Assembly: GCA_022787165.1 (NCBI GenBank)
Contig: JALFVL010000007.1
Location: 62,001-126,000, forward strand
Direction of reading: 5' to 3'
DNA length: 64,000 nucleotides
DNA from: Clostridiales bacterium
GTDB taxonomy: Bacteria; Bacillota; Clostridia; Christensenellales; Aristaeellaceae
Part shown: one piece after another, positions 1 to 64,000 of the stretch
How positions within the stretch are numbered: the stretch's first letter is position 1
Layout: each line of letters begins with the position of its first letter
Notes under the pieces: generated by a model
The model's input: only the letters and a program-made list of their open reading frames with translations
Database searches by the model: none
Told to the model about the DNA's origin: nothing
Program-made: the position numbers and the translations under genes

Positions 1-1
1 G

Positions 2-862
2 CTGCCGCTGGCGCGCGCCTGCGAATGCGCGCAGCGCTTTTTCGGCGTGCGCACGCTCGGCGTCAGCGCGACGGCGGAGCAGACCAAACGGCGTCTGGCG
101 CTCTATCTGGGCCTGGCGGAGGACAACGTGCGCATTACCTGCGCGGGCCTGCCGGACTTTGCCTGGGTGACGCAGCTGCGCGACACGGCGCGCGGCGTCG
201 ATCTGATCCCCCGCTGCATGGAGGAGATGAAGCGCGACAGCCGCGAGGAGCTCAGCGCGCAGTATATCGACTGGTACGGCGCGATTCCAGCGGGCGACCG
301 CGTCACGCAGAATGAATTTCTCGCGGATACCGACCTGAGTCCGCGTCGCACGGTGCTGCCCTCCTCGGGCGTCGGTCTGGCGGATTACGAGCTGCGCAAG
401 CGCAGCCTCGCGCTGCTGACCGTGCATGGCCCGATGCGCCCGGAGGGCCTCAAGGCCTGGGATCAGATCCGCCGCAGCGGCCTGACGAGCGTGCGGCCCG
501 TGGAGATTCTGCGCGCGTTGTGGGGCGAGGGCGAATGCCGGGTACAGAGCTTGGCGATGCCCTGCGACGGCGCGCTTGTCTGCGTGACGGAGGGGCGTTT
601 TGTCGAGGGACCTGCGCAGATCGATGCCTCCGGCGCGCAGGGCTACGCCGTCGAGGTGCCCGTCGAGCTGGAGGATGTGCTCGAGCAGCTCAGCCTGTGC
701 AACCTGCTCTACGCGGAGGCCGGCGCGACCGGCAGCCGCAACGCGCTGCGCGAGGCACTTGAATGCGATCCCGCGCTCGCCGGTGTCGATTTGCTCTATA
801 CAGAGGGCGTGCTTTCTGATATGATGGAGGGGCAAAGGGAACGGCTCAAGCGGTTCTTTTGA
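2..862 (+). CDS. GH4-like (alpha-glucosidase/6-phospho-glycosidase family) protein, 5' truncated
   Basis: The frame is open from the first bases of the window, so the N-terminal Rossmann half lies outside. The remaining part has the general layout of glycoside hydrolase family 4 enzymes, which use NAD and a metal ion: a TRA-like segment (ARACECA), a G-V-S-A stretch where the family has G-x-C-H, then AGLPDFAW where it has AG-x-NH-x-W, then GVDLIPR, and a C-terminus reading ALREALECDPAL like the family's ALLADP segment. The metal-ligand Cys and His of canonical GH4 enzymes appear to be replaced here (Ser and Asp). It may therefore be a divergent or non-catalytic family member. Assignment is by pattern only. 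No neighbour on the left is visible. Confidence 0.55.
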   Translation: MPLARACECAQRFFGVRTLGVSATAEQTKRRLALYLGLAEDNVRITCAGLPDFAWVTQLRDTARGVDLIPRCMEEMKRDSREELSAQYIDWYGAIPAGDRVTQNEFLADTDLSPRRTVLPSSGVGLADYELRKRSLALLTVHGPMRPEGLKAWDQIRRSGLTSVRPVEILRALWGEGECRVQSLAMPCDGALVCVTEGRFVEGPAQIDASGAQGYAVEVPVELEDVLEQLSLCNLLYAEAGATGSRNALREALECDPALAGVDLLYTEGVLSDMMEGQRERLKRFF

Positions 863-941
863 CAGTCTATCACGCCGAGCGCCAAACCGGCGAAGCCTGA
901 CGGGATGAAAGAATTTGCTCTGCTTCGATACAACCCCGGGT

Positions 942-1063
942 GCAGGGGCGCACCCCTGCTCGTTTCAAGGGGGTGGGGGAGTCCAGAGGGTGGAGGGGGG
1001 AAATCGAAATCCCCCCTCCGCTCTCTGGCCCGCGGAGCGCGTTCCCCCTGCTGCAAAGCAGGG
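942..1063. other. Intergenic stretch with three tight hairpins
   Basis: The 228-bp gap between the GH4-like gene and the methyltransferase gene holds three perfect inverted repeats: 942-959 (7-bp arms, CGCA loop), 992-1019 (9-bp G/C arms, 10-nt loop) and 1046-1063 (7-bp arms, GCAA loop), the last followed by an A-rich stretch before the next ribosome binding site. None has a clear T-run on the plus strand. They could stabilise or weakly terminate the upstream transcript. The sequence does not match repeat families A or B described elsewhere. Confidence 0.5.
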
Positions 1064-1090
1064 CAATAAAACGATAAATGAGGATACAAG

Positions 1091-1960
1091 ATGTTTTTAG
1101 CAGACAAGTGGCAGGACTATGAGGTGCTCGACTGCGGCGGCGGTGAAAAGCTGGAGCGCTGGGGCGACGTCTATCTTCGCCGCCCCGATCCGCAGGCGAT
1201 CTGGCCGGCGCGCGACCCGTCGCTCTGGCGCAAGGCGCAGGCGCATTACCATCGCAGCGAGAAGGGCGGCGGCTCGTGGGAATTCTTCACGAAGCTGCCC
1301 GAGCGCTGGGTGATCGGCTATCGCGATCTCAAATTCTACGTCCGGCCGACGGGCTTCAAGCACACGGGCCTCTTCCCGGAGCAGGCCGTCAACTGGGACT
1401 GGATGAGCGGCCTCGTGCGCGAGCGGAGGGCCCAGGGGCGCGAGGTACGCGTGCTCAATCTGTTTGCCTATACGGGCGGCGCGACGATGGCCTGCGCGAT
1501 GGCCGGGGCGCAGGTCTGCCATTGCGACGCGGCGAAGGGGATGATGCAGTGGGCGCGGGAAAACCGCGAGCTCTGCCGCGTGCCGGAGGACAGGACGCGC
1601 TGGATTCTTGACGACGCGCTCAAGTTCGTCAGCCGCGAGGCGCGCCGGGGGCACTTCTACGACGGCATCCTGATGGACCCGCCCTCCTATGGGCGTGGCC
1701 CGGGCGGCGAGGTTTGGAAGCTCGAAAACGAGCTCTACGGCCTGGTCAAGGCGGCCTCGGAGGCGCTCTCGGACGATCCGCTGTTCTTCCTGATCAACGG
1801 ATATACGACGGGCTTTCAGGCGAGCGTGCTGGGCAACATGATCGACATGTGCGTCACCCCGCGCTTCGGCGGCCGGATGACGGCCGATGAGGTCGGCCTG
1901 CCCGTGACGGCGGGCGGCGTACTGCCTTGCGGCGCAAGCGGTCGGTGGGAACGAATATAA
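1091..1960 (+). CDS. Class I SAM-dependent methyltransferase (COG1092/RlmI-like)
   Basis: A 289-aa protein with the S-adenosylmethionine-binding motif VLNLFAYTGGAT at about 121-132 and the catalytic-loop motif DPPSYGRG at about 196-203. This combination is typical of RNA cytosine-C5 methyltransferases of the COG1092 group, such as RlmI. The N-terminal 100 residues lack an obvious PUA domain but carry a conserved-looking FTKLPERW segment. The start is an ATG after a purine-rich GAGGATAC site. The target RNA cannot be read from the sequence. The stop codon is followed immediately by a family A repeat. Confidence 0.8.
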   Translation: MFLADKWQDYEVLDCGGGEKLERWGDVYLRRPDPQAIWPARDPSLWRKAQAHYHRSEKGGGSWEFFTKLPERWVIGYRDLKFYVRPTGFKHTGLFPEQAVNWDWMSGLVRERRAQGREVRVLNLFAYTGGATMACAMAGAQVCHCDAAKGMMQWARENRELCRVPEDRTRWILDDALKFVSREARRGHFYDGILMDPPSYGRGPGGEVWKLENELYGLVKAASEALSDDPLFFLINGYTTGFQASVLGNMIDMCVTPRFGGRMTADEVGLPVTAGGVLPCGASGRWERI

Positions 1961-2112
1961 GCGCGAAGCGAACATGGGGTCAAGGGGCGAAGTCCCTTGG
2001 CAGGTTTGGGCGGCAGCCCAACGTATCCTGAAAAATCAAAGAAAAGGCCGTCTCAGAGCAGAATGCGATTGAAACGGGTTTGATTCGCAAAGAAAAGATT
2101 CAGACACAAATC
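1961..2112 (+). repeat. Family A multi-hairpin element, copy A1
   Basis: Begins directly after the TAA of the methyltransferase gene. It shares with the other copies the GCGAAGCGAA head, a variable hairpin (CAAGGG/CCCTTG arms), the constant block TTTGGGCGGCAGCCCAACG with a GGGC/GCCC stem, and the tail TCAGAGCAGA...CGATTGAAACGGG. The inner stem of hairpin 3 is degenerate in this copy. Sense orientation relative to the upstream gene. Confidence 0.8.
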
Positions 2113-2140
2113 GGTGCAACGAGATAAAGGAGCGGCAGCT

Positions 2141-2851
2141 TTGGAATATCACGGCGTTCAAATCCTCTATGAGGACAATCACCTGCTGGTCGTCGTCAAG
2201 CCGCCGAACATGCCCACGCAGGCGGATGCCTCCGGCGACCCCGACCTGCACAGCCTGATGAAGGCGTATATCGCCGAGGCCTACCACAAGCCCGGCGCGG
2301 TCTACCTGGGGCTTGTACACAGGCTCGACAGGCCGGTCGGCGGGCTGGTCGTGCTGGCGAGGACGAGCAAGGCGGCGGACAGGCTCAGCGCGCAGGTGCG
2401 CGAAAAGACGCTCGCGCGGCAGTATGTCGCCGCTGTGCGCGGCGAGGCTCCGGCGGAGGGAGAGCTGTGCGACTGGCTGCTCAAGGATGAGCGAACGAAT
2501 ACCGTGCGCGTCGTGAGGGCGGGCACGCCGGGCGCGAAGGACGCGAGACTGCGCTTTGCCTGCGTCGCGCAGGCGGAGGGGCTCTCACTGCTGCGCGTGA
2601 AGCTCTACACCGGGCGCTCCCATCAGATCCGCGTGCAGCTGTCCCATGCCGGCATGCCGATCTGGGGCGACGCGCGCTATGGCGGCGGAAGGCCCGGCGA
2701 GCAAATCGCGCTCTGGGGCGCGCATCTGGGGCTTGAGCATCCGACGAAGAAGGAGCTGCTCGAATTGAGCGCCCCGCCGCCCGCGGATGCGGCGCCCTGG
2801 CGGGCGTTTTCCGCGGCGCAATGGGCACAGGAGGCTGCCTGCCGCCTGTAA
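2141..2851 (+). CDS. RluA-family RNA pseudouridine synthase
   Basis: Isomerises uridine to pseudouridine in structured RNA, probably rRNA. The signature VHRLDRPVGGLVV is at about 59-71, with the catalytic Asp in HRLD, and the RSHQIRVQLSHAG motif follows near 170. The frame is open to a GTG at 2114, but an AAAGGAG site at 2126-2132 sits eight bases before a TTG at 2141. That start gives the family-typical N-terminus (LEYHGVQILYEDNH), so I prefer it; length is then 236 aa. There is no S4 domain, as in the shorter RluA members. Which uridine it modifies cannot be decided here. Confidence 0.85.
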   Translation: MEYHGVQILYEDNHLLVVVKPPNMPTQADASGDPDLHSLMKAYIAEAYHKPGAVYLGLVHRLDRPVGGLVVLARTSKAADRLSAQVREKTLARQYVAAVRGEAPAEGELCDWLLKDERTNTVRVVRAGTPGAKDARLRFACVAQAEGLSLLRVKLYTGRSHQIRVQLSHAGMPIWGDARYGGGRPGEQIALWGAHLGLEHPTKKELLELSAPPPADAAPWRAFSAAQWAQEAACRL

Positions 2852-2965
2852 TTCTTTGCCCGGGCGGGAAGAAAACGGCGCAGCCCATCGTCTCTTTAAG
2901 GAACGCGTGCGCCTGTGGGCGCCCAAATCAGTATCGAACACACACACGATCTCGGGAGGATGTTC

Positions 2966-4876
2966 ATGAAAAGATGGCTGGCTTTGCTGCTCACCCTTCT
3001 GCTGCTGGCGATGGGCGCGTGCGCCTTTGCCGACGAGCGGGCGGACGCCTTGCTGGCGGTGGCCGTCAGCGAGCTGGGCTACTCCGCCACGAAGGGCGGC
3101 TACAGCAAATACGGCGAGTGGGGCGGCAGCGCCTACGGCGAGTGGTGCTCGGAGTTTGTCTCCTGGTGCGTCAGCCGCGCGGATGAGGTTTACGGCCTGT
3201 CGATGCTCGGCAAGGCGTATCCGATGCAGACCTCCTGTGACGAGGGCGCGGCCTGGTTTGCGGAGCAGGGGCGCTACGTCGCCGTGAGCGGCACGCTCAA
3301 AAACGCGGGGGAGCAGTTTTACCTGAGCGACGGCGTGCGCGTTGCCGACAGGCCCTATGTGCCCCAGCCGGGCGACCTGATCTACATCGAGTGGTATAAA
3401 TACAACCGGCTCGACCATGTGGGCATCGTCGAATTTGTGACGCAGGAGGCGGACGGCAGCTACACCGTCCACACCATCGAGGGCAACAACCACATCCTCG
3501 GCCCGACGCCGAGCGTTGTCGCGCGCTACAGCTACAAGCTCGACGACCCATCCATCCGCGGCTACGGCATCCTGCGGGAGGGCCTGGTCGGCACGGCGCT
3601 CAAGACGGGCTCCTCCGGAGAGGCGGTCGTCGCCTATCAGCAGCGGCTCAAGGAGCTGGGCTATTACGACGGAGACTGCGCCGGAAAATTCGGCAAGGCG
3701 ACGGCCACCGCGACGATGGCCTATCAGAAGGACAAGGGCCTGCCGCAGACGGGTGAGGCCGATGCCGCGACGCTTCAGGCGCTCGAGGCGGACGCGGCGG
3801 CGCGCGCGCTGGCCGCGGAGATGGCCGCGCAGGCAAAAGCGCAGGCGGCGGCTGCACAGATGATCGAGGACGCGAAGGAGGCTATCGCGTCCTCTTGGTT
3901 TGGGGAGTTTGATCCGCTTGACGAGGAGGCCGCCTGGGCGCGGCTGACGGCGGAAATCACCGTGCTCAACGTTGGCAGCAATGAAAAGGTCTACCTCTCC
4001 GACGGACCGAACGGCTCGCGCAAGACGACGGACGCGCACAGGGGCTTCTTCTACGGCGAATCGGTTGCCGTGCGCGTGCTGGACGAGCAGGACGGCTGGT
4101 CGCTGATCGAAGCCTATAACGATTGCGATGAGCTGGAATCCGGCTGGGTGCGCCCGGGGCGGCTGAAGACCGTCACGCCAAACCAGGAATACGGCATCAT
4201 TGTGGACAAGATGACCCAGCGGCTCTACCTTTATAAGGAGGGCAAGCTGCTCACGACGCTGCTCATCTCCACCGGCACGACCTCGGGCGTCAACGAGGAT
4301 TACAACGAGACGGCCTCCGGCGAGTTTTTGCTGTGCAGCGCGACGGGCGGCTTCTGGGCGGGAAACCTCTGGTGTGACCAGGCGATCCGCTTCAACGGCG
4401 GCGACCTGCTGCACCTGGTTCCGGCTGTCGCGTCGCCGGATCTGACGCAAAAGGACTATGCCCTCTGCGAGAGCGCGCTGGGCTCAAGGGCCTCACATGG
4501 CTGCATTCGTGTGCAGCGCGTGGCCAACGCGGATGGCTATAATCACCAGTGGATCTGGGACAACCTGCGCAACAAGAAGAACATCAAGATCATCGTCTGG
4601 GACGACGACGGGCGAAAGCTGACGGAGACGGAGGCGGATGCTCCCGTGTATTACAATCCCACCGGCGGCGTCAAATACCACACGGACGCGCGCTGTCCCA
4701 GCGTGCGCAGCACCTATCTGCCGCTGACGGAGATCGCCTATGGCGACCTGAGCAGTTACCCTTACACGAAGCTGATGCCCTGCGGCACCTGCGGCGCGCC
4801 GGAGCGGCCGGAGACGGTCAAGGCATGGAACGATGCGATCGACCAGGCCTACGCGGAGCTGGGGCTGACGCCGTAA
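2966..4876 (+). CDS. Secreted CHAP - peptidoglycan-binding - L,D-transpeptidase (YkuD) fusion
   Basis: A 636-aa exported cell-wall enzyme. A signal peptide (MKRWLALLLTLLLLAMGACA) is followed by a CHAP amidase/endopeptidase domain (about 25-205; Cys61 in EWCSEF, His151 in LDHVGI), a PG_binding_1 repeat (about 212-275), an Ala-rich helix (276-310), an SH3-like segment (330-400) and a YkuD L,D-transpeptidase domain (about 408-545; SHGCIRV with Cys513). The C-terminus holds a YHTDARCPS...PCGTCG cysteine motif seen in other exported proteins. The chosen ATG follows GGGAGG by six bases; an earlier in-frame start would bury the signal peptide. One protein thus joins a peptidoglycan-cutting domain to a cross-linking domain. 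Confidence 0.88.
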   Translation: MKRWLALLLTLLLLAMGACAFADERADALLAVAVSELGYSATKGGYSKYGEWGGSAYGEWCSEFVSWCVSRADEVYGLSMLGKAYPMQTSCDEGAAWFAEQGRYVAVSGTLKNAGEQFYLSDGVRVADRPYVPQPGDLIYIEWYKYNRLDHVGIVEFVTQEADGSYTVHTIEGNNHILGPTPSVVARYSYKLDDPSIRGYGILREGLVGTALKTGSSGEAVVAYQQRLKELGYYDGDCAGKFGKATATATMAYQKDKGLPQTGEADAATLQALEADAAARALAAEMAAQAKAQAAAAQMIEDAKEAIASSWFGEFDPLDEEAAWARLTAEITVLNVGSNEKVYLSDGPNGSRKTTDAHRGFFYGESVAVRVLDEQDGWSLIEAYNDCDELESGWVRPGRLKTVTPNQEYGIIVDKMTQRLYLYKEGKLLTTLLISTGTTSGVNEDYNETASGEFLLCSATGGFWAGNLWCDQAIRFNGGDLLHLVPAVASPDLTQKDYALCESALGSRASHGCIRVQRVANADGYNHQWIWDNLRNKKNIKIIVWDDDGRKLTETEADAPVYYNPTGGVKYHTDARCPSVRSTYLPLTEIAYGDLSSYPYTKLMPCGTCGAPERPETVKAWNDAIDQAYAELGLTP

Positions 4877-4915
4877 AACCAAGAAATACAAAAGTGACAA
4901 GGAGAAACACCGTAC

Positions 4916-5503
4916 ATGAACCGGCATCTTCAGATTCCCGGCGTAGGCATGCGCAACATCAAGACCGCGCTCGCGACGGCCTTCTGCGCGTTGGCCTACT
5001 ATTACATCGGCCGCAGCCCGGCGTTTGCCTGCATCGGCGCGATCTTCGGCATGGGTTCCGATCTTCACGACGCGCAGAAGAACGGCGGCAACCGCCTCTT
5101 CGGGACGCTGATCGGCGGCCTGCTGGGCATTGTCCTCTTTCGCATCTACCTGATCTTCGTGCCGCAGGGCGGGCATTCGCTGCTGCTGGTGCCGCTGATG
5201 TTCATCGGTACGGTGCTGCTGATCGTGCTCTGCCAGATGTTTTGGGTCGGCGGCGTGCAGCCCGGCGGCGTTGTGCTCTGCATTCTGCTGTTCAACACGC
5301 CGGTTGACACCTATGTCAGCTACGCGATGAACCGCATCCTCGACACCGCTGTGGGCGTGCTTGTCGCGCTGTTTGTCAGCTATGTTTTCCCGCGCGGGTG
5401 GATGCAGCTGTGGCCGCAGCGGCTTGAGAGCTGGCGGCGGCATGCGCGCGAGGCCTGGCTGCATACCCATGACAGGCATCTCAGGCACCGCCCCCGCTTC
5501 TGA
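4916..5503 (+). CDS. ArAE/FUSC-like integral membrane protein (PF06081 type)
   Basis: A 195-aa protein with about four or five hydrophobic segments. It begins with the arrangement GMRNIKTALATAFCALAYYYIG seen at the N-terminus of aromatic-acid-exporter family 1 (formerly DUF939) proteins. The ATG follows AAGGAG, 39 bases after the L,D-transpeptidase gene, so it is probably co-transcribed with it. Many family members carry a C-terminal cytoplasmic domain; here only a short basic tail (HTHDRHLRHRPRF) remains. The substrate is unknown. A bidirectional hairpin terminator follows. Confidence 0.7.
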   Translation: MNRHLQIPGVGMRNIKTALATAFCALAYYYIGRSPAFACIGAIFGMGSDLHDAQKNGGNRLFGTLIGGLLGIVLFRIYLIFVPQGGHSLLLVPLMFIGTVLLIVLCQMFWVGGVQPGGVVLCILLFNTPVDTYVSYAMNRILDTAVGVLVALFVSYVFPRGWMQLWPQRLESWRRHAREAWLHTHDRHLRHRPRF

Positions 5504-5521
5504 GCGGATCACAACAAAAGA

Positions 5522-5555
5522 CGCGCTCCACCGGACAGTCTGTCTGTGGAGCGCG
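5522..5555. terminator. Bidirectional hairpin terminator
   Basis: Perfect 10-bp arms CGCGCTCCAC/GTGGAGCGCG at 5522-5531 and 5546-5555, with T-rich sequence on both exits (AATGTTTTGT on plus, TCTTTTGTTG on minus). It sits between the convergent ArAE-like gene and the minus-strand 100-aa gene. Confidence 0.75.
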
Positions 5556-5560
5556 AATGT

Positions 5561-5594
5561 TTTGTCGGAAATGCAGCCGGCATCATGCCGGTCA
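5561..5594 (-). repeat. Family B element, partial copy
   Basis: Read on the minus strand, the sequence starts at the TGA stop of the 100-aa gene and continues with the ACCGGCATGATGCCGG hairpin and TTCCGACAAAA of family B, then breaks off into the terminator. About 34 bp of the roughly 95-bp unit are present. Confidence 0.65.
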
Positions 5595-5894
5595 GGCGGT
5601 TTTGAGCGCTTCTCCCGCAAGTGGAAAGACGTCCGTCCCGCTGCACAGGGAGAGGCTGATCTGCTCGGGGCTGAGCCAGCCATGCGCCTTGAAGGGCAGG
5701 AAGAGGCAACTCATGTTGAGCGAGCCGGAGAGATGCAGCGTACCGTCTGCCTGAATGGTGCCGGACAGGGGAGACCGGGAATCCGGCGTATCGAGCGAAC
5801 CGTGACAGACGCCGTGATACACCTCAAGGGTCAGAACGGCGGGATATTTGCGCTGGGCCATGTCAATGGCAATGTCGTAGGAGAACTCGAACAT
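5592..5894 (-). CDS. Hypothetical protein, 100 aa
   Basis: Starts at ATG 5894 after an AAAGGGG site and ends at a TGA that overlaps a family B repeat fragment. The protein is short, soluble-looking and probably beta-rich (alternating TLEVYHG, SGTIQADGTLHLSGSL, ISLSLCSG). It has no signal peptide and I recognise no family. The pattern resembles small beta-sandwich domains but does not prove one. Its own promoter at 5934-5962 suggests it is a real single-gene unit. A much longer frame extends upstream on the same strand but lies opposite the M19 dipeptidase gene and is not real. Confidence 0.6.
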   Translation of the reverse strand: MFEFSYDIAIDMAQRKYPAVLTLEVYHGVCHGSLDTPDSRSPLSGTIQADGTLHLSGSLNMSCLFLPFKAHGWLSPEQISLSLCSGTDVFPLAGEALKTA

Positions 5895-5933
5895 CAGGCT
5901 TGCACCCCTTTCCCAATTCGTGGTCTTATATTT

Positions 5934-5962
5934 ACTATAACATAAGATGATCCAATTGAAAA
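5934..5962 (-). promoter_or_regulatory. Promoter of the 100-aa gene
   Basis: On the minus strand, TTTTCA (5957-5962), a 17-bp spacer and TATAGT (5934-5939) preceded by TG at the extended -10 position, in AT-rich DNA. Confidence 0.5.
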
Positions 5963-6026
5963 GGAAAAATTGAAAAAGAAAGCGTTTTTTTATGCAGTTT
6001 TGACGATGCGTCGGAGGAGCTTGCGC

Positions 6027-6055
6027 TTGATTTTGAAGGTTGGTTGAGGTATACT
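6027..6055 (+). promoter_or_regulatory. Promoter of the M19 dipeptidase gene
   Basis: TTGATT (6027-6032), 17-bp spacer, TATACT (6050-6055). The predicted transcript start near 6062 rules out the upstream ATG at 6060 and supports the start at 6102. Confidence 0.7.
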
Positions 6056-6101
6056 GATCATGCTTGCCAAGGAGCACCATGAAAAACGGAGGGACAGGAC
6101 G

Positions 6102-7007
6102 ATGATCATCTGCGATACGCATTGCGATACGCTGTACATGCGCGCGCTCCAGCCTGGGGAAACGCCGTGTGTGACGATGGAGAATATGAAGCGGGGCGGC
6201 ATGAGCCTGCAGACCTGTACGCTCTTCGCGGGTACCCGGGGCATGAGCGACCATCCGTATGACAAGGCGATGGCCGAATATGCCGCGTTTGAGCGCCTCG
6301 CGGCCGAAGAGGGATGGACGCGCGTGGATTCTCCGCTGGAGGCGGAGGAGGGCAGTGTCAAGATCCTGCTGAGCATCGAGGGCGGCGAGATCTTCGAGGG
6401 CAGCGTCGAGCGCGTGCGGGAGTTTTATGACCGCGGTATCCGCATGGCGGCGCTGACCTGGAACAACGAAAACGAGATCGGACACTCCGCCAAGAGCGGC
6501 TCGAAGGAGGGCATCAAGCCTCGCGGCTGGGAGATTCTGCGCGAGATGGCGTCCCTGAGGATGGCGGCAGACACCAGCCACCTCAACGAGGCGGGCTTTT
6601 GGGACCTGATCGACCGGCACAGCCAGCCTCCCATGGCGTCCCATTCCTGTGCGAAGGCGCTCTGCCCGCATTTCCGCAACCTGAGCGACGAGCAGATTCG
6701 CGCGATGGCCGCGCGCGGCGGCTGGATTGGCGTCAACTTCTATCCGCGCTTCCTGCGGGAGGACGGCAAGGCCAGCGTCCGGGATATCGCCGACCATATC
6801 GACCACATGTGCCAGCTCGGTGCGCAGAAAAACGTCGGCTTCGGCAGCGACTTTGATGGCATCGAGTATACGCCGGTCGACTGCGCGAGCCCGGCAGATA
6901 TTCCGGCGATCCTGGAGGAGCTGCGCCGCCGCGGCTATGGCGAAGCGGATATTGCGGCTATCGCCGGGGGCAACTTCCTCGATTATTACCGCCGGCTGGG
7001 GTGGTAA
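6102..7007 (+). CDS. Membrane dipeptidase (peptidase family M19)
   Basis: A 301-aa zinc-dependent dipeptidase of the renal-dipeptidase family, which hydrolyses a wide range of dipeptides including L,D- and D-containing ones. The metal ligands are visible in order: DTHCDT (His7/Asp9), SIEGGE (Glu93), DTSH (His160) and ASHSC (His181), followed by GSDFDG at about 249-254. The start at ATG 6102 follows GGAGGG by eight bases and lies downstream of a good promoter. No signal peptide is seen, so it probably acts in the cytoplasm. Monocistronic: a strong terminator follows. Confidence 0.92.
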   Translation: MIICDTHCDTLYMRALQPGETPCVTMENMKRGGMSLQTCTLFAGTRGMSDHPYDKAMAEYAAFERLAAEEGWTRVDSPLEAEEGSVKILLSIEGGEIFEGSVERVREFYDRGIRMAALTWNNENEIGHSAKSGSKEGIKPRGWEILREMASLRMAADTSHLNEAGFWDLIDRHSQPPMASHSCAKALCPHFRNLSDEQIRAMAARGGWIGVNFYPRFLREDGKASVRDIADHIDHMCQLGAQKNVGFGSDFDGIEYTPVDCASPADIPAILEELRRRGYGEADIAAIAGGNFLDYYRRLGW

Positions 7008-7023
7008 GACAAATAGGGATAAA

Positions 7024-7067
7024 AACGCGCGCCGCATGGCCCTGCTCGGGGCTGTGCGGCGCGCGTT
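7024..7067. terminator. Bidirectional terminator between dipeptidase and XRE genes
   Basis: Perfect 13-bp arms at 7024-7036 and 7055-7067 (AACGCGCGCCGCA and its complement), followed on plus by GGCGTTTTCT and preceded by an A-run that gives a T-run on minus. Confidence 0.85.
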
Positions 7068-7107
7068 GGCGTTTTCTGTCAAAGCGGTAGAAATAGAGAA
7101 CGGTGTC

Positions 7108-7473
7108 TCAGCCGTTTTGCTTGTCGCTCTCCGCGACGGCCTGGCAGAGCGTCAGCATCAGCTGGCGCGCCTTGGGCGAGCAACCAGTGGCCAGCTGGGC
7201 GATGGACTGACCGAGCGCCTGCGCGCCGCTCCCCGGCGCAAAATCGAAGGCTTCATCCATGATGCAGCCGTTGAGCAGGGAGGCCGTGCTGACCTCCAGC
7301 ACGCTCGCGATGTGCGCGAGCTGCTCAAGCGAGGCCGGGCGTTCGCCGCGCTCCAGACGTCCGAAGTGGAGCTGAGAGATTTTGAGCCTTTCCGCCGTCT
7401 GCTCCTGCGTCAGATTGGCATCGAGCCTCGCGCTGCGGATATTGCGCCCGATGGTCTTGTAGGATACCCGCAT
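7108..7473 (-). CDS. XRE-family helix-turn-helix regulator
   Basis: A 121-aa protein with an N-terminal Cro/C1-type helix-turn-helix (about residues 5-60: IGRNIRSARLDANLTQEQTA then LKISQLHFGRLERGERPAS), the typical fold of small XRE repressors. The C-terminal half (ALGQSIAQLATGCSPKARQL) is probably for dimer formation. The ATG at 7473 follows GGAGGGG by seven bases. An inverted repeat AGGAA-N3-TTCCT at 7527-7539 lies upstream and may be its own operator. The targets are unknown. Confidence 0.85.
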   Translation of the reverse strand: MRVSYKTIGRNIRSARLDANLTQEQTAERLKISQLHFGRLERGERPASLEQLAHIASVLEVSTASLLNGCIMDEAFDFAPGSGAQALGQSIAQLATGCSPKARQLMLTLCQAVAESDKQNG

Positions 7474-7526
7474 AGGAAATCCCCTCCACAATCAACTTTC
7501 CCTCATCATATCCTAAAAAAGGCCAA

Positions 7527-7539
7527 AGGAACATTTCCT
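7527..7539. promoter_or_regulatory. Short palindrome upstream of the XRE gene (candidate operator)
   Basis: AGGAA-CAT-TTCCT, perfect 5-bp arms, next to AT-rich TATAAT-like DNA at 7539-7544. Position and size suit an XRE dimer site, but this is inference. Confidence 0.35.
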
Positions 7540-7597
7540 ATAATATATGATCAATCCAAATATGATAGAATTCGGCAAAAAACCGAAGGATGAAAAA

Positions 7598-7624
7598 GCG
7601 CGGCGGAGAGACTTTCCGCCGCGC
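7598..7624 (-). terminator. Terminator of the DUF1540 gene
   Basis: On the minus strand, arms GCGCGGCGGA/TCCGCCGCGC (7615-7624 and 7598-7607) with a 7-nt loop, then CTTTTTCATC. Confidence 0.8.
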
Positions 7625-7629
7625 CGCGC

Positions 7630-7791
7630 TCATTTGTGGCAGCCGCACTCGTAGGAGCCGCACATGCTCTCGTCGCACTTGCCGGAATGGCAGTCGCAGT
7701 TCGGGCGCACGTTGATGGCATCCAGGCGGCAGGTGTTCCTGTCGCTGTGATGGCGGCAGGTTTCCACAGAGCAATGGATGGTCTGGTTCAT
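7630..7791 (-). CDS. DUF1540 domain small Cys-rich protein, 53 aa
   Basis: Read directly from the sequence: starts MNQTIHCSVETCRHH and ends SMCGSYECGCHK. Nine cysteines lie in 53 residues, with the C-x4-C ... C-x4-I-x-V pattern (CSVETC, CRLDAINV) of DUF1540, a domain found in small clostridial proteins, often linked to spores. The cysteine spacing suggests metal binding; no function is established. The ATG at 7791 follows GGAGGG by eight bases and a clear terminator follows the stop, so it is a complete monocistronic gene. Confidence 0.85.
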   Translation of the reverse strand: MNQTIHCSVETCRHHSDRNTCRLDAINVRPNCDCHSGKCDESMCGSYECGCHK

Positions 7792-7873
7792 GATGATTTC
7801 CCTCCGTCCACAAAATTTCTGAGTCCGGGCTCAGCGCTATTGTGTCCGAAGGCGGGAAGAATATGCGCGAGAC

Positions 7874-8455
7874 TCAAACGACGAGCTTGTCGCAGGCGCT
7901 TTGAACGAGCACGCGCAGGGCGGGAAAGAACGCTTCGCCGATATCCTGAATGTTCAGGATGGAGAGGTAGAGCACCTGAATGACGGAAAGCACGACGTCA
8001 TCCGGCGCGGCGAAGCGGATACCGGCGGCGCAGAGCGCCTCAAAGATGCTGCGGGAGGAGGCGAGATAATGCGCCTTGGCCTCCTGCCCGGGGATGATCG
8101 CCGCGAGCTGGGGCAGATCCTCGCGCAGAAACCGCGCAATGCCCAGGCGATGGATCTCCTCAAAGCAGGTGACCACCATCGCGGCGGCGCGTTCCTTGCT
8201 GCCCGAATCGCTGCGGGAAAGCGCCTCCACGGCCTTTTGCAGCACCTGCTGCTCCCAGCGCGCGGCAATCTCGAGAAAGAGCAGCTCCTTGCTGTCGTAA
8301 AACTTGTAGAAGGAGGATTTGGAGATACCGGCCTCAGAGGTCAGCGTATCCAGAGAGGTTCTCTCCGGACCGTCGTCGATGGCATGACGGCAGGCGCTTT
8401 CAATGAGCCTGATGCGGATGGCGTCCCGCTGCTGCGCTGTAAAAGGCTGAGCCAT
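7874..8455 (-). CDS. TetR-family transcriptional regulator
   Basis: A 193-aa regulator with an N-terminal TetR helix-turn-helix (about 28-60: SLDTLTSEAGISKSSFYKFY) and a divergent C-terminal ligand/dimer domain. It lies 76 bases after the membrane-fusion gene on the same strand and is probably the last gene of the efflux operon. The two AAAACAAA-N8-TTTGTTTT palindromes in front of that operon are the obvious candidates for its binding sites, giving self-regulated, drug-induced expression of the pump. That link is inference from position and site geometry. Confidence 0.88.
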   Translation of the reverse strand: MAQPFTAQQRDAIRIRLIESACRHAIDDGPERTSLDTLTSEAGISKSSFYKFYDSKELLFLEIAARWEQQVLQKAVEALSRSDSGSKERAAAMVVTCFEEIHRLGIARFLREDLPQLAAIIPGQEAKAHYLASSRSIFEALCAAGIRFAAPDDVVLSVIQVLYLSILNIQDIGEAFFPALRVLVQSACDKLVV

Positions 8456-8531
8456 AGCGTTACCTTCTTTCCTTTAAAGCATCCGTGCGCGCCGCGGCGC
8501 CGGACGCTTCAACGGTTGGCAGCCGTGCCGC

Positions 8532-9569
8532 TTATGGGAGCGTGACGGTCGCGTTCATGCCCGGCAGGAGCGTCTTGCCGGTGGGCAGCGTGATGCGCAC
8601 ATCGTAGTAGGTGGCGTTCTGGCGGGTGATGCCGATCGGGCGGATTTCGGTGACCGTACCGGAGAATGTCTCGCCCGCGTAGGCGTCAAGCGTGAAGCTG
8701 AGCGTCGTGCCCACGGAGATGGCGGAAAAGTCGAGCTCGTCAACCTCGGCGCTGAGCTCAAGCTGCGTCAGGTCGGCGATCTCGCAGAGCAGCTGGCCGC
8801 GGTAGACCTGTGCGCCGGAGGCCGTGCTGAGCGCCGTGACCGCGCCGCTCACGGGGGCGGTCAGCGAAAGCGGCGCGTTCTTCGCGCTCTGGCCGTCGAT
8901 CACCTCAAAGAGCAGGTCGCCGACGGAGACGGTATCGCCCGCCTTGACGTGCACGGCGGCGATGCGGCCCTCCGCCGCGACGCTGATGTCGGGATAGCGC
9001 GTCACGCGGCCGCGGCCGGTTTCGCTGTCGGAAGGCGTGCCGCTTTCGCGGTAGCAGCGAACGGTGTCGCCGACGTCAAAGCTGCCGGTCAGGATCTCGA
9101 CGGTATAGGCATTTCCGGAGACGGAGGTGACCAGGCCGGTGCCCTTTTCGCTGCCGCATTTGAGATAGAGCGTCTCGCCGGCGTGGAGGTAGCGGTTTTC
9201 GTCATCGTCGTAGGCCTGAGAATTGTCCGCGGCGACATAGAGCGCGCGCGTCGGCTCGATGACGGCGAGGGAGCCGTAATGCGCGATGACGCCGGAGGCG
9301 TCGTCGCCCACGTTGGCAAAGACGGCGGATACCGTGCCGTTCTGCGTGGCGTAGACGGGAACGGTGTCCAGCGTGAAGAGCGTGTCGCCCGCGGCGACCT
9401 CATCGCCCGCCGTGAGGTCGAAGGGCAGCAGCGTGCCGGAGAACGGCGCGGTGATCTTGGCGGTCACCGGGGCGACGATGACGGCGTTGGCCGTCGCGCC
9501 CAGCGCGCAGGCGGCGCTGAGCGTGAGCATGAGCAGCAGGGCGGCGAAGGAGAGGAGCTTTCTTTTCAT
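8532..9569 (-). CDS. Membrane-fusion (HlyD/MacA-type) subunit of an ABC efflux system
   Basis: A 345-aa exported or membrane-anchored protein. The signal/anchor segment (MKRKLLSFAALLLMLTLSAA) is followed by two lipoyl-like halves (about 35-75 and 210-260: APFSGTLLPFDLTAGDEVAA and APVSGAVTALSTASGAQVYR) and a beta-barrel region ending GKTLLPGMNATVTLP, the typical MacA-like end. It lies between the permease gene (36-bp gap) and the tetR gene. In Gram-positives such proteins link a MacB-type permease to the cell wall or substrate. There is no lipobox. Confidence 0.82.
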   Translation of the reverse strand: MKRKLLSFAALLLMLTLSAACALGATANAVIVAPVTAKITAPFSGTLLPFDLTAGDEVAAGDTLFTLDTVPVYATQNGTVSAVFANVGDDASGVIAHYGSLAVIEPTRALYVAADNSQAYDDDENRYLHAGETLYLKCGSEKGTGLVTSVSGNAYTVEILTGSFDVGDTVRCYRESGTPSDSETGRGRVTRYPDISVAAEGRIAAVHVKAGDTVSVGDLLFEVIDGQSAKNAPLSLTAPVSGAVTALSTASGAQVYRGQLLCEIADLTQLELSAEVDELDFSAISVGTTLSFTLDAYAGETFSGTVTEIRPIGITRQNATYYDVRITLPTGKTLLPGMNATVTLP

Positions 9570-9605
9570 GGCGGTTTCCTTTCTTCCATGTCGATGGGAC
9601 GGTGA

Positions 9606-11915
9606 TTACTCTACAGACTTGAGCGCTTCGACCATGTCGATCTTTCTGACCTTGCGGGTGAGCAGAAGCTGAAGCAGGAAGGAGAAGCAGAACGTGATCG
9701 CGCAGGCGATGAGCACGGATTGCAGCGTCGGCGCGCCGGGATAGAAGCCCGTTTCCGGCTCGCAGGAATGCAGGATCACGTCCGTGAGCAGAATGCCGGG
9801 CACGATACCCAGCAGCACGCCGAGCGTGGAGATGATGTTGTTCTCCCGCAGGATCAGCTGGCGGATCTCCTTTTGATGATAGCCCAGCACCTTGAGCGTC
9901 GCGTATTCGCGCGTGCGCTCGACGAAGTTCATCAGACCCATGTTGTAGCAGATGACGAACGCCAGCGCCAGCGCGATGCCCGTGAGCAGCGTGAAGACGG
10001 AGGAGAGCGTGTCGAGCATCCAGAGCATGTCCTGAATCTGGTCGGTGGGGTAGTCGATGCTGTCGACCTCGTCCATGTCCTCAAGCAGCGAGAGACAGCC
10101 TTCACTCGGGCCGAGCAGCTGAATCGCCGTGGGCGAGAAATCGCCCTTGCGCTGGGCCTCCCAGGTCGAGCGGTTCAGATAGACGCCCTGGGAGACGTTG
10201 TTGTGAACGATCTGCCCCACGACCAGGGTCAGCGGCTCGTCGTCACCGGGCAGGTAGAGGCGGATGGTGTCGCCCAGAGCGATGTTCAGCGTCTTTGTGA
10301 GCTTGTAGGTCACGGCGGCGGTGCCGGACTGGATGCTGACAAATGTCTCGTGCTCTCCAAGGCGCTGAAGGGTCTGATCATCCTGGAGCACGTTGAGCCT
10401 CACGGTGCGCGTGCCGCCGCGAGCGCGCAGGGAGACGGACTGCTCCATCACGCATTCCACGCGCTCGGCGTCAAGCCGCCGCTCGTAGCTCTCCGCCGTG
10501 CCGACTTCGCCCTTGAGATTCGCGCGAACGTCGTAGGAGAGCGTCCCCGTGTAGTAGTTGACGCTCATCGCGGTGACAGAGTCCTGCAGGCCCAGCGAGG
10601 TGATGATCAGCATGTTGCAGCACAGCAGGCCGACCAGCGACATCAGCGTGCGCAGCTTGTTGCGCATCAGGTTGCGCGTGATCATCTTCGCGTTGAAGCT
10701 GAAGCGCGACCAGAGGAAGGTCATCCGCTCGAGCAGGATGCGCTTGCCGTCCTTGGGCGGCTTGGGCCGAAGCAGCGCGGCGGTCGTTTCCCTTGCGGCC
10801 TTGTGATAGGAGAAGAGCATGATGCACACGCTCATGACCACGCTCAGCGCCGTCATGATCCACGCGGGAACGGAGATCGGCGGCACAAGCTGATAGGGCA
10901 TCTCGTTCTGGCCGATGAGCGCGTCCCAGAGGAAGAAGGGCAGCGTATAGTGGCCGACGAGCGTGCCCAGCACGGCGCCGATCAGGGACGGCGCGATCGC
11001 GTAGGAGAGATAGTGATTCTTGATCTGGCGCGAGGAGAAGCCCAGGGCGCTGAGCGTGCCCATCTGAAGGCGCTGGTTGTCGATCATGCGCGAGAGGGTC
11101 GTCATGACGATCAGCGCCGCGACGGCGTAGGCCAGAATCGGGAAGATCAGCGTCATGTTTTCAAACATCTGCGCGTCGTTATTGGCGCGCGCGGTGCTCG
11201 AATGGGATGCGCGATCCATGACCAGCGCGTCGGGCAGCGCCTCCTCGATGGCGGCGCGCACGCTGTCGCTGTCTGCCCCGGCCTCAAGCGTGGCGACGAT
11301 CTGCGTCAGCGGCAGCTCGCGCATCGCGCAGGCGTTGACGAGGATGTAGCCGTAGGCGTTCGGGTCGGCGACGATGCCGTCGGAGACGACGATGTATTCC
11401 GGGCTGACGGCGATGCCGCGGATGAGGAACGTGTATTCCCGCCCGGCGAGCTTGACGGTGATGCGGTCGCCCAGCGTCAGGCCATGCGCCTGGGCGAAGC
11501 GCTCCTCGACGAGGCAGCCGCGCTTGTCGGCGATATCCAGCAGCTCGCCCTCGCGCAGCAGCGGGGTGTTGATATCCATCGCCCCGTCGTAGGCGGTGAC
11601 GCTCACGGAGACGTCGCCCTCGAGCGTCGTCTCCAGGTCGGCAGTGGCGCGGGCGCGCACGGCGGCAATGCCCGGGACACTTGCTGCCTTGTCCAGGCTG
11701 GCACGGTCAACGCCGGCGGGCAGCGTCACCCAGAAATCGGCGAGGCTGTTTTCCTCGTAATAGGTGTTGAGCGTGGTGCGCGTCATGCGCGCCGTGCCGT
11801 CGAGCGCGGCGAAGGCGAACGTGCCCAGCGCGCACAGGGCGATGATCGAAAGAAACTGCATCGCCGCCCGGGCCATATCCCGGAAGAGCTTCTTTCGAAG
11901 GGTGTTTTTTACCAT
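9606..11915 (-). CDS. FtsX/MacB-type ABC transporter permease, 769 aa
   Basis: A long permease with an N-terminal membrane segment (AAMQFLSIIALCALGTFAFA), a large extracytoplasmic domain, and two FtsX-type blocks of three or four membrane helices (about 250-370 and 650-769). It ends KVRKIDMVEALKSVE, the usual FtsX-family tail. The ATG at 11915 overlaps the end of the ATPase gene (GCATGGTAA) and follows GGAGGAC. Together with the ATPase and the membrane-fusion protein it should form an exporter for a drug, peptide or lipid. Substrate unknown. Confidence 0.88.
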   Translation of the reverse strand: MVKNTLRKKLFRDMARAAMQFLSIIALCALGTFAFAALDGTARMTRTTLNTYYEENSLADFWVTLPAGVDRASLDKAASVPGIAAVRARATADLETTLEGDVSVSVTAYDGAMDINTPLLREGELLDIADKRGCLVEERFAQAHGLTLGDRITVKLAGREYTFLIRGIAVSPEYIVVSDGIVADPNAYGYILVNACAMRELPLTQIVATLEAGADSDSVRAAIEEALPDALVMDRASHSSTARANNDAQMFENMTLIFPILAYAVAALIVMTTLSRMIDNQRLQMGTLSALGFSSRQIKNHYLSYAIAPSLIGAVLGTLVGHYTLPFFLWDALIGQNEMPYQLVPPISVPAWIMTALSVVMSVCIMLFSYHKAARETTAALLRPKPPKDGKRILLERMTFLWSRFSFNAKMITRNLMRNKLRTLMSLVGLLCCNMLIITSLGLQDSVTAMSVNYYTGTLSYDVRANLKGEVGTAESYERRLDAERVECVMEQSVSLRARGGTRTVRLNVLQDDQTLQRLGEHETFVSIQSGTAAVTYKLTKTLNIALGDTIRLYLPGDDEPLTLVVGQIVHNNVSQGVYLNRSTWEAQRKGDFSPTAIQLLGPSEGCLSLLEDMDEVDSIDYPTDQIQDMLWMLDTLSSVFTLLTGIALALAFVICYNMGLMNFVERTREYATLKVLGYHQKEIRQLILRENNIISTLGVLLGIVPGILLTDVILHSCEPETGFYPGAPTLQSVLIACAITFCFSFLLQLLLTRKVRKIDMVEALKSVE

Positions 11916-12610
11916 GCGATGTCCTCCACGCGCGCGGGATGCTCGCATTGCTCGATCGATTCAATCCCGCCGTTTTTGACGCGGATGACCCGGTTGCCCA
12001 GCGGCGCGATCATCGCGTTGTGCGTGATGATGACGACGGTCGCGTTGTGCGTGCGGCAGACATCCGTCAGCAGCGAGAGCACCTGCACGCCCGTCTTGCT
12101 GTCCAGCGCGCCCGTCGGCTCGTCGCACAAAAGCAGCGCCGGGTTTTTGCACAGCGCGCGGGCGATGGACACGCGCTGCTGCTCGCCGCCGGAGAGCTGG
12201 GCCGGGAAGTTGTTCAGCCGCTCGCCCAGGCCGACCTGCTCCATGACCTTGCGCGGGTCGAGCGCGTCCCTGCAAACCTGCCGCGCGAGCTCGACGTTTT
12301 CAAGCGCCGTCAGGTTGGGCATCAGGTTGTAGAACTGGAAGACGAAGCCGACGTCTGTGCGGCGGTATTCGGTGAGCTGCGGGCCACGCAGGCCGGTGAT
12401 CTCCTTGCCGCCGACGGTGATCTTGCCGCTGGTGGCCTTGTCCATGCCGCCCAGCAGGTTGAGGATCGTCGTCTTGCCCGCGCCTGAGGGGCCGAGCACG
12501 ACGCAGAATTCGCCCTTCTCGATGGAGAAGCTCACGTTATCCACCGCCTTGACCACGGTGTCTCCGGTCGGATAGTATTTGCAGACGTTTTCAAATGTGA
12601 TGTAGCCCAC
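11909..12610 (-). CDS. ABC transporter ATPase, MacB/LolD type
   Basis: A 233-aa ATPase with Walker A GPSGAGKTT (about 40-48), signature LSGGEQQR (139-146), Walker B LLLCDEPTGALD and switch His in IITHN. This is the LolD/MacB subfamily that partners FtsX-like permeases. I start it at GTG 12610, preceded by a perfect AAGGAGG with six bases' spacing, rather than at the upstream TTG. It is the first gene of the operon, behind the promoter at 12731-12760, and overlaps the permease gene by 7 bases. Confidence 0.93.
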   Translation of the reverse strand: MGYITFENVCKYYPTGDTVVKAVDNVSFSIEKGEFCVVLGPSGAGKTTILNLLGGMDKATSGKITVGGKEITGLRGPQLTEYRRTDVGFVFQFYNLMPNLTALENVELARQVCRDALDPRKVMEQVGLGERLNNFPAQLSGGEQQRVSIARALCKNPALLLCDEPTGALDSKTGVQVLSLLTDVCRTHNATVVIITHNAMIAPLGNRVIRVKNGGIESIEQCEHPARVEDIAW

Positions 12611-12656
12611 GGGAAACCTCCTTGTGGCTTGCTCGGTCAAATGTGACCGGAAGGTG

Positions 12657-12680
12657 AAAACAAAGTGACGATTTTGTTTT
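12657..12680. promoter_or_regulatory. Palindromic operator site 1
   Basis: Arms AAAACAAA (12657-12664) and TTTGTTTT (12673-12680) around an 8-bp centre. Same arms and spacing as site 2, about 49 bp away. Lies in the 5' untranslated region of the efflux operon. Confidence 0.6.
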
Positions 12681-12703
12681 TACGATAGGGAGAAGAAAAC
12701 GGG

Positions 12704-12731
12704 TAAAAACAAAACCCGGGATTTGTTTTTA
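12704..12731. promoter_or_regulatory. Palindromic operator site 2
   Basis: A 28-bp palindrome (13 of 14 base pairs match) with arms TAAAAACAAA/TTTGTTTTTA and CCCGGG at its centre. It overlaps the edge of the -10 box and the expected transcript start of the efflux operon, the usual place for a repressor such as TetR to bind. Confidence 0.7.
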
Positions 12732-12760
12732 TTATACGGCGCACCAGAGCCTGCTGTCAA
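12731..12760 (-). promoter_or_regulatory. Promoter of the efflux operon
   Basis: On the minus strand, consensus TTGACA (12755-12760), 18-bp spacer, consensus TATAAT (12731-12736). Expected transcript start near 12724, inside operator site 2. Confidence 0.85.
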
Positions 12761-12928
12761 TACGGATTGCGCGCAAAAGGACTGACCGGCGGGGATTTGC
12801 CCCGGTTGAGCGGGAATCAACCACGGCGCGCTTGTGCGCTGCCCTGCGCCGTGATCAGACGGGGCAGACGCGGGAGATGCGAACATGAGAGGAAATATGC
12901 AGGAGTCGCGCGCTGCGCACGGCCCGGC

Positions 12929-12957
12929 TTGACAGAGGCAGCCTGCCGGCGTATGAT
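12929..12957 (+). promoter_or_regulatory. Promoter of the Nudix gene
   Basis: TTGACA (12929-12934), 17-bp spacer, TATGAT (12952-12957). The rest of the 391-bp gap from 12611 to 13001 holds the efflux operators and a weak inverted repeat near 12825-12855; I see no gene in it. Confidence 0.75.
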
Positions 12958-13001
12958 GGAACGCGAGAAAACAAAAGCCAACGAAAGGGAAGTATCGCGA
13001 A

Positions 13002-13424
13002 ATGATCTGCAAAACCTTCGGGTTCGGCACGCTTGAGCGCTACCGCTATGTCGTCATCCTCTCCTCCTGGCAGGGCCGGACTCTGCTCAGCCGCCACCGC
13101 GCGCGCACGACCTGGGAGACGCAGGGCGGGCATATCGAGCCAGGCGAGACGCCGGAGGCCGCCGCGCGGCGCGAGCTGTTTGAGGAGAGCGGCGCGCTCG
13201 ACTATGTGCTGCGGCCTCTGTGCGATTACTGGGCCGGGGACGAGCGGACGGGCGAGGGCGCAAACGGGCAGGTCTTCGCGGCGGAGATCCGCATGCTGGG
13301 GCCGATGCCCGAAAGCGAGATGGCCGAGACGCGCGTCTTTGACGCGCTGCCGGACAACCTGACCTACCCCGCGATCACGCCCGTGCTCTTTGCGCGCCTG
13401 ACGCATGCGCTGGGTGCCCGGTGA
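13002..13424 (+). CDS. Nudix hydrolase
   Basis: A 140-aa protein with a complete Nudix box at about 42-64 (GGHIEPGETPEAAARRELFE followed by ESGA), the motif that binds Mg2+ and hydrolyses a nucleoside diphosphate linked to another group. The rest (YRYVVILSSWQGRTLLSRHR; PMPESEMAETRVFDALP) fits an 8-oxo-dGTP-diphosphatase-like scaffold, but the substrate cannot be told. Monocistronic, with its own promoter, and ends before a terminator. Confidence 0.9.
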   Translation: MICKTFGFGTLERYRYVVILSSWQGRTLLSRHRARTTWETQGGHIEPGETPEAAARRELFEESGALDYVLRPLCDYWAGDERTGEGANGQVFAAEIRMLGPMPESEMAETRVFDALPDNLTYPAITPVLFARLTHALGAR

Positions 13425-13575
13425 TGACCGGCTATGTCGATGGCTTTGCCTTGTACAGCCGGGGAGGATTGCAAAGCATGCAGGCGACGCGCGAGGAGGC
13501 GCACGGGGAAGCGTGATCCGCGAGGCACGAGCCTGGGAGAAAATCGGCAGAGGATACAAATCGTGCTGTACAATA

Positions 13576-13626
13576 AAAGATGCTGCCTCTCCTGACCTCG
13601 TTTGGCCATGTTGAGACAGCATCTTT
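13576..13626. terminator. Terminator downstream of the Nudix gene
   Basis: Arms AAAGATGCTG/CAGCATCTTT at 13576-13585 and 13617-13626, followed by GTTTC on plus and an A/T-rich exit on minus, so it probably serves both convergent units. The rest of 13425-13687 shows no gene. Confidence 0.6.
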
Positions 13627-13687
13627 GTTTCATGGACGGATACGCTTTTTCCCTGTCCGTCCCAGGGGCAGACCGGCGTTTCCGTGC

Positions 13688-15169
13688 TCAAGCCTTCCGG
13701 CGCAGGGCGATGCGCTTGACCGCCGGGATGTTGCCCAGCACGACCAGCACCGTGCACACCAGCAGGAGCGCGGTGATCGGATAGCCGAAGAGGGAGAGAA
13801 GCGGGTTCTCCGCCACGGCGGCCAGCGCCATCGCGCGGCGGAAGTTGGAATCCATCGTCTTGCCCAGCACCAGCGCGAGCACCATCGGCGCGGCCGGATA
13901 GCCACGGCGGCGCATCAGGAAGCCGACCAGGCCGAAGAAGAACATCAGGCCCACGTCAAAGAGCCGGTTGTTGCAGGCGAATGCACCCACGACGCACAGC
14001 ACGGTGACGACCGGCAGCAGGATGTTCTTGGGTACGGAGATGACCTTGCTGATCCTCGGGGCGACCAGCAGGCCCAGCACCAGCAGCGCGCCGCAGGCGA
14101 TGAAGCTCGCCAGCAGGATCGCGTGGAAGGAGCTCGCGCTCTCGCGAATGAACATCGGGCCGGGCTTGAGGCCGTGCACATAAAACACGGAGAGGATGAT
14201 CGCCGTAACGGCGTCGCCCGGCACGGCCAGCGTCAGCATCGGGATCAGCGCGCCGCCGATGCAGGCGTTGTTGGAGGACTCGCTGACCACGATGCCCTCC
14301 ACAGCGCCCTCGCCGAAGGGCGTTTCGGGATGCTTGACCAGGCGCTTGGCCTCGTTGTAGGAGAGGAATGCCGCCACGGGGCCGCCCGCGCCCGGCAGCG
14401 CGCCCACGAGCGTGCCCAACACGGACGCATACAGCGCGAGCTTCCAGTGGCGCAGCACGTCACGCAGGCGGATGCGCTCGCGGCCCATGCGCTCGACCGT
14501 CTGGCTCATGTGCCCGTCAAAGATGACGCTGAGCACCTCGGCAAAGCCGAACAGGCCCACCAGCGCGGGTACCGTGCTGACGCCGGCGCGCAGCTGCGAG
14601 ACGCCGAAGATCAGCCTGGGCGTGCCCACCAACGGATCAAGGCCGATCATGCTGATGATCAGGCCCAGCGCCGCGGAGATCAGGCCCTTGACGTAGTTCT
14701 TCGAGGTGACGGAGCCAACCGTCGCCAGACCGAACAGCGAGAGCAGGAAGTAATCCATCGGCCGGAACCTGATCGCCAGATTGGACACCGGCTTGGCCAG
14801 CAGCGCCAGCGCCGCCAGGCCGAACACGCTGCCGATGAACGAATAGACCGTCGCGACATACAGCGCCTTGTACGCCTGGCCCTTGCGCGCGAGCGGATAG
14901 CCGTCCAGCGTCGTCACGACGGAGGAGGGCGCGCCGGGAATGTTGATCAGGATCGCGGAGACCGCGCCGCTGAACACGCCGACGACGTAGACGCCCATGA
15001 CCATCGCCAGCGCGTCGTTCGTCTGCCAGGTATAGGTGATGGAGACGAGCAGCGCTGTGGCCATGGAGACGGAGAGCCCGGGAATCGCGCCGACAAACAG
15101 GCCGGCGACCGAGCCCAGGAACACGAGAAGAACGAATTTCACGCTCAGAACGGAAAGAATATCGGCCAT
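13688..15169 (-). CDS. tctA: Tripartite tricarboxylate transporter, large permease subunit
   Basis: A 493-aa membrane protein with about 12 hydrophobic segments and the two glycine-rich TctA signatures FVGAIPGLSVSMA (about 26-38) and VGALPGAGGPVAAFLSY (about 250-266). It is the channel subunit of a TTT-family carrier that takes up citrate-like or other carboxylic acids with a binding protein. It follows tctB by nine bases. The ATG is preceded by AGGAGGAGCCC on the minus strand. Substrate unknown. Confidence 0.93.
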   Translation of the reverse strand: MADILSVLSVKFVLLVFLGSVAGLFVGAIPGLSVSMATALLVSITYTWQTNDALAMVMGVYVVGVFSGAVSAILINIPGAPSSVVTTLDGYPLARKGQAYKALYVATVYSFIGSVFGLAALALLAKPVSNLAIRFRPMDYFLLSLFGLATVGSVTSKNYVKGLISAALGLIISMIGLDPLVGTPRLIFGVSQLRAGVSTVPALVGLFGFAEVLSVIFDGHMSQTVERMGRERIRLRDVLRHWKLALYASVLGTLVGALPGAGGPVAAFLSYNEAKRLVKHPETPFGEGAVEGIVVSESSNNACIGGALIPMLTLAVPGDAVTAIILSVFYVHGLKPGPMFIRESASSFHAILLASFIACGALLVLGLLVAPRISKVISVPKNILLPVVTVLCVVGAFACNNRLFDVGLMFFFGLVGFLMRRRGYPAAPMVLALVLGKTMDSNFRRAMALAAVAENPLLSLFGYPITALLLVCTVLVVLGNIPAVKRIALRRKA

Positions 15170-15178
15170 GGGCTCCTC

Positions 15179-15679
15179 CTACGGCAGCAAGACGCGCAGC
15201 AATGTGCGGAAGATGACGCTCAGAAACACGGTCGTCGCCAGCGGCACGCTTGCCAGCACCTTCCATCTGCGAACGCCCAGGTAGAGCATCAGAACCAGCA
15301 GGAACACGAACGTCGCCACCTCAAAGGTGGACAGCGTCAGCGTCAGGGACGACACTGTCAGCGCGAGGTATGGCATTTTGACGAGCGCCAACGCGGCGTA
15401 ATACGCCAGCGTCAGCAGGAGGACGACCAGCACGCGGCGGCTGTCTCCGCCGGCGGACTGCTGTGCACCCCTATGGCATACGCCCTGCACGAGGAGCATC
15501 ACCGCCAGCGCGCCCAGCAGCAGCGCGACAATCACCGGAAACAGATACGCGGACTGTGTCCAGTCCTTGTTGAAGGACTTGCTGTGGCTGTCAAGCCCGT
15601 AGAAGAGCAGCGCGCCGCCCATCAGCAGAAAGAAGACGCCCTCCTGCAGCGCATGGTTTTGCAAGGCTTTTTGTTTCAT
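15179..15679 (-). CDS. tctB: Tripartite tricarboxylate transporter, small subunit
   Basis: A 166-aa membrane protein with four hydrophobic helices (GVFFLLMGGALLFYGLD; AYLFPVIVALLLGALAVMLL; two in the second half), the length and layout of TctB. Sequence conservation is low in this family, so the call rests on its place between tctC and tctA. It follows tctC after a 78-bp gap that contains a hairpin at 15710-15737. Confidence 0.88.
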   Translation of the reverse strand: MKQKALQNHALQEGVFFLLMGGALLFYGLDSHSKSFNKDWTQSAYLFPVIVALLLGALAVMLLVQGVCHRGAQQSAGGDSRRVLVVLLLTLAYYAALALVKMPYLALTVSSLTLTLSTFEVATFVFLLVLMLYLGVRRWKVLASVPLATTVFLSVIFRTLLRVLLP

Positions 15680-15709
15680 GGTTCTCCCTTCGGTTGGCTG
15701 TTCAAGGAA

Positions 15710-15737
15710 ACTGCCCGGCGTATTTCAGCCGGGCAGT
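15710..15737 (-). terminator. Intercistronic hairpin between tctC and tctB
   Basis: Perfect 10-bp arms ACTGCCCGGC/GCCGGGCAGT with an 8-nt loop, just after the tctC stop, followed by only a short T-poor exit (TTCCTTG). It looks like a partial terminator or an mRNA stabiliser giving more binding protein than permease. Confidence 0.55.
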
Positions 15738-15757
15738 CGTGGATTGTCGCTGCGCGT

Positions 15758-16762
15758 TTACGGGCGCTCGATGCCGAAGGTCTCCGGGCTGACGGGGGCC
15801 ACGCCGGCGTCATACTGCATCCAGCAGACGACGGACTGCCAGTGGTCGTAGAAGGCCTTGATCTCCTCGGCGGTGGTGTACTGCTCAAAGATGCGGTTCG
15901 CGGCGTTCGCGCGGACGAACTCCTGCCAGGTCTCGGTGGCGAGCGCCTCCTTCGTCGCGGCCTTCAGCGCCTCGACGACATCATCCGGCGTACCGGCCTT
16001 GACGCAGAGGGTCAGCACCGTATACGGGATATCCAGATAGTTCGCGGCCTCCGGCACGACCTCGGTGAATGCCGGGATGTCCGGATAGGCCTCCAGACGC
16101 TCGGAGGCGAACACCGCCAGCGGCTTGACCTCTCCGCTCTCGATGTAGCTGCCCAGCGTGGAGATGTTGGGGTTGGTGAAGTCGACCTGGCCGCCGATGA
16201 CGCCCAGCAGCGCGGCATTGCCGCTGTCGAAGCTGATCATCGCCACGTCATAGCCAAAGACGCCCAGCACGAGGCCCTGGTTGTGGCCGGAGCCGCCGGG
16301 GCCGGAGTGCGCCATGGTGACCTTGCCGGGGTTGGCCTTGATTGCGTCAAGCAGCTCCTCCAGCGTGTTGTAGGGGGAGTCCTTGCCCACGACGATGATC
16401 TTCGGGTCGCCGACGAGCGGGGAGATGATCGAGAAGTCATCATAGCCCAGGTCGCACACGCCCATGGTCTTGTAGGTGCCCATGGTTTCGGCGGTGACCA
16501 GCAGCGTGTAGCCGTCGGCAGCCTGGTCATAGACATACTGGCAGCCGATGCTGCCGGAGGCGCCGCCCTGGTTGACGACGGTGATGGACTGGCCAAGCTG
16601 CTCCTCCAGCAGCGCGGCCACCGTGCGGCCATACACGTCGGTCGTGCCGCCGGCAGCGTAGGGGACGATCATCGTGATCGGGCGGTCGGGATACTCGGCC
16701 AGCGCCAGCGCGGCGCACAGGCAGAGCACGGCGATCAGAAGAATTGCGCAGAGCTTTTTCAT
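15758..16762 (-). CDS. tctC: Tripartite tricarboxylate transporter substrate-binding protein (Bug family)
   Basis: A 334-aa extracytoplasmic binding protein. The signal peptide (MKKLCAILLIAVLCLCAALA) is followed by the family start YPDRPITMIVPYAAGGTTD (about residues 23-41), with the conserved Asp that contacts carboxylate ligands. It ends near ASHW-type helices (YDHWQSVVCWMQ). The ATG at 16762 follows AAGGAAT and I reject the 25-residue extension upstream. First gene of tctCBA, behind the promoter at 16805-16833. The ligand cannot be predicted. Confidence 0.92.
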   Translation of the reverse strand: MKKLCAILLIAVLCLCAALALAEYPDRPITMIVPYAAGGTTDVYGRTVAALLEEQLGQSITVVNQGGASGSIGCQYVYDQAADGYTLLVTAETMGTYKTMGVCDLGYDDFSIISPLVGDPKIIVVGKDSPYNTLEELLDAIKANPGKVTMAHSGPGGSGHNQGLVLGVFGYDVAMISFDSGNAALLGVIGGQVDFTNPNISTLGSYIESGEVKPLAVFASERLEAYPDIPAFTEVVPEAANYLDIPYTVLTLCVKAGTPDDVVEALKAATKEALATETWQEFVRANAANRIFEQYTTAEEIKAFYDHWQSVVCWMQYDAGVAPVSPETFGIERP

Positions 16763-16804
16763 AGAGATTCCTTCTTTCCTCTGTAAAAAATACCAAGTGC
16801 GAAA

Positions 16805-16833
16805 ATTATAGCACAGTTTCTCCTGATGTTCAA
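16805..16833 (-). promoter_or_regulatory. Promoter of tctCBA
   Basis: On the minus strand, TTGAAC (16828-16833), 17-bp spacer, TATAAT (16805-16810). Confidence 0.75.
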
Positions 16834-16897
16834 CCACTGTTTGTCAATTATTACGGCTTCTTTTTGGCCGAAATATCGGGATTATTCGATGAATGAA

Positions 16898-16926
16898 TTG
16901 ATTGTTTTCGTTTTTTCTGCTATACT
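16898..16926 (+). promoter_or_regulatory. Promoter of aroK
   Basis: TTGATT (16898-16903), 17-bp spacer, TATACT (16921-16926); divergent from the tctCBA promoter. Confidence 0.75.
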
Positions 16927-16959
16927 GGGCTGACAAAATGTTGAAAGGAAGTCTCCCCT

Positions 16960-17493
16960 GTGAATACGATCAGCAATGTGCCGTCGCTGACGCTGTGCGG
17001 TTTCATGGCCTGCGGCAAGACGACGCTGGGCAAGCGCCTCGCCCGGGCGCTGTGTTATGAATATGTGGATACGGACGAGCTGCTCCTGCGCCGCACGGGC
17101 ATGACCCTTCCCGAGATGTTCGCCATCGGCGGCGAAGCTTACTTTCGCGACCGCGAGCACGAGGTTGTGCGTGAGGCCGCGCAGCTCCCCGGCGCCGTGA
17201 TCTCGACCGGCGGCGGCGTGCTCACCTTTGAGCGCAACGCGAGCCTGCTTGCGCAGCACACGAAGATCATCCATGTTCGACGCAGCTTTGACGCCTGCTA
17301 CGCCTCCATCTCCCGCCGGAAAAACCGCCCCATCGCCGGGCAGAAGAGCCGCGAGGAGCTGCTTGTGCTCTACAATGCCCGTCTGCCCGCGTATGCGCGC
17401 TACGCCGCGTTTACGCTCGACAACGACGATACGCCGGACCGGGCTGTGGAGCGCGTGCTCGATTGGCTGGGGAGGCAGGGCATGGGCGTATGA
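16960..17493 (+). CDS. aroK: Shikimate kinase
   Basis: A 177-aa kinase that phosphorylates shikimate at O3 in the chorismate pathway. It has the P-loop GFMACGKTT (14-22), the shikimate-binding DTDELL (37-42), GGEAYFRDREHEVV, STGGGVL (about 84-90) and the lid Arg in RRKNRPI. The start is a GTG preceded by GAAAGGAAG. It stands alone here, not in an aro cluster, and ends directly before a duplicated terminator segment. Confidence 0.93.
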   Translation: MNTISNVPSLTLCGFMACGKTTLGKRLARALCYEYVDTDELLLRRTGMTLPEMFAIGGEAYFRDREHEVVREAAQLPGAVISTGGGVLTFERNASLLAQHTKIIHVRRSFDACYASISRRKNRPIAGQKSREELLVLYNARLPAYARYAAFTLDNDDTPDRAVERVLDWLGRQGMGV

Positions 17494-17552
17494 AAACAAA
17501 AACGACCCGGTTAAAACCGGATCGTTTTTTGTTTGGCAGGGGCAGAAGGACT
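17494..17552 (+). repeat. Duplicated terminator plus tRNA-Trp 3' end, copy 1
   Basis: AAACAAAAACGACCCGG, then a different loop, then ATCGTTTTTT and TTTGGCAGGGGCAGAAGGAC. Copy 2 at 17654-17712 has the same outer sequence; the last 22 bases of copy 1 equal the 3' end of the tRNA-Trp gene. Copy 1 contains no other tRNA part. Confidence 0.8.
17498..17530 (+). terminator. Terminator of aroK
   Basis: Stem AAAAACGA-C-CCGG / CCGG-A-TCGTTTTT with TTAAAA loop, ending in TTTTTT, right after the aroK stop. Confidence 0.85.
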
Positions 17553-17653
17553 CTTTCTCCTCGCTCGACGCTCGTCGGTCAGGGCGGCTCTGACATGCCA
17601 AAGGGCATGTCATTCACTCCCGCCCCATTCGAGCCCTTCTTCCCCTTGATTGG

Positions 17654-17712
17654 AAACAAAAACGACCCGGCCGGAGCCAGATCGTTTTTGTTTGGCAGGG
17701 GCAGAAGGACTC
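17654..17712 (+). repeat. Duplicated terminator plus tRNA-Trp 3' end, copy 2
   Basis: Direct repeat of 17494-17552, differing mainly in the terminator loop. This copy is joined to the complete tRNA-Trp gene. The 101 bp between the copies hold a GACATGCC/GGCATGTC hairpin at about 17591-17610 and no gene. Confidence 0.8.
17658..17689 (-). terminator. Terminator of tRNA-Trp
   Basis: On the minus strand, the stem AAAAACGA...GGC / GCC...TCGTTTTT lies four bases after the encoded CCA and ends in a T-run. Confidence 0.8.
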
Positions 17713-17766
17713 GAACCCTCAACAAAGGTTTTGGAGACCCACGTGTTACCATTACACCATACCCCT
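17693..17766 (-). tRNA. trnW: tRNA-Trp (CCA anticodon)
   Basis: A 74-nt cloverleaf read on the minus strand: acceptor AGGGGTA/TGCCCCT, D arm GTGT/ACAC, anticodon loop CTCCAAA giving CCA, T arm GAGGG-TTCGAGT-CCTTC, discriminator G and an encoded CCA end. The anticodon stem is weak (TGGGT/ACCTT: one T-T mismatch and one G-T pair). A consensus promoter lies upstream and a terminator follows. Confidence 0.9.
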
Positions 17767-17778
17767 AGGCACCTGTTG

Positions 17779-17807
17779 AGTATAGCATGGGTTTCGGATT
17801 TTGTCAA
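17779..17807 (-). promoter_or_regulatory. Promoter of tRNA-Trp
   Basis: On the minus strand, TTGACA (17802-17807), 17-bp spacer, TATACT (17779-17784). Confidence 0.85.
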
Positions 17808-17834
17808 CGGTTTTCGTAAAATTTGACAGAATCG

Positions 17835-18431
17835 TCAAAGCATGAGCTCCTTCAGGATGTCGTGAAACTGGCCGCCGCAGCGCTCGAGCTCACCGAGCAC
17901 CGCATCGATGCCCTCCGGCTCGTGCATCCAGGTCTCCCGCGTGACGGGCGTGCCCGGTGCAGGGCAGAGCAGCAACTCCGCATCGGGGTAGAGCGTCTGA
18001 TAGTACATCTTCGCGCGGCGGGCGTGCTGGGGCATGCAGCACAGCAGCGCGCGGCGGATGGTCAGCCGCGCCGCGTCCGTGCGGCGGCGGGAGAAGATCG
18101 CATTCTGATAGGTGTAGGTCGCCTCGTCCTCACGCAGAATGGCGCTTTCCGGTACGCCGTTTTGCACAAGCACATGGCGCATGAACGCCCATTCCGTCTC
18201 AAAGCGGCCCGCATAGGTCTGGGCGCCCGAAATCTGCCCGGCGAATTCGCCCCGGCCGATGGCGTATCGCCCGGAGGGAAGCACCCAGGGCGCCAGGCCC
18301 TGCGCATAGAGGCGCGCCGCCAGCTCGCTCGGCTCGGCGTGGCCGTTGCCGGGGATGAAGATCACGTCCGCGGGCCGTGGCGTATCCTCCAGAAAGATGA
18401 AGTCGGTGATCTCCCGGATCCATTCAAGCAT
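17835..18431 (-). CDS. YdcF/SanA-like (DUF218) protein
   Basis: A 198-aa protein with the DUF218 arrangement: ADVIFIPGNGHAEPSELAARLY near the N-terminus, then EATYTYQNAIFSRR, the family's E-x-x-S/T-x-x-T-x-N motif, and LLCCMPQHARRAKMYYQTLYP. The family includes ElyC/SanA, implicated in envelope and polysaccharide-precursor processes. No N-terminal membrane helix is present, unlike SanA. The ATG at 18431 overlaps the last codons of the preceding glycosyltransferase gene by 8 bases and follows AAGGAGG, so the two are translated together. Confidence 0.75.
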   Translation of the reverse strand: MLEWIREITDFIFLEDTPRPADVIFIPGNGHAEPSELAARLYAQGLAPWVLPSGRYAIGRGEFAGQISGAQTYAGRFETEWAFMRHVLVQNGVPESAILREDEATYTYQNAIFSRRRTDAARLTIRRALLCCMPQHARRAKMYYQTLYPDAELLLCPAPGTPVTRETWMHEPEGIDAVLGELERCGGQFHDILKELML

Positions 18432-19434
18432 GGGGGACGGCCTCCTTTGCGCCCGGCGTGAACAGGCCGAGCAGCGTGCCCGCGCCGTAGACGATGTGGA
18501 TGGCGGGGAAGAGGAAGGGCAGCAGGAGCAGCGCGGGCAGTCGGCCCTTTGTCTGGCGCAGGGCGGCCTGCACGCTGAAGAGCAAGTCGCAGGCGATGTA
18601 GGCGAGCAGCAAAAGCGCGAGCGGCCAGCGGCAGACAGGCAAAAGCAGCAGACCGCCGAGCAGCGCAAGCACAAAGGCGGCGGGAATCAGATGGCGCGGG
18701 GCGAAGCAACGCGGCTGAATGTGCATCGTGCGCCCGATCCAGTAGCCATTGCCCCATTTCTGGCGGAGCTGCCCGCGCAGCGTGGCGCGCGCGGCGTGAT
18801 AGGAGACGATGTCCGGGGAGAAATAGAAGCGGTAGCCTGCCTGACGCATCCGATAATGCATCTCGTTGTCCTCCGTGCGGCGCAGGCGCTCGTCATAGGG
18901 GCCGACGCGCTCGTAGACCTCGCGCCGGTAGAGCGCGTAGGCCAGCGTATCGACGTAGCGCGCCTCGCCGCCGTTGCGGAAGGGCGCCGCGCCGCCGCAG
19001 AAGCGGGAGGTATCCAGCGCGCGCATGACGCCCTCCCAGGGCGTGCGGATTTCGGCGCCAGAGACGCAGCCACCGACGATGTCCTCCCCCCGGCTGAGCG
19101 CGGCCAGGTTCTTTTCAAGAAAGTCCTCCGGGATGCGGGCGTGCGCGTCCAGGCGGATGACAGCGTCACCTGTGGCTGCGGCGAGCGCAACGTTGATGCC
19201 GCTGGCGAGCCAGCGCTTCGGGTTGTCGAGCACGCGGACGGGAAAGGGCGCGGTTTCGGCAAAGGCGGTCATGGCCGCGCGCGTGCCGTCCGTGGAGGCG
19301 CTGTCAACCAGCAGCGCCTCGATCTGCCCGGCGGGCAGCGTCTGCGCGCGCAGGTCATCAAGCAGCAGCGGCAGGCTGTCGGCGGCGTTATAGGCCACGA
19401 CGATAAAGCTGATGGAAATCATGGCATCGTCCAT
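18424..19434 (-). CDS. Glycosyltransferase family 2 with C-terminal membrane helices (ExoA-like)
   Basis: A 336-aa GT-A enzyme: ISFIVVAYNAADSLPLLLDD, VDSASTDGT (about 44-52), IRLDAHARIPEDF (DxD-like site), TEDNEMHYRMRQAGYRF, then about three hydrophobic segments (FVLALLGGLLLLPVC and following). This layout resembles ExoA-type transferases of exopolysaccharide synthesis. It precedes and overlaps the YdcF-like gene and follows another GT2 gene by 47 bases, forming one minus-strand unit. Donor and acceptor sugars are unknown. Confidence 0.88.
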   Translation of the reverse strand: MDDAMISISFIVVAYNAADSLPLLLDDLRAQTLPAGQIEALLVDSASTDGTRAAMTAFAETAPFPVRVLDNPKRWLASGINVALAAATGDAVIRLDAHARIPEDFLEKNLAALSRGEDIVGGCVSGAEIRTPWEGVMRALDTSRFCGGAAPFRNGGEARYVDTLAYALYRREVYERVGPYDERLRRTEDNEMHYRMRQAGYRFYFSPDIVSYHAARATLRGQLRQKWGNGYWIGRTMHIQPRCFAPRHLIPAAFVLALLGGLLLLPVCRWPLALLLLAYIACDLLFSVQAALRQTKGRLPALLLLPFLFPAIHIVYGAGTLLGLFTPGAKEAVPHA

Positions 19435-19481
19435 TCTCTCAATCCCTCGATCCGGCGGTTTTTCTCGCGGCGCGGCCGGCG

Positions 19482-20414
19482 TCAGATTTCGGCATAGGCG
19501 CGGCTGCGCTCCCGATAGGTGGCCAGACCGAGCGGAAAGGCAAAGAAGAAGAGCTTGGCGGAGACAAACGCGCGCGGGCGGTTTTTGGCGAGGAGCAGCC
19601 CCAGCTGCGCGGCCTGAAGGAAGCAGGCCGCCGCCAGCCCCCGGACGCGAAGCAGCACAAGCAGCAGCACGCAGAGCCAGTCGAGCGCGTAGAAGAAGAA
19701 TTTCTCCCGCTCAAAGCGGACGTAGCAGCCGCCCTTGCCTAGCGCCATCGCGCAGCGCAGCGCCTGCCCCTCGCCCAGGCGGCGGCGGGAAAAGCACGTG
19801 GAGAGGAAGCCGCGGTTGTCCCGCACGGCGTCTGTGTGGACGATCATCGGGACAGGAATTTCGAGAATCCGGCAGCCGGCATCCCGCAGCCGGGCGTGCA
19901 GCTCTGCCTCCTCACAGGCGATGGTATCCGGCGACCAGCCGCCGCAGCAGGAAAGCGCGTCGGCAGTGATCATCAGCGCGCCGCCGAATTCCGGGCAGAC
20001 GCGCTCGCTCGTGCAGCGGTAGTAATTGGGGTTGCGGCCGATGATCTCATCCCCGCGAAGATAGACGTCCTCGCGGATGCCGCAGACGCCGTCGCAGCCG
20101 GTTGCGGCCATCCGCATCAGCGCCTTCTCGCAGAAGCCGGGAAGCAGCTGCATGTCGCCGTCCAGGAAGAGCAGGTATTCCCCGCGCGCCTCCTTCGCGC
20201 CGGCGAAGCGGCCCAGACCGGCCGTGGTCTGCGGCTCGGCCAGCAGGTAGCAGCGCGCGCCGCAGGCTTTGGCGCGCTTCAGGCTGTCGTCCACGGAGCA
20301 GGAGTCGACGTAGAGGATCTCGTGCTCCAGCACGCGCAGGGCGGTTTGAATGCTCTCCAGGCAGGCGCTCAGGCGTGGGCCCTCGTTCTTCCCGATGACG
20401 ACGACGCTGATCAT
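19482..20414 (-). CDS. Glycosyltransferase family 2
   Basis: A 310-aa GT-A enzyme: MISVVVIGKNEGPRLSACLE, YVDSCSVDDSLKRAK, LLFLDGDMQLLPGF (DxD motif), then an HTDAVRDNRGF acceptor-loop region and a C-terminal hydrophobic stretch (WLCVLLLVLLRVRGLAAACF). I start it at ATG 20414, after AGGAGGAAAG. First gene of the three-gene minus-strand glycan unit, divergent from another glycosyltransferase gene at 20551. Specificity unknown. Confidence 0.88.
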   Translation of the reverse strand: MISVVVIGKNEGPRLSACLESIQTALRVLEHEILYVDSCSVDDSLKRAKACGARCYLLAEPQTTAGLGRFAGAKEARGEYLLFLDGDMQLLPGFCEKALMRMAATGCDGVCGIREDVYLRGDEIIGRNPNYYRCTSERVCPEFGGALMITADALSCCGGWSPDTIACEEAELHARLRDAGCRILEIPVPMIVHTDAVRDNRGFLSTCFSRRRLGEGQALRCAMALGKGGCYVRFEREKFFFYALDWLCVLLLVLLRVRGLAAACFLQAAQLGLLLAKNRPRAFVSAKLFFFAFPLGLATYRERSRAYAEI

Positions 20415-20550
20415 CCGGTCTTTCCTCCTGTGACAAACCATGGTATAATAGGCCTGAACAGGCGGCGTTCAGGCCGTGGAAACTGTATGTCAACTTATTA
20501 TCGCATAAAACACAGCGTTACGCAAGGGGCGAGAATTCGGAGGAGATGGG

Positions 20551-21561
20551 ATGCTGCTCAGCGTTGTGATCCCAATCTATCAGGTGGAGGCCTATCTGGA
20601 CGCGTGTCTCTCTCGCGCGGCCCAGCTCCCGCAGGAGGAATGCGAGCTGCTGCTCGTGGATGACTGCGGAACGGACGGCTCCGCGGCGATCGCGCAGCGT
20701 TTTGTCCAGGCGCATGACCATGCGCGGCTGATCCGCCGGGCGCAAAACGGCGGTCTTTCCGCCGCGCGCAACACGGGGCTGGACGCGGCCAGGGGCGACT
20801 ATGTCTACTTTCTGGACAGCGACGACGAGCCCGTGCCGGAGGCGCTGCTGGCGCTGACGCGCGAGGCTGCCCGGGAGGGGCTGGATGTGGCGAAGGGACG
20901 CTTCGTCTTCTTTGACGATGAGACGGGCCGGGAGACGCCCGGGCCCGCGATCACCGCGTCGGATTGCATGAGCGGCGGCGAGCTCTTTGCGTCGCAATGC
21001 CGCGCGGGCGTCTATGAGCCGATGGTCTGGCAATGCGTCTACCGGAGCGCATTCCTGATGGAGCATGGGCTGCGGATGGCGGAGGGCCTGCTCTTTGAGG
21101 ACGAGCTGTTTCAGGCGCCGGCGCTGCTGGCGGCGGCGCGCGCGGCGGCGAGCGAACGCGTGATCCTGCGCTACCGCCAGCGCGCGGGGAGCATCATGAC
21201 CTCGTTCGCCCGAAGCAGCCGGTGGTGCGCAAGCTATCTGGAGGTCTGCCGGCGGCTGGACGCGCTGGGCAGGACGCTGCCTCCCGGGGCGGCGAAGCGG
21301 GCGCTTCAAAGGCGCGTCGGGCAGATCGCCCTGAGCGAGATCAAGAACATCCCGGCCTACGGCCTGCCGCCGGATGTCGCGCGGGAGGCGATGGATTTCG
21401 CGCGCGCGCATCTGCGGGAGCTGTCGGGCTATGCGCTGCGCTCCGGCGCTGCGCTCGTGGCGGCGCAGGGGCTGCTCATGCGCCTCTCGCCCGGGGCCTT
21501 TGTCCGGCTCTACGGCGGAAACCGGCATGCTGCCGGTGGCAATTCCGACAAAACGCCGTAA
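20551..21561 (+). CDS. Glycosyltransferase family 2 (its C-terminus encoded by a family B repeat)
   Basis: A 336-aa GT-A enzyme: MLLSVVIPIYQVEAYLDACL, LLVDDCGTDGS, GGLSAARNTGLDAARGDYVY and FLDSDDEPV (DxD). The ATG follows GGAGGAG. The last 14 codons (from about 21519) lie inside family B copy 1, so the protein ends with repeat-derived residues NRHAAGGNSDKTP and uses a stop codon from the repeat. The original stop was probably lost when the repeat arose or inserted. It likely acts in the same surface-glycan pathway as the divergent genes. Confidence 0.87.
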   Translation: MLLSVVIPIYQVEAYLDACLSRAAQLPQEECELLLVDDCGTDGSAAIAQRFVQAHDHARLIRRAQNGGLSAARNTGLDAARGDYVYFLDSDDEPVPEALLALTREAAREGLDVAKGRFVFFDDETGRETPGPAITASDCMSGGELFASQCRAGVYEPMVWQCVYRSAFLMEHGLRMAEGLLFEDELFQAPALLAAARAAASERVILRYRQRAGSIMTSFARSSRWCASYLEVCRRLDALGRTLPPGAAKRALQRRVGQIALSEIKNIPAYGLPPDVAREAMDFARAHLRELSGYALRSGAALVAAQGLLMRLSPGAFVRLYGGNRHAAGGNSDKTP

Positions 21562-21615
21562 ATCCACCGGCTTTGTGCCCGAGGCCGCTGCCTTGCAGGG
21601 CGGAAGTGTCATAAC
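21519..21615 (+). repeat. Family B element, tandem copy 1
   Basis: About 97 bp: hairpin ACCGGCA-TGC-TGCCGGT, then TTCCGACAAAACGCCGTAAA, TTTGTGCCCGAGGCCGC, TGCCTTGCAGG and CATAAC. Overlaps the 3' end of the glycosyltransferase gene. Confidence 0.9.
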
Positions 21616-21710
21616 AAACCGGCATGCTGCCGGTGGCATCGCCGACAAAGGTCTGTAAATCCCGCCGCTTTGTGCCTGAGGCCGCTGCCTTGCAGGGGGA
21701 ATTTCACAAC
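21616..21710 (+). repeat. Family B element, tandem copy 2
   Basis: 95 bp, head to tail with copies 1 and 3; differs in the central part (CATCGCCGACAAAGGTCTG). Confidence 0.9.
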
Positions 21711-21806
21711 AAACCGGCATGCTGCCGGTGGCAATTCCGACAAAACGCCGTAAATCCACTGGCTCTGTGTCCGAGGCCGCTGCCTTGCAGGGGGGAAGGT
21801 CATAAC
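21711..21806 (+). repeat. Family B element, tandem copy 3
   Basis: 96 bp, nearly identical to copy 1 over its first 60 bp; ends GGTCATAAC before the MATE promoter region. Confidence 0.9.
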
Positions 21807-21868
21807 AAAATGGCGCAAAAAGGCGAAAGCTCACAAAGGGTTCCGCCTCGATTGATTCACTTTTGCTT

Positions 21869-21897
21869 TTGACAGCGATCGGTTTCTTTCCTATAAT
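21869..21897 (+). promoter_or_regulatory. Promoter of the MATE exporter gene
   Basis: Consensus TTGACA (21869-21874), 17-bp spacer, consensus TATAAT (21892-21897). Confidence 0.9.
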
Positions 21898-21903
21898 CAT
21901 TCA

Positions 21904-22008
21904 TGTTGGGCGCAGAGCCCGGAACAATCAAATCAAAAGCGTGTTGCCTTGGGCGTAAATCCGGCTTGAGGCAGCGCGCTTTTTTGGTTGCTTGAAGGAG
22001 GATCAGTT
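21904..22008 (+). promoter_or_regulatory. Structured 5' leader of the MATE gene (candidate riboswitch or attenuator)
   Basis: About 105 nt between the expected transcript start and the ATG. It contains a small hairpin GGGC-GCAGA-GCCC (21908-21920), an A-rich linker and a very strong terminator hairpin with T-run (21935-21985) just before the ribosome binding site. This layout is typical of leader RNAs controlled by early termination. I do not recognise the aptamer: it is not an evident guanidine, preQ1 or SAM type. Confidence 0.6.
21935..21985 (+). terminator. Attenuator hairpin in the MATE leader
   Basis: 16-bp stem (21935-21950 with 21968-21983, including three G-U pairs), 17-nt loop, then TTTTTT. 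It lies between the promoter and the gene, so most transcripts should stop here unless the fold is changed. Confidence 0.8.
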
Positions 22009-23424
22009 ATGGTACAAAACAAAGAGAACCACAGCGCCCAGCGCGAGCTGGAGACGCTGCCCGTCGGCAGGCTAATGATGCGCTATTCGCTGCCCTGCAT
22101 CATCTCGCTGCTGGTCGCCGCGCTGTACAACATCGTCGATCAGCTGTTCATTTCCAACGCGTCGTATCTGGGCTCCTACGGCAACGCAGCCAATACGGTC
22201 GTCTTCCCGCTGACGGTCGTTGCGCTGGCGCTGGCCGTGATGATCGGCGACGGCTGCTGCGCGTTCGTCTCCATCAGCCTGGGCGCGGGCCGCAAGGAGG
22301 ACGCGCACAAGAGCATCGGCAGCGCCGTGGTGCTCAGCCTCGCCGTGAGCCTCATCGTGACGGCGGTCTATCTGCTCTTCTCGGATCAGATCGTGACGGC
22401 GTTCGGCGGCCGCGTCAACGAGGAGACGTTCCACCATTCCAGAGAGTATTTCTTCTTTATTACGGTGGGCATCCCGTTCTACATGTTTGGCCAGGCGATG
22501 AACCCGATCATCCGCTCGGACGGCAGCCCGCGCTTTGCGATGGCCTCGACGCTGGCAGGCGCGGCGGTGAACATCGTGCTGGACCCGATCTTCATCTTCG
22601 TGTTCAAGTGGGGCATGATGGGCGCGGCCGTGGCGACGGTGCTGGGCCAGGTGCTCACGGCCGTGCTGGCGGTCTGGTATCTGTGCCACATGAAGGCCGT
22701 GAAGCTGGAGCGCGCAAGCTTTGCGCCGCATTTCAAGCTGGCCAGGCGTTATCTCGCGCTGGGCATGACGAGCTTCCTTTCCCAGATTTCGCTGGTGGCC
22801 GCGATGGCGGCGATCAACAACATGATCCGCACCTACGGCGCACTGGACGCCATCTTCAGCCAGGCGGAATACGCGCAGATCCCGATGGCTGTGGTCGGCA
22901 TCGTCATGAAGTTCTTCCAGATCGTGATCTCCATCGCCGTCGGTTTGGCGGCGGGCTGCATTCCGGTCGTCGGCTACAACGTCGGCGCGAACCGCAGGGA
23001 TCGGGTGCGCGCGCTCTTCACGCGCCTGCTGGCCTGTGAGGCGGCAGTCGGTTTTGTCGCGCTGATGAACGTCGAGCTGCTGCCGAATCAGCTGATCACG
23101 CTCTTCGGCGCGGCGAACGAGAGCATCTACTACACGCAGTTCGCGGTCAAGTCCTTCCGCATCTATCTGTGCATGATGCCGCTGGCGACCGTCAACAAGG
23201 GTACGTTCATCTACCTGCAGTCCGTCGGCCGCGCGCTCGCGTCCACGGCGATCTCCATGATCCGCGAGGTCGTCTTCGGCGTCGGCTTCGCGCTGCTGCT
23301 GCCGGTCTTCTTTGGCCTTGACGGCGTGCTCTACTCGATGCCGGTTTCCGACCTCCTGACGTTTGTCATCGCCGCCGTGGTCATCGCGCAGACCTACAGG
23401 ATGCTCGCCGGAGAGAAGGCGTAA
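22009..23424 (+). CDS. MATE-family multidrug/organic cation exporter
   Basis: A 471-aa membrane protein with about 12 hydrophobic helices in two similar halves. The N-terminal MATE segment PVGRLMMRYSLPCIISLLVA and VDQLFISN are followed by QAMNPIIRSDGSPRFAMAST and, in the second half, GCIPVVGYNVGANRRDRV. Such proteins export drugs or metabolites using Na+ or H+ gradients. I start it at ATG 22009, after AAGGAGGATC. It is preceded by a consensus promoter and an attenuator leader, so expression is probably conditional. A family A element follows the stop. Confidence 0.92.
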   Translation: MVQNKENHSAQRELETLPVGRLMMRYSLPCIISLLVAALYNIVDQLFISNASYLGSYGNAANTVVFPLTVVALALAVMIGDGCCAFVSISLGAGRKEDAHKSIGSAVVLSLAVSLIVTAVYLLFSDQIVTAFGGRVNEETFHHSREYFFFITVGIPFYMFGQAMNPIIRSDGSPRFAMASTLAGAAVNIVLDPIFIFVFKWGMMGAAVATVLGQVLTAVLAVWYLCHMKAVKLERASFAPHFKLARRYLALGMTSFLSQISLVAAMAAINNMIRTYGALDAIFSQAEYAQIPMAVVGIVMKFFQIVISIAVGLAAGCIPVVGYNVGANRRDRVRALFTRLLACEAAVGFVALMNVELLPNQLITLFGAANESIYYTQFAVKSFRIYLCMMPLATVNKGTFIYLQSVGRALASTAISMIREVVFGVGFALLLPVFFGLDGVLYSMPVSDLLTFVIAAVVIAQTYRMLAGEKA

Positions 23425-23452
23425 ACCCGGCTCGCTTCAGCGTGGCTTCCAT

Positions 23453-23600
23453 ACGCGCGAAGCGAAGAAGGGCGTCTGAGGGATGAAATCCCTCAGGCGG
23501 GTTTGGGCGGCAGCCCAACGATTCGATAATCAGGAAAAGCAGTCTCAGAGCAGGCTGCACAGCAGCCTACGATTGAGACGGGTCAGATTGATACAGTGGA
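23453..23600 (+). repeat. Family A multi-hairpin element, copy A2
   Basis: GCGCGAAGCGAAGAAGGG head; hairpin 1 CTGAGGGAT-GAA-ATCCCTCAG (perfect); constant TTTGGGCGGCAGCCCAACG; hairpin 3 with outer GTCTCA/TGAGAC and inner GGCTGC/GCAGCC stems around a GAGCA/TACGA internal loop. Sense to, and just downstream of, the MATE gene. Confidence 0.9.
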
Positions 23601-23620
23601 GTATAAACTGCAAATCAGGG

Positions 23621-23647
23621 GGCCGGTTTTTCCGGCCTTCTTTTTTT
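23621..23647 (+). terminator. Terminator upstream of spmA
   Basis: GGCCGG-TTTTT-CCGGCC followed by TTCTTTTTTT. It closes the MATE transcript and means that spmA cannot start at the upstream ATG 23596. Confidence 0.85.
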
Positions 23648-23682
23648 GCGCCCGGGCGCATACGCTTGCCGGGGTGATGGGG

Positions 23683-24273
23683 ATGAACGCGGTCTTCTGC
23701 GGCATGCTGCTTATCGGGCTGCTTCGCGCGGCGGCGACGGGGCAGGCGGAGGCGGCGCAGCAGGCGCTGCTTGGCGGCGCGGGCGAGGCGGTGACGCTCT
23801 GCCTGTCGCTGGCCGGGGCGTATGCGTTCTTCGGCGGGCTGCTGGAGGTGCTGCGCGAGAGCGGCGCTGCGCAGGCGCTGGCCGGGGCGATGGAGCGGCC
23901 GCTGCGGCGGCTGTTTCCGTTTGCGCCGGGGGAGGAGCGCGCGCTGGGCGACATCTGCATGAACCTCGCCGCGAACATGCTGGGCATGGGCGGCGCTGCC
24001 ACGCCGGCAGGTCTCTCGGCGATGAAGACGATGGCAGCAGGCGGGGAGGGCCGGGCGAGCGACGCGATGATCCTCTTCCTCGTCGTCAACACGTCGAGCG
24101 TACAGCTGCTGCCCACGACGATGATCGCGCTGCGCGCGCAGGCGGGCGCGGCGCATCCGGCGGACATCATCCTGCCGACGCTGCTGGCGACGTCGGTTTC
24201 GACGGCCTGCGGCGTCATGCTGTGCCGGTTGTTCGCCGGGCGGAGAGGGGGAGCGCGCGCATGTCCTCGCTGA
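23683..24273 (+). CDS. spmA: Spore maturation protein A
   Basis: A 196-aa membrane protein with the nucleoside-recognition (Gate) fold of SpmA: GDICMNLAANMLGMGGAATP, AMKTM and VVNTSSVQLLPTTMIALRAQ are characteristic. With SpmB it is needed for spore-core dehydration and heat resistance in Bacillus; the mechanism is unclear. I start it at ATG 23683, after GGGGTGAT; the frame runs further upstream but through a terminator. It overlaps spmB by 13 bases. It is evidence that the organism has a sporulation programme. Confidence 0.9.
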   Translation: MNAVFCGMLLIGLLRAAATGQAEAAQQALLGGAGEAVTLCLSLAGAYAFFGGLLEVLRESGAAQALAGAMERPLRRLFPFAPGEERALGDICMNLAANMLGMGGAATPAGLSAMKTMAAGGEGRASDAMILFLVVNTSSVQLLPTTMIALRAQAGAAHPADIILPTLLATSVSTACGVMLCRLFAGRRGGARACPR

Positions 24274-24758
24274 TTCTGCCCGCGCTGCTCGTCGGGGCCC
24301 TGCTGGCGGCGCTATGCAGGCATGTCGATGTCTACACGGCGTTTGTGCGCGGGGCGAAGGAGGGGCTTTTGACGCTTGCGAGCATGGCGCCGTATCTGGC
24401 GGCGATCCTGACGGTGACAGCGCTCTGGCGGCAGACCGGGCTGACGGCGGCGCTCACACGGGCGCTGGCGCCGCTGCTCACGCGCCTCGGGCTGCCGGCG
24501 GAGGTCATCGGCGTCGTGCTGCTGCGCCCACTGTCGGCTTCCGCCGCGCTGGCGGCGGCCAGAGAGGCGCTGACGCTCGTCGGCGCGGACAGCAGGGCAG
24601 GGCGGATGGTCTGCGTGATCTGCGGGGCGAGCGAGACGGTCTTCTTTACGGGCGCGCTGTATCTGGGCGCGGCGGGTGTGAGGCGCGGGCGCTACGCGGT
24701 GCCGGTGGCGATGCTGGCCTACGCGGCGGGCGTGCTCGCGGCGGCGGCGGTTGCATAA
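24261..24758 (+). CDS. spmB: Spore maturation protein B
   Basis: A 165-aa membrane protein of the same Gate fold: VDVYTAFVRGAKEGLLTLAS, LRPLSASAALAA and ICGASETVFFTGALYLGAAG match SpmB. The ATG lies inside the end of spmA, so translation is coupled. The TAA stop is shared with the first bases of a family B element (TAAAACCGGCATG). Confidence 0.9.
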   Translation: MSSLILPALLVGALLAALCRHVDVYTAFVRGAKEGLLTLASMAPYLAAILTVTALWRQTGLTAALTRALAPLLTRLGLPAEVIGVVLLRPLSASAALAAAREALTLVGADSRAGRMVCVICGASETVFFTGALYLGAAGVRRGRYAVPVAMLAYAAGVLAAAAVA

Positions 24759-24852
24759 AACCGGCATGCTGCCGGCGGCATCTCCGACAAGGGTTTGCAA
24801 GCTCCGCTGCTTTGTGCCCGAGGCCGAAGCTTTGCGGATGGATTTCCATAAC
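24758..24852 (+). repeat. Family B element, single copy after spmB
   Basis: Hairpin ACCGGCA-TGC-TGCCGGC, then TCTCCGACAAGGGTTTGC, CTTTGTGCCCGAGGCCG and CCATAAC. Begins at the spmB stop codon. Confidence 0.88.
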
Positions 24853-24854
24853 GA

Positions 24855-24888
24855 AAAAAGGTCAGACCGGAAAAAGTCTGACCTTTTT
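24855..24888. terminator. Bidirectional terminator between spmB and oppF
   Basis: Perfect 13-bp stem AAAAAGGTCAGAC/GTCTGACCTTTTT with an 8-nt loop, giving T-runs in both directions between convergent units. Confidence 0.95.
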
Positions 24889-24900
24889 GGGTGCGCTGAT

Positions 24901-25048
24901 TGGCGGGATGAACCCGTCTCAATCGTAGGCTGCTGCGCAGCCTGCTCTGAGACTTCGTTATTGATCGATTGGGGGACGATAGGGCTGCCGCCCTATGACC
25001 TGCTTGGGGATTTCATCCCCAACCCCCTTCTTCGCTTCGCGCGGGTGA
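24901..25048 (-). repeat. Family A multi-hairpin element, copy A5
   Basis: The only copy on the minus strand, 23 bp after the stop of the minus-strand oppF gene and in its sense orientation. Hairpin 1 is TTGGGGAT-GAA-ATCCCCAA; the second block is AGGGCGGCAGCCCT; hairpin 3 has GTCTCA/TGAGAC and GGCTGC/GCAGCC stems. Confidence 0.9.
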
Positions 25049-25071
25049 AAGGGATTTGGAGAGAATCGGGA

Positions 25072-26082
25072 TCAATCCCGGAGCGTAGCGAGCTTCTCGC
25101 GATAGCCATCGAGCTCCGGCCGGTTGCCGTAGACGAAATGGCCCGGCTCAAACTCCACGAACTCGGGCAGCTCGGCCGAATAATTGTGTACCGACGGGTC
25201 GTAGACGAGCAGCTTCTTGCTGCGCTCGAGCTCCGGGTTGGGCAGGGGCACGGCGGAGAGCAGCGCGCGGGTATAGGGATGCAGCGGGTGGCGGTAGAGC
25301 GTTTCCGTGTCGGCCAGCTCGACGATCTTGCCCAAATGGACGACGGCGATGCGGTCGCAGATGAAGCGCATGACGGAGAGGTCGTGCGAGATGAACAGAT
25401 AGGTCAGCCTGCGCTCGCGCTGGAGCTTGGAGAGCAGGTTGAGCACCTGCGCGCGGATGGAGACATCCAGAGCGGAGATCGGCTCGTCGGCGATGATGAA
25501 CTCCGGCTGCATGATCAGCGCGCGGGCGATGCCGATGCGCTGGCGCTGGCCGCCGGAGAACTCGTGCGGGAAGCGGCTGGAAAACTCCGGCAGCAGGCCG
25601 ACATCCTCGAGCGCGCGGGAGACGGCCTCATGGATGTATTCCTTGCTGGCGCGCGTGCCCTTGCTGTACAGGCCCTCGGCGACGATGTATTCGACCTTGG
25701 CGCGCTCATTGAGCGAGGCCATCGGGTCCTGGAAGATCATCTGAATCTTGCGGGTCATCTCCCGGTCGAGCGCGCGGGGAATGCTGCCGCTGATGCGCTG
25801 GCCGAGGTAGAGGATTTCGCCGGAGGAGACGGGCTGGATGCGCATGATCGCGCGGCCGATGGTCGTCTTGCCGGAGCCGCTCTCGCCGACAACGCCGAAG
25901 GTTTCGCCGCGGCGGATGTCGAAGCTGACACCGCGCACGGCCTGAAACGCCTTGCGGCCACGGCCGAAGGTCACGCCGAGATTGCGGACGCTGACAAGCG
26001 TTTCCTTCATGGAGGCGTCAAGCGTCTCGCTCATCGCGGGGCGTAGCGTATCGCTGAGCGCTTCGCTGCGGGAATCAGTCAT
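25072..26082 (-). CDS. oppF: Oligopeptide ABC transporter ATPase
   Basis: A 336-aa ATPase: Walker A GESGSGKTT, FSGGQRQRIGIARAL signature, Walker B IIADEPISALD, switch LFISHDLSV, and the C-terminal oligo_HPY-type segment HPLHPYTRALLSAVP. The N-terminus is unusually extended (about 25 residues before the first strand). The ATG at 26082 overlaps the oppD stop by 8 bases and follows GGGAGGG. Last gene of oppABCDF. Family members import peptides and, in some cases, other solutes. Confidence 0.93.
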   Translation of the reverse strand: MTDSRSEALSDTLRPAMSETLDASMKETLVSVRNLGVTFGRGRKAFQAVRGVSFDIRRGETFGVVGESGSGKTTIGRAIMRIQPVSSGEILYLGQRISGSIPRALDREMTRKIQMIFQDPMASLNERAKVEYIVAEGLYSKGTRASKEYIHEAVSRALEDVGLLPEFSSRFPHEFSGGQRQRIGIARALIMQPEFIIADEPISALDVSIRAQVLNLLSKLQRERRLTYLFISHDLSVMRFICDRIAVVHLGKIVELADTETLYRHPLHPYTRALLSAVPLPNPELERSKKLLVYDPSVHNYSAELPEFVEFEPGHFVYGNRPELDGYREKLATLRD

Positions 26083-27118
26083 GGATCAGCCCTCCCATCT
26101 CGCGGATTCGGCCGAGGATTTCGGGACGCTCGACCTTCGGCGCGCGCGGGTCGAGCAGCCACGTCCGCGCCTTGTGCGTGGGCGAGACGTCGAAATAGGG
26201 CGGCCGGTATTGGTAGTCGATCTTGAGCGCATAGGGGTTGCGCGGGGCAAAGGCGTCGCCGTGGATGGGCTTGAAGAGGTTGGGCGGCGTGCCGGCGATG
26301 GCGAAGAGATCCTTGCCGCGCTCGCCGAGCTGAGGCAGGGAGGAGAGCAGCGCCCAGGTATAGGGGTGGCGCGCGTCGTAGAAGATCTCCTCGCTCTTGC
26401 CGATCTCGACGATATCGCCGGCATACATGACAGCGATGCGGTCGGCGACGCTGGCGACGACACCCAAATCATGCGTGATGTAGATGAGCGTGAGGCCATA
26501 GCGGCTTTGCAGGTCGCGCAGCAGGCCGAGAATCTGCGCCTGAATCGTGACGTCGAGCGCGGTCGTCGGCTCGTCGCAGATCAGAATCTCCGGGTTGCAG
26601 GCGACGGCGATGGCGATGACGACGCGCTGGCGCATGCCGCCGGAGAACTCGTGCGGATACTGCTTGTAGCGGCGCTCCGGGTCGGTGATGCCCACGTCGC
26701 GCAGGATTTCGATCGCGCGCGCCCTGGCCGCCTTGCCGCGCAGACCCTGATGCAGCGCGAGCGTCTCGGCGATCTGCTTGCCCACGGGCATCAGCGGGGA
26801 GAGGGCGGTCATCGGGTCCTGGAAGACCATCGCGATGCGCTTGCCGCGCACGCGGAGCCATTCCTTTTCGGTGGTGTATTTGGCGATGTCCTCGCCCTCA
26901 AAGAGGATGCTGCCGCCGTCGATGCGGCCGTTGTTGTCGAGCATGCCCATGAAGGACTTGGTGAAGACGCTCTTGCCGGAGCCGCTCTCGCCGACGATGG
27001 CGAGGCTCTCGCCGCGGTGCAGGTCGATGGATGCGCCGCGCACGGCGGTCAGCGTCTGGCCGCGCAGCGTGAAGCGGACGACCAGGTCGCGCACGGAGAG
27101 CACAACGTCGTTTTCCAT
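26075..27118 (-). CDS. oppD: Oligopeptide ABC transporter ATPase
   Basis: A 347-aa ATPase: Walker [25 protein letters not shown] signature, Walker [15 protein letters not shown], switch [10 protein letters not shown], and [13 protein letters not shown] near the C-terminus, followed by an extension (about 285-347) that would normally carry the iron-sulfur cysteines of many OppD proteins; none is obvious here. It follows oppC by 13 bases and overlaps oppF. Confidence 0.93.
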
Positions 27119-27131
27119 GATGCTGCCCTCC

Positions 27132-28142
27132 TTACTCGATGTGGTTCTTCGGGTCGGCGGCGTCGGAGAAGGCGTTGCCGATCATGTAGAACGCGACAGT
27201 GATGATCGAAATGACGATGGCCGGGAAGTAGAGCTGGTAGACCAGCGCCGGGTTGAGCATGACCTGCTTGCCCTCGTTGATGAGGTTGCCCAGCGAGGGG
27301 ATCGTGACCGGCAGGCCCAGGCCGATATAGGTCAGGAAGACCTCCGTTCCGATGGCGCCCGGCACGGCCAGCGCCATGCGCAGCATGATGACCGAGACCA
27401 TGTAGGGCAGCAGGTTGCGGGTGATGATGCGGGGCGTGCTTGTGCCCAGGCAGCGCGAGGCGAGATTGTACTCCCGGTCGCGGATGATGACGATCTGGTT
27501 GCGGATGAAGCGGGCCATCGAGAACCAGCCGGTCAGGCACATGACGAAGGTGACGGTGAAGAGCGACGGGCGCATCATGTAGGCGAAGAGCATGCGGATG
27601 ATGGTTGTCGGGATGTTGTCGATGACGTTGTAGATCTCGGTGAACAACCGGTCAAGACGGCGCACATAGCCCCAGATTGCGCCCATGATGATGCCGATGA
27701 GCGCCTCGAAGAAGGCGACGACCACGCCGATGAACAGCGAGGTGCGCGTGCCGCTCCAGAGACGGGCCCACAGATCCTGGCCGATGGCGTTGGTGCCGAA
27801 CCAGAAGGCCGCGGACGGCGGCTGGTTTTTGAGCATGAAGCCCGTCACGGGGTCGTTGTTGATGATGTTGGGGTCGCGCTGGCCGGGCAGCAGCGGCTGG
27901 ATGAACGTGAACGCCAGCAGAATGACCAGCAGCCAGAGGAAAAAGATCGCCGTTTTGTTCTTGCGGAAGGCGCGAAGCGTCGAGCCCCAGTAGGAGTAGT
28001 TCGAGTAGCCGCCCTTTTCGCCTGCGGCGGCGTCATACTCGGCGCGCTCAAAGAGCTCGTCGGGCAGCCTGTCGGGATAGGTGTCAAACATCGAGACGGT
28101 GGAGGCGGCGTCCGCCGCGCTCTTTTTCTTGAAGAAAGCCAT
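27132..28142 (-). CDS. oppC: Oligopeptide ABC transporter permease
   Basis: A 336-aa permease: OppC-type N-terminal domain (YWGSTLRAFRKNKTAIFFLW), FWFGTNAIGQDLWARLWSGT and the EAA-like loop DREYNLASRCLGTSTPRII. The ATG at 28142 shares one base with the oppB stop (TGATG). The cytoplasmic N-terminus before the first helix is long (about 60 residues). A much longer open frame upstream lies opposite oppB and is not used. Confidence 0.93.
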   Translation of the reverse strand: MAFFKKKSAADAASTVSMFDTYPDRLPDELFERAEYDAAAGEKGGYSNYSYWGSTLRAFRKNKTAIFFLWLLVILLAFTFIQPLLPGQRDPNIINNDPVTGFMLKNQPPSAAFWFGTNAIGQDLWARLWSGTRTSLFIGVVVAFFEALIGIIMGAIWGYVRRLDRLFTEIYNVIDNIPTTIIRMLFAYMMRPSLFTVTFVMCLTGWFSMARFIRNQIVIIRDREYNLASRCLGTSTPRIITRNLLPYMVSVIMLRMALAVPGAIGTEVFLTYIGLGLPVTIPSLGNLINEGKQVMLNPALVYQLYFPAIVISIITVAFYMIGNAFSDAADPKNHIE

Positions 28143-29086
28143 CAGCGGCTGCCTCCCTTCTTGTCCAGACTGATGCGCGGGTCGCAGATTGCCATCGCGA
28201 GATCGCCCAGCAGCAAGCCGAACACGCCCATGACTGCGTAGAGCAGCACGACCGCCTGCACGACCGGGTTGTCCTGCTTCTGAATCGACGTGATCAGCAG
28301 GCCGCCCATGCCGGGGATGGAGAAGAGCGCCTCGACGTAGATCGAGCCGGAGATCGTGAAGAGGATCGTGCTGGGCAGGTACTGCGCCAGCGGGATGAAC
28401 GCGTTGCGCACGACGTGGCGCAGCATGATTTTGTTGTTGGGCATGCCCTTGGCGCGCGCGAGCTTGATGTAGTCGCGGTTGAGCTCGTCGACCATATAGC
28501 GGCGAATCCACATGGCGTAGTTGGCCGTCGGCCCCAGCGCCATGCAGACCAGCGGGAGAACGTAGCTCTCCGGCTTGGCGCTGTTGAAGAGCATGGGCAA
28601 AGGCGTCGACGCCGTGACGGAAATCTGGATCATCAGGTAATAGACAATCGGCGGCACGGCGTTGATGAAGACGATGTAGCCCGTGCCGAGCTTGTCCCAC
28701 AGGCCGTGGGGCCTGCGGGCCATGAGCACGCCGAGCGAGCAGCCCAGCACCAGCGAGATCGCGATGGCGCCCAGACCAAAGCCGATGGAATACGGCATCT
28801 TCTTGGCGAGAATCTTTGTGACCGGCGTCTTGGGCTGCAGCGTGACGGAGCGGCCGAAATCCAGATGCGCCAGGTCATCATAGAAGCCTGCGAGCTGCTT
28901 GTACCAGGGATCGAGCAGACCCAGATTCTCCAGAATCTTCTGCTTGTTTTCCTCGGTCATGGAATCCGCGCGCCCGCCGAAGTAGCCCTCCACCGGCATC
29001 AGGCGCATCAGCAGAAAGACGACCGTGATGACGATAAACATGGAGACCAGCGCAGTGGCCAGACGCTTGACGATATATTTGAGCAA
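28142..29086 (-). CDS. oppB: Oligopeptide ABC transporter permease
   Basis: A permease of about 314 aa with six helices and the EAA loop DYIKLARAKGMPNNKIMLRH. An AGGAG site at 29097-29101 is one base from the GTG at 29095 but ten bases from an in-frame TTG at 29086. The TTG gives the usual LLKYIVKRLATAL start, so I prefer it, with 29095 as the alternative. It ends in TGATG shared with oppC. A strong hairpin separates it from oppA. Confidence 0.92.
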   Translation of the reverse strand: MLKYIVKRLATALVSMFIVITVVFLLMRLMPVEGYFGGRADSMTEENKQKILENLGLLDPWYKQLAGFYDDLAHLDFGRSVTLQPKTPVTKILAKKMPYSIGFGLGAIAISLVLGCSLGVLMARRPHGLWDKLGTGYIVFINAVPPIVYYLMIQISVTASTPLPMLFNSAKPESYVLPLVCMALGPTANYAMWIRRYMVDELNRDYIKLARAKGMPNNKIMLRHVVRNAFIPLAQYLPSTILFTISGSIYVEALFSIPGMGGLLITSIQKQDNPVVQAVVLLYAVMGVFGLLLGDLAMAICDPRISLDKKGGSR

Positions 29087-29177
29087 GCCGTACACACTCC
29101 TTTGTGAGTCGCCGCCATCGAGGAGCGTCTCTTGCGTTCAGGCGCTCTTCGATGGGGGCGGTTCAGAAATGGGAAGG

Positions 29178-29208
29178 GGGAGCAGGACGCGCAGCGCGTC
29201 CTGCTCCC
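29178..29208 (-). terminator. Intercistronic hairpin between oppA and oppB
   Basis: Perfect 14-bp stem GGGAGCAGGACGCG/CGCGTCCTGCTCCC with a 3-nt loop, 13 bp after the oppA stop, followed on minus by a pyrimidine-rich but T-poor exit. Probably a partial terminator or 3'-end stabiliser favouring oppA mRNA. Confidence 0.65.
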
Positions 29209-29221
29209 GGGAAGAAGGAAA

Positions 29222-31126
29222 TCACTCGAGGGCGGCCAGGCGCGCGTCGCGCTCGGCTTCCCACTGGGTCAGCAGCTCGGCATATTCCTCCATGCCGAAC
29301 GGGCTCTCGTAGATCCACTGATACTTGTAGCGGCTCTCGGAGGCGCCGAAGGGCGCGCGCTGAGATTCGAACGGGTTGAGGTAGCTGGCGACATAGCCGC
29401 CGCCGTCCATGCAGAACGGGATGACGTAGGCCTCGTCGATCAGCCACGCCTCAGCCTCCGCGAGAATCGCGTAGCGCTTGGCGAGATCCTGCTCGGCGAA
29501 GGCCGGCTCGACCATCTGGTCGTAGACCAGGTCGGTCCACCAGCCGCCGACGCGATCCTGCTTGGCGCCGGGGGTGTCCTCCGTCGCCGGGACGCCCAGG
29601 CCGTTGCCCATGAAGATATAGGCGTACTTCTGGGAGACGCGGAACGGATCGGTAAAGGTGTAGGGATCGGCGTAGTCCGGGCCCCAGTAGACCTCCATGA
29701 AGGAGTAGTTGCCGGCGCGGCGGGTGGTGTTCAGGTAGTCGTCGTCGGAGTAGCCGTCGATGATGATGTCGATGTAGTCGCTGCCCAGCAGCTTTTCGAG
29801 CTGCTGCTCGACGACCTGCGCGCGCTGGGTGAGGGCGGCGTCACCGGTGTTGTAGGGCATGTAGAGCTTGACCGGGAAGGTCACGCCCGCGGCGGTCAGC
29901 TCCTCGACGGCCTTGGCCTTGTACTCGAGGGCCAGCTCGCTGTTGAAGGAATCGGTGTTGGAGATGGCGGCGAGGCTGCCGGTCCGCGTGTATTCGCCGG
30001 CGCCGGTCGCGAAGCCCGGAGGCGTGATCGTGTTGATCATCAGGCTGCGGGCGGATTCCTCGTCGGAGACCTTGGTCATCATGGCAGCGACGCGGTCAAG
30101 ACCGTGGAAGAGGGACTTGCGGAAGTTCTTGTTCTGCGCGGCGAGGAAGTAGTTCTCCGGGTCATATTCCGCGGGATAGTTGTAGCTGCCGTCCGCGCCC
30201 TTGATGTAGTAGTTGAAGGCGTACCAGTAGGAGTAGTTGAAGGCGGCGCGGCTCGGGCGAAGCATCTTGGAGAGCTCCGGGTCGGCGAGCCAGGTCTGCG
30301 CTTCGGAGGCGGTCAGCGAGGCGGTCATGATCTCGCCGCGCTTGAAGAGCTCAGCGCTGAGCGTGGAGGCCTCGGAGTTGAACGTCTCGTTGATCTCCTC
30401 GATGTGGATATCCTCGATATCCCAGTAGGTAGGATTGCGCTTGAGAACGCGGCGGGCGCTGGGCTCCCAGTCCGTCAGGATAAAGGCGCCGCAGTAGAGG
30501 ATGGCGTAGTTGCCGGTGCCAAAGTCCTCACCCATCTCCTCGCCGAACTCGCGGTTGCAGGGCATGAAGCAGACGTAGGAGAGCATGGACTCAAAGTAGG
30601 CGACCGGCTGCTCGAGCGTGTACTGGAGGGTGTAATCGTCAAGCGCCTTGACGCCGACGTCCTCCCACTCGCACTCACCGTTGAAGTACGCCTCGGCGTT
30701 TTTGATGACGTAGAGGATGTCGCTGGTCTTGGAGACCTGCTCCAGCGTGCTGTCAAGCACGCGGCTGGCGGAGTAGACGAAGTCGTCCGCGACGACCTCC
30801 GCGCCGTATTCCTCCATGTCGGCGGTCATCCACTTGACGCCCGGACGCAGGTGGAATGTCCAGGTCAGGCCGTCCTCGGAGCACTCCCAGCTCTCCGCCA
30901 GGCAGGGCTGCAGGATGCCGTAATTGTCGTATTCCACGAGCGTGTCGATGAAGTTGGCGCTGGACTCGTAGCTCGACTCATACATGTAGTTGAGCGTCGC
31001 CCAGTCGGCGGAGTAGACGTCATAGTAGATCTGGGAGGCGGCATGAGCCTTGTCCGTTTCGGCGAGAGAGACGCCGCACAGGAACACAAGGGTCATCGCG
31101 AGCAGCGCACAGAGCGTTCTTTTCAC
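29222..31126 (-). CDS. oppA: Oligopeptide ABC transporter substrate-binding protein
   Basis: A 634-aa solute-binding protein of SBP family 5: signal peptide (VKRTLCALLAMTLVFLCGVS), DTLVEYDNYGILQPCLAESW near the start, LTWTFHLRPGVKW, then ...NFRKSLFHGLDR in the middle and MEVYWGPDYADPYTFTDPF. I start it at GTG 31126, after GGAAGGA. No lipobox Cys is seen at the cleavage site, so it is probably secreted or held by the transporter rather than lipid-anchored. First gene of oppABCDF. The ligand is unknown. Confidence 0.92.
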   Translation of the reverse strand: MKRTLCALLAMTLVFLCGVSLAETDKAHAASQIYYDVYSADWATLNYMYESSYESSANFIDTLVEYDNYGILQPCLAESWECSEDGLTWTFHLRPGVKWMTADMEEYGAEVVADDFVYSASRVLDSTLEQVSKTSDILYVIKNAEAYFNGECEWEDVGVKALDDYTLQYTLEQPVAYFESMLSYVCFMPCNREFGEEMGEDFGTGNYAILYCGAFILTDWEPSARRVLKRNPTYWDIEDIHIEEINETFNSEASTLSAELFKRGEIMTASLTASEAQTWLADPELSKMLRPSRAAFNYSYWYAFNYYIKGADGSYNYPAEYDPENYFLAAQNKNFRKSLFHGLDRVAAMMTKVSDEESARSLMINTITPPGFATGAGEYTRTGSLAAISNTDSFNSELALEYKAKAVEELTAAGVTFPVKLYMPYNTGDAALTQRAQVVEQQLEKLLGSDYIDIIIDGYSDDDYLNTTRRAGNYSFMEVYWGPDYADPYTFTDPFRVSQKYAYIFMGNGLGVPATEDTPGAKQDRVGGWWTDLVYDQMVEPAFAEQDLAKRYAILAEAEAWLIDEAYVIPFCMDGGGYVASYLNPFESQRAPFGASESRYKYQWIYESPFGMEEYAELLTQWEAERDARLAALE

Positions 31127-31212
31127 TTGGATTCCTTCCTTTCCGGCCGAGAAACGGCCCTGAAGCTGAGAAGACGGCGGAAAAACCGCGCATCCATTCT
31201 CTTTTCCTGGGT

Positions 31213-31241
31213 AGAATATCAAAAAGTGGATAAAATTGCAA
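31213..31241 (-). promoter_or_regulatory. Promoter of oppABCDF
   Basis: On the minus strand, TTGCAA (31236-31241), 17-bp spacer, TATTCT (31213-31218). The 322-bp gap 31127-31448 holds this, the divergent promoter at 31359-31387 and no gene. Confidence 0.55.
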
Positions 31242-31358
31242 TATGACACCGAAATAAATTCATTTTCTTTTTTTCTTTTTGGACCTTTTCCAAAGAAACG
31301 GAAACGGGAAAGCGCCCTGCTTGCGGTTGCGTCGTGTTTTTTCCAAAAAGCGGGACGG

Positions 31359-31387
31359 TTTACAATTTCATCCGGGCGCGATATAAT
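31359..31387 (+). promoter_or_regulatory. Promoter of the esterase-dprA unit
   Basis: TTTACA (31359-31364), 17-bp spacer, TATAAT (31382-31387). Confidence 0.8.
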
Positions 31388-31448
31388 CAGAATCGGCGCG
31401 CCGCCATTGCGCGCGGCGGCCCACTAAGAAGGAAAGCGGGGGATTCTC

Positions 31449-32228
31449 TTGACCCTGAAAAGAGACGTATGCTTTACGCCGGCCAACCGGACGCGCACGC
31501 TGCACATCTGGCTGCCGGAGGATTATGAACAGTCAAACGAGCGTTATCCGGTGATGTACTTCTTTGACGGGCACAACCTGTTCTACAATTCGGATGCGAC
31601 CTACGGCAAGAGCTGGGGGCTGCTCGAGTTTATGCAGGGCTGGGAGAAGAAGATGATCATCGTCGGCGTCGAATGCAGCCACGAGGGCGCGAGCCGCCTC
31701 GTCGAATACTGCCCGTATCACTTCCGCAAGGGCTTTCTGGGCGAGATCGACGGCACGGGCGACGCGACGCTGCGCTGGATGATCGAGGAGCTCAAGCCGA
31801 TGATCGACAGCGAATACAGGACGATCCCCTTCAGGGAATGCACGGCCATCGGCGGGGCGAGCATGGGCGGGCTGATGAGCCTCTACGCCGTCATTCGCTA
31901 CAACCGCTGGTTCTCCAAGGCGGCATGCCTCTCGAGCACCATCGCGCCCTGCATGGAGGAATTCGCGCAGGATATCGCGCGCTGCGAGATCGACCCGGAT
32001 ACGCGGGTGTACCTCGCCTGGGGCTCCGAGGAGGGGCGCGGCACGAAGGAATACCCGCGCAACGACAGCCGCGACGACATGACGCGCCGCAACACGGAGC
32101 TGGCCGCGCGCCTGGAGCGCCGCGGCGCGAATACGCGCGTCTACTGCCAGCAGGGCGGACACCACTGCGAGGCCGACTGGGAAAAGCAGGTTCCGGGCTT
32201 CATGAACTATCTCTGGCTCGACCGTTAA
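31449..32228 (+). CDS. Alpha/beta-hydrolase, putative esterase (esterase D/enterochelin-esterase type)
   Basis: A 259-aa serine hydrolase of the PF00756 group: YPVMYFFDGHNLFY near the N-terminus, nucleophile elbow GGASMGG (about 137-143), and catalytic His in QQGGHHCEADWEKQ near the C-terminus. It starts at TTG after a GGAAAGCGGGGG stretch, with no better in-frame start. No signal peptide. Relatives act on acyl sugars, enterobactin-like esters or glutathione esters, so the substrate is open. It precedes dprA by 17 bases and is probably co-transcribed. Confidence 0.8.
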   Translation: MTLKRDVCFTPANRTRTLHIWLPEDYEQSNERYPVMYFFDGHNLFYNSDATYGKSWGLLEFMQGWEKKMIIVGVECSHEGASRLVEYCPYHFRKGFLGEIDGTGDATLRWMIEELKPMIDSEYRTIPFRECTAIGGASMGGLMSLYAVIRYNRWFSKAACLSSTIAPCMEEFAQDIARCEIDPDTRVYLAWGSEEGRGTKEYPRNDSRDDMTRRNTELAARLERRGANTRVYCQQGGHHCEADWEKQVPGFMNYLWLDR

Positions 32229-32245
32229 AAAAAGGAGGCTCTCTC

Positions 32246-33445
32246 ATGACACAAACCGAGGCCATGGCGCTGCTGGTCATGACGCAGGGCCTCTTTTACA
32301 AAAGGCGCGAGGCGGCGCTTTCGCGCGCGGGCAGCGCGCTGGCGGTCGTCAGTGAGCCGGCGGCCTGCGCCGCCGAGCTGGGCGCGCAGGGCGTCGCCGC
32401 GCTGCGGCGGACGGTGGAGCGCGCGCCGGAGCTGCTCCATGCGCTTACGCAAGCGGGCATTTCCCTGCTTTCGCGCGGGGAGGCTGGCTATCCGCCGCAG
32501 CTTTTGGGGACGCACAGGCCGCCGCATCTGCTCTTTTGCCTGGGGCAGCCCGACCTGTCGGACAGGTTTCCCTTCGCCGTCGTCGGCACGCGCCGGGCGA
32601 GCGCCTATGGCCTGCGCCAGACGCGCGCGCTCGCGCAGGAGCTGGCGGCCTCGGGCGTGTGCGTCGTTTCCGGGCTGGCCGTGGGCATCGACGCGCAGGC
32701 ACACAGGGGCGCGCTGGACGCGCGGGGGCGGACGGTCGCCGTGCTGGGCGGTGCGCTGGACCGGTTTTATCCTGAGGAAAACCGGCCGCTGATGGAGGAG
32801 ATTCTCGCGCGGGGCGGCAGCGTTGTGACGGAATACCCGCCGGGGACGCCGCCCGGGCGCTACACCTTTCTGGAGCGCAACCGGATCATCGCGGGCATGT
32901 CCCTGGGCGTGCTCGTCACGGAGGGCGGCGAGCGCAGCGGCGCGCAGAGAACCGTGCGCGAGGCGCTGGAGGAGGGCCGCGAGATCTTCGCGCTGCCGGG
33001 CAATGTGGACTGCGCGACGGCCCGCCTGCCCAACAGCCTGATCGCGGAGGGCGCGCACCTGATCACCCGCGGCGCGGACGTGCTGCGTGCGCTGGTCATC
33101 GAGCCTGCGCCGCCGCGGCGGATGGAGCCCGCTGCGCAGAGGCAGCCGGAGCAGACGGCCCCGAAAGGGCGCGGCGGATCGCACGCCCGCGCGGCGGAGG
33201 CCGCGACTGCGGAGGAGGCCGGGGTGGAAACGACCGCCCAAAGGACCGTGCCGCAGGGGCTTGACGCGGGCGGGCGCGCCGTATGGACGGCACTGCAAAC
33301 GGGTGAGCAGGATTTTGACGCGCTCTGCGAAGGCACCGGCATCGACGCGCAGGAGCTGGGTGCGCTGCTGACAATGATGGAGATGGAAGGCTGGCTTGAG
33401 AGCCGCCCCGGGCTGCGCTACGCGCTCACCGCGCAGGACGAATAA
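32246..33445 (+). CDS. dprA: DNA-processing protein DprA
   Basis: A 399-aa protein that loads RecA onto incoming single-stranded DNA during natural transformation. The Rossmann core has FAVVGTRRASAYG, VVSGLAVGIDAQAHRGAL, VAVLGGALDRFYPEEN and LVTEGGERSGAQRT. After an Ala/Pro-rich linker (about 290-335) comes a C-terminal winged-helix domain (GRAVWTALQTGEQDFDAL...). The ATG follows AAAGGAGG by seven bases. Its place before topA is the usual one in Firmicutes. No other competence genes are in the window. Confidence 0.95.
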   Translation: MTQTEAMALLVMTQGLFYKRREAALSRAGSALAVVSEPAACAAELGAQGVAALRRTVERAPELLHALTQAGISLLSRGEAGYPPQLLGTHRPPHLLFCLGQPDLSDRFPFAVVGTRRASAYGLRQTRALAQELAASGVCVVSGLAVGIDAQAHRGALDARGRTVAVLGGALDRFYPEENRPLMEEILARGGSVVTEYPPGTPPGRYTFLERNRIIAGMSLGVLVTEGGERSGAQRTVREALEEGREIFALPGNVDCATARLPNSLIAEGAHLITRGADVLRALVIEPAPPRRMEPAAQRQPEQTAPKGRGGSHARAAEAATAEEAGVETTAQRTVPQGLDAGGRAVWTALQTGEQDFDALCEGTGIDAQELGALLTMMEMEGWLESRPGLRYALTAQDE

Positions 33446-33491
33446 AAAGCAGTAATATGGAAGAAACTTCTTCGGAATTTGAAAACCGCCC

Positions 33492-33520
33492 TTGACAGAT
33501 GCGCGAAGGGCTGGTATGCT
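33492..33520 (+). promoter_or_regulatory. Promoter of topA
   Basis: TTGACA (33492-33497), 17-bp spacer beginning GATGCGCGAAGG, TATGCT (33515-33520). The same spacer start occurs in the promoter at 53591. Confidence 0.75.
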
Positions 33521-33575
33521 TTTTTGCGTTTCTTGAAATTCAGGGCGGCAGGGCCGCCAAACCGGAGGAATCGAT

Positions 33576-35693
33576 TTGAGCAGTCATAAGCCGGCGTACA
33601 AGCTGGTGATCGTGGAGTCGCCTGCCAAGGCGCGCACCATTTCAAAATTCCTGGGCAGAACGTACAAGGTGGAGGCCTCCAACGGCCATGTCCGCGATCT
33701 GCCCAAATCCCAGCTGGGCGTGGACGTCGAGAATGGCTTTGAGCCGAAATATATCACCATCCGCGGGCGCGGCGAGGTGCTCGAGCGCATCCGCAAGGAG
33801 GCCAAGGGCGCCAAAACCGTCATCCTCGCGACTGACCCGGACCGCGAGGGCGAGGCCATTTCCTGGCATCTGGCGACCATCCTGGGCATCGACCCGCAGA
33901 GCGCCTGCCGCGTCGAGTTCAACGAGATTACGGAAAAGACCGTCAAAAGCGCCATCAAGGAGCCACGGACGATCAACATGAAGCTGGTTGACGCGCAGCA
34001 GGCGCGCCGCCTGCTCGACCGCCTGGTCGGCTACAAGATCAGCCCGCTGCTGTGGGTGAAGATCCGCAAGGGCCTCTCCGCGGGCCGTGTGCAGTCCGTC
34101 GCCACGCGCATGATCGTCGACCGCGAGCAGGAAATCGAGACCTTTGAGCCTGAGGAATACTGGCATGTGACCGCTGAGCTGGAGGCTTGCGGCCAGAAGC
34201 TGACCGCCAGGCTGCACTCGATGGATGGCGCGCGCGTGGCCATCGCCAGCGGCGAGGCGGCTGAGGCGGCGAAGGCGCGCATTCTGCAGGGCGGCTTTTC
34301 GATCGCCAGCGTAAAGCGCGGCGAACGCCGCAAGCATCCCGCGCCGCCGTTTACGACCTCCAACCTGCAGCAGGAGGCAAGCCGCAAGCTGGGCTTCACG
34401 ACGGCCAAGACGATGCAGATCGCCCAGCAGCTCTATGAGGGCGTCGACATCGAGGGCCGGGGCACGCTGGGCCTGATCTCCTACATCCGTACCGACAGCG
34501 TCCGCCTCTCCGAGGAGGCCGTCGAGGCTGTCCGCGAGATGATCGGGGAGCGCTACGGCGCGGACTATGTGCCGGAAAAGCCGGTCGTCTACAAGGGCCG
34601 CAAGAGCGCGCAGGACGCGCATGAGGCCATCCGTCCGGCCAACCTCGCGCTGCGCCCGGAGGAGATCAAGGCCTCGCTCTCGCGCGACCAGTACAACCTC
34701 TACAGGCTGATCTACCTGCGCTTTGTCGCCTGCCAGATGGCGGACGCTGTCTATGAGACGCAGCAGGTCGAGCTTTCCTCCGCCTCCGGCGCCGTGCTGC
34801 GCGCCAGCGGCGAGCACATGAAGTTCCCCGGCTTCACCGCGGTCTACGAGGAGGGGCGCGACGATGCCGCCGAGGAGGACGAGGTGCGCGGCACGCTGCT
34901 GGATGTGACCGAGGGCGCGCAGGCGAAGGTGCTATCCGCCGAGGGCACGCAGCATTTCACGCAGGCCCCGCCGCGCTACACCGAGGCATCGCTCGTGCGC
35001 GCGCTGGAGGAGAAGGGCATCGGCCGGCCGTCGACCTACGCGCCGACGATCTCCACGATCCTCGCGCGTGGCTACGTCATGCGCGAAAAGAAGCAGCTCT
35101 TCCCGACCGAGCTGGGCGTGATGATCACCGATATGATGAAGGAATACTTCTCGGATATCGTCGATATCGCGTTCACCGCCGGCATGGAGGCGCAGCTTGA
35201 CGAGGTCGAGGAGGGCAAGCTCGACTGGCGGCAGGTGCTCGCGGGCTTCTACGGCCCGTTTGAAAAGACGCTCCAAAACGCGGAGCAGAAGATCGAGAAG
35301 GTCGAGATCAAGGACGAGGTCTCCGACGTCGTCTGCGACAAGTGCGGCGCGAGGATGGTCTACAAGCTCGGGCGCTTTGGCCGCTTCCTGGCCTGCCCGA
35401 ATTTCCCGGAATGCCGCAACACGAAGGCGATTCAGGTCGAGATTGAGGCGCCCTGCCCCAAGTGCGGCGGCAAGCTGCTGGAGAAGACCTCGCGCAAGGG
35501 CCGCAAGTTCTACGGCTGCGAGCGCTATCCGGAATGCGATTTCGTCTCCTGGGAGATGCCTGTCAAGGAAAAATGTCCCAAGTGCGGCAGCTACATGGTC
35601 TTCAAGCGCGGCAAGAAGGAGAACTACTACCTCTGCGCGAACGAGGCCTGCCGCGAGAAGGTCGCCGCGCCCGCGTCGGACGAGGAGGAATAA
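33576..35693 (+). CDS. topA: DNA topoisomerase I
   Basis: A 705-aa type IA topoisomerase that relaxes negative supercoils. Toprim domain (LVIVESPAKARTI; TDPDREGEA near 87-95), active-site Tyr303 in SYIRTDS, HEAIRP, and three C-terminal zinc-ribbon modules (CDKCG...CPNFPEC; CPKCG...CERYPEC; CPKCG...CANEAC). It starts at TTG after CGGAGGAA. Standard Firmicute length and domain order. Followed by a possible terminator and then trmFO. Confidence 0.96.
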   Translation: MSSHKPAYKLVIVESPAKARTISKFLGRTYKVEASNGHVRDLPKSQLGVDVENGFEPKYITIRGRGEVLERIRKEAKGAKTVILATDPDREGEAISWHLATILGIDPQSACRVEFNEITEKTVKSAIKEPRTINMKLVDAQQARRLLDRLVGYKISPLLWVKIRKGLSAGRVQSVATRMIVDREQEIETFEPEEYWHVTAELEACGQKLTARLHSMDGARVAIASGEAAEAAKARILQGGFSIASVKRGERRKHPAPPFTTSNLQQEASRKLGFTTAKTMQIAQQLYEGVDIEGRGTLGLISYIRTDSVRLSEEAVEAVREMIGERYGADYVPEKPVVYKGRKSAQDAHEAIRPANLALRPEEIKASLSRDQYNLYRLIYLRFVACQMADAVYETQQVELSSASGAVLRASGEHMKFPGFTAVYEEGRDDAAEEDEVRGTLLDVTEGAQAKVLSAEGTQHFTQAPPRYTEASLVRALEEKGIGRPSTYAPTISTILARGYVMREKKQLFPTELGVMITDMMKEYFSDIVDIAFTAGMEAQLDEVEEGKLDWRQVLAGFYGPFEKTLQNAEQKIEKVEIKDEVSDVVCDKCGARMVYKLGRFGRFLACPNFPECRNTKAIQVEIEAPCPKCGGKLLEKTSRKGRKFYGCERYPECDFVSWEMPVKEKCPKCGSYMVFKRGKKENYYLCANEACREKVAAPASDEEE

Positions 35694-35758
35694 GCGCCGC
35701 CGGGCGGAAAGGCTTGCCTGCAAAACGATTCTCTGTTGTGAATAAGGCAGAGCATTTA

Positions 35759-35790
35759 CCCGCCTCGCGCGTTGCGCGTGGCGGGCTTCG
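35759..35790 (+). terminator. Possible terminator after topA
   Basis: Interrupted stem CCCGCC..GCGC / GCGC..GGCGGG followed by CTTCGCTTT. The T-run is weak, so it may be leaky. Confidence 0.45.
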
Positions 35791-35791
35791 C

Positions 35792-35820
35792 TTTACATGC
35801 GGCGCAAAAGACGCTATAAT
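35792..35820 (+). promoter_or_regulatory. Promoter of trmFO
   Basis: TTTACA (35792-35797), 17-bp spacer, TATAAT (35815-35820). Confidence 0.8.
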
Positions 35821-35871
35821 GAAACCGGCATCAAACGGGCCGCGCGGGGATATCGCGCGGCGGGAGGAAGC

Positions 35872-37200
35872 ATGAAACAGGCAACCGTGATCGGCGCGGG
35901 ACTGGCCGGATGCGAGGCTGCATGGCAGCTCGCCGTCCGCGGCATCCCCGTGACGCTGATCGAAATGAAACCGGAAAAATTCACGCCCGCGCATCACAGC
36001 GCGGGCTTCGCGGAGCTCGTCTGCTCCAATTCGCTGCGCAGCGACCAGCTGACCAACGCGGTTGGCCTGCTCAAGGAAGAGATGCGCCAGCTCGGCAGCC
36101 TGATCATGCGCTGCGCGGACGGGACGCGCGTGCCGGCGGGCGGCGCGCTGGCCGTCGACCGGGAGGCCTTTTCCAAAGAGGTGACTGCGGCGATGGAGGC
36201 GCATCCGCTGATCACGGTGGAGCGGCGCGAGGTGACGCAGCTGCCGCGGCAGGATGCTGTCATTGCGACAGGGCCGCTGACCAGCGACGCGCTCGCGCGG
36301 GAAATCGCCGCGCTGCCGGGGCTTAAGACGCTCAACTTCTACGACGCGGCCGCGCCGATCGTCTCCGGCGAAACACTTGACATGAGCCGGGTGTTCCGCC
36401 AGGGGCGCTACGGGCGCGGGGACGATTACCTCAATTGCCCGATGACCCGCGAGGAATACGAGGCCTTCTATAGAGCGCTGCTCACGGCCGAGAAGGCGCA
36501 GGTGCATGGCTTTGACGGCACGCAGGTCTTCGAGGGCTGCATGCCCATCGAGGTCATGGCATCGCGCGGCGAGATGGTCATGGCCTTCGGGCCGATGAAG
36601 CCCGTCGGGCTGACCGATCCCAGGACGGGGCGCGAGCCCTACGCCGCCGTGCAGCTGCGCGCGGAAAACCGGGAGGGGACGATGTATAACCTCGTCGGCT
36701 TCCAGACGCGGCTCAAGTGGGGCGAGCAAAAGCGCGTCTTTTCGATGATTCCCGGGCTTGAGCACGCGGAATTCCTCCGCTACGGCGTGATGCACAGGAA
36801 TACCTTCCTGCATTCCCCGGGCTTCCTCGATCAAACCTATCAGATGATCGCAAGGCCCGGGCTGTATTTCGCCGGGCAGATGACCGGCGTGGAGGGCTAT
36901 GTCGAGAGCGCGTCGAGCGGCCTGGTCGCGGGCCTCTCGCTGGCACGCCGGCTGCTTGATCTGCCGCCGGTTGATTTCACGCGCAGGACGGCCATCGGCG
37001 CGCTGGCGCATCATGTCAGCGGGGCGACGGGCGATTTCCAGCCGATGAACGCCAACTTCGGGCTGATCGAGCCGTATGAAAAGCGCATCCGCAACAAGCA
37101 GGAGCGCTACGGCGCGATTGCCGCGCGCGCGCTTGACACCATCGAGGCGCTGCGCAGCAACCCGCTCGCCTGCGATTTTGACGCGGGGCTGCCGGGCTGA
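35872..37200 (+). CDS. trmFO: FAD/folate-dependent tRNA (uracil-54-C5)-methyltransferase
   Basis: A 442-aa flavoprotein that makes ribothymidine 54 in the tRNA T-loop using methylene-tetrahydrofolate. FAD-binding [18 protein letters not shown] at the N-terminus, then [26 protein letters not shown] and [20 protein letters not shown] are all TrmFO signatures. I start it at ATG 35872, after GGGAGGAAG; an earlier in-frame start lies upstream of the -10 box. It sits in the common topA-trmFO-hslVU order, though no xerC follows. Confidence 0.96.
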
Positions 37201-37236
37201 CCCGCCGGGACGGGCCTGCACAAGGGCGGCGGGGCA

Positions 37237-37245
37237 TGCTATAAT
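37237..37245 (+). promoter_or_regulatory. Extended -10 promoter before hslV
   Basis: TGC-TATAAT at 37237-37245 without a clear -35 box, 43 bp before the hslV start. Confidence 0.5.
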
Positions 37246-37287
37246 ACGCTTGCGGGGCATTTTGCGCCCCGGGGACGGAGGAATATC

Positions 37288-37821
37288 ATGACGCTGAAGG
37301 GCACAACGATCTGTGCCGTTTTAAAGGACGGAAAGATTGCCGTCGCGGGAGACGGACAGGTGACGATGGGCGAGAGCACCATCTTCAAGGCGACGGCGCG
37401 CAAGGTTCGCCGCATCTACGGCGGCAAGGTCGTCACGGGCTTTGCCGGCACGGTCTCCGACGCCTTTGCGCTCAGCGAGCGCTTTGAGGCGAAGCTGGAG
37501 CAATACGGCGGCAATCTCGAGCGCGCGGCGGTCGAGCTGGCGCAGGAGTGGCGCGCGGACAAGGCGATGCGCAAGCTTGAGGCGATGCTCATCGTCGCCA
37601 GCGGCGAGACGCTGATGATCCTCTCGGGCACGGGCGAGGTCATCGTCCCGGACGACGGCGTCGCGGCGGTCGGCTCGGGCGGCAACTACGCGATGGCGGC
37701 GGCGCGCGCGCTGAAGGAGAATACCGATCTCTCCGCGCACGAGATTGCGGAGAAGGCGCTGCATATCGCCGCGGACATCTGCGTGTTCACCAACCACAAC
37801 GTGATCGTCGAGGACGCGTAA
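37288..37821 (+). CDS. hslV: ATP-dependent protease HslVU, peptidase subunit (ClpQ)
   Basis: A 177-aa proteasome-like peptidase. The sequence begins [11 protein letters not shown]; HslV matures to a catalytic N-terminal Thr, here the first Thr of TTI, which would leave a short propeptide. [14 protein letters not shown] and [16 protein letters not shown] are family motifs. It follows GGACGGAGGAA and precedes hslU by 17 bases. Together they form a two-ring ATP-dependent protease. Confidence 0.96.
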
Positions 37822-37838
37822 GCGCAAAGAGGTAAGCT

Positions 37839-39194
37839 ATGGAACTGACACCCAAACAGGTCGTGCGCGAGCTCGACCGTTATATCATCGGCCAGGACGA
37901 GGCCAAGCGCGCGGTCGCCGTGGCGCTGCGCAACCGCTACCGCCGCAGCCGCCTGCCGGAGGAGATCCGCGAGGAGATCGTCCCCAAGAACATCCTGATG
38001 GTCGGCCCGACCGGCGTGGGCAAGACGGAGATCGCGCGCCGGCTGGCGAAGCTGGTGGACGCGCCGTTTGTCAAGGTCGAGGCGACGAAATTCACCGAGG
38101 TCGGCTATGTCGGCCGCGACGTGGAGAGCATCATCCGCGACCTCGTCGAGGCGAGCGTGCGCATCTGCAAGGAGCAGGCCAGCCAAAAGGTCAAGGCGCG
38201 GGCGACCGTGCTGGCGGAGGAGCGCATCGTCGATTTGATCCTGCATCCGAACCGCAAGCCGGCCAACCCGATCGACGTGCTGCTGGGGAACAAGCCCAAG
38301 GAGCCGGCGGTGCCCGAGGGCGAGCGCCAGCAGATCGCCCGGCGCGCGCAGGAGCTGCGCGGACAGCTCATGCGCGGCGAGCTGGAGGACGTGGAGGTCG
38401 AGATCGAGGTCGAGGATGCGCCCAAGGACGTCGAGATCAACGGCGCGAGCGTCAACATCGGCTCCGTGATGGGCGACATGCTGCCCAAGAAGACGAAGAT
38501 GCGCCGCATGAAGGTCAGCGACGCGCGCCGCGTGCTCGTCGCCGAGGAGGAGAGCAAGCTCATCGACATGGACGCCGTGACCGAGGAGGCCATTCGCCGC
38601 GCGGAGCAGGATGGCATCGTCTTCATCGACGAGATCGACAAGGTCGCCGGGCGCGCCGCCAACGGCCCGGATGTCAGCAGAGAGGGCGTGCAGCGGGACA
38701 TTCTGCCCATCGTCGAGGGCAGCACGGTCAACACGAAATACGGCGTGGTCAAAACGGACTACATGCTCTTTATCGCGGCGGGCGCCTTCCACGTCGCCAA
38801 GGTGACGGACCTGATTCCCGAGCTGCAGGGCCGCTTTCCTGTGCGCGTGAACCTCAAGCCGCTGACGCGGGAGGACTTCAAGGCCATCCTCAGCAAGACG
38901 GACAACGCGCTCACGCGCCAGTACGAGGCGCTGCTCGCCGTCGACCATGTGCACCTGCACTTTGAGGAATCGGCGCTTGACGCGCTGGCCGAGGCGGCCG
39001 AGCAGGCCAACGAGAGCGGCGAGGACATCGGCGCGCGCCGGCTGCACACGCTCTTTGAGCAGATGCTCGAGGATATCTCCTTCAACGCGGGCGGCGACAT
39101 GCCGGACGTGGACGTCGTCATCAACGGCGAATACGTGCGTGAGCACCTGGGCAGCGACGCCAAAAAGGCCGATATGAAGCGGTATATCCTGTAA
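37839..39194 (+). CDS. hslU: ATP-dependent protease HslVU, ATPase subunit (ClpY)
   Basis: A 451-aa AAA+ unfoldase: Walker A GPTGVGKTE (about 56-64), the intermediate I-domain (about 110-235), Walker B GIVFIDEIDKVAGR and a C-terminus ending MKRYIL, the docking tail inserted into HslV. Length is standard. No codY follows, unlike in Bacillus; a family A element and then a glycosyltransferase gene come next. Confidence 0.97.
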   Translation: MELTPKQVVRELDRYIIGQDEAKRAVAVALRNRYRRSRLPEEIREEIVPKNILMVGPTGVGKTEIARRLAKLVDAPFVKVEATKFTEVGYVGRDVESIIRDLVEASVRICKEQASQKVKARATVLAEERIVDLILHPNRKPANPIDVLLGNKPKEPAVPEGERQQIARRAQELRGQLMRGELEDVEVEIEVEDAPKDVEINGASVNIGSVMGDMLPKKTKMRRMKVSDARRVLVAEEESKLIDMDAVTEEAIRRAEQDGIVFIDEIDKVAGRAANGPDVSREGVQRDILPIVEGSTVNTKYGVVKTDYMLFIAAGAFHVAKVTDLIPELQGRFPVRVNLKPLTREDFKAILSKTDNALTRQYEALLAVDHVHLHFEESALDALAEAAEQANESGEDIGARRLHTLFEQMLEDISFNAGGDMPDVDVVINGEYVREHLGSDAKKADMKRYIL

Positions 39195-39222
39195 GACGGA
39201 TTCCATTCTGAAATGCTTTCAC

Positions 39223-39392
39223 AGGCGCGAAGCGCAGAAGGGAGTCTGAGGGATGAAGTCCCTCAGGCAGGTTTGGGCGGCAGCCCAACGTTTCCCATAA
39301 AAAATCAGAAAAAAGCATAGTTTCAGAGCAGACCGCGCAGCGGTCTACGATTGAAACGGGTTTGATTCGCAAAAGAAGGATTCAGCAGAAGA
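39223..39392 (+). repeat. Family A multi-hairpin element, copy A3
   Basis: Hairpin 1 CTGAGGGA-TGAAG-TCCCTCAG; constant TTTGGGCGGCAGCCCAACG; hairpin 3 with outer GTTTCA/TGAAAC and inner GACCGC/GCGGTC stems. Compared with A2, both stems of hairpin 3 change on both sides. Sense to, and downstream of, hslU. Confidence 0.9.
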
Positions 39393-39428
39393 ACATCGGA
39401 CACCGCGCGAGGGGAGCGTGAAACAACC

Positions 39429-40301
39429 GTGCAGGCGATGATCATCACGGCGTACAGGGACTACGAGGGCCTCTCCCGGATGCTGGGCGCGCTCAGCACC
39501 CGCGCGCTGTGCTTCGTGCACGTGGACCGCAAGAGCGATATCACGCAGGAGCAGACCGCGCGGCTCGACGCGATGGACAACGTGCGCGCGATTCGCCGCT
39601 ACAGGGTCAACTGGGGCAGCGTGTATCACCTGCACGCGCTGCTCGACCTCTGCCGCATGGCGCTAGAGGATCCGCGCGTGACGCATCTGCACCTGATCTC
39701 CGCGCAGGATTTCCCCACGGTTTCAGCGGATGCGTTTGAGCGCTTCTTTGACGGCGATACGCGCATCCACATGCAGAGCCTGCGCACGGCGGACTATCCC
39801 GAGCTCGCCCACCGCTATGAGCATTTTCACTTCATGCACTGGCTCAACTACCGCGACATGTCTGAGCGCGCGCAGAACTGGGTCGGGCGCATCGACCGCT
39901 GGCAGGACGCGCTGCATGTCAGGCGCAAACTCAGCCTGCCGCGCAAGGGCCTCGTCTGGCTGAGCCTGCCCAGGGAGGCCGCGGAGCACGCCGCTCTCGC
40001 GCCGCAGAACAGGCGCCTGCTGCACAGGCTCCGGTATACCTACATTCCCGAGGAATTCTACTTCCAGAACGCCTTTGCCGGCACCCCGTGGGAGGAGAAG
40101 ATCACGGGCGGCGCGCTGCGCTTTTCCATCTGGGACGAGCCGCAGCGCGGGACGCCGGCGCTGCTGGACGAGCGCGACCTGCCTGCGATTGACGCATCGG
40201 GCTGCATGTTTGCGCGCAAGGTCGAGGCGGGCACAGCGCTGTATGAGGCGTTGGAGAGGCGGTGGCTGGGAGATGCCGCCAGCGAACAGAAACCCCATTG
40301 A
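39429..40301 (+). CDS. GT14-like (core-2/I-branching type) glycosyltransferase
   Basis: A 290-aa protein with the layout of the Branch family (PF02485): MIITAYRDYEGLSRMLGAL, LCFVHVDRKSD, NWGSVYHLHALLDLCRMALE, HLHLISAQDFP and YIPEEFYFQNAF. Bacterial members are thought to add GlcNAc or xylose branches to surface glycans. It starts at GTG 39429; an ATG nine bases later is an alternative. The TGA stop lies inside the -35 box of the next promoter. It is far from the glycosyltransferase cluster at 18-21 kb. Confidence 0.8.
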   Translation: MQAMIITAYRDYEGLSRMLGALSTRALCFVHVDRKSDITQEQTARLDAMDNVRAIRRYRVNWGSVYHLHALLDLCRMALEDPRVTHLHLISAQDFPTVSADAFERFFDGDTRIHMQSLRTADYPELAHRYEHFHFMHWLNYRDMSERAQNWVGRIDRWQDALHVRRKLSLPRKGLVWLSLPREAAEHAALAPQNRRLLHRLRYTYIPEEFYFQNAFAGTPWEEKITGGALRFSIWDEPQRGTPALLDERDLPAIDASGCMFARKVEAGTALYEALERRWLGDAASEQKPH

Positions 40302-40326
40302 CAACCGCATAAAACCGCGATATAAT
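40298..40326 (+). promoter_or_regulatory. Promoter of the T-box leader and valS
   Basis: Consensus TTGACA (40298-40303), 17-bp spacer, consensus TATAAT (40321-40326). It overlaps the end of the glycosyltransferase gene. Confidence 0.9.
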
Positions 40327-40332
40327 CACGAT

Positions 40333-40579
40333 ACATATCCGCTTCCCGTTGAAAAAGAGGAGTACGCGCGAATCACCGGCAGAGAGGGCGGGCCCACAGG
40401 CTGCAAGGCCGCCCGGGAAGGAAACGCGCGGAAGGTCGCTTTGGAGGGCGCAGGGGCAGCAACCTGCGCGGGCGCGCCCGATACAGCGCAAAGAGGCGTT
40501 CGCCCTGCGGCGGACGTGAATCAAGGTGGTACCACGCAAGCGCTCTTGCGTCCTTCGGGACTGGAGCGCTTGTTTTTTT
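40333..40579 (+). ncRNA. T-box leader RNA, valine-specific
   Basis: Senses uncharged tRNA-Val and then allows read-through. Visible parts: AGTA of the loop-E motif (near 40363), a GAAG-GTC segment placing the GTC (Val) specifier at about 40435-40437, the T-box bulge AAGGTGGTACCACG at about 40523-40536, and a terminator with arms CAAGCGCT/AGCGCTTG (40537-40544, 40565-40572) ending in seven T. The Val specifier agrees with valS downstream. Confidence 0.92.
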
Positions 40580-40683
40580 GTGGAGGGTCGTTCCTTTGGC
40601 GGGCACGGTTTCGGGCGCAGGGCTGCGCAATGGCCGCGCCTTTAAAGAAAGCATCCTGCCGGCTTGCAGGGAGGAGGATGACG

Positions 40684-40851
40684 ATGAATCTGAGCGTGGA
40701 GATGATCCCGGGCATCTGCGTGCTGCTCTGCGGCGCGGCGACGGTCTATTTTTCCAAATGGCTGTGCCGCAAGCCGCAGAATCTGCCGCAGGTCAGGCTG
40801 CTGGGCACGGGCATGGCGATCATCGGCGCGATTCTGATCTTCCTGCCCTGA
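40684..40851 (+). CDS. Small membrane protein, 55 aa, under T-box control
   Basis: MNLSVEMIPGICVLLCGAAT, then a basic turn (KWLCRKPQNLPQVR) and a second hydrophobic segment (LLGTGMAIIGAILIFLP): two helices joined by a charged loop. The ATG follows GGGAGGAGG by about six bases. It lies between the T-box terminator and valS, so it should be made only when charged tRNA-Val is scarce. I recognise no family. A start at ATG 40678 is also possible. Confidence 0.75.
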   Translation: MNLSVEMIPGICVLLCGAATVYFSKWLCRKPQNLPQVRLLGTGMAIIGAILIFLP

Positions 40852-40899
40852 GGCGGCATTCCCGGGGAACGCATGAACGGATCAAGAAAGGACATGAAC

Positions 40900-43623
40900 A
40901 TGGAGACGAACAAATCCGCACAGATGGATAAGGTGTATAACCCGCAGGCCATCGAGGGCGAGCTGTATCGCGAGTGGGAGGAGAGCGGCGCGTTCAAGGC
41001 GCACCGCGTGGCGGGCAAGAAGCCCTTTACCATCGTGATGCCCCCGCCCAACATCACCGGCCAGCTGCACATGGGCCACGCCATGGACGGCGTGATGCAG
41101 GACAGCCTGACCCGCTACCACCGCATGAAGGGCGATCCGACGCTCTGGCTGCCGGGCACAGACCATGCCTCCATCGCCACCGAGGTTAAGATCGTGGAGG
41201 CGATGCGCAAGGAGGGCCTGACCAAGGACGACGTGGGCCGCGAGGGCTTCCTTGAGCGCGCCTGGGCCTGGAAGAAGGAATACGGCGGGCGCATCGTGCG
41301 CCAGACGCGGCGCATGGGCAACAGCTGCGACTGGAGCCGCGAGCGCTTCACGATGGATGAGGGCTGCTCCAGGGCCGTGACCGAGGTCTTCAACCGCCTG
41401 TATGAAAAGGGCCTGATCTATCGCGGCAACCGCATGGTCAACTGGTGCCCCTGCTGCAACACGTCGATCTCCGACGCGGAGGTGGAGTACGAGGAGAAGG
41501 AGGGCTCCTTCTGGCATCTGCTCTACCCGGTCAAGGAGACCGGCGAGCTGCTCGAGCTGGCGACGACCCGCCCGGAGACGATGCTGGGCGATACCGCCGT
41601 GGCGATCAACGCGGAGGATCCGCGCTACGCCCATCTGCACGGCTGCCATGTGATGCTGCCGCTGGTGAATCGCGAGATCCCGATCGTCTGCGACGAGCAT
41701 GCCGACATGACCAAGGGCACCGGCGTCGTCAAGATCACCCCGGCGCATGACCCGAACGACTTCGAGGTCGGCCAGCGCCACGATCTGCCGATCATCCGCG
41801 TGATGACCTACGACGGCCGCATGACCGGCCCCGCCGAGAAGGCCGAGAACGACGCGATCTTTGACAGCGGCAAGGCGACCGTCGGCGAGCCGCGCGTGAT
41901 CGACTGCGGCAAATACGCCGGCATGACCGCGCTGGAGGCCCGCAAGGCCGTCGTCGCGGACATGGAGGCGCTGGGGCTCCTCAAGAAGATCGAGCCGCTG
42001 CGCCACGAGGTCGGCACCTGCTACCGCTGCCATACGGTCATCGAGCCGATGGTCTCCAAGCAGTGGTTCGTCAAGATGGCGCCGCTGGCCGAGCCGGCGA
42101 TCGAGTGCGTCAAAAATGGCGAGACGAAGTTCGTGCCGGAGCGCTTTGCCAAGACCTACATGAACTGGATGGAGAACGTGCGCGACTGGTGCATCTCCCG
42201 CCAGCTCTGGTGGGGCCACCGCATCCCGGCGTGGTACTGCGACGACTGCGGCGAGACGATCGTCTCGCGCACGGCGCCCTCCGTCTGCCCCAAGTGCGGG
42301 GGCGCGCATCTGCATCAGGATGAGGACGTGCTGGATACCTGGTTCTCCTCCGCGCTCTGGCCGTTCTCCACGCTCGGCTGGCCGGACAAGACCGAGGATC
42401 TTGAATATTTCTATCCGACGAGCGTGCTCGTCACGGGCTATGACATCATCTTCTTCTGGGTCGCCCGCATGATCTTCTCCGGCTGCGAGCAGATGGGCAA
42501 GACCCCGTTCCATACCGTGCTCATCCACGGCCTCGTGCGCGACGCGCAGGGCCGCAAGATGAGCAAGTCGCTCGGCAACGGCGTCGATCCGCTGGAGATC
42601 ATCGACCAGTACGGCGCGGACGCGCTGCGCTTCTCGCTGGTCATGGGCGTCAGCCCCGGAAACGACATGCGCTTCTCCACCGACAAGGTGGAATCCGCGC
42701 GCAATTTCGCCAACAAGATCTGGAACGCGAGCCGCTTCGTGCTCATGAACCTGGGCGATGCCGCCGAGACGATGGAGGGCAAGACCTTCTCCGTGGCGGA
42801 CAAGTGGATCCTCGCGCGCCTGAACGGGACGATCCGCGAGGTCACGGCGCATTTTGAGGAGTACGACCTCGGCCTGGCCGCGCAGAAGATTTACGACTTC
42901 GCCTGGAGCGAGTTCTGCGACTGGTACATCGAGCTCGCGAAGGTGACGCTCAACGGCGAGGATCAGGAGGCCCGCAGGGCGACCTGCGCCGTGCTGCGCC
43001 ATGTGCTCATCAGCCTGCTCAAGCTGCTGCATCCGTTCATGCCGTTCATCACCGACGTGGTCTACCGCCATATCCCCGGCACGGAGGGCACGATCATGCT
43101 CTCTTCCTGGCCGCAGGAGAATGCCGCGGTTGACTTTGACGAGGCGGCGCGTGAGATGGAGGGCATCATGGATGTCATCCGCGCCGTGCGCAACCTGCGC
43201 GCGGAGATGAACGTCGCCGTCGGCAAGCGCGCGCATCTGATCGTGCGCCCGAAGGCCGGCTGGGAAGCGGCCATGAGCGGCGCAGATGAATATCTGAAGC
43301 GCCTGGCGTGGGTGAGCGAAATGAAGCTCATCGGCGCGGATGAGGCTGCCGGGGGCAAGACGGTCTCCGCCGTCAGCGAGGCGGCCGAGCTGTTCATCCC
43401 GCTGGGCGACCTCGTGGACATCGACAAGGAGATCGCGCGCCTTGGCAAGGAGCTGGAGAGCGCGCAGCGCGACATTGCGCGCGCCGAAGGAAAGCTCGGC
43501 AATCCTGGCTTCCTCGCCAAAGCGCCGGCGCAGCTCGTCGAGCAGGAGAAGGCCAAGCTCGAGATCACGCGCGACAAGGTCGCCAAGCTCGAGGCGAGAA
43601 TCGCAGACCTCAAAGCCATGTGA
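40900..43623 (+). CDS. valS: Valyl-tRNA synthetase
   Basis: A 907-aa class I synthetase: PPPNITGQLHMGHAMDG (HIGH site, about 47-63), the CP1 editing domain (about 180-350), RKMSKSLGNGVDPLEI (KMSKS site), the anticodon-binding domain and a C-terminal coiled-coil arm (DKEIARLGKELESAQRDIAR...). I start it at ATG 40900, after AAAGGA; two earlier in-frame ATGs have poorer sites. Controlled by the T-box leader, followed by folC as in many Firmicutes. Confidence 0.96.
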   Translation: METNKSAQMDKVYNPQAIEGELYREWEESGAFKAHRVAGKKPFTIVMPPPNITGQLHMGHAMDGVMQDSLTRYHRMKGDPTLWLPGTDHASIATEVKIVEAMRKEGLTKDDVGREGFLERAWAWKKEYGGRIVRQTRRMGNSCDWSRERFTMDEGCSRAVTEVFNRLYEKGLIYRGNRMVNWCPCCNTSISDAEVEYEEKEGSFWHLLYPVKETGELLELATTRPETMLGDTAVAINAEDPRYAHLHGCHVMLPLVNREIPIVCDEHADMTKGTGVVKITPAHDPNDFEVGQRHDLPIIRVMTYDGRMTGPAEKAENDAIFDSGKATVGEPRVIDCGKYAGMTALEARKAVVADMEALGLLKKIEPLRHEVGTCYRCHTVIEPMVSKQWFVKMAPLAEPAIECVKNGETKFVPERFAKTYMNWMENVRDWCISRQLWWGHRIPAWYCDDCGETIVSRTAPSVCPKCGGAHLHQDEDVLDTWFSSALWPFSTLGWPDKTEDLEYFYPTSVLVTGYDIIFFWVARMIFSGCEQMGKTPFHTVLIHGLVRDAQGRKMSKSLGNGVDPLEIIDQYGADALRFSLVMGVSPGNDMRFSTDKVESARNFANKIWNASRFVLMNLGDAAETMEGKTFSVADKWILARLNGTIREVTAHFEEYDLGLAAQKIYDFAWSEFCDWYIELAKVTLNGEDQEARRATCAVLRHVLISLLKLLHPFMPFITDVVYRHIPGTEGTIMLSSWPQENAAVDFDEAAREMEGIMDVIRAVRNLRAEMNVAVGKRAHLIVRPKAGWEAAMSGADEYLKRLAWVSEMKLIGADEAAGGKTVSAVSEAAELFIPLGDLVDIDKEIARLGKELESAQRDIARAEGKLGNPGFLAKAPAQLVEQEKAKLEITRDKVAKLEARIADLKAM

Positions 43624-43686
43624 GCCCATGCCCTCTTCGGATCCCGAAGAGGGCGTTTTCAGGGAGCTTGAAAGGGGGGAATCCCC

Positions 43687-44976
43687 ATGACCGAACAGGA
43701 GGCCATTGAGCGGATTCACAGCGTCTATCCGACGGGAAGAAAAAACGGCATCGAGAACATGCGCGCGCTGATGGCCCGGCTGGGCAACGTGCAAAGCACG
43801 CTGCGCATGGTGCACGTCGCCGGCACGAATGGCAAGGGCTCCTGCTGCGCGATGATCGAGCGCGTGCTGCGCGAGGCGGGCTACAAGACGGGGCTGTATA
43901 CCTCGCCCTATATCGAGCGCTACAACGAGCGCATCCGCATCAATGGCGTGCCAGTCTGCGGCGAGCGGCTGGCGGCGCTGGTGGAGCGCGTCTGGCCAGC
44001 CGTGGAGGCCTGCCGCCGCGACGGCTATCTCATCACGGAATTTGAGCTGGGCACGGCGCTGGCGTTTGTCGATTTCTGGCTCGAGAAGACGGATATCGCG
44101 ATCATCGAGGTCGGCCTCGGCGGGCGGCTCGACCCGACGAACATCATTACGCCGCAGGTCTGCGTCATCACCGAGGTCGGCATGGATCACATGCAGTACC
44201 TCGGCGGGACGATCGAGGAGATTGCGCTGGAGAAGGCCGGCATCATCAAAAAAGGCATCCCCGTCGCGCTCGGGCCGCAGGAGAAGGCGGCGCGCGCCGT
44301 GCTGCTGGCGGCGGCGAAGGGGAAGGAAGCGCCGGTCATCGACCCCACCGCGGAGCACGTCACGCAGACGAGCCGAAGCGTCACCTTTGACGTCCGCCTG
44401 ACCGGGGAGACGATCAAGGGCCTGACGGTCTCGCTCAGCGGCGCGCATCAGGCGGAAAACGCCTGCGCCGCGTTGGGCGCGCTCAGCGCGCTGCGCAAGC
44501 GAGGCATGAGCATTCCGCTTGACGCGATTCGCCGGGGCATGGCCAATGTGCGCTGGCCGGGGCGGCTCGAGTATTTTGGGCATGTGCTGCTCGACGGCGC
44601 GCACAACGATCCCGGCGTGCGGGCGCTGTGCGCCTACGCCGACGCCTGGCTGCCCAAAGAGAAGACCGTGCTGCTCACCGGCATGCTGCGCGACAAGGAG
44701 ACGGATAAGATGACCGAGCGGCTGAGCACGCGCGTGCGCTGCGCGGTCTGCGCGACGCCGAAGGTGCCGCGCGCGCTGCCGGCGCAGGAGCTGGCCGCGT
44801 CGTTTGAGCGTCTCGGCGTGCGCACATGGGTGGAGCAGGAGGCATCCCGCGCGCTCGAGCGGGCCCGGTCGCTGGCCGGGCCGGAGGGCATCGTGCTCTG
44901 CGCGGGCTCGTTGTACCTGATCGGCGAAATCCGGACGCTGCTGCGGCAGGAAAAGGAGTTTTCAGATGTCATTTAA
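43687..44976 (+). CDS. folC: Folylpolyglutamate synthase / dihydrofolate synthase
   Basis: A 429-aa Mur-ligase-type enzyme that adds glutamate to folates: HVAGTNGKGSCCAMIERVL (P-loop, about 43-61), TSPYIERYNERI, VGLGGRLDPTN, GMDHMQYLGGTIEEIALEKA and LLDGAHNDPG. It may also act on dihydropteroate. It follows AAAGGGGGGAATCCCC and overlaps rsmH by 11 bases. Confidence 0.95.
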   Translation: MTEQEAIERIHSVYPTGRKNGIENMRALMARLGNVQSTLRMVHVAGTNGKGSCCAMIERVLREAGYKTGLYTSPYIERYNERIRINGVPVCGERLAALVERVWPAVEACRRDGYLITEFELGTALAFVDFWLEKTDIAIIEVGLGGRLDPTNIITPQVCVITEVGMDHMQYLGGTIEEIALEKAGIIKKGIPVALGPQEKAARAVLLAAAKGKEAPVIDPTAEHVTQTSRSVTFDVRLTGETIKGLTVSLSGAHQAENACAALGALSALRKRGMSIPLDAIRRGMANVRWPGRLEYFGHVLLDGAHNDPGVRALCAYADAWLPKEKTVLLTGMLRDKETDKMTERLSTRVRCAVCATPKVPRALPAQELAASFERLGVRTWVEQEASRALERARSLAGPEGIVLCAGSLYLIGEIRTLLRQEKEFSDVI

Positions 44977-45901
44977 CCATGTGAGCGTCATGCTGGGGCC
45001 AACGGTCGATCTGCTTGGCGTCCGAGAGGGCGGCGTCTATGTCGACGGCACGCTCGGCGGCGGCGGGCACAGCGCGGAAATCCTGCGCAGGCTGAACGGA
45101 ACGGGCCATCTCTACGGCATCGACCGGGACAACGACGCGCTCGCCGCCGCGACGGCGCGTCTGGGCGGCGCGGGCAATTTCACCGCGATCAAGGGCAATT
45201 TTCACGATGTCCGCGCGCTGCTGGAGGCGCGGGGCGTTTCGCGGATCGACGGCATGATGATCGACCTGGGCGTGAGCAGCTACCAGCTTGACACGGCGGA
45301 GCGCGGCTTTTCCTATCATGCCGACGCGCCGCTGGATATGCGCATGGATCAGGATCAGGCGCTGACGGCGGCGGACATCGTCAACACCTGGCCCAGGGAG
45401 GAGCTCACGCGCATCCTGCGCGACTACGCGGAGGAAAAATGGGCGGCGCGCATCGCGGAGATCATCCTCGAGCACAGGGCGAAAAAGCCCCTTGAGACGA
45501 CCGGCGACCTCGTCGCCTGCGTCGACGCGGCCATCCCCAAAAAAATCCGCCAGCAGGACAGCGGCCACAGCGCGCGCAGAACCTTTCAGGCGCTGCGCAT
45601 CGCCGTCAACGACGAGCTCGACCCGCTGCGCCAGGCGCTGGAGGATATGGTCGGGCTGCTCGCGCCGGGCGGGCATCTGGCCGTGCTGACCTTTCATTCG
45701 CTCGAGGACAGGATCGTCAAGCAGACCTTCCGGCGTCTGGCGAATCCCTGCACCTGCCCGCCGAAGATCCCGGTGTGCATCTGCGGGAAGAAGCCGGTCG
45801 TGCGCGTGCTCGGGGGCGGCGGCATCAAGCCGGACAGGGAAGAGATCGAGCAGAACCCGAGGTCGCGCAGCGCGATGCTTCGGGGCTGCGAAAAGCTGTG
45901 A
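44966..45901 (+). CDS. rsmH: 16S rRNA (cytosine-1402-N4)-methyltransferase
   Basis: A 311-aa SAM-dependent enzyme (MraW): FNHVSVMLGPTVDLL, YVDGTLGGGGHSAEIL (SAM site), MMIDLGVSSYQLD, RGFSYHADAPLDMRMD and TFHSLEDRIVKQ. Also visible are the Cys-rich NPCTCPPKIPVCICG loop and the NPRSRSAMLR end. In most bacteria it lies in the division/cell-wall cluster before ftsL; here it overlaps folC and is followed by a flavoprotein gene. The ATG follows AAAAGGAG inside folC. Confidence 0.96.
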   Translation: MSFNHVSVMLGPTVDLLGVREGGVYVDGTLGGGGHSAEILRRLNGTGHLYGIDRDNDALAAATARLGGAGNFTAIKGNFHDVRALLEARGVSRIDGMMIDLGVSSYQLDTAERGFSYHADAPLDMRMDQDQALTAADIVNTWPREELTRILRDYAEEKWAARIAEIILEHRAKKPLETTGDLVACVDAAIPKKIRQQDSGHSARRTFQALRIAVNDELDPLRQALEDMVGLLAPGGHLAVLTFHSLEDRIVKQTFRRLANPCTCPPKIPVCICGKKPVVRVLGGGGIKPDREEIEQNPRSRSAMLRGCEKL

Positions 45902-45918
45902 GTGCGGAGGCATGCGGC

Positions 45919-46395
45919 ATGAGACGAAGGGACAGGGAGATCACAAATCTTGAAGAGATCGGGGCCATCATGGGCGAATGCCTGAACGCGACGATAGCCT
46001 TTGGCGGCGACGGCCCGTATGCCGTGCCGATGAGCTTTGGCTTTGAGCGGAAGGATGGGCAATTCTGCCTGTATCTGCATTGCGCGGGGGAGGGCGAGAA
46101 GCTCAGGCGGATGGAGCAGGACCCGCGCGCGGCGTTTTCCATGTACACACGCGAGACGCTTCGCCCAAGCGACAACCCTGCCGCCTGTACGATGGACTTT
46201 CTGAGCGTCTGCGGCAGCGGCGTGCTTGCGCGGCTTGAGGGCGAGGAGAAGCGCCACGGGCTCGACGTGCTGATGGCGCACTATCAGCCGGGGAAAGTGT
46301 TCGTCTATCCGGAGGCGGCGCTTGAGGCCGTGACCGTGCTGCGCCTTGACGTGCAGGCGATCAGCGGGAAGCGGCATGGCATGCCTGCCGCCTGA
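45919..46395 (+). CDS. Pyridoxamine 5'-phosphate oxidase-family flavoprotein (NimA-like)
   Basis: A 158-aa split-beta-barrel protein: MRRRDREITNLEEIGAIM, AVPMSFGFE, LYLHCAGEGEKLRRMEQDP (FMN-phosphate region), CTMDFLSVCGSGVLARLE and a C-terminal ISGKRHG. This is the pattern of NimA-type FMN-binding proteins (PF12900). The ATG follows GGAGG by eight bases. Often annotated as nitroimidazole-resistance or pyridoxamine-oxidase-related, but the real substrate is unknown. Probably co-transcribed with rsmH (17-bp gap). Confidence 0.85.
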   Translation: MRRRDREITNLEEIGAIMGECLNATIAFGGDGPYAVPMSFGFERKDGQFCLYLHCAGEGEKLRRMEQDPRAAFSMYTRETLRPSDNPAACTMDFLSVCGSGVLARLEGEEKRHGLDVLMAHYQPGKVFVYPEAALEAVTVLRLDVQAISGKRHGMPAA

Positions 46396-46404
46396 TGCCG
46401 ATTT

Positions 46405-46500
46405 ACTCTGTAAGTTCCTCTGCAAGGCTCCGGTCTCGGGCACAAAGCAACCGGACAACCATCACTTCGTCGGAAATGCAACCGGCATCATGCCGGTTTG
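46405..46500 (-). repeat. Family B element, single minus-strand copy
   Basis: On the minus strand, ACCGGCA-TGA-TGCCGGT, TTCCGACGAAGTG, CTTTGTGCCCGAGACCGG and CCTTGCAGAGG. Ten bp after the flavoprotein stop, but here antisense to that gene. Confidence 0.85.
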
Positions 46501-46519
46501 GCTCTATCACGCTTTCAGA

Positions 46520-46704
46520 CACGCGAAGTGAAGAAGGGTCAAGGGGCTGAGCCCCTTGCGGGGTCTGGGGCGGCGCCCCAGGCGGGTTTGGGCGGCAGCC
46601 CAACGGTTCCAATCAGCTCAGAAAAAGCAGTTTCAGAGCAGACCGCGCAGCGGCCTGCGATTGAAACGGGTTGGATTCTCAAAGCGGGAATTCAGACACA
46701 AAAC
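46520..46704 (+). repeat. Family A multi-hairpin element, copy A4 (with extra hairpin)
   Basis: Hairpin 1 CAAGGGGC-TGA-GCCCCTTG; then an extra hairpin CTGGGGC-GGC-GCCCCAG found only here; constant TTTGGGCGGCAGCCCAACG; hairpin 3 with GTTTCA/TGAAAC and GACCGC/GCGGCC stems. Sense to the upstream flavoprotein gene. Confidence 0.9.
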
Positions 46705-46765
46705 AGCATCATCGATGGAAAAGGGTATTTTCGCGCTGCGAAGGTACCCTTTTGTCTGCCGGATA

Positions 46766-46774
46766 TGGTATAAT
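46766..46774 (+). promoter_or_regulatory. Extended -10 promoter of rsmI
   Basis: TGG-TATAAT at 46766-46774, with no strong -35 box, 33 bp before the rsmI start. Confidence 0.55.
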
Positions 46775-46806
46775 CCAAAGGCAATATCCATTGGGAGGAA
46801 AAGCAC

Positions 46807-47691
46807 ATGCCCCGTCTTTACGTCGTCGCCACGCCGATCGGCAACCTTTCCGACATCAGCCCGCGCGCGCTTGAAACCCTCAAAGGCTGCGACCTGATCG
46901 CGGCGGAGGATACGCGCGTGACGCGCGCGCTGCTCAATCACTTTTCCATCGACACGCCCTGCGTCTCCAACCATCAGCACAACGAGGAGCATCGCGCCGC
47001 GTCGCTGCCGCAGCGGATGATCGATGAGGACCTGACCGTCGCAGTCGTGACCGACGCGGGAACGCCCGCCATCAGCGACCCGGGCAGTGTGCTCGTGCGC
47101 GAGGCCGCGGCGCTGGGCATCGAGGTGCTGGCCGTGCCGGGGCCGACGGCCATGGCGAGCGCGCTCTCCGTCAGCGGGTTTGACACGCGCGAGTTCGCGT
47201 TTTACGGCTTCCTCCCGCGCCAGAAGAAGGAGCTGCGCGACAAGCTGACCGCCATGAAGCAGAGCGGCGTGCCCATCGCCGTCGTCCATGAATCGCCGCA
47301 TCGCGTGATCGACCTCGTGCGCGCCGTCACAGAGACGCTGCCGGGCTGCCGCATCAGCGCGAGCTGCGATTTGACGAAGCTCTACGAAAAGACCATCCGC
47401 GGCACGGCGCAGGAGGTGCTCGAGCAGCTCCTCGCCAACGAGAAGGCCGAGAAGGGCGAATACTGCCTGGTGCTTGACATGAGCGGCGTTACGCAGGAGA
47501 CGCCGAAGGCCGCGCCGGATGTCAGCCTCGAGGCGCAGCTCTTTGAGGCGCTGATGGAGGGCTGCGACTGGCGCGAGGCGGGCGAGCGCCTGACTGCGAG
47601 AGGAGCGAAGCGAAACGACGTCTACCGCGCGCGCACGGCCGTGCAACGCTTTCTTGAAGAGATGACCGGGGAGGATGAGACGGATGAATGA
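46807..47691 (+). CDS. rsmI: 16S rRNA (cytidine-1402-2'-O)-methyltransferase
   Basis: A 294-aa tetrapyrrole-methylase-fold enzyme: LYVVATPIGNLSDISPRALE, AAEDTRVTRALLNHF, VTDAGTPAISDPG, VPGPTAMASALSVSGF and FYGFLPR are RsmI signatures. It acts on the same nucleotide (C1402) as RsmH, whose gene is 0.9 kb upstream. The ATG follows GGGAGGAA. It overlaps the nitroreductase gene by 8 bases. Confidence 0.96.
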   Translation: MPRLYVVATPIGNLSDISPRALETLKGCDLIAAEDTRVTRALLNHFSIDTPCVSNHQHNEEHRAASLPQRMIDEDLTVAVVTDAGTPAISDPGSVLVREAAALGIEVLAVPGPTAMASALSVSGFDTREFAFYGFLPRQKKELRDKLTAMKQSGVPIAVVHESPHRVIDLVRAVTETLPGCRISASCDLTKLYEKTIRGTAQEVLEQLLANEKAEKGEYCLVLDMSGVTQETPKAAPDVSLEAQLFEALMEGCDWREAGERLTARGAKRNDVYRARTAVQRFLEEMTGEDETDE

Positions 47692-48448
47692 GGAGAACCC
47701 AACGATTGGGATGCTGATGGCGCGCAAGAGCGTGCGCGTCTTTGAAAAGGAGCCGATGCCGGAGGGCGATGTGCGCACGATTCTCGAGGCGGCCGTGCAG
47801 GCTCCGACGGCCGGCAACATGACGCTCTGGACGGCCATTCGCGTGACCGACCCGCGCAAAAAGCAGGCGCTGGCCGCCTCCTGCGACCATCAGCCGTTTA
47901 TCGCGACGGCGCCGCTCGTGCTCGTCTTCTGCGCGGACTACAAGCGCTGGTTTGATCTCTTTGAGACGATCGGGGAGGAACAGCTCGGCGAGCCGCTCCG
48001 CCGCCCCGGCACGGGCGACTTCTTGCTTGCCGCCGTCGATACGGTCATCGCGGCGCATGCCGCCGTGGTTGCGGCGGACGCGCTGGGCTACGGCTCCTGC
48101 TACATCGGCGATATCCTGGAAAACTGCGAGACGCAGAGGGAGATTCTCGGCCTGCCGGCATACGTCAAGCCCGTGTGCATGGCCGTCATCGGCAAGCCGA
48201 CCCAGCAGCAGCGTGAGCGCCAAAAGCCTGCGCGCTTTGCCGTCGATGACGTCGTCCATGAAAACAGCTATCGTGACTGCGGGGCGGAGGGCATGCGCGC
48301 CATGCTGGAGGCGCGGCAGGGCCTCTCCGGCGAGGAGTTTGACCGTTGGCTGCTGGCGTTCACCAGGCGCAAGTGGAACTGCGATTTCAGCCGCGAGATG
48401 ACGCGCTCCGGCGCACAGATGATCGAGGACTGGAACGAGGGAAGATGA
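47684..48448 (+). CDS. Nitroreductase-family flavoprotein (NfsA/FRP-like)
   Basis: A 254-aa FMN oxidoreductase: MLMARKSVRVFEKEPMPEGD (Arg-Ser-x-Arg FMN motif), AAVQAPTAGNMTLW, AAHAAVVAADALGYGSCYIG and GKPTQQQRERQKPARFAVD. It reduces quinones, nitro compounds or flavins with NAD(P)H; the physiological role is unclear. The ATG at 47684 follows GGGGAGG and lies inside the rsmI end, so translation is coupled. A strong terminator follows. Confidence 0.9.
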   Translation: MNEENPTIGMLMARKSVRVFEKEPMPEGDVRTILEAAVQAPTAGNMTLWTAIRVTDPRKKQALAASCDHQPFIATAPLVLVFCADYKRWFDLFETIGEEQLGEPLRRPGTGDFLLAAVDTVIAAHAAVVAADALGYGSCYIGDILENCETQREILGLPAYVKPVCMAVIGKPTQQQRERQKPARFAVDDVVHENSYRDCGAEGMRAMLEARQGLSGEEFDRWLLAFTRRKWNCDFSREMTRSGAQMIEDWNEGR

Positions 48449-48479
48449 GCCGCAAAGAGGTATGGACGCGCCATAAAGT

Positions 48480-48521
48480 GAAGAAGGGCCAGGGAGCGCA
48501 TTCCCTGACCCTTCTTCGTTT
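48480..48521. terminator. Terminator between nitroreductase and anti-sigma genes
   Basis: A 16-bp stem, one mismatch (GAAGAAGGG-CCAGGGA / TCCCTG-ACCCTTCTTC), 6-nt loop, then GTTTT. Serves convergent units. Confidence 0.85.
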
Positions 48522-48545
48522 TGATCGGCCTTTCCGGTGGCAGAA

Positions 48546-49577
48546 TTACTCCTCCATATTCAGCGCCGGTGTCAGGGCCTGAGCCTCGTCCTCGACGATC
48601 TGGATGGATTCGACCATGCCGTCGCCGGCGCGCAGCGTCACGAGCACGCAGGGGGACGGCAGCGTCTGTGTCACGGGCTGCGCATAGCAGCGCACGAAGT
48701 AGCGCGCGATGCCGTCCGCGCTGGCGCGCTCGCCATAGAGCGCCGGATAGGCGTAGTGCGTGCCGGTCTCGCCGAGCTGCGCAAAGGTATCGCTCGCCGC
48801 CTTCAGAGCGGCGGCCTGCGCGTCCGCGGCGGAGAGCTCGCCGGAGCGGGCCATGCGCAGCGCGGCGCCCTCGTAGCGGCGGGAGAATTCGGCCTGGTTC
48901 TCCTGCGACCAGGTGAAGGCGAACGGGCCGAGCTTGTCATACCAGGCCTGCACCTCGGCGGATTCGCCGTTCAGGAAGGTCGGGACGGTCGCCAGCTGCG
49001 GCGTGGAGAAGCGCAGCACACCGCCGTTTTGCGCGTCCAGCACGACCGTAAAGAAGCAGCCGTTGTCGTAGATGCTCTGCATGAGCACGGTCATCGATGG
49101 AGAGCCGTCCGCCTCTGCCGTCTCCGTCAGGCTGACGGTGTATTCATCAAAGGAGAAGACGCTCGTATCGCATTCCGCCTCGAAGCAGGCGCGCGCGGCG
49201 GCGATGGCCTCTGCCTCGCTGAGCGTGTCCTGCGGCTCGGGCTGCGCGGTGGCGAGGGGCGCGTCGGTCGGCGCCGCGTCTGGCAGGACGGATGCGCTGG
49301 GCGCAGAGGTGATGGCCCCCGCTGCGACGGTGACGGGCGTCGTCTTGGCGTTTCGGGCGTTGACCGCGAAGAGGGAGACCGGAATGGCGACCATGGCGAC
49401 AAGCGCCAGAGAAAAGACGAGGTCGAGACGGCGGTGCCTTCCGGCGCGCACAGGCGCTTCCTGCGGCGCCTCCTGCTCGCGCACGGCGCTCAAAACGGCG
49501 CGCATGTCCCGCGCGTTGAAGCGGACGCCGGAGAGGCTCTCGTCGATGGCCTCGCGACAGCGTGTTTTGGATTTCAT
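48546..49577 (-). CDS. Membrane-anchored anti-sigma-type protein (ECF partner)
   Basis: A 343-aa protein: cytoplasmic N-terminus (about 1-50), one membrane helix (LDLVFSLALVAMVAIPVSLF, about 53-72), a Pro/Ala/Thr-rich linker and an extracytoplasmic domain (about 125-343). No zinc-binding HxxxCxxC motif is present, so it is not the classic ZAS type. The assignment as anti-sigma rests on the single helix and on its place 16 bp after an ECF sigma gene. I start it at ATG 49577. The outer domain has no family I recognise. Confidence 0.7.
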   Translation of the reverse strand: MKSKTRCREAIDESLSGVRFNARDMRAVLSAVREQEAPQEAPVRAGRHRRLDLVFSLALVAMVAIPVSLFAVNARNAKTTPVTVAAGAITSAPSASVLPDAAPTDAPLATAQPEPQDTLSEAEAIAAARACFEAECDTSVFSFDEYTVSLTETAEADGSPSMTVLMQSIYDNGCFFTVVLDAQNGGVLRFSTPQLATVPTFLNGESAEVQAWYDKLGPFAFTWSQENQAEFSRRYEGAALRMARSGELSAADAQAAALKAASDTFAQLGETGTHYAYPALYGERASADGIARYFVRCYAQPVTQTLPSPCVLVTLRAGDGMVESIQIVEDEAQALTPALNMEE

Positions 49578-49593
49578 CGAGATCAGCCCCTTT

Positions 49594-50118
49594 CTAGGAA
49601 ATATCGCTGAGGGTTTCGTCATCGAGCAGCCTGCGCAGCTTCGCCTGCGCCTGCTGCAATCGTCGGGTCGCGGTGGCGGCGGAGATATGAAGCGCCTGCG
49701 CGCAGGCTTTGAGGCTCAAGCCCTGGTAGTAGTGCAGCAGCACGATCTCCTTGAGCTTGACAGGCAGCGCGGCGATGGCCTGGGTGATGGCGAGGCTGTC
49801 CTCATGCCCGGGGTAGACGCACAGCGGCAGCTCCTCGATCGCCCTGTGCCGGTCGATGTGGCGCATCCAGGAGGAGCGGAGCGTGTCCTTGCAGGTGTTG
49901 ATGGCGATGCGCATGAGCCAGGAGCGCTCTGAGCGGATTTCGCCGCTGAGCAGCTGGTCGATATGGCCGTAGGCCTTGATGAAGGTCTCCTGCGACGCGT
50001 CCTCCGCCGCGCTCAGGTCGCGCAGATAGACGCAGCACATGCGCTTGATGCCGTCGCCGTATTGCTCCATCAGGCGCACGAGCTCCGCCTCGCGCGCTTC
50101 TTCTGTATAGGCAGCCAT
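49594..50118 (-). CDS. ECF-type RNA polymerase sigma factor
   Basis: A 174-aa sigma-70 family protein with region 2 (VYLRDLSAAEDASQETFIKA, about 34-53) and region 4 (LPVKLKEIVLLHYYQGLSLK, then AATATRRLQQAQAKLRRLL). There is no region 3, as in extracytoplasmic-function sigmas. I start it at ATG 50118, after GAGGAGGTGA; the longer frame upstream includes intergenic DNA. A GCAATT-N15-CGTCAT sequence about 30 bp upstream could be its own ECF-type promoter. Confidence 0.9.
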   Translation of the reverse strand: MAAYTEEAREAELVRLMEQYGDGIKRMCCVYLRDLSAAEDASQETFIKAYGHIDQLLSGEIRSERSWLMRIAINTCKDTLRSSWMRHIDRHRAIEELPLCVYPGHEDSLAITQAIAALPVKLKEIVLLHYYQGLSLKACAQALHISAATATRRLQQAQAKLRRLLDDETLSDIS

Positions 50119-50275
50119 CGCGCCTGTCACCTCCTCTGATGATATGACGAAGCAGGAAGAGGAAAATTGCGGCAAAGGAAAAAAGTTTTTTGCGCCGGCT
50201 GGCGCCGCCTCCGGGCCGCGCGGGGGAAAAGTGGGGAAGGATGATTGACTTCGACGTTTTTTCACAATCCTGCCC

Positions 50276-50304
50276 TTGTCATGACGCGCTCGGGTGGTTA
50301 CAAT
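50276..50304 (+). promoter_or_regulatory. Promoter of dnaK
   Basis: TTGTCA (50276-50281), 17-bp spacer, TACAAT (50299-50304). No CIRCE inverted repeat (TTAGCACTC-N9-GAGTGCTAA) is seen in 50119-50391. Confidence 0.7.
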
Positions 50305-50391
50305 ACAAAGGTAAGGCGCAGCAAAGCGGGCTGCGGTTGCCGCGGTGGGCGCTGCGCCGATCAAACGGCATCATAAAGGCAGGTTAGCATA

Positions 50392-52182
<1,791 letters not shown>

Positions 52183-52192
52183 AGGACAAAGC

Positions 52193-52228
52193 AAACGCCG
52201 CTTCCACTTACAGGAAGCGGCGCGTTTT
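52193..52228. terminator. Terminator after dnaK
   Basis: Arms CGCCGCTTCC (52196-52205) and GGAAGCGGCG (52213-52222), then CGTTTTGC; the A-run on the left makes it work on minus as well, for the 44-aa gene. Confidence 0.8.
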
Positions 52229-52239
52229 GCGTCATGGAA

Positions 52240-52374
52240 TCAATAGAACAGGCTGGACGCCACATAGGGCAGAATCGCCGTCATCAGCAGCGCGCAGCAG
52301 GCCACAATCGCGATCACGCGAACCATCTTCTGCTTGCGCAGCTCGCGGGCGGTCTTCGTATTCTTAGAAGCCAT
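52240..52374 (-). CDS. Single-helix membrane miniprotein, 44 aa
   Basis: Starts MASKNTKTARELRKQK and continues into one hydrophobic helix (VIAIVACCALLMTAILPYVA), ending SSLFY. The ATG at 52374 follows GGGAGGTTGAG. A basic head with one C-terminal helix resembles DUF4044/Prli42-type miniproteins of Firmicutes (Prli42 anchors the stressosome in Listeria), but the match is only by layout. It has its own extended -10 promoter and a terminator, so it looks like a real gene. Confidence 0.7.
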   Translation of the reverse strand: MASKNTKTARELRKQKMVRVIAIVACCALLMTAILPYVASSLFY

Positions 52375-52404
52375 TGGACTCAACCTCCCATATTTCTTTG
52401 CTTC

Positions 52405-52413
52405 ATTATAGCA
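52405..52413 (-). promoter_or_regulatory. Extended -10 promoter of the 44-aa gene
   Basis: On the minus strand, TGC-TATAAT, 31 bp before the start codon; no clear -35 box. Confidence 0.6.
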
Positions 52414-52520
52414 CAACCTCGGGGGAACGCATAGAGAAATTTTCTCCCGCGAAGGAATTTGCCCAAATTTCATATTCCGGCAGGAATTGGGCGCCGCCAT
52501 TCGTCCTGTAGACAGAGACT

Positions 52521-53522
52521 TCATTCAAAGCGCAGCAGGTCGTGGGCGACGGGCGTTTCAAAGAGCGCGGCGATGGCGGCGGGATTGCGTGTCTGCGGGA
52601 GAATCCACATCAGCTTGGCGACAACGGCCTCGACGGTCATCGTCTGCGCCTGAAGAACCCCGGGCAGCCCTGCGGCGCGCGCGCCGACCTGGTAGACCGT
52701 CAGGTCGCTGCCTTCGTGGGGCACCTGCGTGGTGATGACGATGGGCTTGCCCGCGTCGCTCCAGGCGCGCACGGCAGCGAGAAAGTCCTCCTGCTCGTAG
52801 CAGGGCAGGCCGCCCACGCCGAAGCTCTCGATGACCAGCGCGCTGTAGCGCTCAAGCAGGAGCAGGAGCACATCCGGATTCATGCCCGGGATCAGCCGAA
52901 GGACAAAGACCTGTGGGTCGAGCCGGTCAAAAAAACGCGGCGCGCCGGCGGGCTTCTCTTCACGGATGTAGTGCAGGATGCGCCCCTCACGCAGCAGCGC
53001 GATGTCAGGATAGTCGATCGAGGAGAAGGCGTTCATCGACTTGGTGCGCGTCTTGCGGGCGCGCGTGCCGGCGATGACGCGGCCGTCAAAGACGAGCAGC
53101 ACGCCGAAGAGGGCGTCGTCCTGCGCGGCGAGGAAGGCGTCAAAGAGGTTGCGCCGCGCATCGGTATCCTCGGAATAGATCGACTTCTGGGAGCCCGTGA
53201 GCACGATCGGCTTGGCGCTGTCCTGAATCAGGTAGGAGAGCGCGGCGGCGGTGTATGCCATCGTATCCGTGCCGTGGGTGAGCACAAAGCCGTCGTAGCG
53301 GTCGTAATGCTCGCGGATGCAGGCGGCGATGGCGAGCCAGCAATCGGGCGACATGTTCGTCGAGTCGATGTTCATGAGCTGCAGCGCGTCGATGCGGCAG
53401 AGATTGCTCAGCGCAGGCACGCAGCGCAGAATGTCCGCGCCGGAGAGCTGCGGGGCGAGGCCGTCGCGGGTCGGCTGGCTGGCGATGGTGCCGCCGGTGG
53501 CGATCATCAGGATGGTCTTCAT
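52521..53522 (-). CDS. ansA: L-asparaginase, type I
   Basis: A 333-aa amidohydrolase: MKTILMIATGGTIASQPTRD (first catalytic Thr in TGGTIAS), DGFVLTHGTDTMAYTAAALS (second Thr, HGTDT) and IVLTGSQKSI. There is no signal peptide, so it is the cytoplasmic (type I) form, converting asparagine to aspartate and ammonia. I start it at ATG 53522, preceded by GGAAAGGG at a rather long distance. Single gene. Confidence 0.93.
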   Translation of the reverse strand: MKTILMIATGGTIASQPTRDGLAPQLSGADILRCVPALSNLCRIDALQLMNIDSTNMSPDCWLAIAACIREHYDRYDGFVLTHGTDTMAYTAAALSYLIQDSAKPIVLTGSQKSIYSEDTDARRNLFDAFLAAQDDALFGVLLVFDGRVIAGTRARKTRTKSMNAFSSIDYPDIALLREGRILHYIREEKPAGAPRFFDRLDPQVFVLRLIPGMNPDVLLLLLERYSALVIESFGVGGLPCYEQEDFLAAVRAWSDAGKPIVITTQVPHEGSDLTVYQVGARAAGLPGVLQAQTMTVEAVVAKLMWILPQTRNPAAIAALFETPVAHDLLRFE

Positions 53523-53556
53523 GCACAAAGGGCCCTTTCCGTAGAGATTCGCTCTC

Positions 53557-53565
53557 ATTATACCA
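53557..53565 (-). promoter_or_regulatory. Extended -10 promoter of ansA
   Basis: On the minus strand, TGG-TATAAT (53557-53565) with a weak TTTTTC -35 region 17 bp upstream. Confidence 0.55.
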
Positions 53566-53590
53566 CATCCGAACTGCGGGAAAAAGGGCT

Positions 53591-53619
53591 TTGACGGATG
53601 CGCGAAGGAATGCTATAAT
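53591..53619 (+). promoter_or_regulatory. Promoter of the D-2-hydroxyacid dehydrogenase gene
   Basis: TTGACG (53591-53596), 17-bp spacer beginning GATGCGCGAAGG (as in the topA promoter), TATAAT (53614-53619). Confidence 0.8.
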
Positions 53620-53655
53620 AGCCCAGGCTCTACGAAGCGGACGAGGAGGATCGCG

Positions 53656-54639
53656 ATGAGGATACTGGTGTACAGCTTTCGTGATTTCGACGAAAAAGAG
53701 GCGTTTGATCAGCTCTGCGCGCAGGCGGGCATGGAATATGTGACCTGCCCCGACTATCCCTCGGTTCAAAACGCCGTGCTGGCAAAGGGCTGTGACGCGG
53801 TGAGCATCATCGTCTGCGACATGAACGAGGCGCTGCTCACGGCGCTGGCGGCGCAAGGTGTGCGCTACATCTGCACGCGATCCATCGGCACGGAGCATTT
53901 TGACATGGAGGCCGTGCGCCGCCTGGGGCTTCGCGTGGCCGGCGCGGCCTATTCGCCCGACTCCGTGGCCAATTACGCGATCATGCTCATGCTCATGGCC
54001 TGCCGGAGGTTTCCCTATGTGCTCGAGCGCGCGCGTTTGCAGGATTTTTCGCTTTACGGCAAGCGCGGGCGCGAGCTCTCCAGCATGACGGTCGGCGTGA
54101 TCGGCCTGGGGCGGATCGGGCGGACGGTGCTTGCGCATCTCTCCGGCTTCGGCTGCCGGCTGCTGGGGTATGACCCGATGCCCGCCCCCGCGGCACAGGG
54201 CCTTTGCGAGCAGGTCGACCTTGAGACGATCTACCGCGAGTGCGACGTGATCTCCCTGCATTGCCCCGCGACAAAGGACAATCACCACATGATCGGCGAG
54301 GAGGCGCTTTCGGCGATGAAGCCGGGCGTGATTCTCGTCAACACGGCGCGCGGCGGGCTGATTGACACCATGGCGCTGATTGGCGCGCTGGAGTCCGGCC
54401 GGGTCGGCGCGGCGGCGCTCGACGTGATCGAGAATGAATACGGCCTCTACTACATCAACCACACCGGCGAAGCGATGAACAACCGCGAGCTGGCGCTGCT
54501 CTCGTCCTTCCCCAACGTCATCGTCGCGCCGCACACCGCGTTTTACACGGATGTGTCCATCCGCGACATGGCGCGCTGCACTGTGGAGGCCTGCCAGGCC
54601 TTCGAGCGCGGGGAGACGTATACCTTTGAAGTGAAATAA
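53656..54639 (+). CDS. D-isomer-specific 2-hydroxyacid dehydrogenase (D-lactate dehydrogenase/VanH-like)
   Basis: A 327-aa NAD-dependent dehydrogenase: YICTRSIGTEHFDMEAVRRL, YSPDSVANYAIMLML, MTVGVIGLGRIGRTVLAHLS (NAD-binding), LVNTARGGLIDT (catalytic Arg), DVIENEYGLYY (Glu) and VIVAPHTAFYTDVS (His). The SIGTEHFD and PHTAFYTD patterns match D-lactate dehydrogenases and VanH. No van ligase gene is near, so fermentation is the simpler reading. Its ATG follows GGACGAGGA. The secreted-protein gene follows by 15 bp. Confidence 0.88.
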   Translation: MRILVYSFRDFDEKEAFDQLCAQAGMEYVTCPDYPSVQNAVLAKGCDAVSIIVCDMNEALLTALAAQGVRYICTRSIGTEHFDMEAVRRLGLRVAGAAYSPDSVANYAIMLMLMACRRFPYVLERARLQDFSLYGKRGRELSSMTVGVIGLGRIGRTVLAHLSGFGCRLLGYDPMPAPAAQGLCEQVDLETIYRECDVISLHCPATKDNHHMIGEEALSAMKPGVILVNTARGGLIDTMALIGALESGRVGAAALDVIENEYGLYYINHTGEAMNNRELALLSSFPNVIVAPHTAFYTDVSIRDMARCTVEACQAFERGETYTFEVK

Positions 54640-54654
54640 CAGGAGGAATGAACC

Positions 54655-55137
54655 ATGAAGAAACTGCTGTGTGCGCTGCTGTTGTGCGCGCTGCTCTGGC
54701 CCTGCGCGGCGCTTGGCGACGGCCCGCTGCTGCTGGTTGAGCTGCCGGAGGACGCCGTCTGCGTGGAGAACGTCGAGTTTGAGGACGGCGACTTCATTCA
54801 GAGCTATCAGCTCTCGGGCGGCTCGCAGGTGCAGCTGCTGCGCTATTCGAGCTTTGACATGACGCTCGAGGAGCTGGCAAAGAGCGACTGGCCGGATTGC
54901 GAGATCGCCCAGACGCTCGACATCCGCCACGTCGGCGGCTGCCCGGCCGGAGGGCTGCGCCTGACGGGCGGGGAGAATGAAGATATCACCGTGACGCTCG
55001 TGCTCGTGGATGCGGGCGCCTATACGCTGATCTTCAGCGCCGTGAGCCCGCAGGATGCGGACGCGCAGGCGGTGGAGACGATGCTCTCCACCCTGAACGT
55101 GCTGGAGATGGACGGCGCCGATGCCGAGGTCGGCTGA
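54655..55137 (+). CDS. Secreted protein of unknown function, 160 aa
   Basis: A signal peptide (MKKLLCALLLCALLWPCAAL) is followed by a small mixed alpha/beta domain (LLLVELPEDAVCVENVEFED; DITVTLVLVDAGAYTLIFSA). No membrane helix or known motif beyond the signal. The ATG follows AGGAGGAA. It is 15 bp after the dehydrogenase gene and so probably in the same transcript. The domain resembles small binding domains in size only; function not assigned. Confidence 0.75.
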   Translation: MKKLLCALLLCALLWPCAALGDGPLLLVELPEDAVCVENVEFEDGDFIQSYQLSGGSQVQLLRYSSFDMTLEELAKSDWPDCEIAQTLDIRHVGGCPAGGLRLTGGENEDITVTLVLVDAGAYTLIFSAVSPQDADAQAVETMLSTLNVLEMDGADAEVG

Positions 55138-55167
55138 TCTTCTCCAGTCAGATAAGAAAAAACACAT

Positions 55168-55234
55168 TGTCAAGTAAAAACACTTGACAGCCTGAGTGCA
55201 AGCGCGTATAATAATCAGGCTGTCAGGTGTTTTT
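55168..55234. promoter_or_regulatory. Nested inverted repeats around the ylxM-ffh promoter
   Basis: Outer pair: 20-bp arms at 55176-55195 and 55215-55234 (19 of 20 match), 19-bp spacer. Second pair: TGTCAAGT (55168-55175) and ACTTGACA (55182-55189). The -35 box lies in an arm and the -10 box in the loop. It may act as an operator or cruciform and as terminator of the upstream unit (T-rich exit GTGTTTTTGCTTTT). Confidence 0.7.
55184..55212 (+). promoter_or_regulatory. Promoter of ylxM-ffh
   Basis: Consensus TTGACA (55184-55189), 17-bp spacer, consensus TATAAT (55207-55212), inside the palindrome above. Confidence 0.88.
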
Positions 55235-55251
55235 GCTTTTCGGAGGTTAGC

Positions 55252-55587
55252 GTGGATCGCATCGAGACCGGCTGGCTGTATGACTTTTATGGCCCGCTGC
55301 TCACGCCGCGCCAGAGGGCGCTGCTCTCGCTCTACTGCGAGGAGGATCTCTCCTTCGCGGAGATCGCGGCGCGGGAGGGGATCTCCCGCCAGGGCGTCTG
55401 CGATGCCGTGCATCGCGCAGCGCGCCAGCTTATGGGCTATGAGGCCCAGCTCGGGCTGCTGGCTCGCTACCGCAGGCTGACGCAGGGACTGACACAGAGC
55501 CTTGACATGCTCCGGGATGCGCCCGGGGAGCAGGCGCAGCGCGCGAGGGCGCTCCTTACGCGGCTGCTTTCGGAAGAGGAGGAGTAA
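55252..55587 (+). CDS. ylxM: YlxM/UPF0122 helix-turn-helix protein
   Basis: A 111-aa protein, all helical, with a sigma-region-4-like helix-turn-helix: LLTPRQRALLSLYCEEDLSF then AEIAAREGISRQGVCDAVHR (about 35-54). In Firmicutes YlxM is nearly always next to ffh and has been reported to influence SRP function. It starts at GTG 55252, after CGGAGGTTAGC. One base separates its stop from the ffh start. Confidence 0.93.
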   Translation: MDRIETGWLYDFYGPLLTPRQRALLSLYCEEDLSFAEIAAREGISRQGVCDAVHRAARQLMGYEAQLGLLARYRRLTQGLTQSLDMLRDAPGEQAQRARALLTRLLSEEEE

Positions 55588-55588
55588 G

Positions 55589-56920
55589 ATGGCCTTTGAG
55601 GGTTTGACGCAGCGGCTGCAGCAGGCGTTTGGCAAAATGCGCGGCAAGGGCAAGCTCACGCAGGAGGACGTCAAGCTCGTCATGCGCGAGGTCCGCATGG
55701 CGCTGCTGGAGGCGGACGTCAATTACAAGGTCGTCAAGGACTTCGTCAAGACCTGCACGGAGCGCTGCGTCGGGCAGGAGATTCTCGACAGCCTCAGCGC
55801 CCAGCAGCAGGTCGTCAAGATCGTCAATGAGGAGCTCACGAGCCTGATGGGCGGCAGCAACGCCCGCTTGCAGTACAGCTCCTCGCCGGTTTCCGTGTTC
55901 ATGCTCTGCGGCCTTCAGGGCGCGGGCAAGACGACGATGTCGGCCAAGCTGGCCGGCTGGCTCAAAAAGGACGGCAAGCGCCCGCTGCTCGTCGGCTGCG
56001 ACATCTATCGCCCGGCCGCCATCAAGCAGCTGCAGGTCGTCGGCGGTCAGGTCGGCGTGCCGGTCTTCGAGCGCGGCACACAGGATCCCGTGCAGACGGC
56101 GCGCGAGGCAGTTGAATTCGCCCGCAGCCATCAGCATGACGTCGTGATTCTGGATACCGCCGGCCGGCTGCACATCGACGAGGCGCTCATGGACGAGCTG
56201 GGCAGGATCTGCCAGAGCGTCAGGCCCTCCGAAATCCTGCTGACCATCGACGCGATGACCGGTCAGGACGCCGTCAACGTCGCCAGCGCCTTCAACGAGA
56301 AGCTGGAGATCACCGGCGTGATCCTCACCAAGCTCGACGGCGATACCCGCGGCGGCGCGGCGCTTTCCGTGCGTGCCGTGACGGGCAAGCCGATCAAGTT
56401 CGCGGGCACGGGCGAGAAGCTTGGCGACATCGAGCCGTTCCATCCCGACCGCATGGCCTCCCGCATCCTCGGCATGGGCGACGTGATGACGCTCATCGAA
56501 AAGGCGCAGGAGAACATCGAGATCGACCCCGAGCAGGCGACCGACCTCGCCAGACGCATGAAGAATGCGGACTTCACGCTCGACGATTTCCTCAGCCAGA
56601 TGCAGCAGCTCAAGAAAATGGGCCCGCTTTCCGGCGTGCTCAAGATGCTGCCGGGCATGAGCAATATCGGCGATATCGACATTCCCGACGACGCGATGAA
56701 GAAGCCCGAGGCGATCATCCGCTCGATGACGCCCAGGGAACGCCGCCATCCCGAAGTGCTCAACGCCAGCCGCCGCCGCCGCATCGCCGCGGGCAGCGGC
56801 ACGACCGTGCAGGACGTCAACCAGCTCATCCGCCAGTTCGAGGACGCGAAAAAGCAGATGAAGATGATGATGAATCAGTCCCGCGGCAAGCGCGGCCGCT
56901 TCCGCTTCCCGATGCGCTGA
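55589..56920 (+). CDS. ffh: Signal recognition particle protein
   Basis: A 443-aa GTPase that binds signal sequences of nascent proteins: N-domain, GTPase domain with GLQGAGKTTMSAKLAGWL (about 107-124), DTAGRLHIDEALMDEL, TKLDGDTRGGAALS and GTGEKLGDIEPFHPDR, then a Met-rich M-domain (PLSGVLKMLPGM; MKMMMNQSRGKRG) that holds 4.5S RNA. The ATG follows GGAAGAGGAGGAG. Neither ftsY nor the SRP RNA gene is in the window. Confidence 0.97.
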   Translation: MAFEGLTQRLQQAFGKMRGKGKLTQEDVKLVMREVRMALLEADVNYKVVKDFVKTCTERCVGQEILDSLSAQQQVVKIVNEELTSLMGGSNARLQYSSSPVSVFMLCGLQGAGKTTMSAKLAGWLKKDGKRPLLVGCDIYRPAAIKQLQVVGGQVGVPVFERGTQDPVQTAREAVEFARSHQHDVVILDTAGRLHIDEALMDELGRICQSVRPSEILLTIDAMTGQDAVNVASAFNEKLEITGVILTKLDGDTRGGAALSVRAVTGKPIKFAGTGEKLGDIEPFHPDRMASRILGMGDVMTLIEKAQENIEIDPEQATDLARRMKNADFTLDDFLSQMQQLKKMGPLSGVLKMLPGMSNIGDIDIPDDAMKKPEAIIRSMTPRERRHPEVLNASRRRRIAAGSGTTVQDVNQLIRQFEDAKKQMKMMMNQSRGKRGRFRFPMR

Positions 56921-56994
56921 CACCGATGCCGTCAATCCTAGCGATTGTGGTCATATAAAATTTTGTTCTTTGAATATCAGAGGAGGATACAACC

Positions 56995-57237
56995 ATGGTC
57001 AAGATTCGTCTCAAGAGAATGGGCATGAAGAAGAAGCCGTTCTACCGCGTCGTCGTCGCCGACGAGCGCATGTCCCGCGATGGCCGTTTCGTCGACGAGA
57101 TCGGCTACTACAACCCGGTTTCCAACCCCGTTGAGCTCAAGATTGACGCCGAGAAGGCCCAGAAGTGGATCAAGAACGGCGCTCAGCCGACCGATACCGT
57201 CCGCGCGCTGCTCAAGAAGTCCGGCGCGATCGCCTGA
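56995..57237 (+). CDS. rpsP: 30S ribosomal protein S16
   Basis: An 80-aa ribosomal protein: [40 protein letters not shown] and a C-terminal [14 protein letters not shown], the full S16 pattern. The ATG follows AGGAGGATAC. Between ffh and khpA in the usual Firmicute order. Confidence 0.97.
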
Positions 57238-57280
57238 TTGGCCGGATTGGGGCATTGCCCGGAAAGCTGAGGGCTGATAG

Positions 57281-57508
57281 ATGGAAGAACTGGTTCGCTA
57301 TATTGCCTCGACGCTCGTGGATCATCCCGAGCAGGTTCAGGTAAAGACTGTGGAAGGCCCGGAGTCGGTCATCATTGAGCTGAGCGTCGGGCCGGAGGAC
57401 ATGGGCAAGGTGATCGGCAAACAGGGCCGAATCGCCAAGTCCATCCGTTCCGTGGTCAAGGCGGCCACCGCCCGAAATGAGAAGCCCGTGTTCGTGGAGA
57501 TCATGTAA
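57281..57508 (+). CDS. khpA: KH-domain RNA-binding protein KhpA (YlqC)
   Basis: A 75-aa single KH domain with the GKVIGKQGRIAKSIRSVVKA motif (GxxG loop GKQG, about 45-48). In streptococci KhpA pairs with KhpB and affects cell-length and division genes. It lies 43 bp after rpsP and follows TGAGGGCTGATAG. A 13-bp hairpin separates it from rimM. Confidence 0.95.
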   Translation: MEELVRYIASTLVDHPEQVQVKTVEGPESVIIELSVGPEDMGKVIGKQGRIAKSIRSVVKAATARNEKPVFVEIM

Positions 57509-57565
57509 CGGATTTCCCCGCTGCGCCGGGCGCAAAGAGGGCAGGCTGCCCACTCAAGCGCATAT

Positions 57566-57595
57566 CGGATGCCGCGCAGCGATGCGCGGCATCCG
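57566..57595 (+). other. GNRA-capped 13-bp hairpin between khpA and rimM
   Basis: Perfect arms CGGATGCCGCGCA/TGCGCGGCATCCG with a GCGA tetraloop and no T-run after it. Not a terminator; it could be a processing or stability element in the rpsP-khpA-rimM mRNA. Confidence 0.7.
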
Positions 57596-57630
57596 TGTAT
57601 CCGCGCAAATGGTGACGAAAAGGAAAACGC

Positions 57631-58179
57631 ATGCAGGCAGAATATATTCAGATTGGCGAGATTGTGAAGCCGCAGGGAATCCGCGGCGAGGTCAAGCTGC
57701 GCGCGATGACCAGCGACATGAGCCGCTACGCGCGGCTTGAAACCGTTTTTCTAGAGAAAAAGGGCGTGTATACCGAGACAAAGGTGCGCAAGGGGCGCGT
57801 CTACGACGGCTTTGCCTTTTTGCAGCTGGAGGGCGTCGACGACCGCAACGCCGCCGAGGCGCTGCGCGGCTGCGGCGTCTACGTCGACAGGGAGCACGCC
57901 ATTGAGCTTGGCGAGGACGAAAACTTCGTCTGCGACCTCATCGGCCTGACCGCTGTCGACACGGCGGGCAGGGAGATCGGCCGGTTGACCGATGTGCTGA
58001 CGCCCAACAGCGTCTGCGACGTCTATGTCTTTTCGACGCCTCGGGGCGAGATGATGCTCCCGGCGCTGCGCCGCGTCGTCCGTTCGGTCGACGTTGCGGC
58101 GGGGACGATTGTGCTCGACGAGGCCGTCTTGGACGAGGTCGCGGTCTGGGAGGACGAGCCCGCGGAGCGCGACGAATGA
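57631..58179 (+). CDS. rimM: 16S rRNA processing protein RimM
   Basis: A 182-aa 30S-assembly factor with the N-terminal RimM barrel (YIQIGEIVKPQGIRGEVKLR, about 5-24) and a PRC-barrel C-terminal half (CDLIGLTAVDTAGREIGRLT; MMLPALRRVVRSVDVAAG). It binds the 30S head and S19. The ATG follows AAAAGGAAAACGC. The usual trmD and rplS genes do not follow. Confidence 0.95.
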   Translation: MQAEYIQIGEIVKPQGIRGEVKLRAMTSDMSRYARLETVFLEKKGVYTETKVRKGRVYDGFAFLQLEGVDDRNAAEALRGCGVYVDREHAIELGEDENFVCDLIGLTAVDTAGREIGRLTDVLTPNSVCDVYVFSTPRGEMMLPALRRVVRSVDVAAGTIVLDEAVLDEVAVWEDEPAERDE

Positions 58180-58251
58180 TTTTTTCCCGCGGCGGGAAGA
58201 AACGCCGCGCGTGATTCGTCAGATGAGTGCCGATGCGGCATGGAGGAAATC

Positions 58252-59556
58252 ATGAAAAAAGGATGCTGTGCGCTGCTGGCGGCGGCGCTGCTCATACTGG
58301 CGGCGGGCGCCCTGGCGCAGACGCTGCCCAGCGTGGAATGCTTTTCACCCGGGCTGCTCGCGATGAGCGAGACCGTCGCCTCCGGCGCGCCGGTGCATTT
58401 GGAGGCCTCGCTGGACGTGAGCAGTGCGCTCTACGCGCGCGATCTGTCCGTGCTCTCGGCCATGCTCGACGGGACGACGATCGCCTGCGACAGCTCGCCA
58501 GATACCGACAGCCTGCGCATTGTGCGCCAGGGCGAGACGCTCTTTTCCGGCGCCGTGACGCGCGGGGAGGATGCCGTCGCCGTCGCAATCGGCGATTCCG
58601 TCTTCCGCGCAGCGGACGAGCAGGCGCTGCTTGAGGCGCTGCTGGGCGATGAGGCGGGCGGGCAGAGCGCGTCCGCCCTGATTGGCGCGCTTTCGCCGCT
58701 GACGGGCGCGTCGATTCTGGAGCGGGTGCCGCTTGAAAGCGTTGCGCAGTGGTTTGAATCGCTCGAGGCGGGCGCGGCGCTTGATGGCGGCTTTGCCGTG
58801 ACGCAGGCCTTTGCCGTGGAGCGGACGATGTCTGACGACGGCACGCGCCTGACGCGCATCGACGTGACCGGCGCGCTTGCCCGGGAGGGAGAGGCGCCCT
58901 GGACGCTTTGCGGCTGGCTCAAGCAGCCTGCGGGCCGCGCGCCGAAGGACACCTTTGAGCTGACGCTCACGCAGGACGAGAGCAACTTCTTTGAGCTCGC
59001 TTACAGCAGCACGCGCCAGAGCAGCGTCACCCGCAAGGACAAGGCGGGCGAAAACAAGGTGGATACGACGCTGAGGGCAGCCGGTGAGCTGGCCGGCAGC
59101 AAGCTCTCCTCGCGGCTGACGGTCTACCTGCGCAACAACTGGACGGCGGACGGCGAGAGCCTGACGGAAAAGGTCGTCGTCAATTCGACGCTGACACACG
59201 AGGACAAGACGCCCGGCAGGCGCATGCAGCGGCTCAACCTCGTCGAGGCCAGCCTGCGCAACGCCGTGCAGCTGACCACGCGGGAGGGTGACACCACCTT
59301 CAGCGCGGCGGACGAGGTGATCTATAGCGTCAAGATGGACAGCAACACCTTCCTGGAGGGCAGCGCCGCGCTGACGCTTCAGGTCGGCGGGGAGGCGGAG
59401 CCGGCCGTCGGGCCGATGCCGCCAAGCGAGGCCGCGCCCGGAGAAATCCAAGAGGCGGCGAGGGAGGCCGTCGCGGAGCTGGCAGCGAGGCTGTACGCGC
59501 AGCTCGGCGAGGGCACGAAGGAGAAAATTGCCGCCGGGCTTTCCCCAAATGAGTAA
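58252..59556 (+). CDS. Secreted protein of unknown function, 434 aa
   Basis: A signal peptide (MKKGCCALLAAALLILAAGA, cleaved near AQ) is followed by about 400 residues with no membrane helix: an N-terminal part with many acidic and small residues, a middle beta-rich region (DTFELTLTQDESNFFELAYS; SSRLTVYLRNNWTADG) and a C-terminal helical tail (EAAREAVAELAARLYAQLGE). I start it at ATG 58252, after GGAGGAAATC. No known family is apparent. It occupies the place where trmD-rplS are usually found. Confidence 0.75.
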   Translation: MKKGCCALLAAALLILAAGALAQTLPSVECFSPGLLAMSETVASGAPVHLEASLDVSSALYARDLSVLSAMLDGTTIACDSSPDTDSLRIVRQGETLFSGAVTRGEDAVAVAIGDSVFRAADEQALLEALLGDEAGGQSASALIGALSPLTGASILERVPLESVAQWFESLEAGAALDGGFAVTQAFAVERTMSDDGTRLTRIDVTGALAREGEAPWTLCGWLKQPAGRAPKDTFELTLTQDESNFFELAYSSTRQSSVTRKDKAGENKVDTTLRAAGELAGSKLSSRLTVYLRNNWTADGESLTEKVVVNSTLTHEDKTPGRRMQRLNLVEASLRNAVQLTTREGDTTFSAADEVIYSVKMDSNTFLEGSAALTLQVGGEAEPAVGPMPPSEAAPGEIQEAAREAVAELAARLYAQLGEGTKEKIAAGLSPNE

Positions 59557-59610
59557 AAATCACGCAGATGAACCAAGATGAACTTGCGGTACCGAGAGGG
59601 AGGAACACGC

Positions 59611-61275
59611 ATGAACAAAAAAACCAGGCTGACGGCACTGCTGCTGAGCGTGCTGATGCTCGTGATGCCCGTGGCCTCGGTCGCGGAGGAAGACGTCGGC
59701 TTTTCCGCGGGCGATCTGACCGGCACGGCGATTGCCGAAAGCTACGCGGCGGGCATGCAGCTCAACGTGAGCGCGGGCTTCGCCATCGAGCTGGAGGAGA
59801 GCATGACGGATGCGCGGGCGCAGGCGCTCGCTTCCCTGCTTTCCAAGAGCACGCTGAATCTCTCCTTTTATGACGACTTCGGCACGGCGCGCATCCGCGC
59901 GGCGCTGGTGACGGACGGCGTGGAGCTGGCGACGGCGGATGCGCTCGTCTTTGAGGATGGCTCCGCGCAAATCATGACGAGCCTGACGGGCAAGTATGTG
60001 ATGACCGTGCCAGCGGGCGCCTTTGCCGGGCAGAGCCTGGACGAGCTGATGGGCATCGAGGTGGGCTCGGAGGAGTTCAATGCGCTCGACATCAAGGACA
60101 GGCTCAAGATCATGGCGATTGATGCCAACTCGACCTTCCTCAACCTGCTGCTGGGCTGGGTCTCCTCGACGCAGATGGAGACCGGCGAGCTCTACACCTT
60201 TGACAACGAGCCGCTCGAGGCGACGCCGACCCGCGATGCCGTGGCGCAGCGGATGATCGGCAAGATCAGCACCTACGACTTCATGTATTTCCTGTGGAAT
60301 GTGGTTTCCGCGTTCCGCGACGATCAGGGCCCGATGCTCCAGGCGACGGCGGACATTCTGGCGGAGCTGGGCGTGACGCGCTACCAGGCGCGCCAGGTGA
60401 TCGACGCGCTGCTGACCGAGGAGACGATCGACCCGGCGACGGACTTTGTGCAGACCTCCTGGAGCGTTCAGGACGATGGCAGCCTCTGCGAGCTGGGCGA
60501 CGTGCAATACTTCATGCGCAAGCTGGAAAAGAGCGTCGACAATCTCTCCTACCTGAGCACGGATTTGCCGATGAGCATGATCGTCAGCTATGACGAAAAC
60601 GGTCAGATGGTCGGCTTTGACGCGGATGTGCCGCTGATCACGGAGGGCTGGCCTTTTGAGGGCAGCTTCGTCTACTCCATCCGGACGGACGAGCATGCGC
60701 AGCGGCTGCATACCTCCCACGGCGAGCTTCAGGTCAGCGAGGAGGATCGCCTCGTCGGCGACCTGAACATCCAGTTCGGTCAGGATATTGGCGGCGTGAA
60801 GCAGAGCGGCTTCAGCGGCACGCTTGACTTGAACGGTAAGGATGGCGGGGTCAAGGGCATCGGCATCAGCGCCGGCTTGACCAGCCAGGTGGAGGCTGGC
60901 GAGTCGGGCGAGAGCATCGAGACCTTTGAAGGCGAGCTGGCGTTCAGCAGGCATGACGACGGAGAAAATGCGGATGCCCTGACGGCGGTGATCACCGGCG
61001 AGACGGTGCTGACCGACGATGCGCTCACGCTGAACGCGGAGGCTTCCCTGCAGGCTGCCGGTCTGGCCGGTGCGCTGGTCAGCCTGACGATGGAGCAGAG
61101 CGAGTTTGACGAGGCCGTCTTCGAGGGCGGCGTGGCTGTGGACGTGACGAATCTGTCCGATGAGGAGCTTGGCACGCTCAAGAGCGAGATTGCGCTTCAG
61201 GCGGCGAAGGTTTCGCTGGCGCTGATCCCGCATCCGGGTGTTCTGGCCGATCTGATGACCCTCATCGGAAAGTGA
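59611..61275 (+). CDS. Secreted protein of unknown function, 554 aa
   Basis: A signal peptide (MNKKTRLTALLLSVLMLVMP, VASVAEE) is followed by a long acidic, beta-rich protein (LNLSFYDDFGTARIRAALVT; FAGQSLDELMGIEVGSEEFN) with repeated strand-like stretches in the C-terminal third (LSFSRHD-like, TLNAEASLQAAGLAGALVSL). There are no cysteines near the signal cleavage site, so it is not a lipoprotein. The ATG follows GGGAGGAACACGC. It is 54 bp after the similar-type secreted gene; the two probably work together. Function not assigned. Confidence 0.75.
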   Translation: MNKKTRLTALLLSVLMLVMPVASVAEEDVGFSAGDLTGTAIAESYAAGMQLNVSAGFAIELEESMTDARAQALASLLSKSTLNLSFYDDFGTARIRAALVTDGVELATADALVFEDGSAQIMTSLTGKYVMTVPAGAFAGQSLDELMGIEVGSEEFNALDIKDRLKIMAIDANSTFLNLLLGWVSSTQMETGELYTFDNEPLEATPTRDAVAQRMIGKISTYDFMYFLWNVVSAFRDDQGPMLQATADILAELGVTRYQARQVIDALLTEETIDPATDFVQTSWSVQDDGSLCELGDVQYFMRKLEKSVDNLSYLSTDLPMSMIVSYDENGQMVGFDADVPLITEGWPFEGSFVYSIRTDEHAQRLHTSHGELQVSEEDRLVGDLNIQFGQDIGGVKQSGFSGTLDLNGKDGGVKGIGISAGLTSQVEAGESGESIETFEGELAFSRHDDGENADALTAVITGETVLTDDALTLNAEASLQAAGLAGALVSLTMEQSEFDEAVFEGGVAVDVTNLSDEELGTLKSEIALQAAKVSLALIPHPGVLADLMTLIGK

Positions 61276-61303
61276 GAACGAGATCAAAAAGGGTGTGGTA
61301 CCG

Positions 61304-61810
61304 ATGGATTTTGCTGAAAAGCTGCAACAGGAGACCATACTGAAGATGTGCGCTTTGGGCGCGGATGTGCTTGCCTCGCCAAAGGTACAGGCGCTGCGCG
61401 GATACACACATCATGGCCGGGTGACGCGCTATGAGCACAGTCTCTCGGTCTGCTATATCGCGCTGCGCATTGCCGGACGGCTTCGCCTGCGCGTGGACGA
61501 GCAGAGCATGGTGCGCGGCGCGCTGCTGCACGACTACTTCCTCTACGACTGGCATGACCCGGGCCGCCCGCACCTGACGCACGGGTTTACCCATCCGGGC
61601 GAAGCGCTGCGGGAGGCAGAGAGGGATTTCCCGCTCAATTGGATTGAGCGCGACGTGATTCACAGGCACATGTTCCCGCTGACGCCGATTCCGCCGCAGA
61701 CGCGCGAAGGGCGGCTCGTCTCCCTGGCGGACAAGATCAGCGCCGTGCTGGAGACCTTCGGCGTTCCGCAGGAGATGCGCGTCATCCGCCTGTGCAGGGC
61801 CGTGCGCTGA
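61304..61810 (+). CDS. HD-domain phosphohydrolase-like protein
   Basis: A 168-aa protein with HD-domain metal sites: THHGRVTRYEHSLSVCYIAL (first His), GALLHDYFLYDWHD (HD pair) and DKISAVLETF near the C-terminus (last Asp). The family hydrolyses phosphate esters, but the substrate is unknown; the same small HD protein is common in Clostridia. The start is ATG 61304; a GTG at 61295 is possible. It is 28 bp after the secreted-protein gene. Three terminator-like hairpins follow. Confidence 0.82.
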   Translation: MDFAEKLQQETILKMCALGADVLASPKVQALRGYTHHGRVTRYEHSLSVCYIALRIAGRLRLRVDEQSMVRGALLHDYFLYDWHDPGRPHLTHGFTHPGEALREAERDFPLNWIERDVIHRHMFPLTPIPPQTREGRLVSLADKISAVLETFGVPQEMRVIRLCRAVR

Positions 61811-61821
61811 GCTGGCGCAAA

Positions 61822-61843
61822 AAAGGAGCCGAAAGGCTCCTTT
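61822..61843. terminator. Terminator hairpin 1 (GAAA loop)
   Basis: AAAGGAGCC-GAAA-GGCTCCTTT, 9-bp stem with a GAAA tetraloop, 11 bp after the HD gene stop. An almost identical hairpin is at 61952. Confidence 0.75.
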
Positions 61844-61902
61844 CAGTCTGTTGACAGAAACAGATGTTTTTCCTCCGCGATTGATTGTTCGAGGAAGAAT
61901 TG

Positions 61903-61937
61903 AGTGCTTTCTCTCCCCCTCGGGGAGAGAAAGCGCT
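61903..61937. terminator. Terminator hairpin 2
   Basis: 16-bp stem (61903-61918 with 61922-61937, one G-T pair), 3-nt loop, followed by TTTG. Between the two copies of the GAAA hairpin. Confidence 0.75.
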
Positions 61938-61951
61938 TTTGTCGATAATCT

Positions 61952-61975
61952 AAAAGGAGCCGAAAGGCTCCTTTT
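61952..61975. terminator. Terminator hairpin 3 (duplicate of hairpin 1)
   Basis: AAAAGGAGCC-GAAA-GGCTCCTTTT, 10-bp stem, T-run on both strands. Probably serves the convergent pxpA unit. Confidence 0.8.
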
Positions 61976-62032
61976 CGTATGTAGCTTGATCTCGCCCACT
62001 TCGCGCGGGACAAAGGGCTTGGAGGGAGGACA

Positions 62033-62794
62033 TCAGGCGCTCATGGGCCTGAGCGCGATGCCGGCGGCGGCGAGCGCCTCGCCGATGCGCTGTGTGAAGA
62101 GCAGCGCCTTTTCCCCGTCGCCGTGGACGCAGATCGAGTCCGCGCTCAGGCAGACGTCCGTACCCTCGACGCTGCGCACCTTGCCCTCCGTGACCATGCG
62201 AACGACGCGGCGGATGGCCTCATTTTCGTCGGTGATCATCGCGCCGGGCTGGCCGCGCGGGACGAGCGTGCCGTCGCTGCGGTAGCCGCGGTCGGCAAAG
62301 ACCTCGCTTTTGCAGGGGAGGCCGATCGCCTGCGCCGCGGAGAGCATCTCGCTGCCGCTCAGGCCGAGCAGGATGAGCCGGTCGTCAAACTCCGCGACGG
62401 CCTCCGCAATGGCGCGGGCGAGCGCACTGTCCTTGGCGGCCATGTTGTACAGCGCGCCGTGCGGCTTGACGTGGCACAGCGGCATCTGCGCTGCGCGGCA
62501 GAAGGCGGAGAGCGCGCCGAGCTGATAGAGCATGTAGGCCTTGGCCTCCTTCGGCGTGACGGCAATGCTGCGACGGCCAAAGCCCATCAGATCCGGAAAG
62601 CCGGGATGCGCGCCGATGTGGACGCCGTTTTCCCGGCAGAGGGCGACGGTGCGCTGCATGACGAGCGGGTCGCCGGCGTGGCTGCCGCAGGCGACGTTCG
62701 CCGAGGTGATCAGCGGGATGACCTGCTCATCCCTGCCGATGGTGTATGCGCCAAAGCTCTCGCCCAGGTCGCAGTTGAGATCCACGGTCTTCAT
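62033..62794 (-). CDS. pxpA: 5-oxoprolinase subunit A (LamB/YcsF family)
   Basis: A 253-aa subunit of the ATP-dependent 5-oxoprolinase PxpABC, which opens 5-oxoproline to glutamate. MKTVDLNCDLGESFGAY, ANVACGSHAGDP, VHIGAHPGFPDLMGFGRR and HVKPHGALYNM are family hallmarks. I start it at ATG 62794, after AAGGAGG; the longer frame upstream is the end of the preceding gene region. Last gene of a minus-strand cluster pxpC-DUF1445-pxpA. Confidence 0.95.
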   Translation of the reverse strand: MKTVDLNCDLGESFGAYTIGRDEQVIPLITSANVACGSHAGDPLVMQRTVALCRENGVHIGAHPGFPDLMGFGRRSIAVTPKEAKAYMLYQLGALSAFCRAAQMPLCHVKPHGALYNMAAKDSALARAIAEAVAEFDDRLILLGLSGSEMLSAAQAIGLPCKSEVFADRGYRSDGTLVPRGQPGAMITDENEAIRRVVRMVTEGKVRSVEGTDVCLSADSICVHGDGEKALLFTQRIGEALAAAGIALRPMSA

Positions 62795-62819
62795 CAGAGG
62801 TTTCCTCCTTGTGCGTTCA

Positions 62820-63608
62820 TCACAGCTTGAGCACGGCGTTGGGCACGTCCGTGATGAACATGTACCCGGGGGCGTGGGTGATGACAAACGGCGGGCGGGA
62901 ATGCATGACGACTGCCTGGGGCGTCACGCCGCAGGGCCAGAAGACGGGCGTCTCCCCGTCGCGGATGGTCACGGCGTCGCCGTAGTCGGGCTGGGCGAGG
63001 TTGGCGATGCCGATGGCCTCCGGGCAGCCGATGTGAACGGGCATGCCGTGAACGCGCGGCATCTGCGCCGTAATGGCCACGGCAGCGGGGACGAGCGCAT
63101 GGGGGATCGGCCGCATGCTGACGACCATGTTGCCCGAGAAGACGCCGGCGCTCTGGCAGGGGATGTTCGTGTTGTACATCGGCACGTTGACGCCCTCCTC
63201 GATCTGGCGAACGGGAATGCCCGCCTCGAGCAGGTCGCTCTCAAAGGAGAAGCTGCAGCCGATGAGGAAGCTCACCAGCTCGCGCGAGGGATCGTCAAAG
63301 TATTCGGAGACGTCGGTCGTCTCCTTGGTCAGCACGCCGTTTTCGTAGACGCGGTATTTGGGAATATCGCGCGCGATGTCGCTGCCTGCGCCGAACTGCG
63401 CAAACGTCCGGCTGCCCGCGTCGGCGACCTCAAGCAGCGGGCAGGACTTGGGGTTGCGCTGGCAGAACAGCAGAAAGTCCCAGGCCAGCTCCTTGGGCAG
63501 CACGACGAGGTTGCCCTGTGCGTAGCCGGGGCACATGCCCGTTGTCGGACGGGTGATGGCGCCTTCGCGGATGAGCGCGCGCGCTTCGGCCGGAGTCATG
63601 GTTTTCAT
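62820..63608 (-). CDS. DUF1445 putative hydro-lyase / D-glutamate cyclase-like protein
   Basis: A 262-aa member of the DUF1445 family (PF07286): ALIREGAITRPTTGMCPGYA, ELAWDFLLFCQRNPKSCPLL, NTNIPCQSAGVFSGNMVVSM and THAPGYMFITD at the end are highly characteristic. The mitochondrial relative hydrolyses 5-oxo-D-proline to D-glutamate, which fits the pxp neighbours here. I start it at ATG 63608, after AAGGAGC. It overlaps the end of pxpC by 4 bases (ATGA). Confidence 0.9.
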   Translation of the reverse strand: MKTMTPAEARALIREGAITRPTTGMCPGYAQGNLVVLPKELAWDFLLFCQRNPKSCPLLEVADAGSRTFAQFGAGSDIARDIPKYRVYENGVLTKETTDVSEYFDDPSRELVSFLIGCSFSFESDLLEAGIPVRQIEEGVNVPMYNTNIPCQSAGVFSGNMVVSMRPIPHALVPAAVAITAQMPRVHGMPVHIGCPEAIGIANLAQPDYGDAVTIRDGETPVFWPCGVTPQAVVMHSRPPFVITHAPGYMFITDVPNAVLKL

Positions 63609-64000
63609 GGCATTTGCTCCTTCATATAGCTCCATTTGCTGCGTTCAAGCCGGAGAGCCTGCATGCCCCCGGCGGGGGTCACAAAGCGGAAGGCGACGGA
63701 CGCGCCGGGGCGCGTCTGCGCGAGGACGGGCAGGTCGCAGGGGAGGACGGTCGCGATCTTCGCGTAGCCGCCCGTGGTCTGGTGGTCGGCGAGCATGACG
63801 ATCGGCTGGCCGTTGGCGGAAATCTGCACGGAGCCCTCGACGATGCCGTCTGAGAGGATGTCCGAGCCGTGGACGGAGGCGACCGTCGGGCCGCTCAGAC
63901 GCGCGGCCATGCGGCCGGAATCGGGCGAGACGGTGTAGACGCCATGTGTGAACGCTTCGAGCCCTTCCGGGGTGAAGGCGGCATCCTGCGGACCCGGCAC
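63605..64000 (-). CDS. pxpC: 5-oxoprolinase subunit C (KipA-type), 5' part outside the window
   Basis: Only the last 131 residues are present. GPQDAAFTPEGLEAFTHGVY, TVSPDSGRMAARLSGP, SDGIVEGSVQISANGQPIVM and LADHQTTGGYAKIATVL are typical of the carboxyltransferase-like C subunit. pxpB (KipI) would be expected upstream, beyond the window edge. The TGA overlaps the ATG of the DUF1445 gene, so the genes are translationally coupled. Confidence 0.92.
   Translation of the reverse strand: MPGPQDAAFTPEGLEAFTHGVYTVSPDSGRMAARLSGPTVASVHGSDILSDGIVEGSVQISANGQPIVMLADHQTTGGYAKIATVLPCDLPVLAQTRPGASVAFRFVTPAGGMQALRLERSKWSYMKEQMP

Follow-up and report, generated by a model that had tools for sequence, protein, structure and literature searches.

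The window, which is a stretch of 64 kb analysed as a whole, contains five copies of a dispersed multi-hairpin repeat, termed family A here. The features around the copy at 23455-23584 and the other four copies are listed in Table 1. All five copies reported in the initial annotation are detected with the covariance model R1 at 105-143 bits each, and an alignment of the five confirms the head, hairpins 1 to 3 and the GAGCA/TACGA internal loop, with changes on both sides of the stems. Some of its other descriptions hold only in part. A two-stem hairpin 3 is general, but is not present in the 1961 copy, which is without the inner stem. The block described as near-constant is not kept in the 24911 copy, which has ATAGGGCGGCAGCCCTAT instead. 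Four copies lie shortly after a stop codon of the same sense (0, 30, 29 and 30 nt), but the 46521 copy lies 619 nt beyond the nearest stop called with confidence. The element extends past the core by approximately 31 nt on the 5' side and 37 nt on the 3' side, and the right end of the 46521 copy has an inverted-repeat match with two mismatches at 46698-46711 (-). A terminator scan of 21900-25100 gives a single match, 23617-23641, as compared with an average of 3.1 in shuffles, so that the count is not above chance. Another dispersed and partly tandem repeat family, family B, which contains CCGGCATGCTGCCGG, is located in the window at 21519-21798, 24758-24845 and 46382-46500 (-).

Table 1. Features of family A and adjoining sequences in the window
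Feature	Position	Strand	Basis and remarks
Left arm of element, degenerate	23425..23454	+	30 nt from TAA stop (23422-23424) to head; register from full-length JALFHA copies
Family-A core, copy under study	23455..23584	+	Covariance model R1, 143.2 bits
Hairpin 1, CTGAGGGAT/ATCCCTCAG	23476..23496	+	Sequence; helix with two-sided changes
Hairpin 2, TTGGGC/GCCCAA	23503..23518	+	Sequence; one pair found as TA, AT, GC and CG
Hairpin 3, two stems, GAGCA/TACGA internal loop, A-rich stretch just 5'	23542..23579	+	Sequence; loop-anchored count, A-runs
Terminator-like hairpin with T-run, outside element; probably the gene's own terminator	23617..23641	+	Terminator scan
Family-A core after gene 25072-26082 (-), oppF-like according to the initial annotation	24911..25042	-	131.2 bits; 29 nt after stop
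Family-A core immediately past TAA; hairpin 3 has lost its inner stem	1961..2080	+	105.1 bits; site empty in most relatives
Family-A core, 30 nt past stop of gene 37839-39194	39225..39362	+	142.4 bits; head at site in 1 of 27 relatives
Family-A core with extra hairpin, preceded by family-B repeat	46521..46672	+	107.3 bits; nearest confident stop 619 nt away

Family A is a real repeat family. With the 39223-39392 copy as the query, a DNA search of the genome that contains the window (G000; 2,487,313 bases, 90% complete, in 42 contigs) yields at least 41 matches when 40 of 90 candidates are scored. The covariance model R1, built from 30 copies of this genome, gives at least 97 matches at E<=0.01 in the same 2.49 Mb; this count is a lower bound, with 150 of 1616 candidates scored, and the weakest of the 97 may be chance matches. 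The best 83 of these at least 97 matches (>=35 bits) constitute the working set. R1 also matches 16 of 24 other genomes of the same genus, with 1 to at least about 80 matches per genome. Among 16 genomes from other families, one (G031) is matched. Of 151 genomes sampled evenly across the order, three have matches, namely the own genome, G031 and one genome of another genus of the family; weak copies may be missed in these surveys because filters are stricter and few candidates are scored per genome. The G031 match is ruled out as family A, because it is a row of simple hairpins where it was read. The match in the other genus scores 54 bits and consists, by eye, of hairpin 1 and hairpin 2 with no head. 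A pattern scan of named genomes, which may omit close relatives of the own genome, gives at least 99 stretches, and the matches listed come from six MAGs, all of uncultured Clostridia, including one from a water-deer rectum and one of Candidatus Ventricola gallistercoris. Plasmids and phages searched for family A give no match and no viral contig contains the exact pattern, and carriage by phage or plasmid is rejected on these grounds. Family A is practically confined to its Clostridia genus, with hardly any match outside it. The initial annotation could name no family with this structure, and Rfam 15 detects only a tRNA in the window at gathering scores and nothing at 39150-39430 up to E=5. 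Searches of the open-licence literature list no paper with a title on such a family, and those with motif strings give an unrelated result only.

The ends of the element are readable in the MAG JALFHA (SUG673; G041), because many of its family-A copies are nearly identical. The intact element has the order TNA, TACTGTCTTGCACTTAAAAGCTCGAATATAA, core, TGATTCTGCAAAGCTAGATTTTAGCCGCAAAATAGTA, TNA, with terminal inverted repeats TACTGTYTTGC at both ends. The counts of the end motif TNATACTRTYYTGC are 152 in G041, 13 in G018, 2 in G011, 1 in G000 and 0 in G042. Complete elements, 204-213 bp in length, are found at eight places, none of them in the own genome, where the ends are degenerate and no intact pair is found. 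Thirteen family-A elements have intact ends; 12 of them are flanked by TNA left and right, and 7 of these 12 carry the same TNA at both flanks (3.0 expected, p=0.014). Of the intact copies, 5 of 6 outside the burst of G041 have identical TNA, as compared with 2 of 6 in the burst, which is about the level of chance; the short-read contigs of G041 often end inside repeats, so that flanks joined to burst copies may be misassembled and the non-identical TNA are possibly due to chimeric contigs. Many G041 contigs end approximately 125-143 bases from the burst end motif, probably because the repeat breaks short-read assembly. One burst copy (L197) lies inside an array of family-B units, and a TTA duplication is visible by comparison with the uninterrupted form that adjoins it. 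The longest complete open reading frame in six elements of 146-312 bp encodes 24-66 amino acid residues, and no transposase gene is present. Family A has therefore the features of a MITE: it is short and without a transposase gene, has terminal inverted repeats and a target duplication, and shows high copy number together with presence or absence at given sites. A 160-bp sister MITE with the ends TACTAATTCGC is observed in L131, L162, L168, L189, L216 and L228, and its two TNA are identical in six of six cases.

Limited searches of incomplete MAGs with PF13358 (25 genomes), PF01609 (5 genomes) and PF13586 (9 genomes) give few matches and no mobiliser of family A, and the ends of two transposase examples examined differ from those of family A. 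IS630 is rejected as the mobiliser, because PF13358 (IS630 family) is absent from the own genome and the copy in G011 has other ends. The latter is a two-ORF PF13358 IS630-type element (L228 1394-2674), which contains the 160-bp sister MITE. The PF01609 gene of G041 is rejected as well, because its inverted repeats differ.

The interior of family A consists of hairpins that vary as modules. Hairpin 3 is replaceable by GTCAGGGAGCGAAGCGTTACCTGAC, which also often follows an A-rich stretch, and the loop of hairpin 1 contains a nested structured insert of approximately 100 nt in some copies and species. An insert of this kind with conserved CGTCGGGAATCGCAAGGAGCGC...GCGCGACTATGCGAGTTCCCCGG is observed in L216/L155, in L176 and in the own copy C2:70878-71056. 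Family B (GGCATGCTGCCGG) lies within the linker of family A in L176, and in L140 it follows an end of the same kind. In alignments fitted to the covariance model, 98.4% of cells pair in 87 distinct copies of relatives, with two-sided changes at 20 of 29 pairs (0 of 500 shuffles as high), and 97.8% of cells pair in 59 copies of the own genome, with two-sided changes at 15 of 29 pairs. The covariation described in the initial annotation is thus strong in the larger alignments. In a loop-anchored count of 138 occurrences, which is not fitted to the model, the inner stem of hairpin 3 has 22 distinct arm pairs and pairs in 94.7%, as compared with a mean of 80.6% and a maximum of 87.0% for shuffled pairing. 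The outer stem of hairpin 3, with seven types, pairs in 91.4%, which is within the range of shuffles (mean 89.8%, maximum 97.1%). The own copies fold better than shuffles, with a mean z-score of -4.41 for the sense strand and -4.57 for the antisense strand (40 of 59 copies). The minimum free energy of the core is lower in sense in 125 of 147 copies. For the part from the head to hairpin 2 the sense strand has the lower value in 102 of 102 cases, and for hairpin 3 the antisense strand has it in 101 of 114. Choice of a strand from folding energy is nevertheless rejected, because the z-scores are equal on both strands.

These results indicate that the pairing of the stems is kept, and either an RNA or a DNA process may lie behind it. 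In hairpin DNA, gene conversion or template switching can alter both arms at once. Covariation is therefore not proof of an RNA, since the sense and antisense folds are equally significant and DNA processes can change both arms. It is possible, if less likely than not, that the paired changes arise from gene conversion or template switching within palindromes and are silent on RNA function. Equal z-scores on the two strands speak for such processes, as do whole hairpins that differ at orthologous sites while the flanks stay unchanged (L215/L168, L189/L132). These processes leave the orientation bias of old copies unexplained, however, and would add to the reading of family A as a mobile element rather than replace it. 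At the orthologous site of L189 7343-7478 and L132 7549-7685, the two copies differ in hairpin 2 by a clean exchange of T-A for C-G, and their hairpins 1 are of different paired types throughout; these differences may represent compensation, conversion or template switching.

Alternatively, sense copies may be of active use: as has been suggested for REP and ERIC, their hairpins could shield or process the upstream mRNA at its 3' end, and this benefit would maintain the sense orientation. This reading is somewhat doubtful. The position at a fixed distance of approximately 30 nt after the stop codon, and the conservation of unpaired loop letters among family-A copies along with that of paired stems, are consistent with such a use. 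G-U pairs exceed A-C pairs by 61:33 (p=0.005) when a constant G-U column is left out, although one inherited hairpin-1 subtype supplies much of this excess, and hairpin 3 shows no strand preference in its G-U tolerance (10:8). ERIC has an effect on mRNA that depends on orientation (PMC2229807). Poor conservation of the sites across species and the equality of the z-scores on both strands argue against a useful RNA. Of the two possibilities in the initial annotation, a structured RNA in 3' untranslated regions or a mobile palindromic unit at gene ends, the mobile unit fits better, and the RNA is not proven by covariation.

The orientation of family A relative to its neighbours depends on the age of the copies. 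Genes are called by a frame-wise hexamer model seeded on six window genes. Of 71 own copies with at least 60 bits, 5 overlap a called gene, 3 have no called flank and 63 are classified as tandem sense (36), convergent (24), tandem antisense (3) and divergent (0). The corresponding 122 copies of relatives include 5 that overlap a gene and 48 without a flank; the 69 classified, which include five young G041 copies, all sense, are tandem sense (33), convergent (29), tandem antisense (6) and divergent (1). Thus 60 of 63 own copies and 62 of 69 copies of relatives follow a stop codon in sense, whereas 3 and 7, respectively, are not sense to the preceding gene, and the position described as always sense applies to most old copies only. 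Only tandem and divergent places are informative, because between convergent genes a copy is always in the sense of one of them; sense exceeds antisense at tandem places by 36 to 3 in the own genome (p=4e-8) and by 33 to 6 in relatives (p=1e-5). Antisense copies number 5 of 75 when own copies with at least 35 bits are counted. The older G041 copies are 11 sense and 1 antisense (4 of 16 left unoriented), and the CAMENN copies are 14 sense and 5 antisense (4 of 23 left unoriented). One antisense head lies in a tightly packed operon (L375).

For young copies, the outer flanks of 40 left and 40 right burst ends among the G041 ends listed were examined. The 3' end of the nearest gene faces the element at 29 of 40 left flanks (29:11) and at 30 of 40 right flanks, where a 5' end faces it at 9 and no gene is present at 1 (30:9). 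Young copies thus prefer gene 3' ends (59:20, p=1e-5), but their left and right ends show no orientation bias (p=0.80). In contrast, the ratio for old own copies is 60:3 at left ends and 27:36 at right ends (p=7e-11), and left ends differ between old and young copies (p=0.002). Equal use of both orientations, named in the initial annotation as evidence against its view, therefore holds for young copies but not for old ones. This result suggests that the orientation bias probably arises after insertion, although the old and young sets are mostly from different species, so that a different insertion habit could mimic selection. Within G041 itself the old copies are biased (11:1), but their number is small.

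Such a habit, in which the machinery of the older lineages inserted the element at stop codons in one orientation, is improbable. The distance from stop to head in the own genome clusters at 28-31 nt, which indicates that the left end begins at about the stop codon, and the left end indeed often begins right after it, as expected from targeting. However, the burst copies, which have the same type of ends, are unbiased, and the target pattern TNA is the same on either strand and therefore gives no direction.

Comparison of orthologous sites indicates that they are filled or empty depending on the species. The end of gene 37839-39194 is readable in 27 of 28 relatives, and a family-A head is present in one of them. 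For gene 1091-1960, 25 relatives are matched; a head is present in sense in 5 of them and in antisense in 1, and in 15 of the other 19 the conserved motif of the next gene is located within 62 nt of the stop codon. The two window sites are thus empty in most relatives. Of 13 readable own orthologues of element-bearing genes of relatives, 5 have the element, as compared with 16 of 71 background genes (p=0.30), and both values are raised because the own stretches were chosen around elements. Downstream of the 37839-39194 orthologue in L357, L359, L360 and L361, GGTGGTACCACG-type stretches are followed by a hairpin and a T-run; we take these stretches, found in species without family A at that site, to resemble T-box leaders. 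A regulatory RNA that does not move and is inherited vertically at fixed genes is highly improbable and is largely refuted, because, although close species share some positions (L220/L186, L189/L132, L215/L168), the sites are poorly conserved between species, with heads mostly absent, and burst copies with inverted ends are nearly identical. The inverted ends, the TNA flanks, the sites filled or empty between species and the recent burst together identify family A, with high confidence, as a non-autonomous MITE-like transposable element of 204-213 bp when intact.

Hairpin 3 provides a candidate for the cause of the orientation bias. A makes up 56% of the 14 nt that precede hairpin 3, and a run of at least four A is present there in 108 of 138 occurrences, whereas a run of at least four T follows hairpin 3 in 6 of 138. 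Read backwards, hairpin 3 is a hairpin followed, after approximately 3 nt, by a U-tract. By a TransTerm-like tail score, the antisense side scores higher in 165 of 167 copies, and a score of at least 3.0 is reached by 70 of 167 antisense tails, 1 of 167 sense tails and 3.4% of random 15-mers; group means on the antisense side are 2.66-3.09, as compared with 1.88 for random sequences. A simple terminator scan of two stretches does not detect the reversed hairpin 3, which has an internal loop and a U-tract set back from the stem by 3 nt.

The best explanation overall, with a probability of approximately 0.6, is that family A is a mobile MITE-like family of which sense copies are kept and reversed copies are lost. 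The element would be moved by a transposase supplied in trans. Its young copies are located in both orientations, mostly adjoining gene 3' ends; the TGA and TAA stop codons themselves match TNA. Its interior consists of exchangeable hairpins, of which pairing is kept by two-sided changes. Sorting of the orientation after insertion, as a part of this explanation, is fairly likely. Sense copies may be tolerated, and are possibly useful, as a transcribed non-terminating structure of the 3' untranslated region. Reversed copies would be lost. The most likely cause is that inversion turns the A-rich stretch into a U-tract that follows a hairpin and may act as a weak one-way terminator, although this step is proposed only tentatively. 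Within an operon, only reversed copies would then have a polar effect, which would explain why tandem antisense copies are few and divergent copies almost nonexistent. It is unlikely, but conceivable, that family A further represents genus-wide modular mobile 3'-UTR cassettes that function as one-way transcription valves, with swapped hairpin modules, insertion in either direction and an orientation sorted by selection. Such valves would be transparent in sense, which would let them lie inside packed operons, and would terminate antisense transcription, shielding genes from opposing transcription.

Family A resembles several known elements described in PMC2229807 and PMC6382973. ERIC/IRU of enterobacteria (127 bp) is MITE-like, is transcribed with its neighbours, folds, and has an orientation-dependent effect on mRNA (PMC2229807). 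Compared by description, ERIC is placed among TA-ended elements, whereas family A is from Clostridia and has TNA flanks, a length of approximately 204-213 bp and a modular multi-hairpin interior. YPAL/RU-2 of Yersinia (approximately 168 bp) is palindromic, intergenic and recently mobile with target duplications (PMC2229807), but its inverted repeats are internal and its duplications are 3 to 26 bp, whereas the inverted repeats of family A are terminal and its duplication is the 3-bp TNA. NEMIS/Correia and RUP are non-autonomous, of high copy number and with terminal inverted repeats; the transcripts of NEMIS form folds and have been suggested as targets of RNase III, and RUP has TA-containing targets with IS630-Spn1 as the proposed mobiliser (PMC2229807), whereas no partner is found for family A. 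MITEAba12 of Acinetobacter (113 bp) has inverted repeats, 9-bp target duplications, ISAba12 as the mobiliser and no orientation preference (PMC6382973). It shares inverted repeats and target duplications with family A and resembles its young copies, but not its old copies, in orientation. Family A does not appear among the stem-loop families in passages of PMC2267715. As far as these descriptions go, family A is of the same general kind as ERIC, YPAL, NEMIS, RUP and MITEAba12.

It is an old question whether small transposons located at the ends of bacterial genes are simply tolerated or come to form a part of the transcript. Family A, a structured repeat family that is named here and gives no match in Rfam 15, provides a before-and-after comparison within one genus, because young copies of the same modular element are unbiased and old copies are strongly oriented. 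This comparison makes selection on inserted 3'-UTR hairpins measurable.
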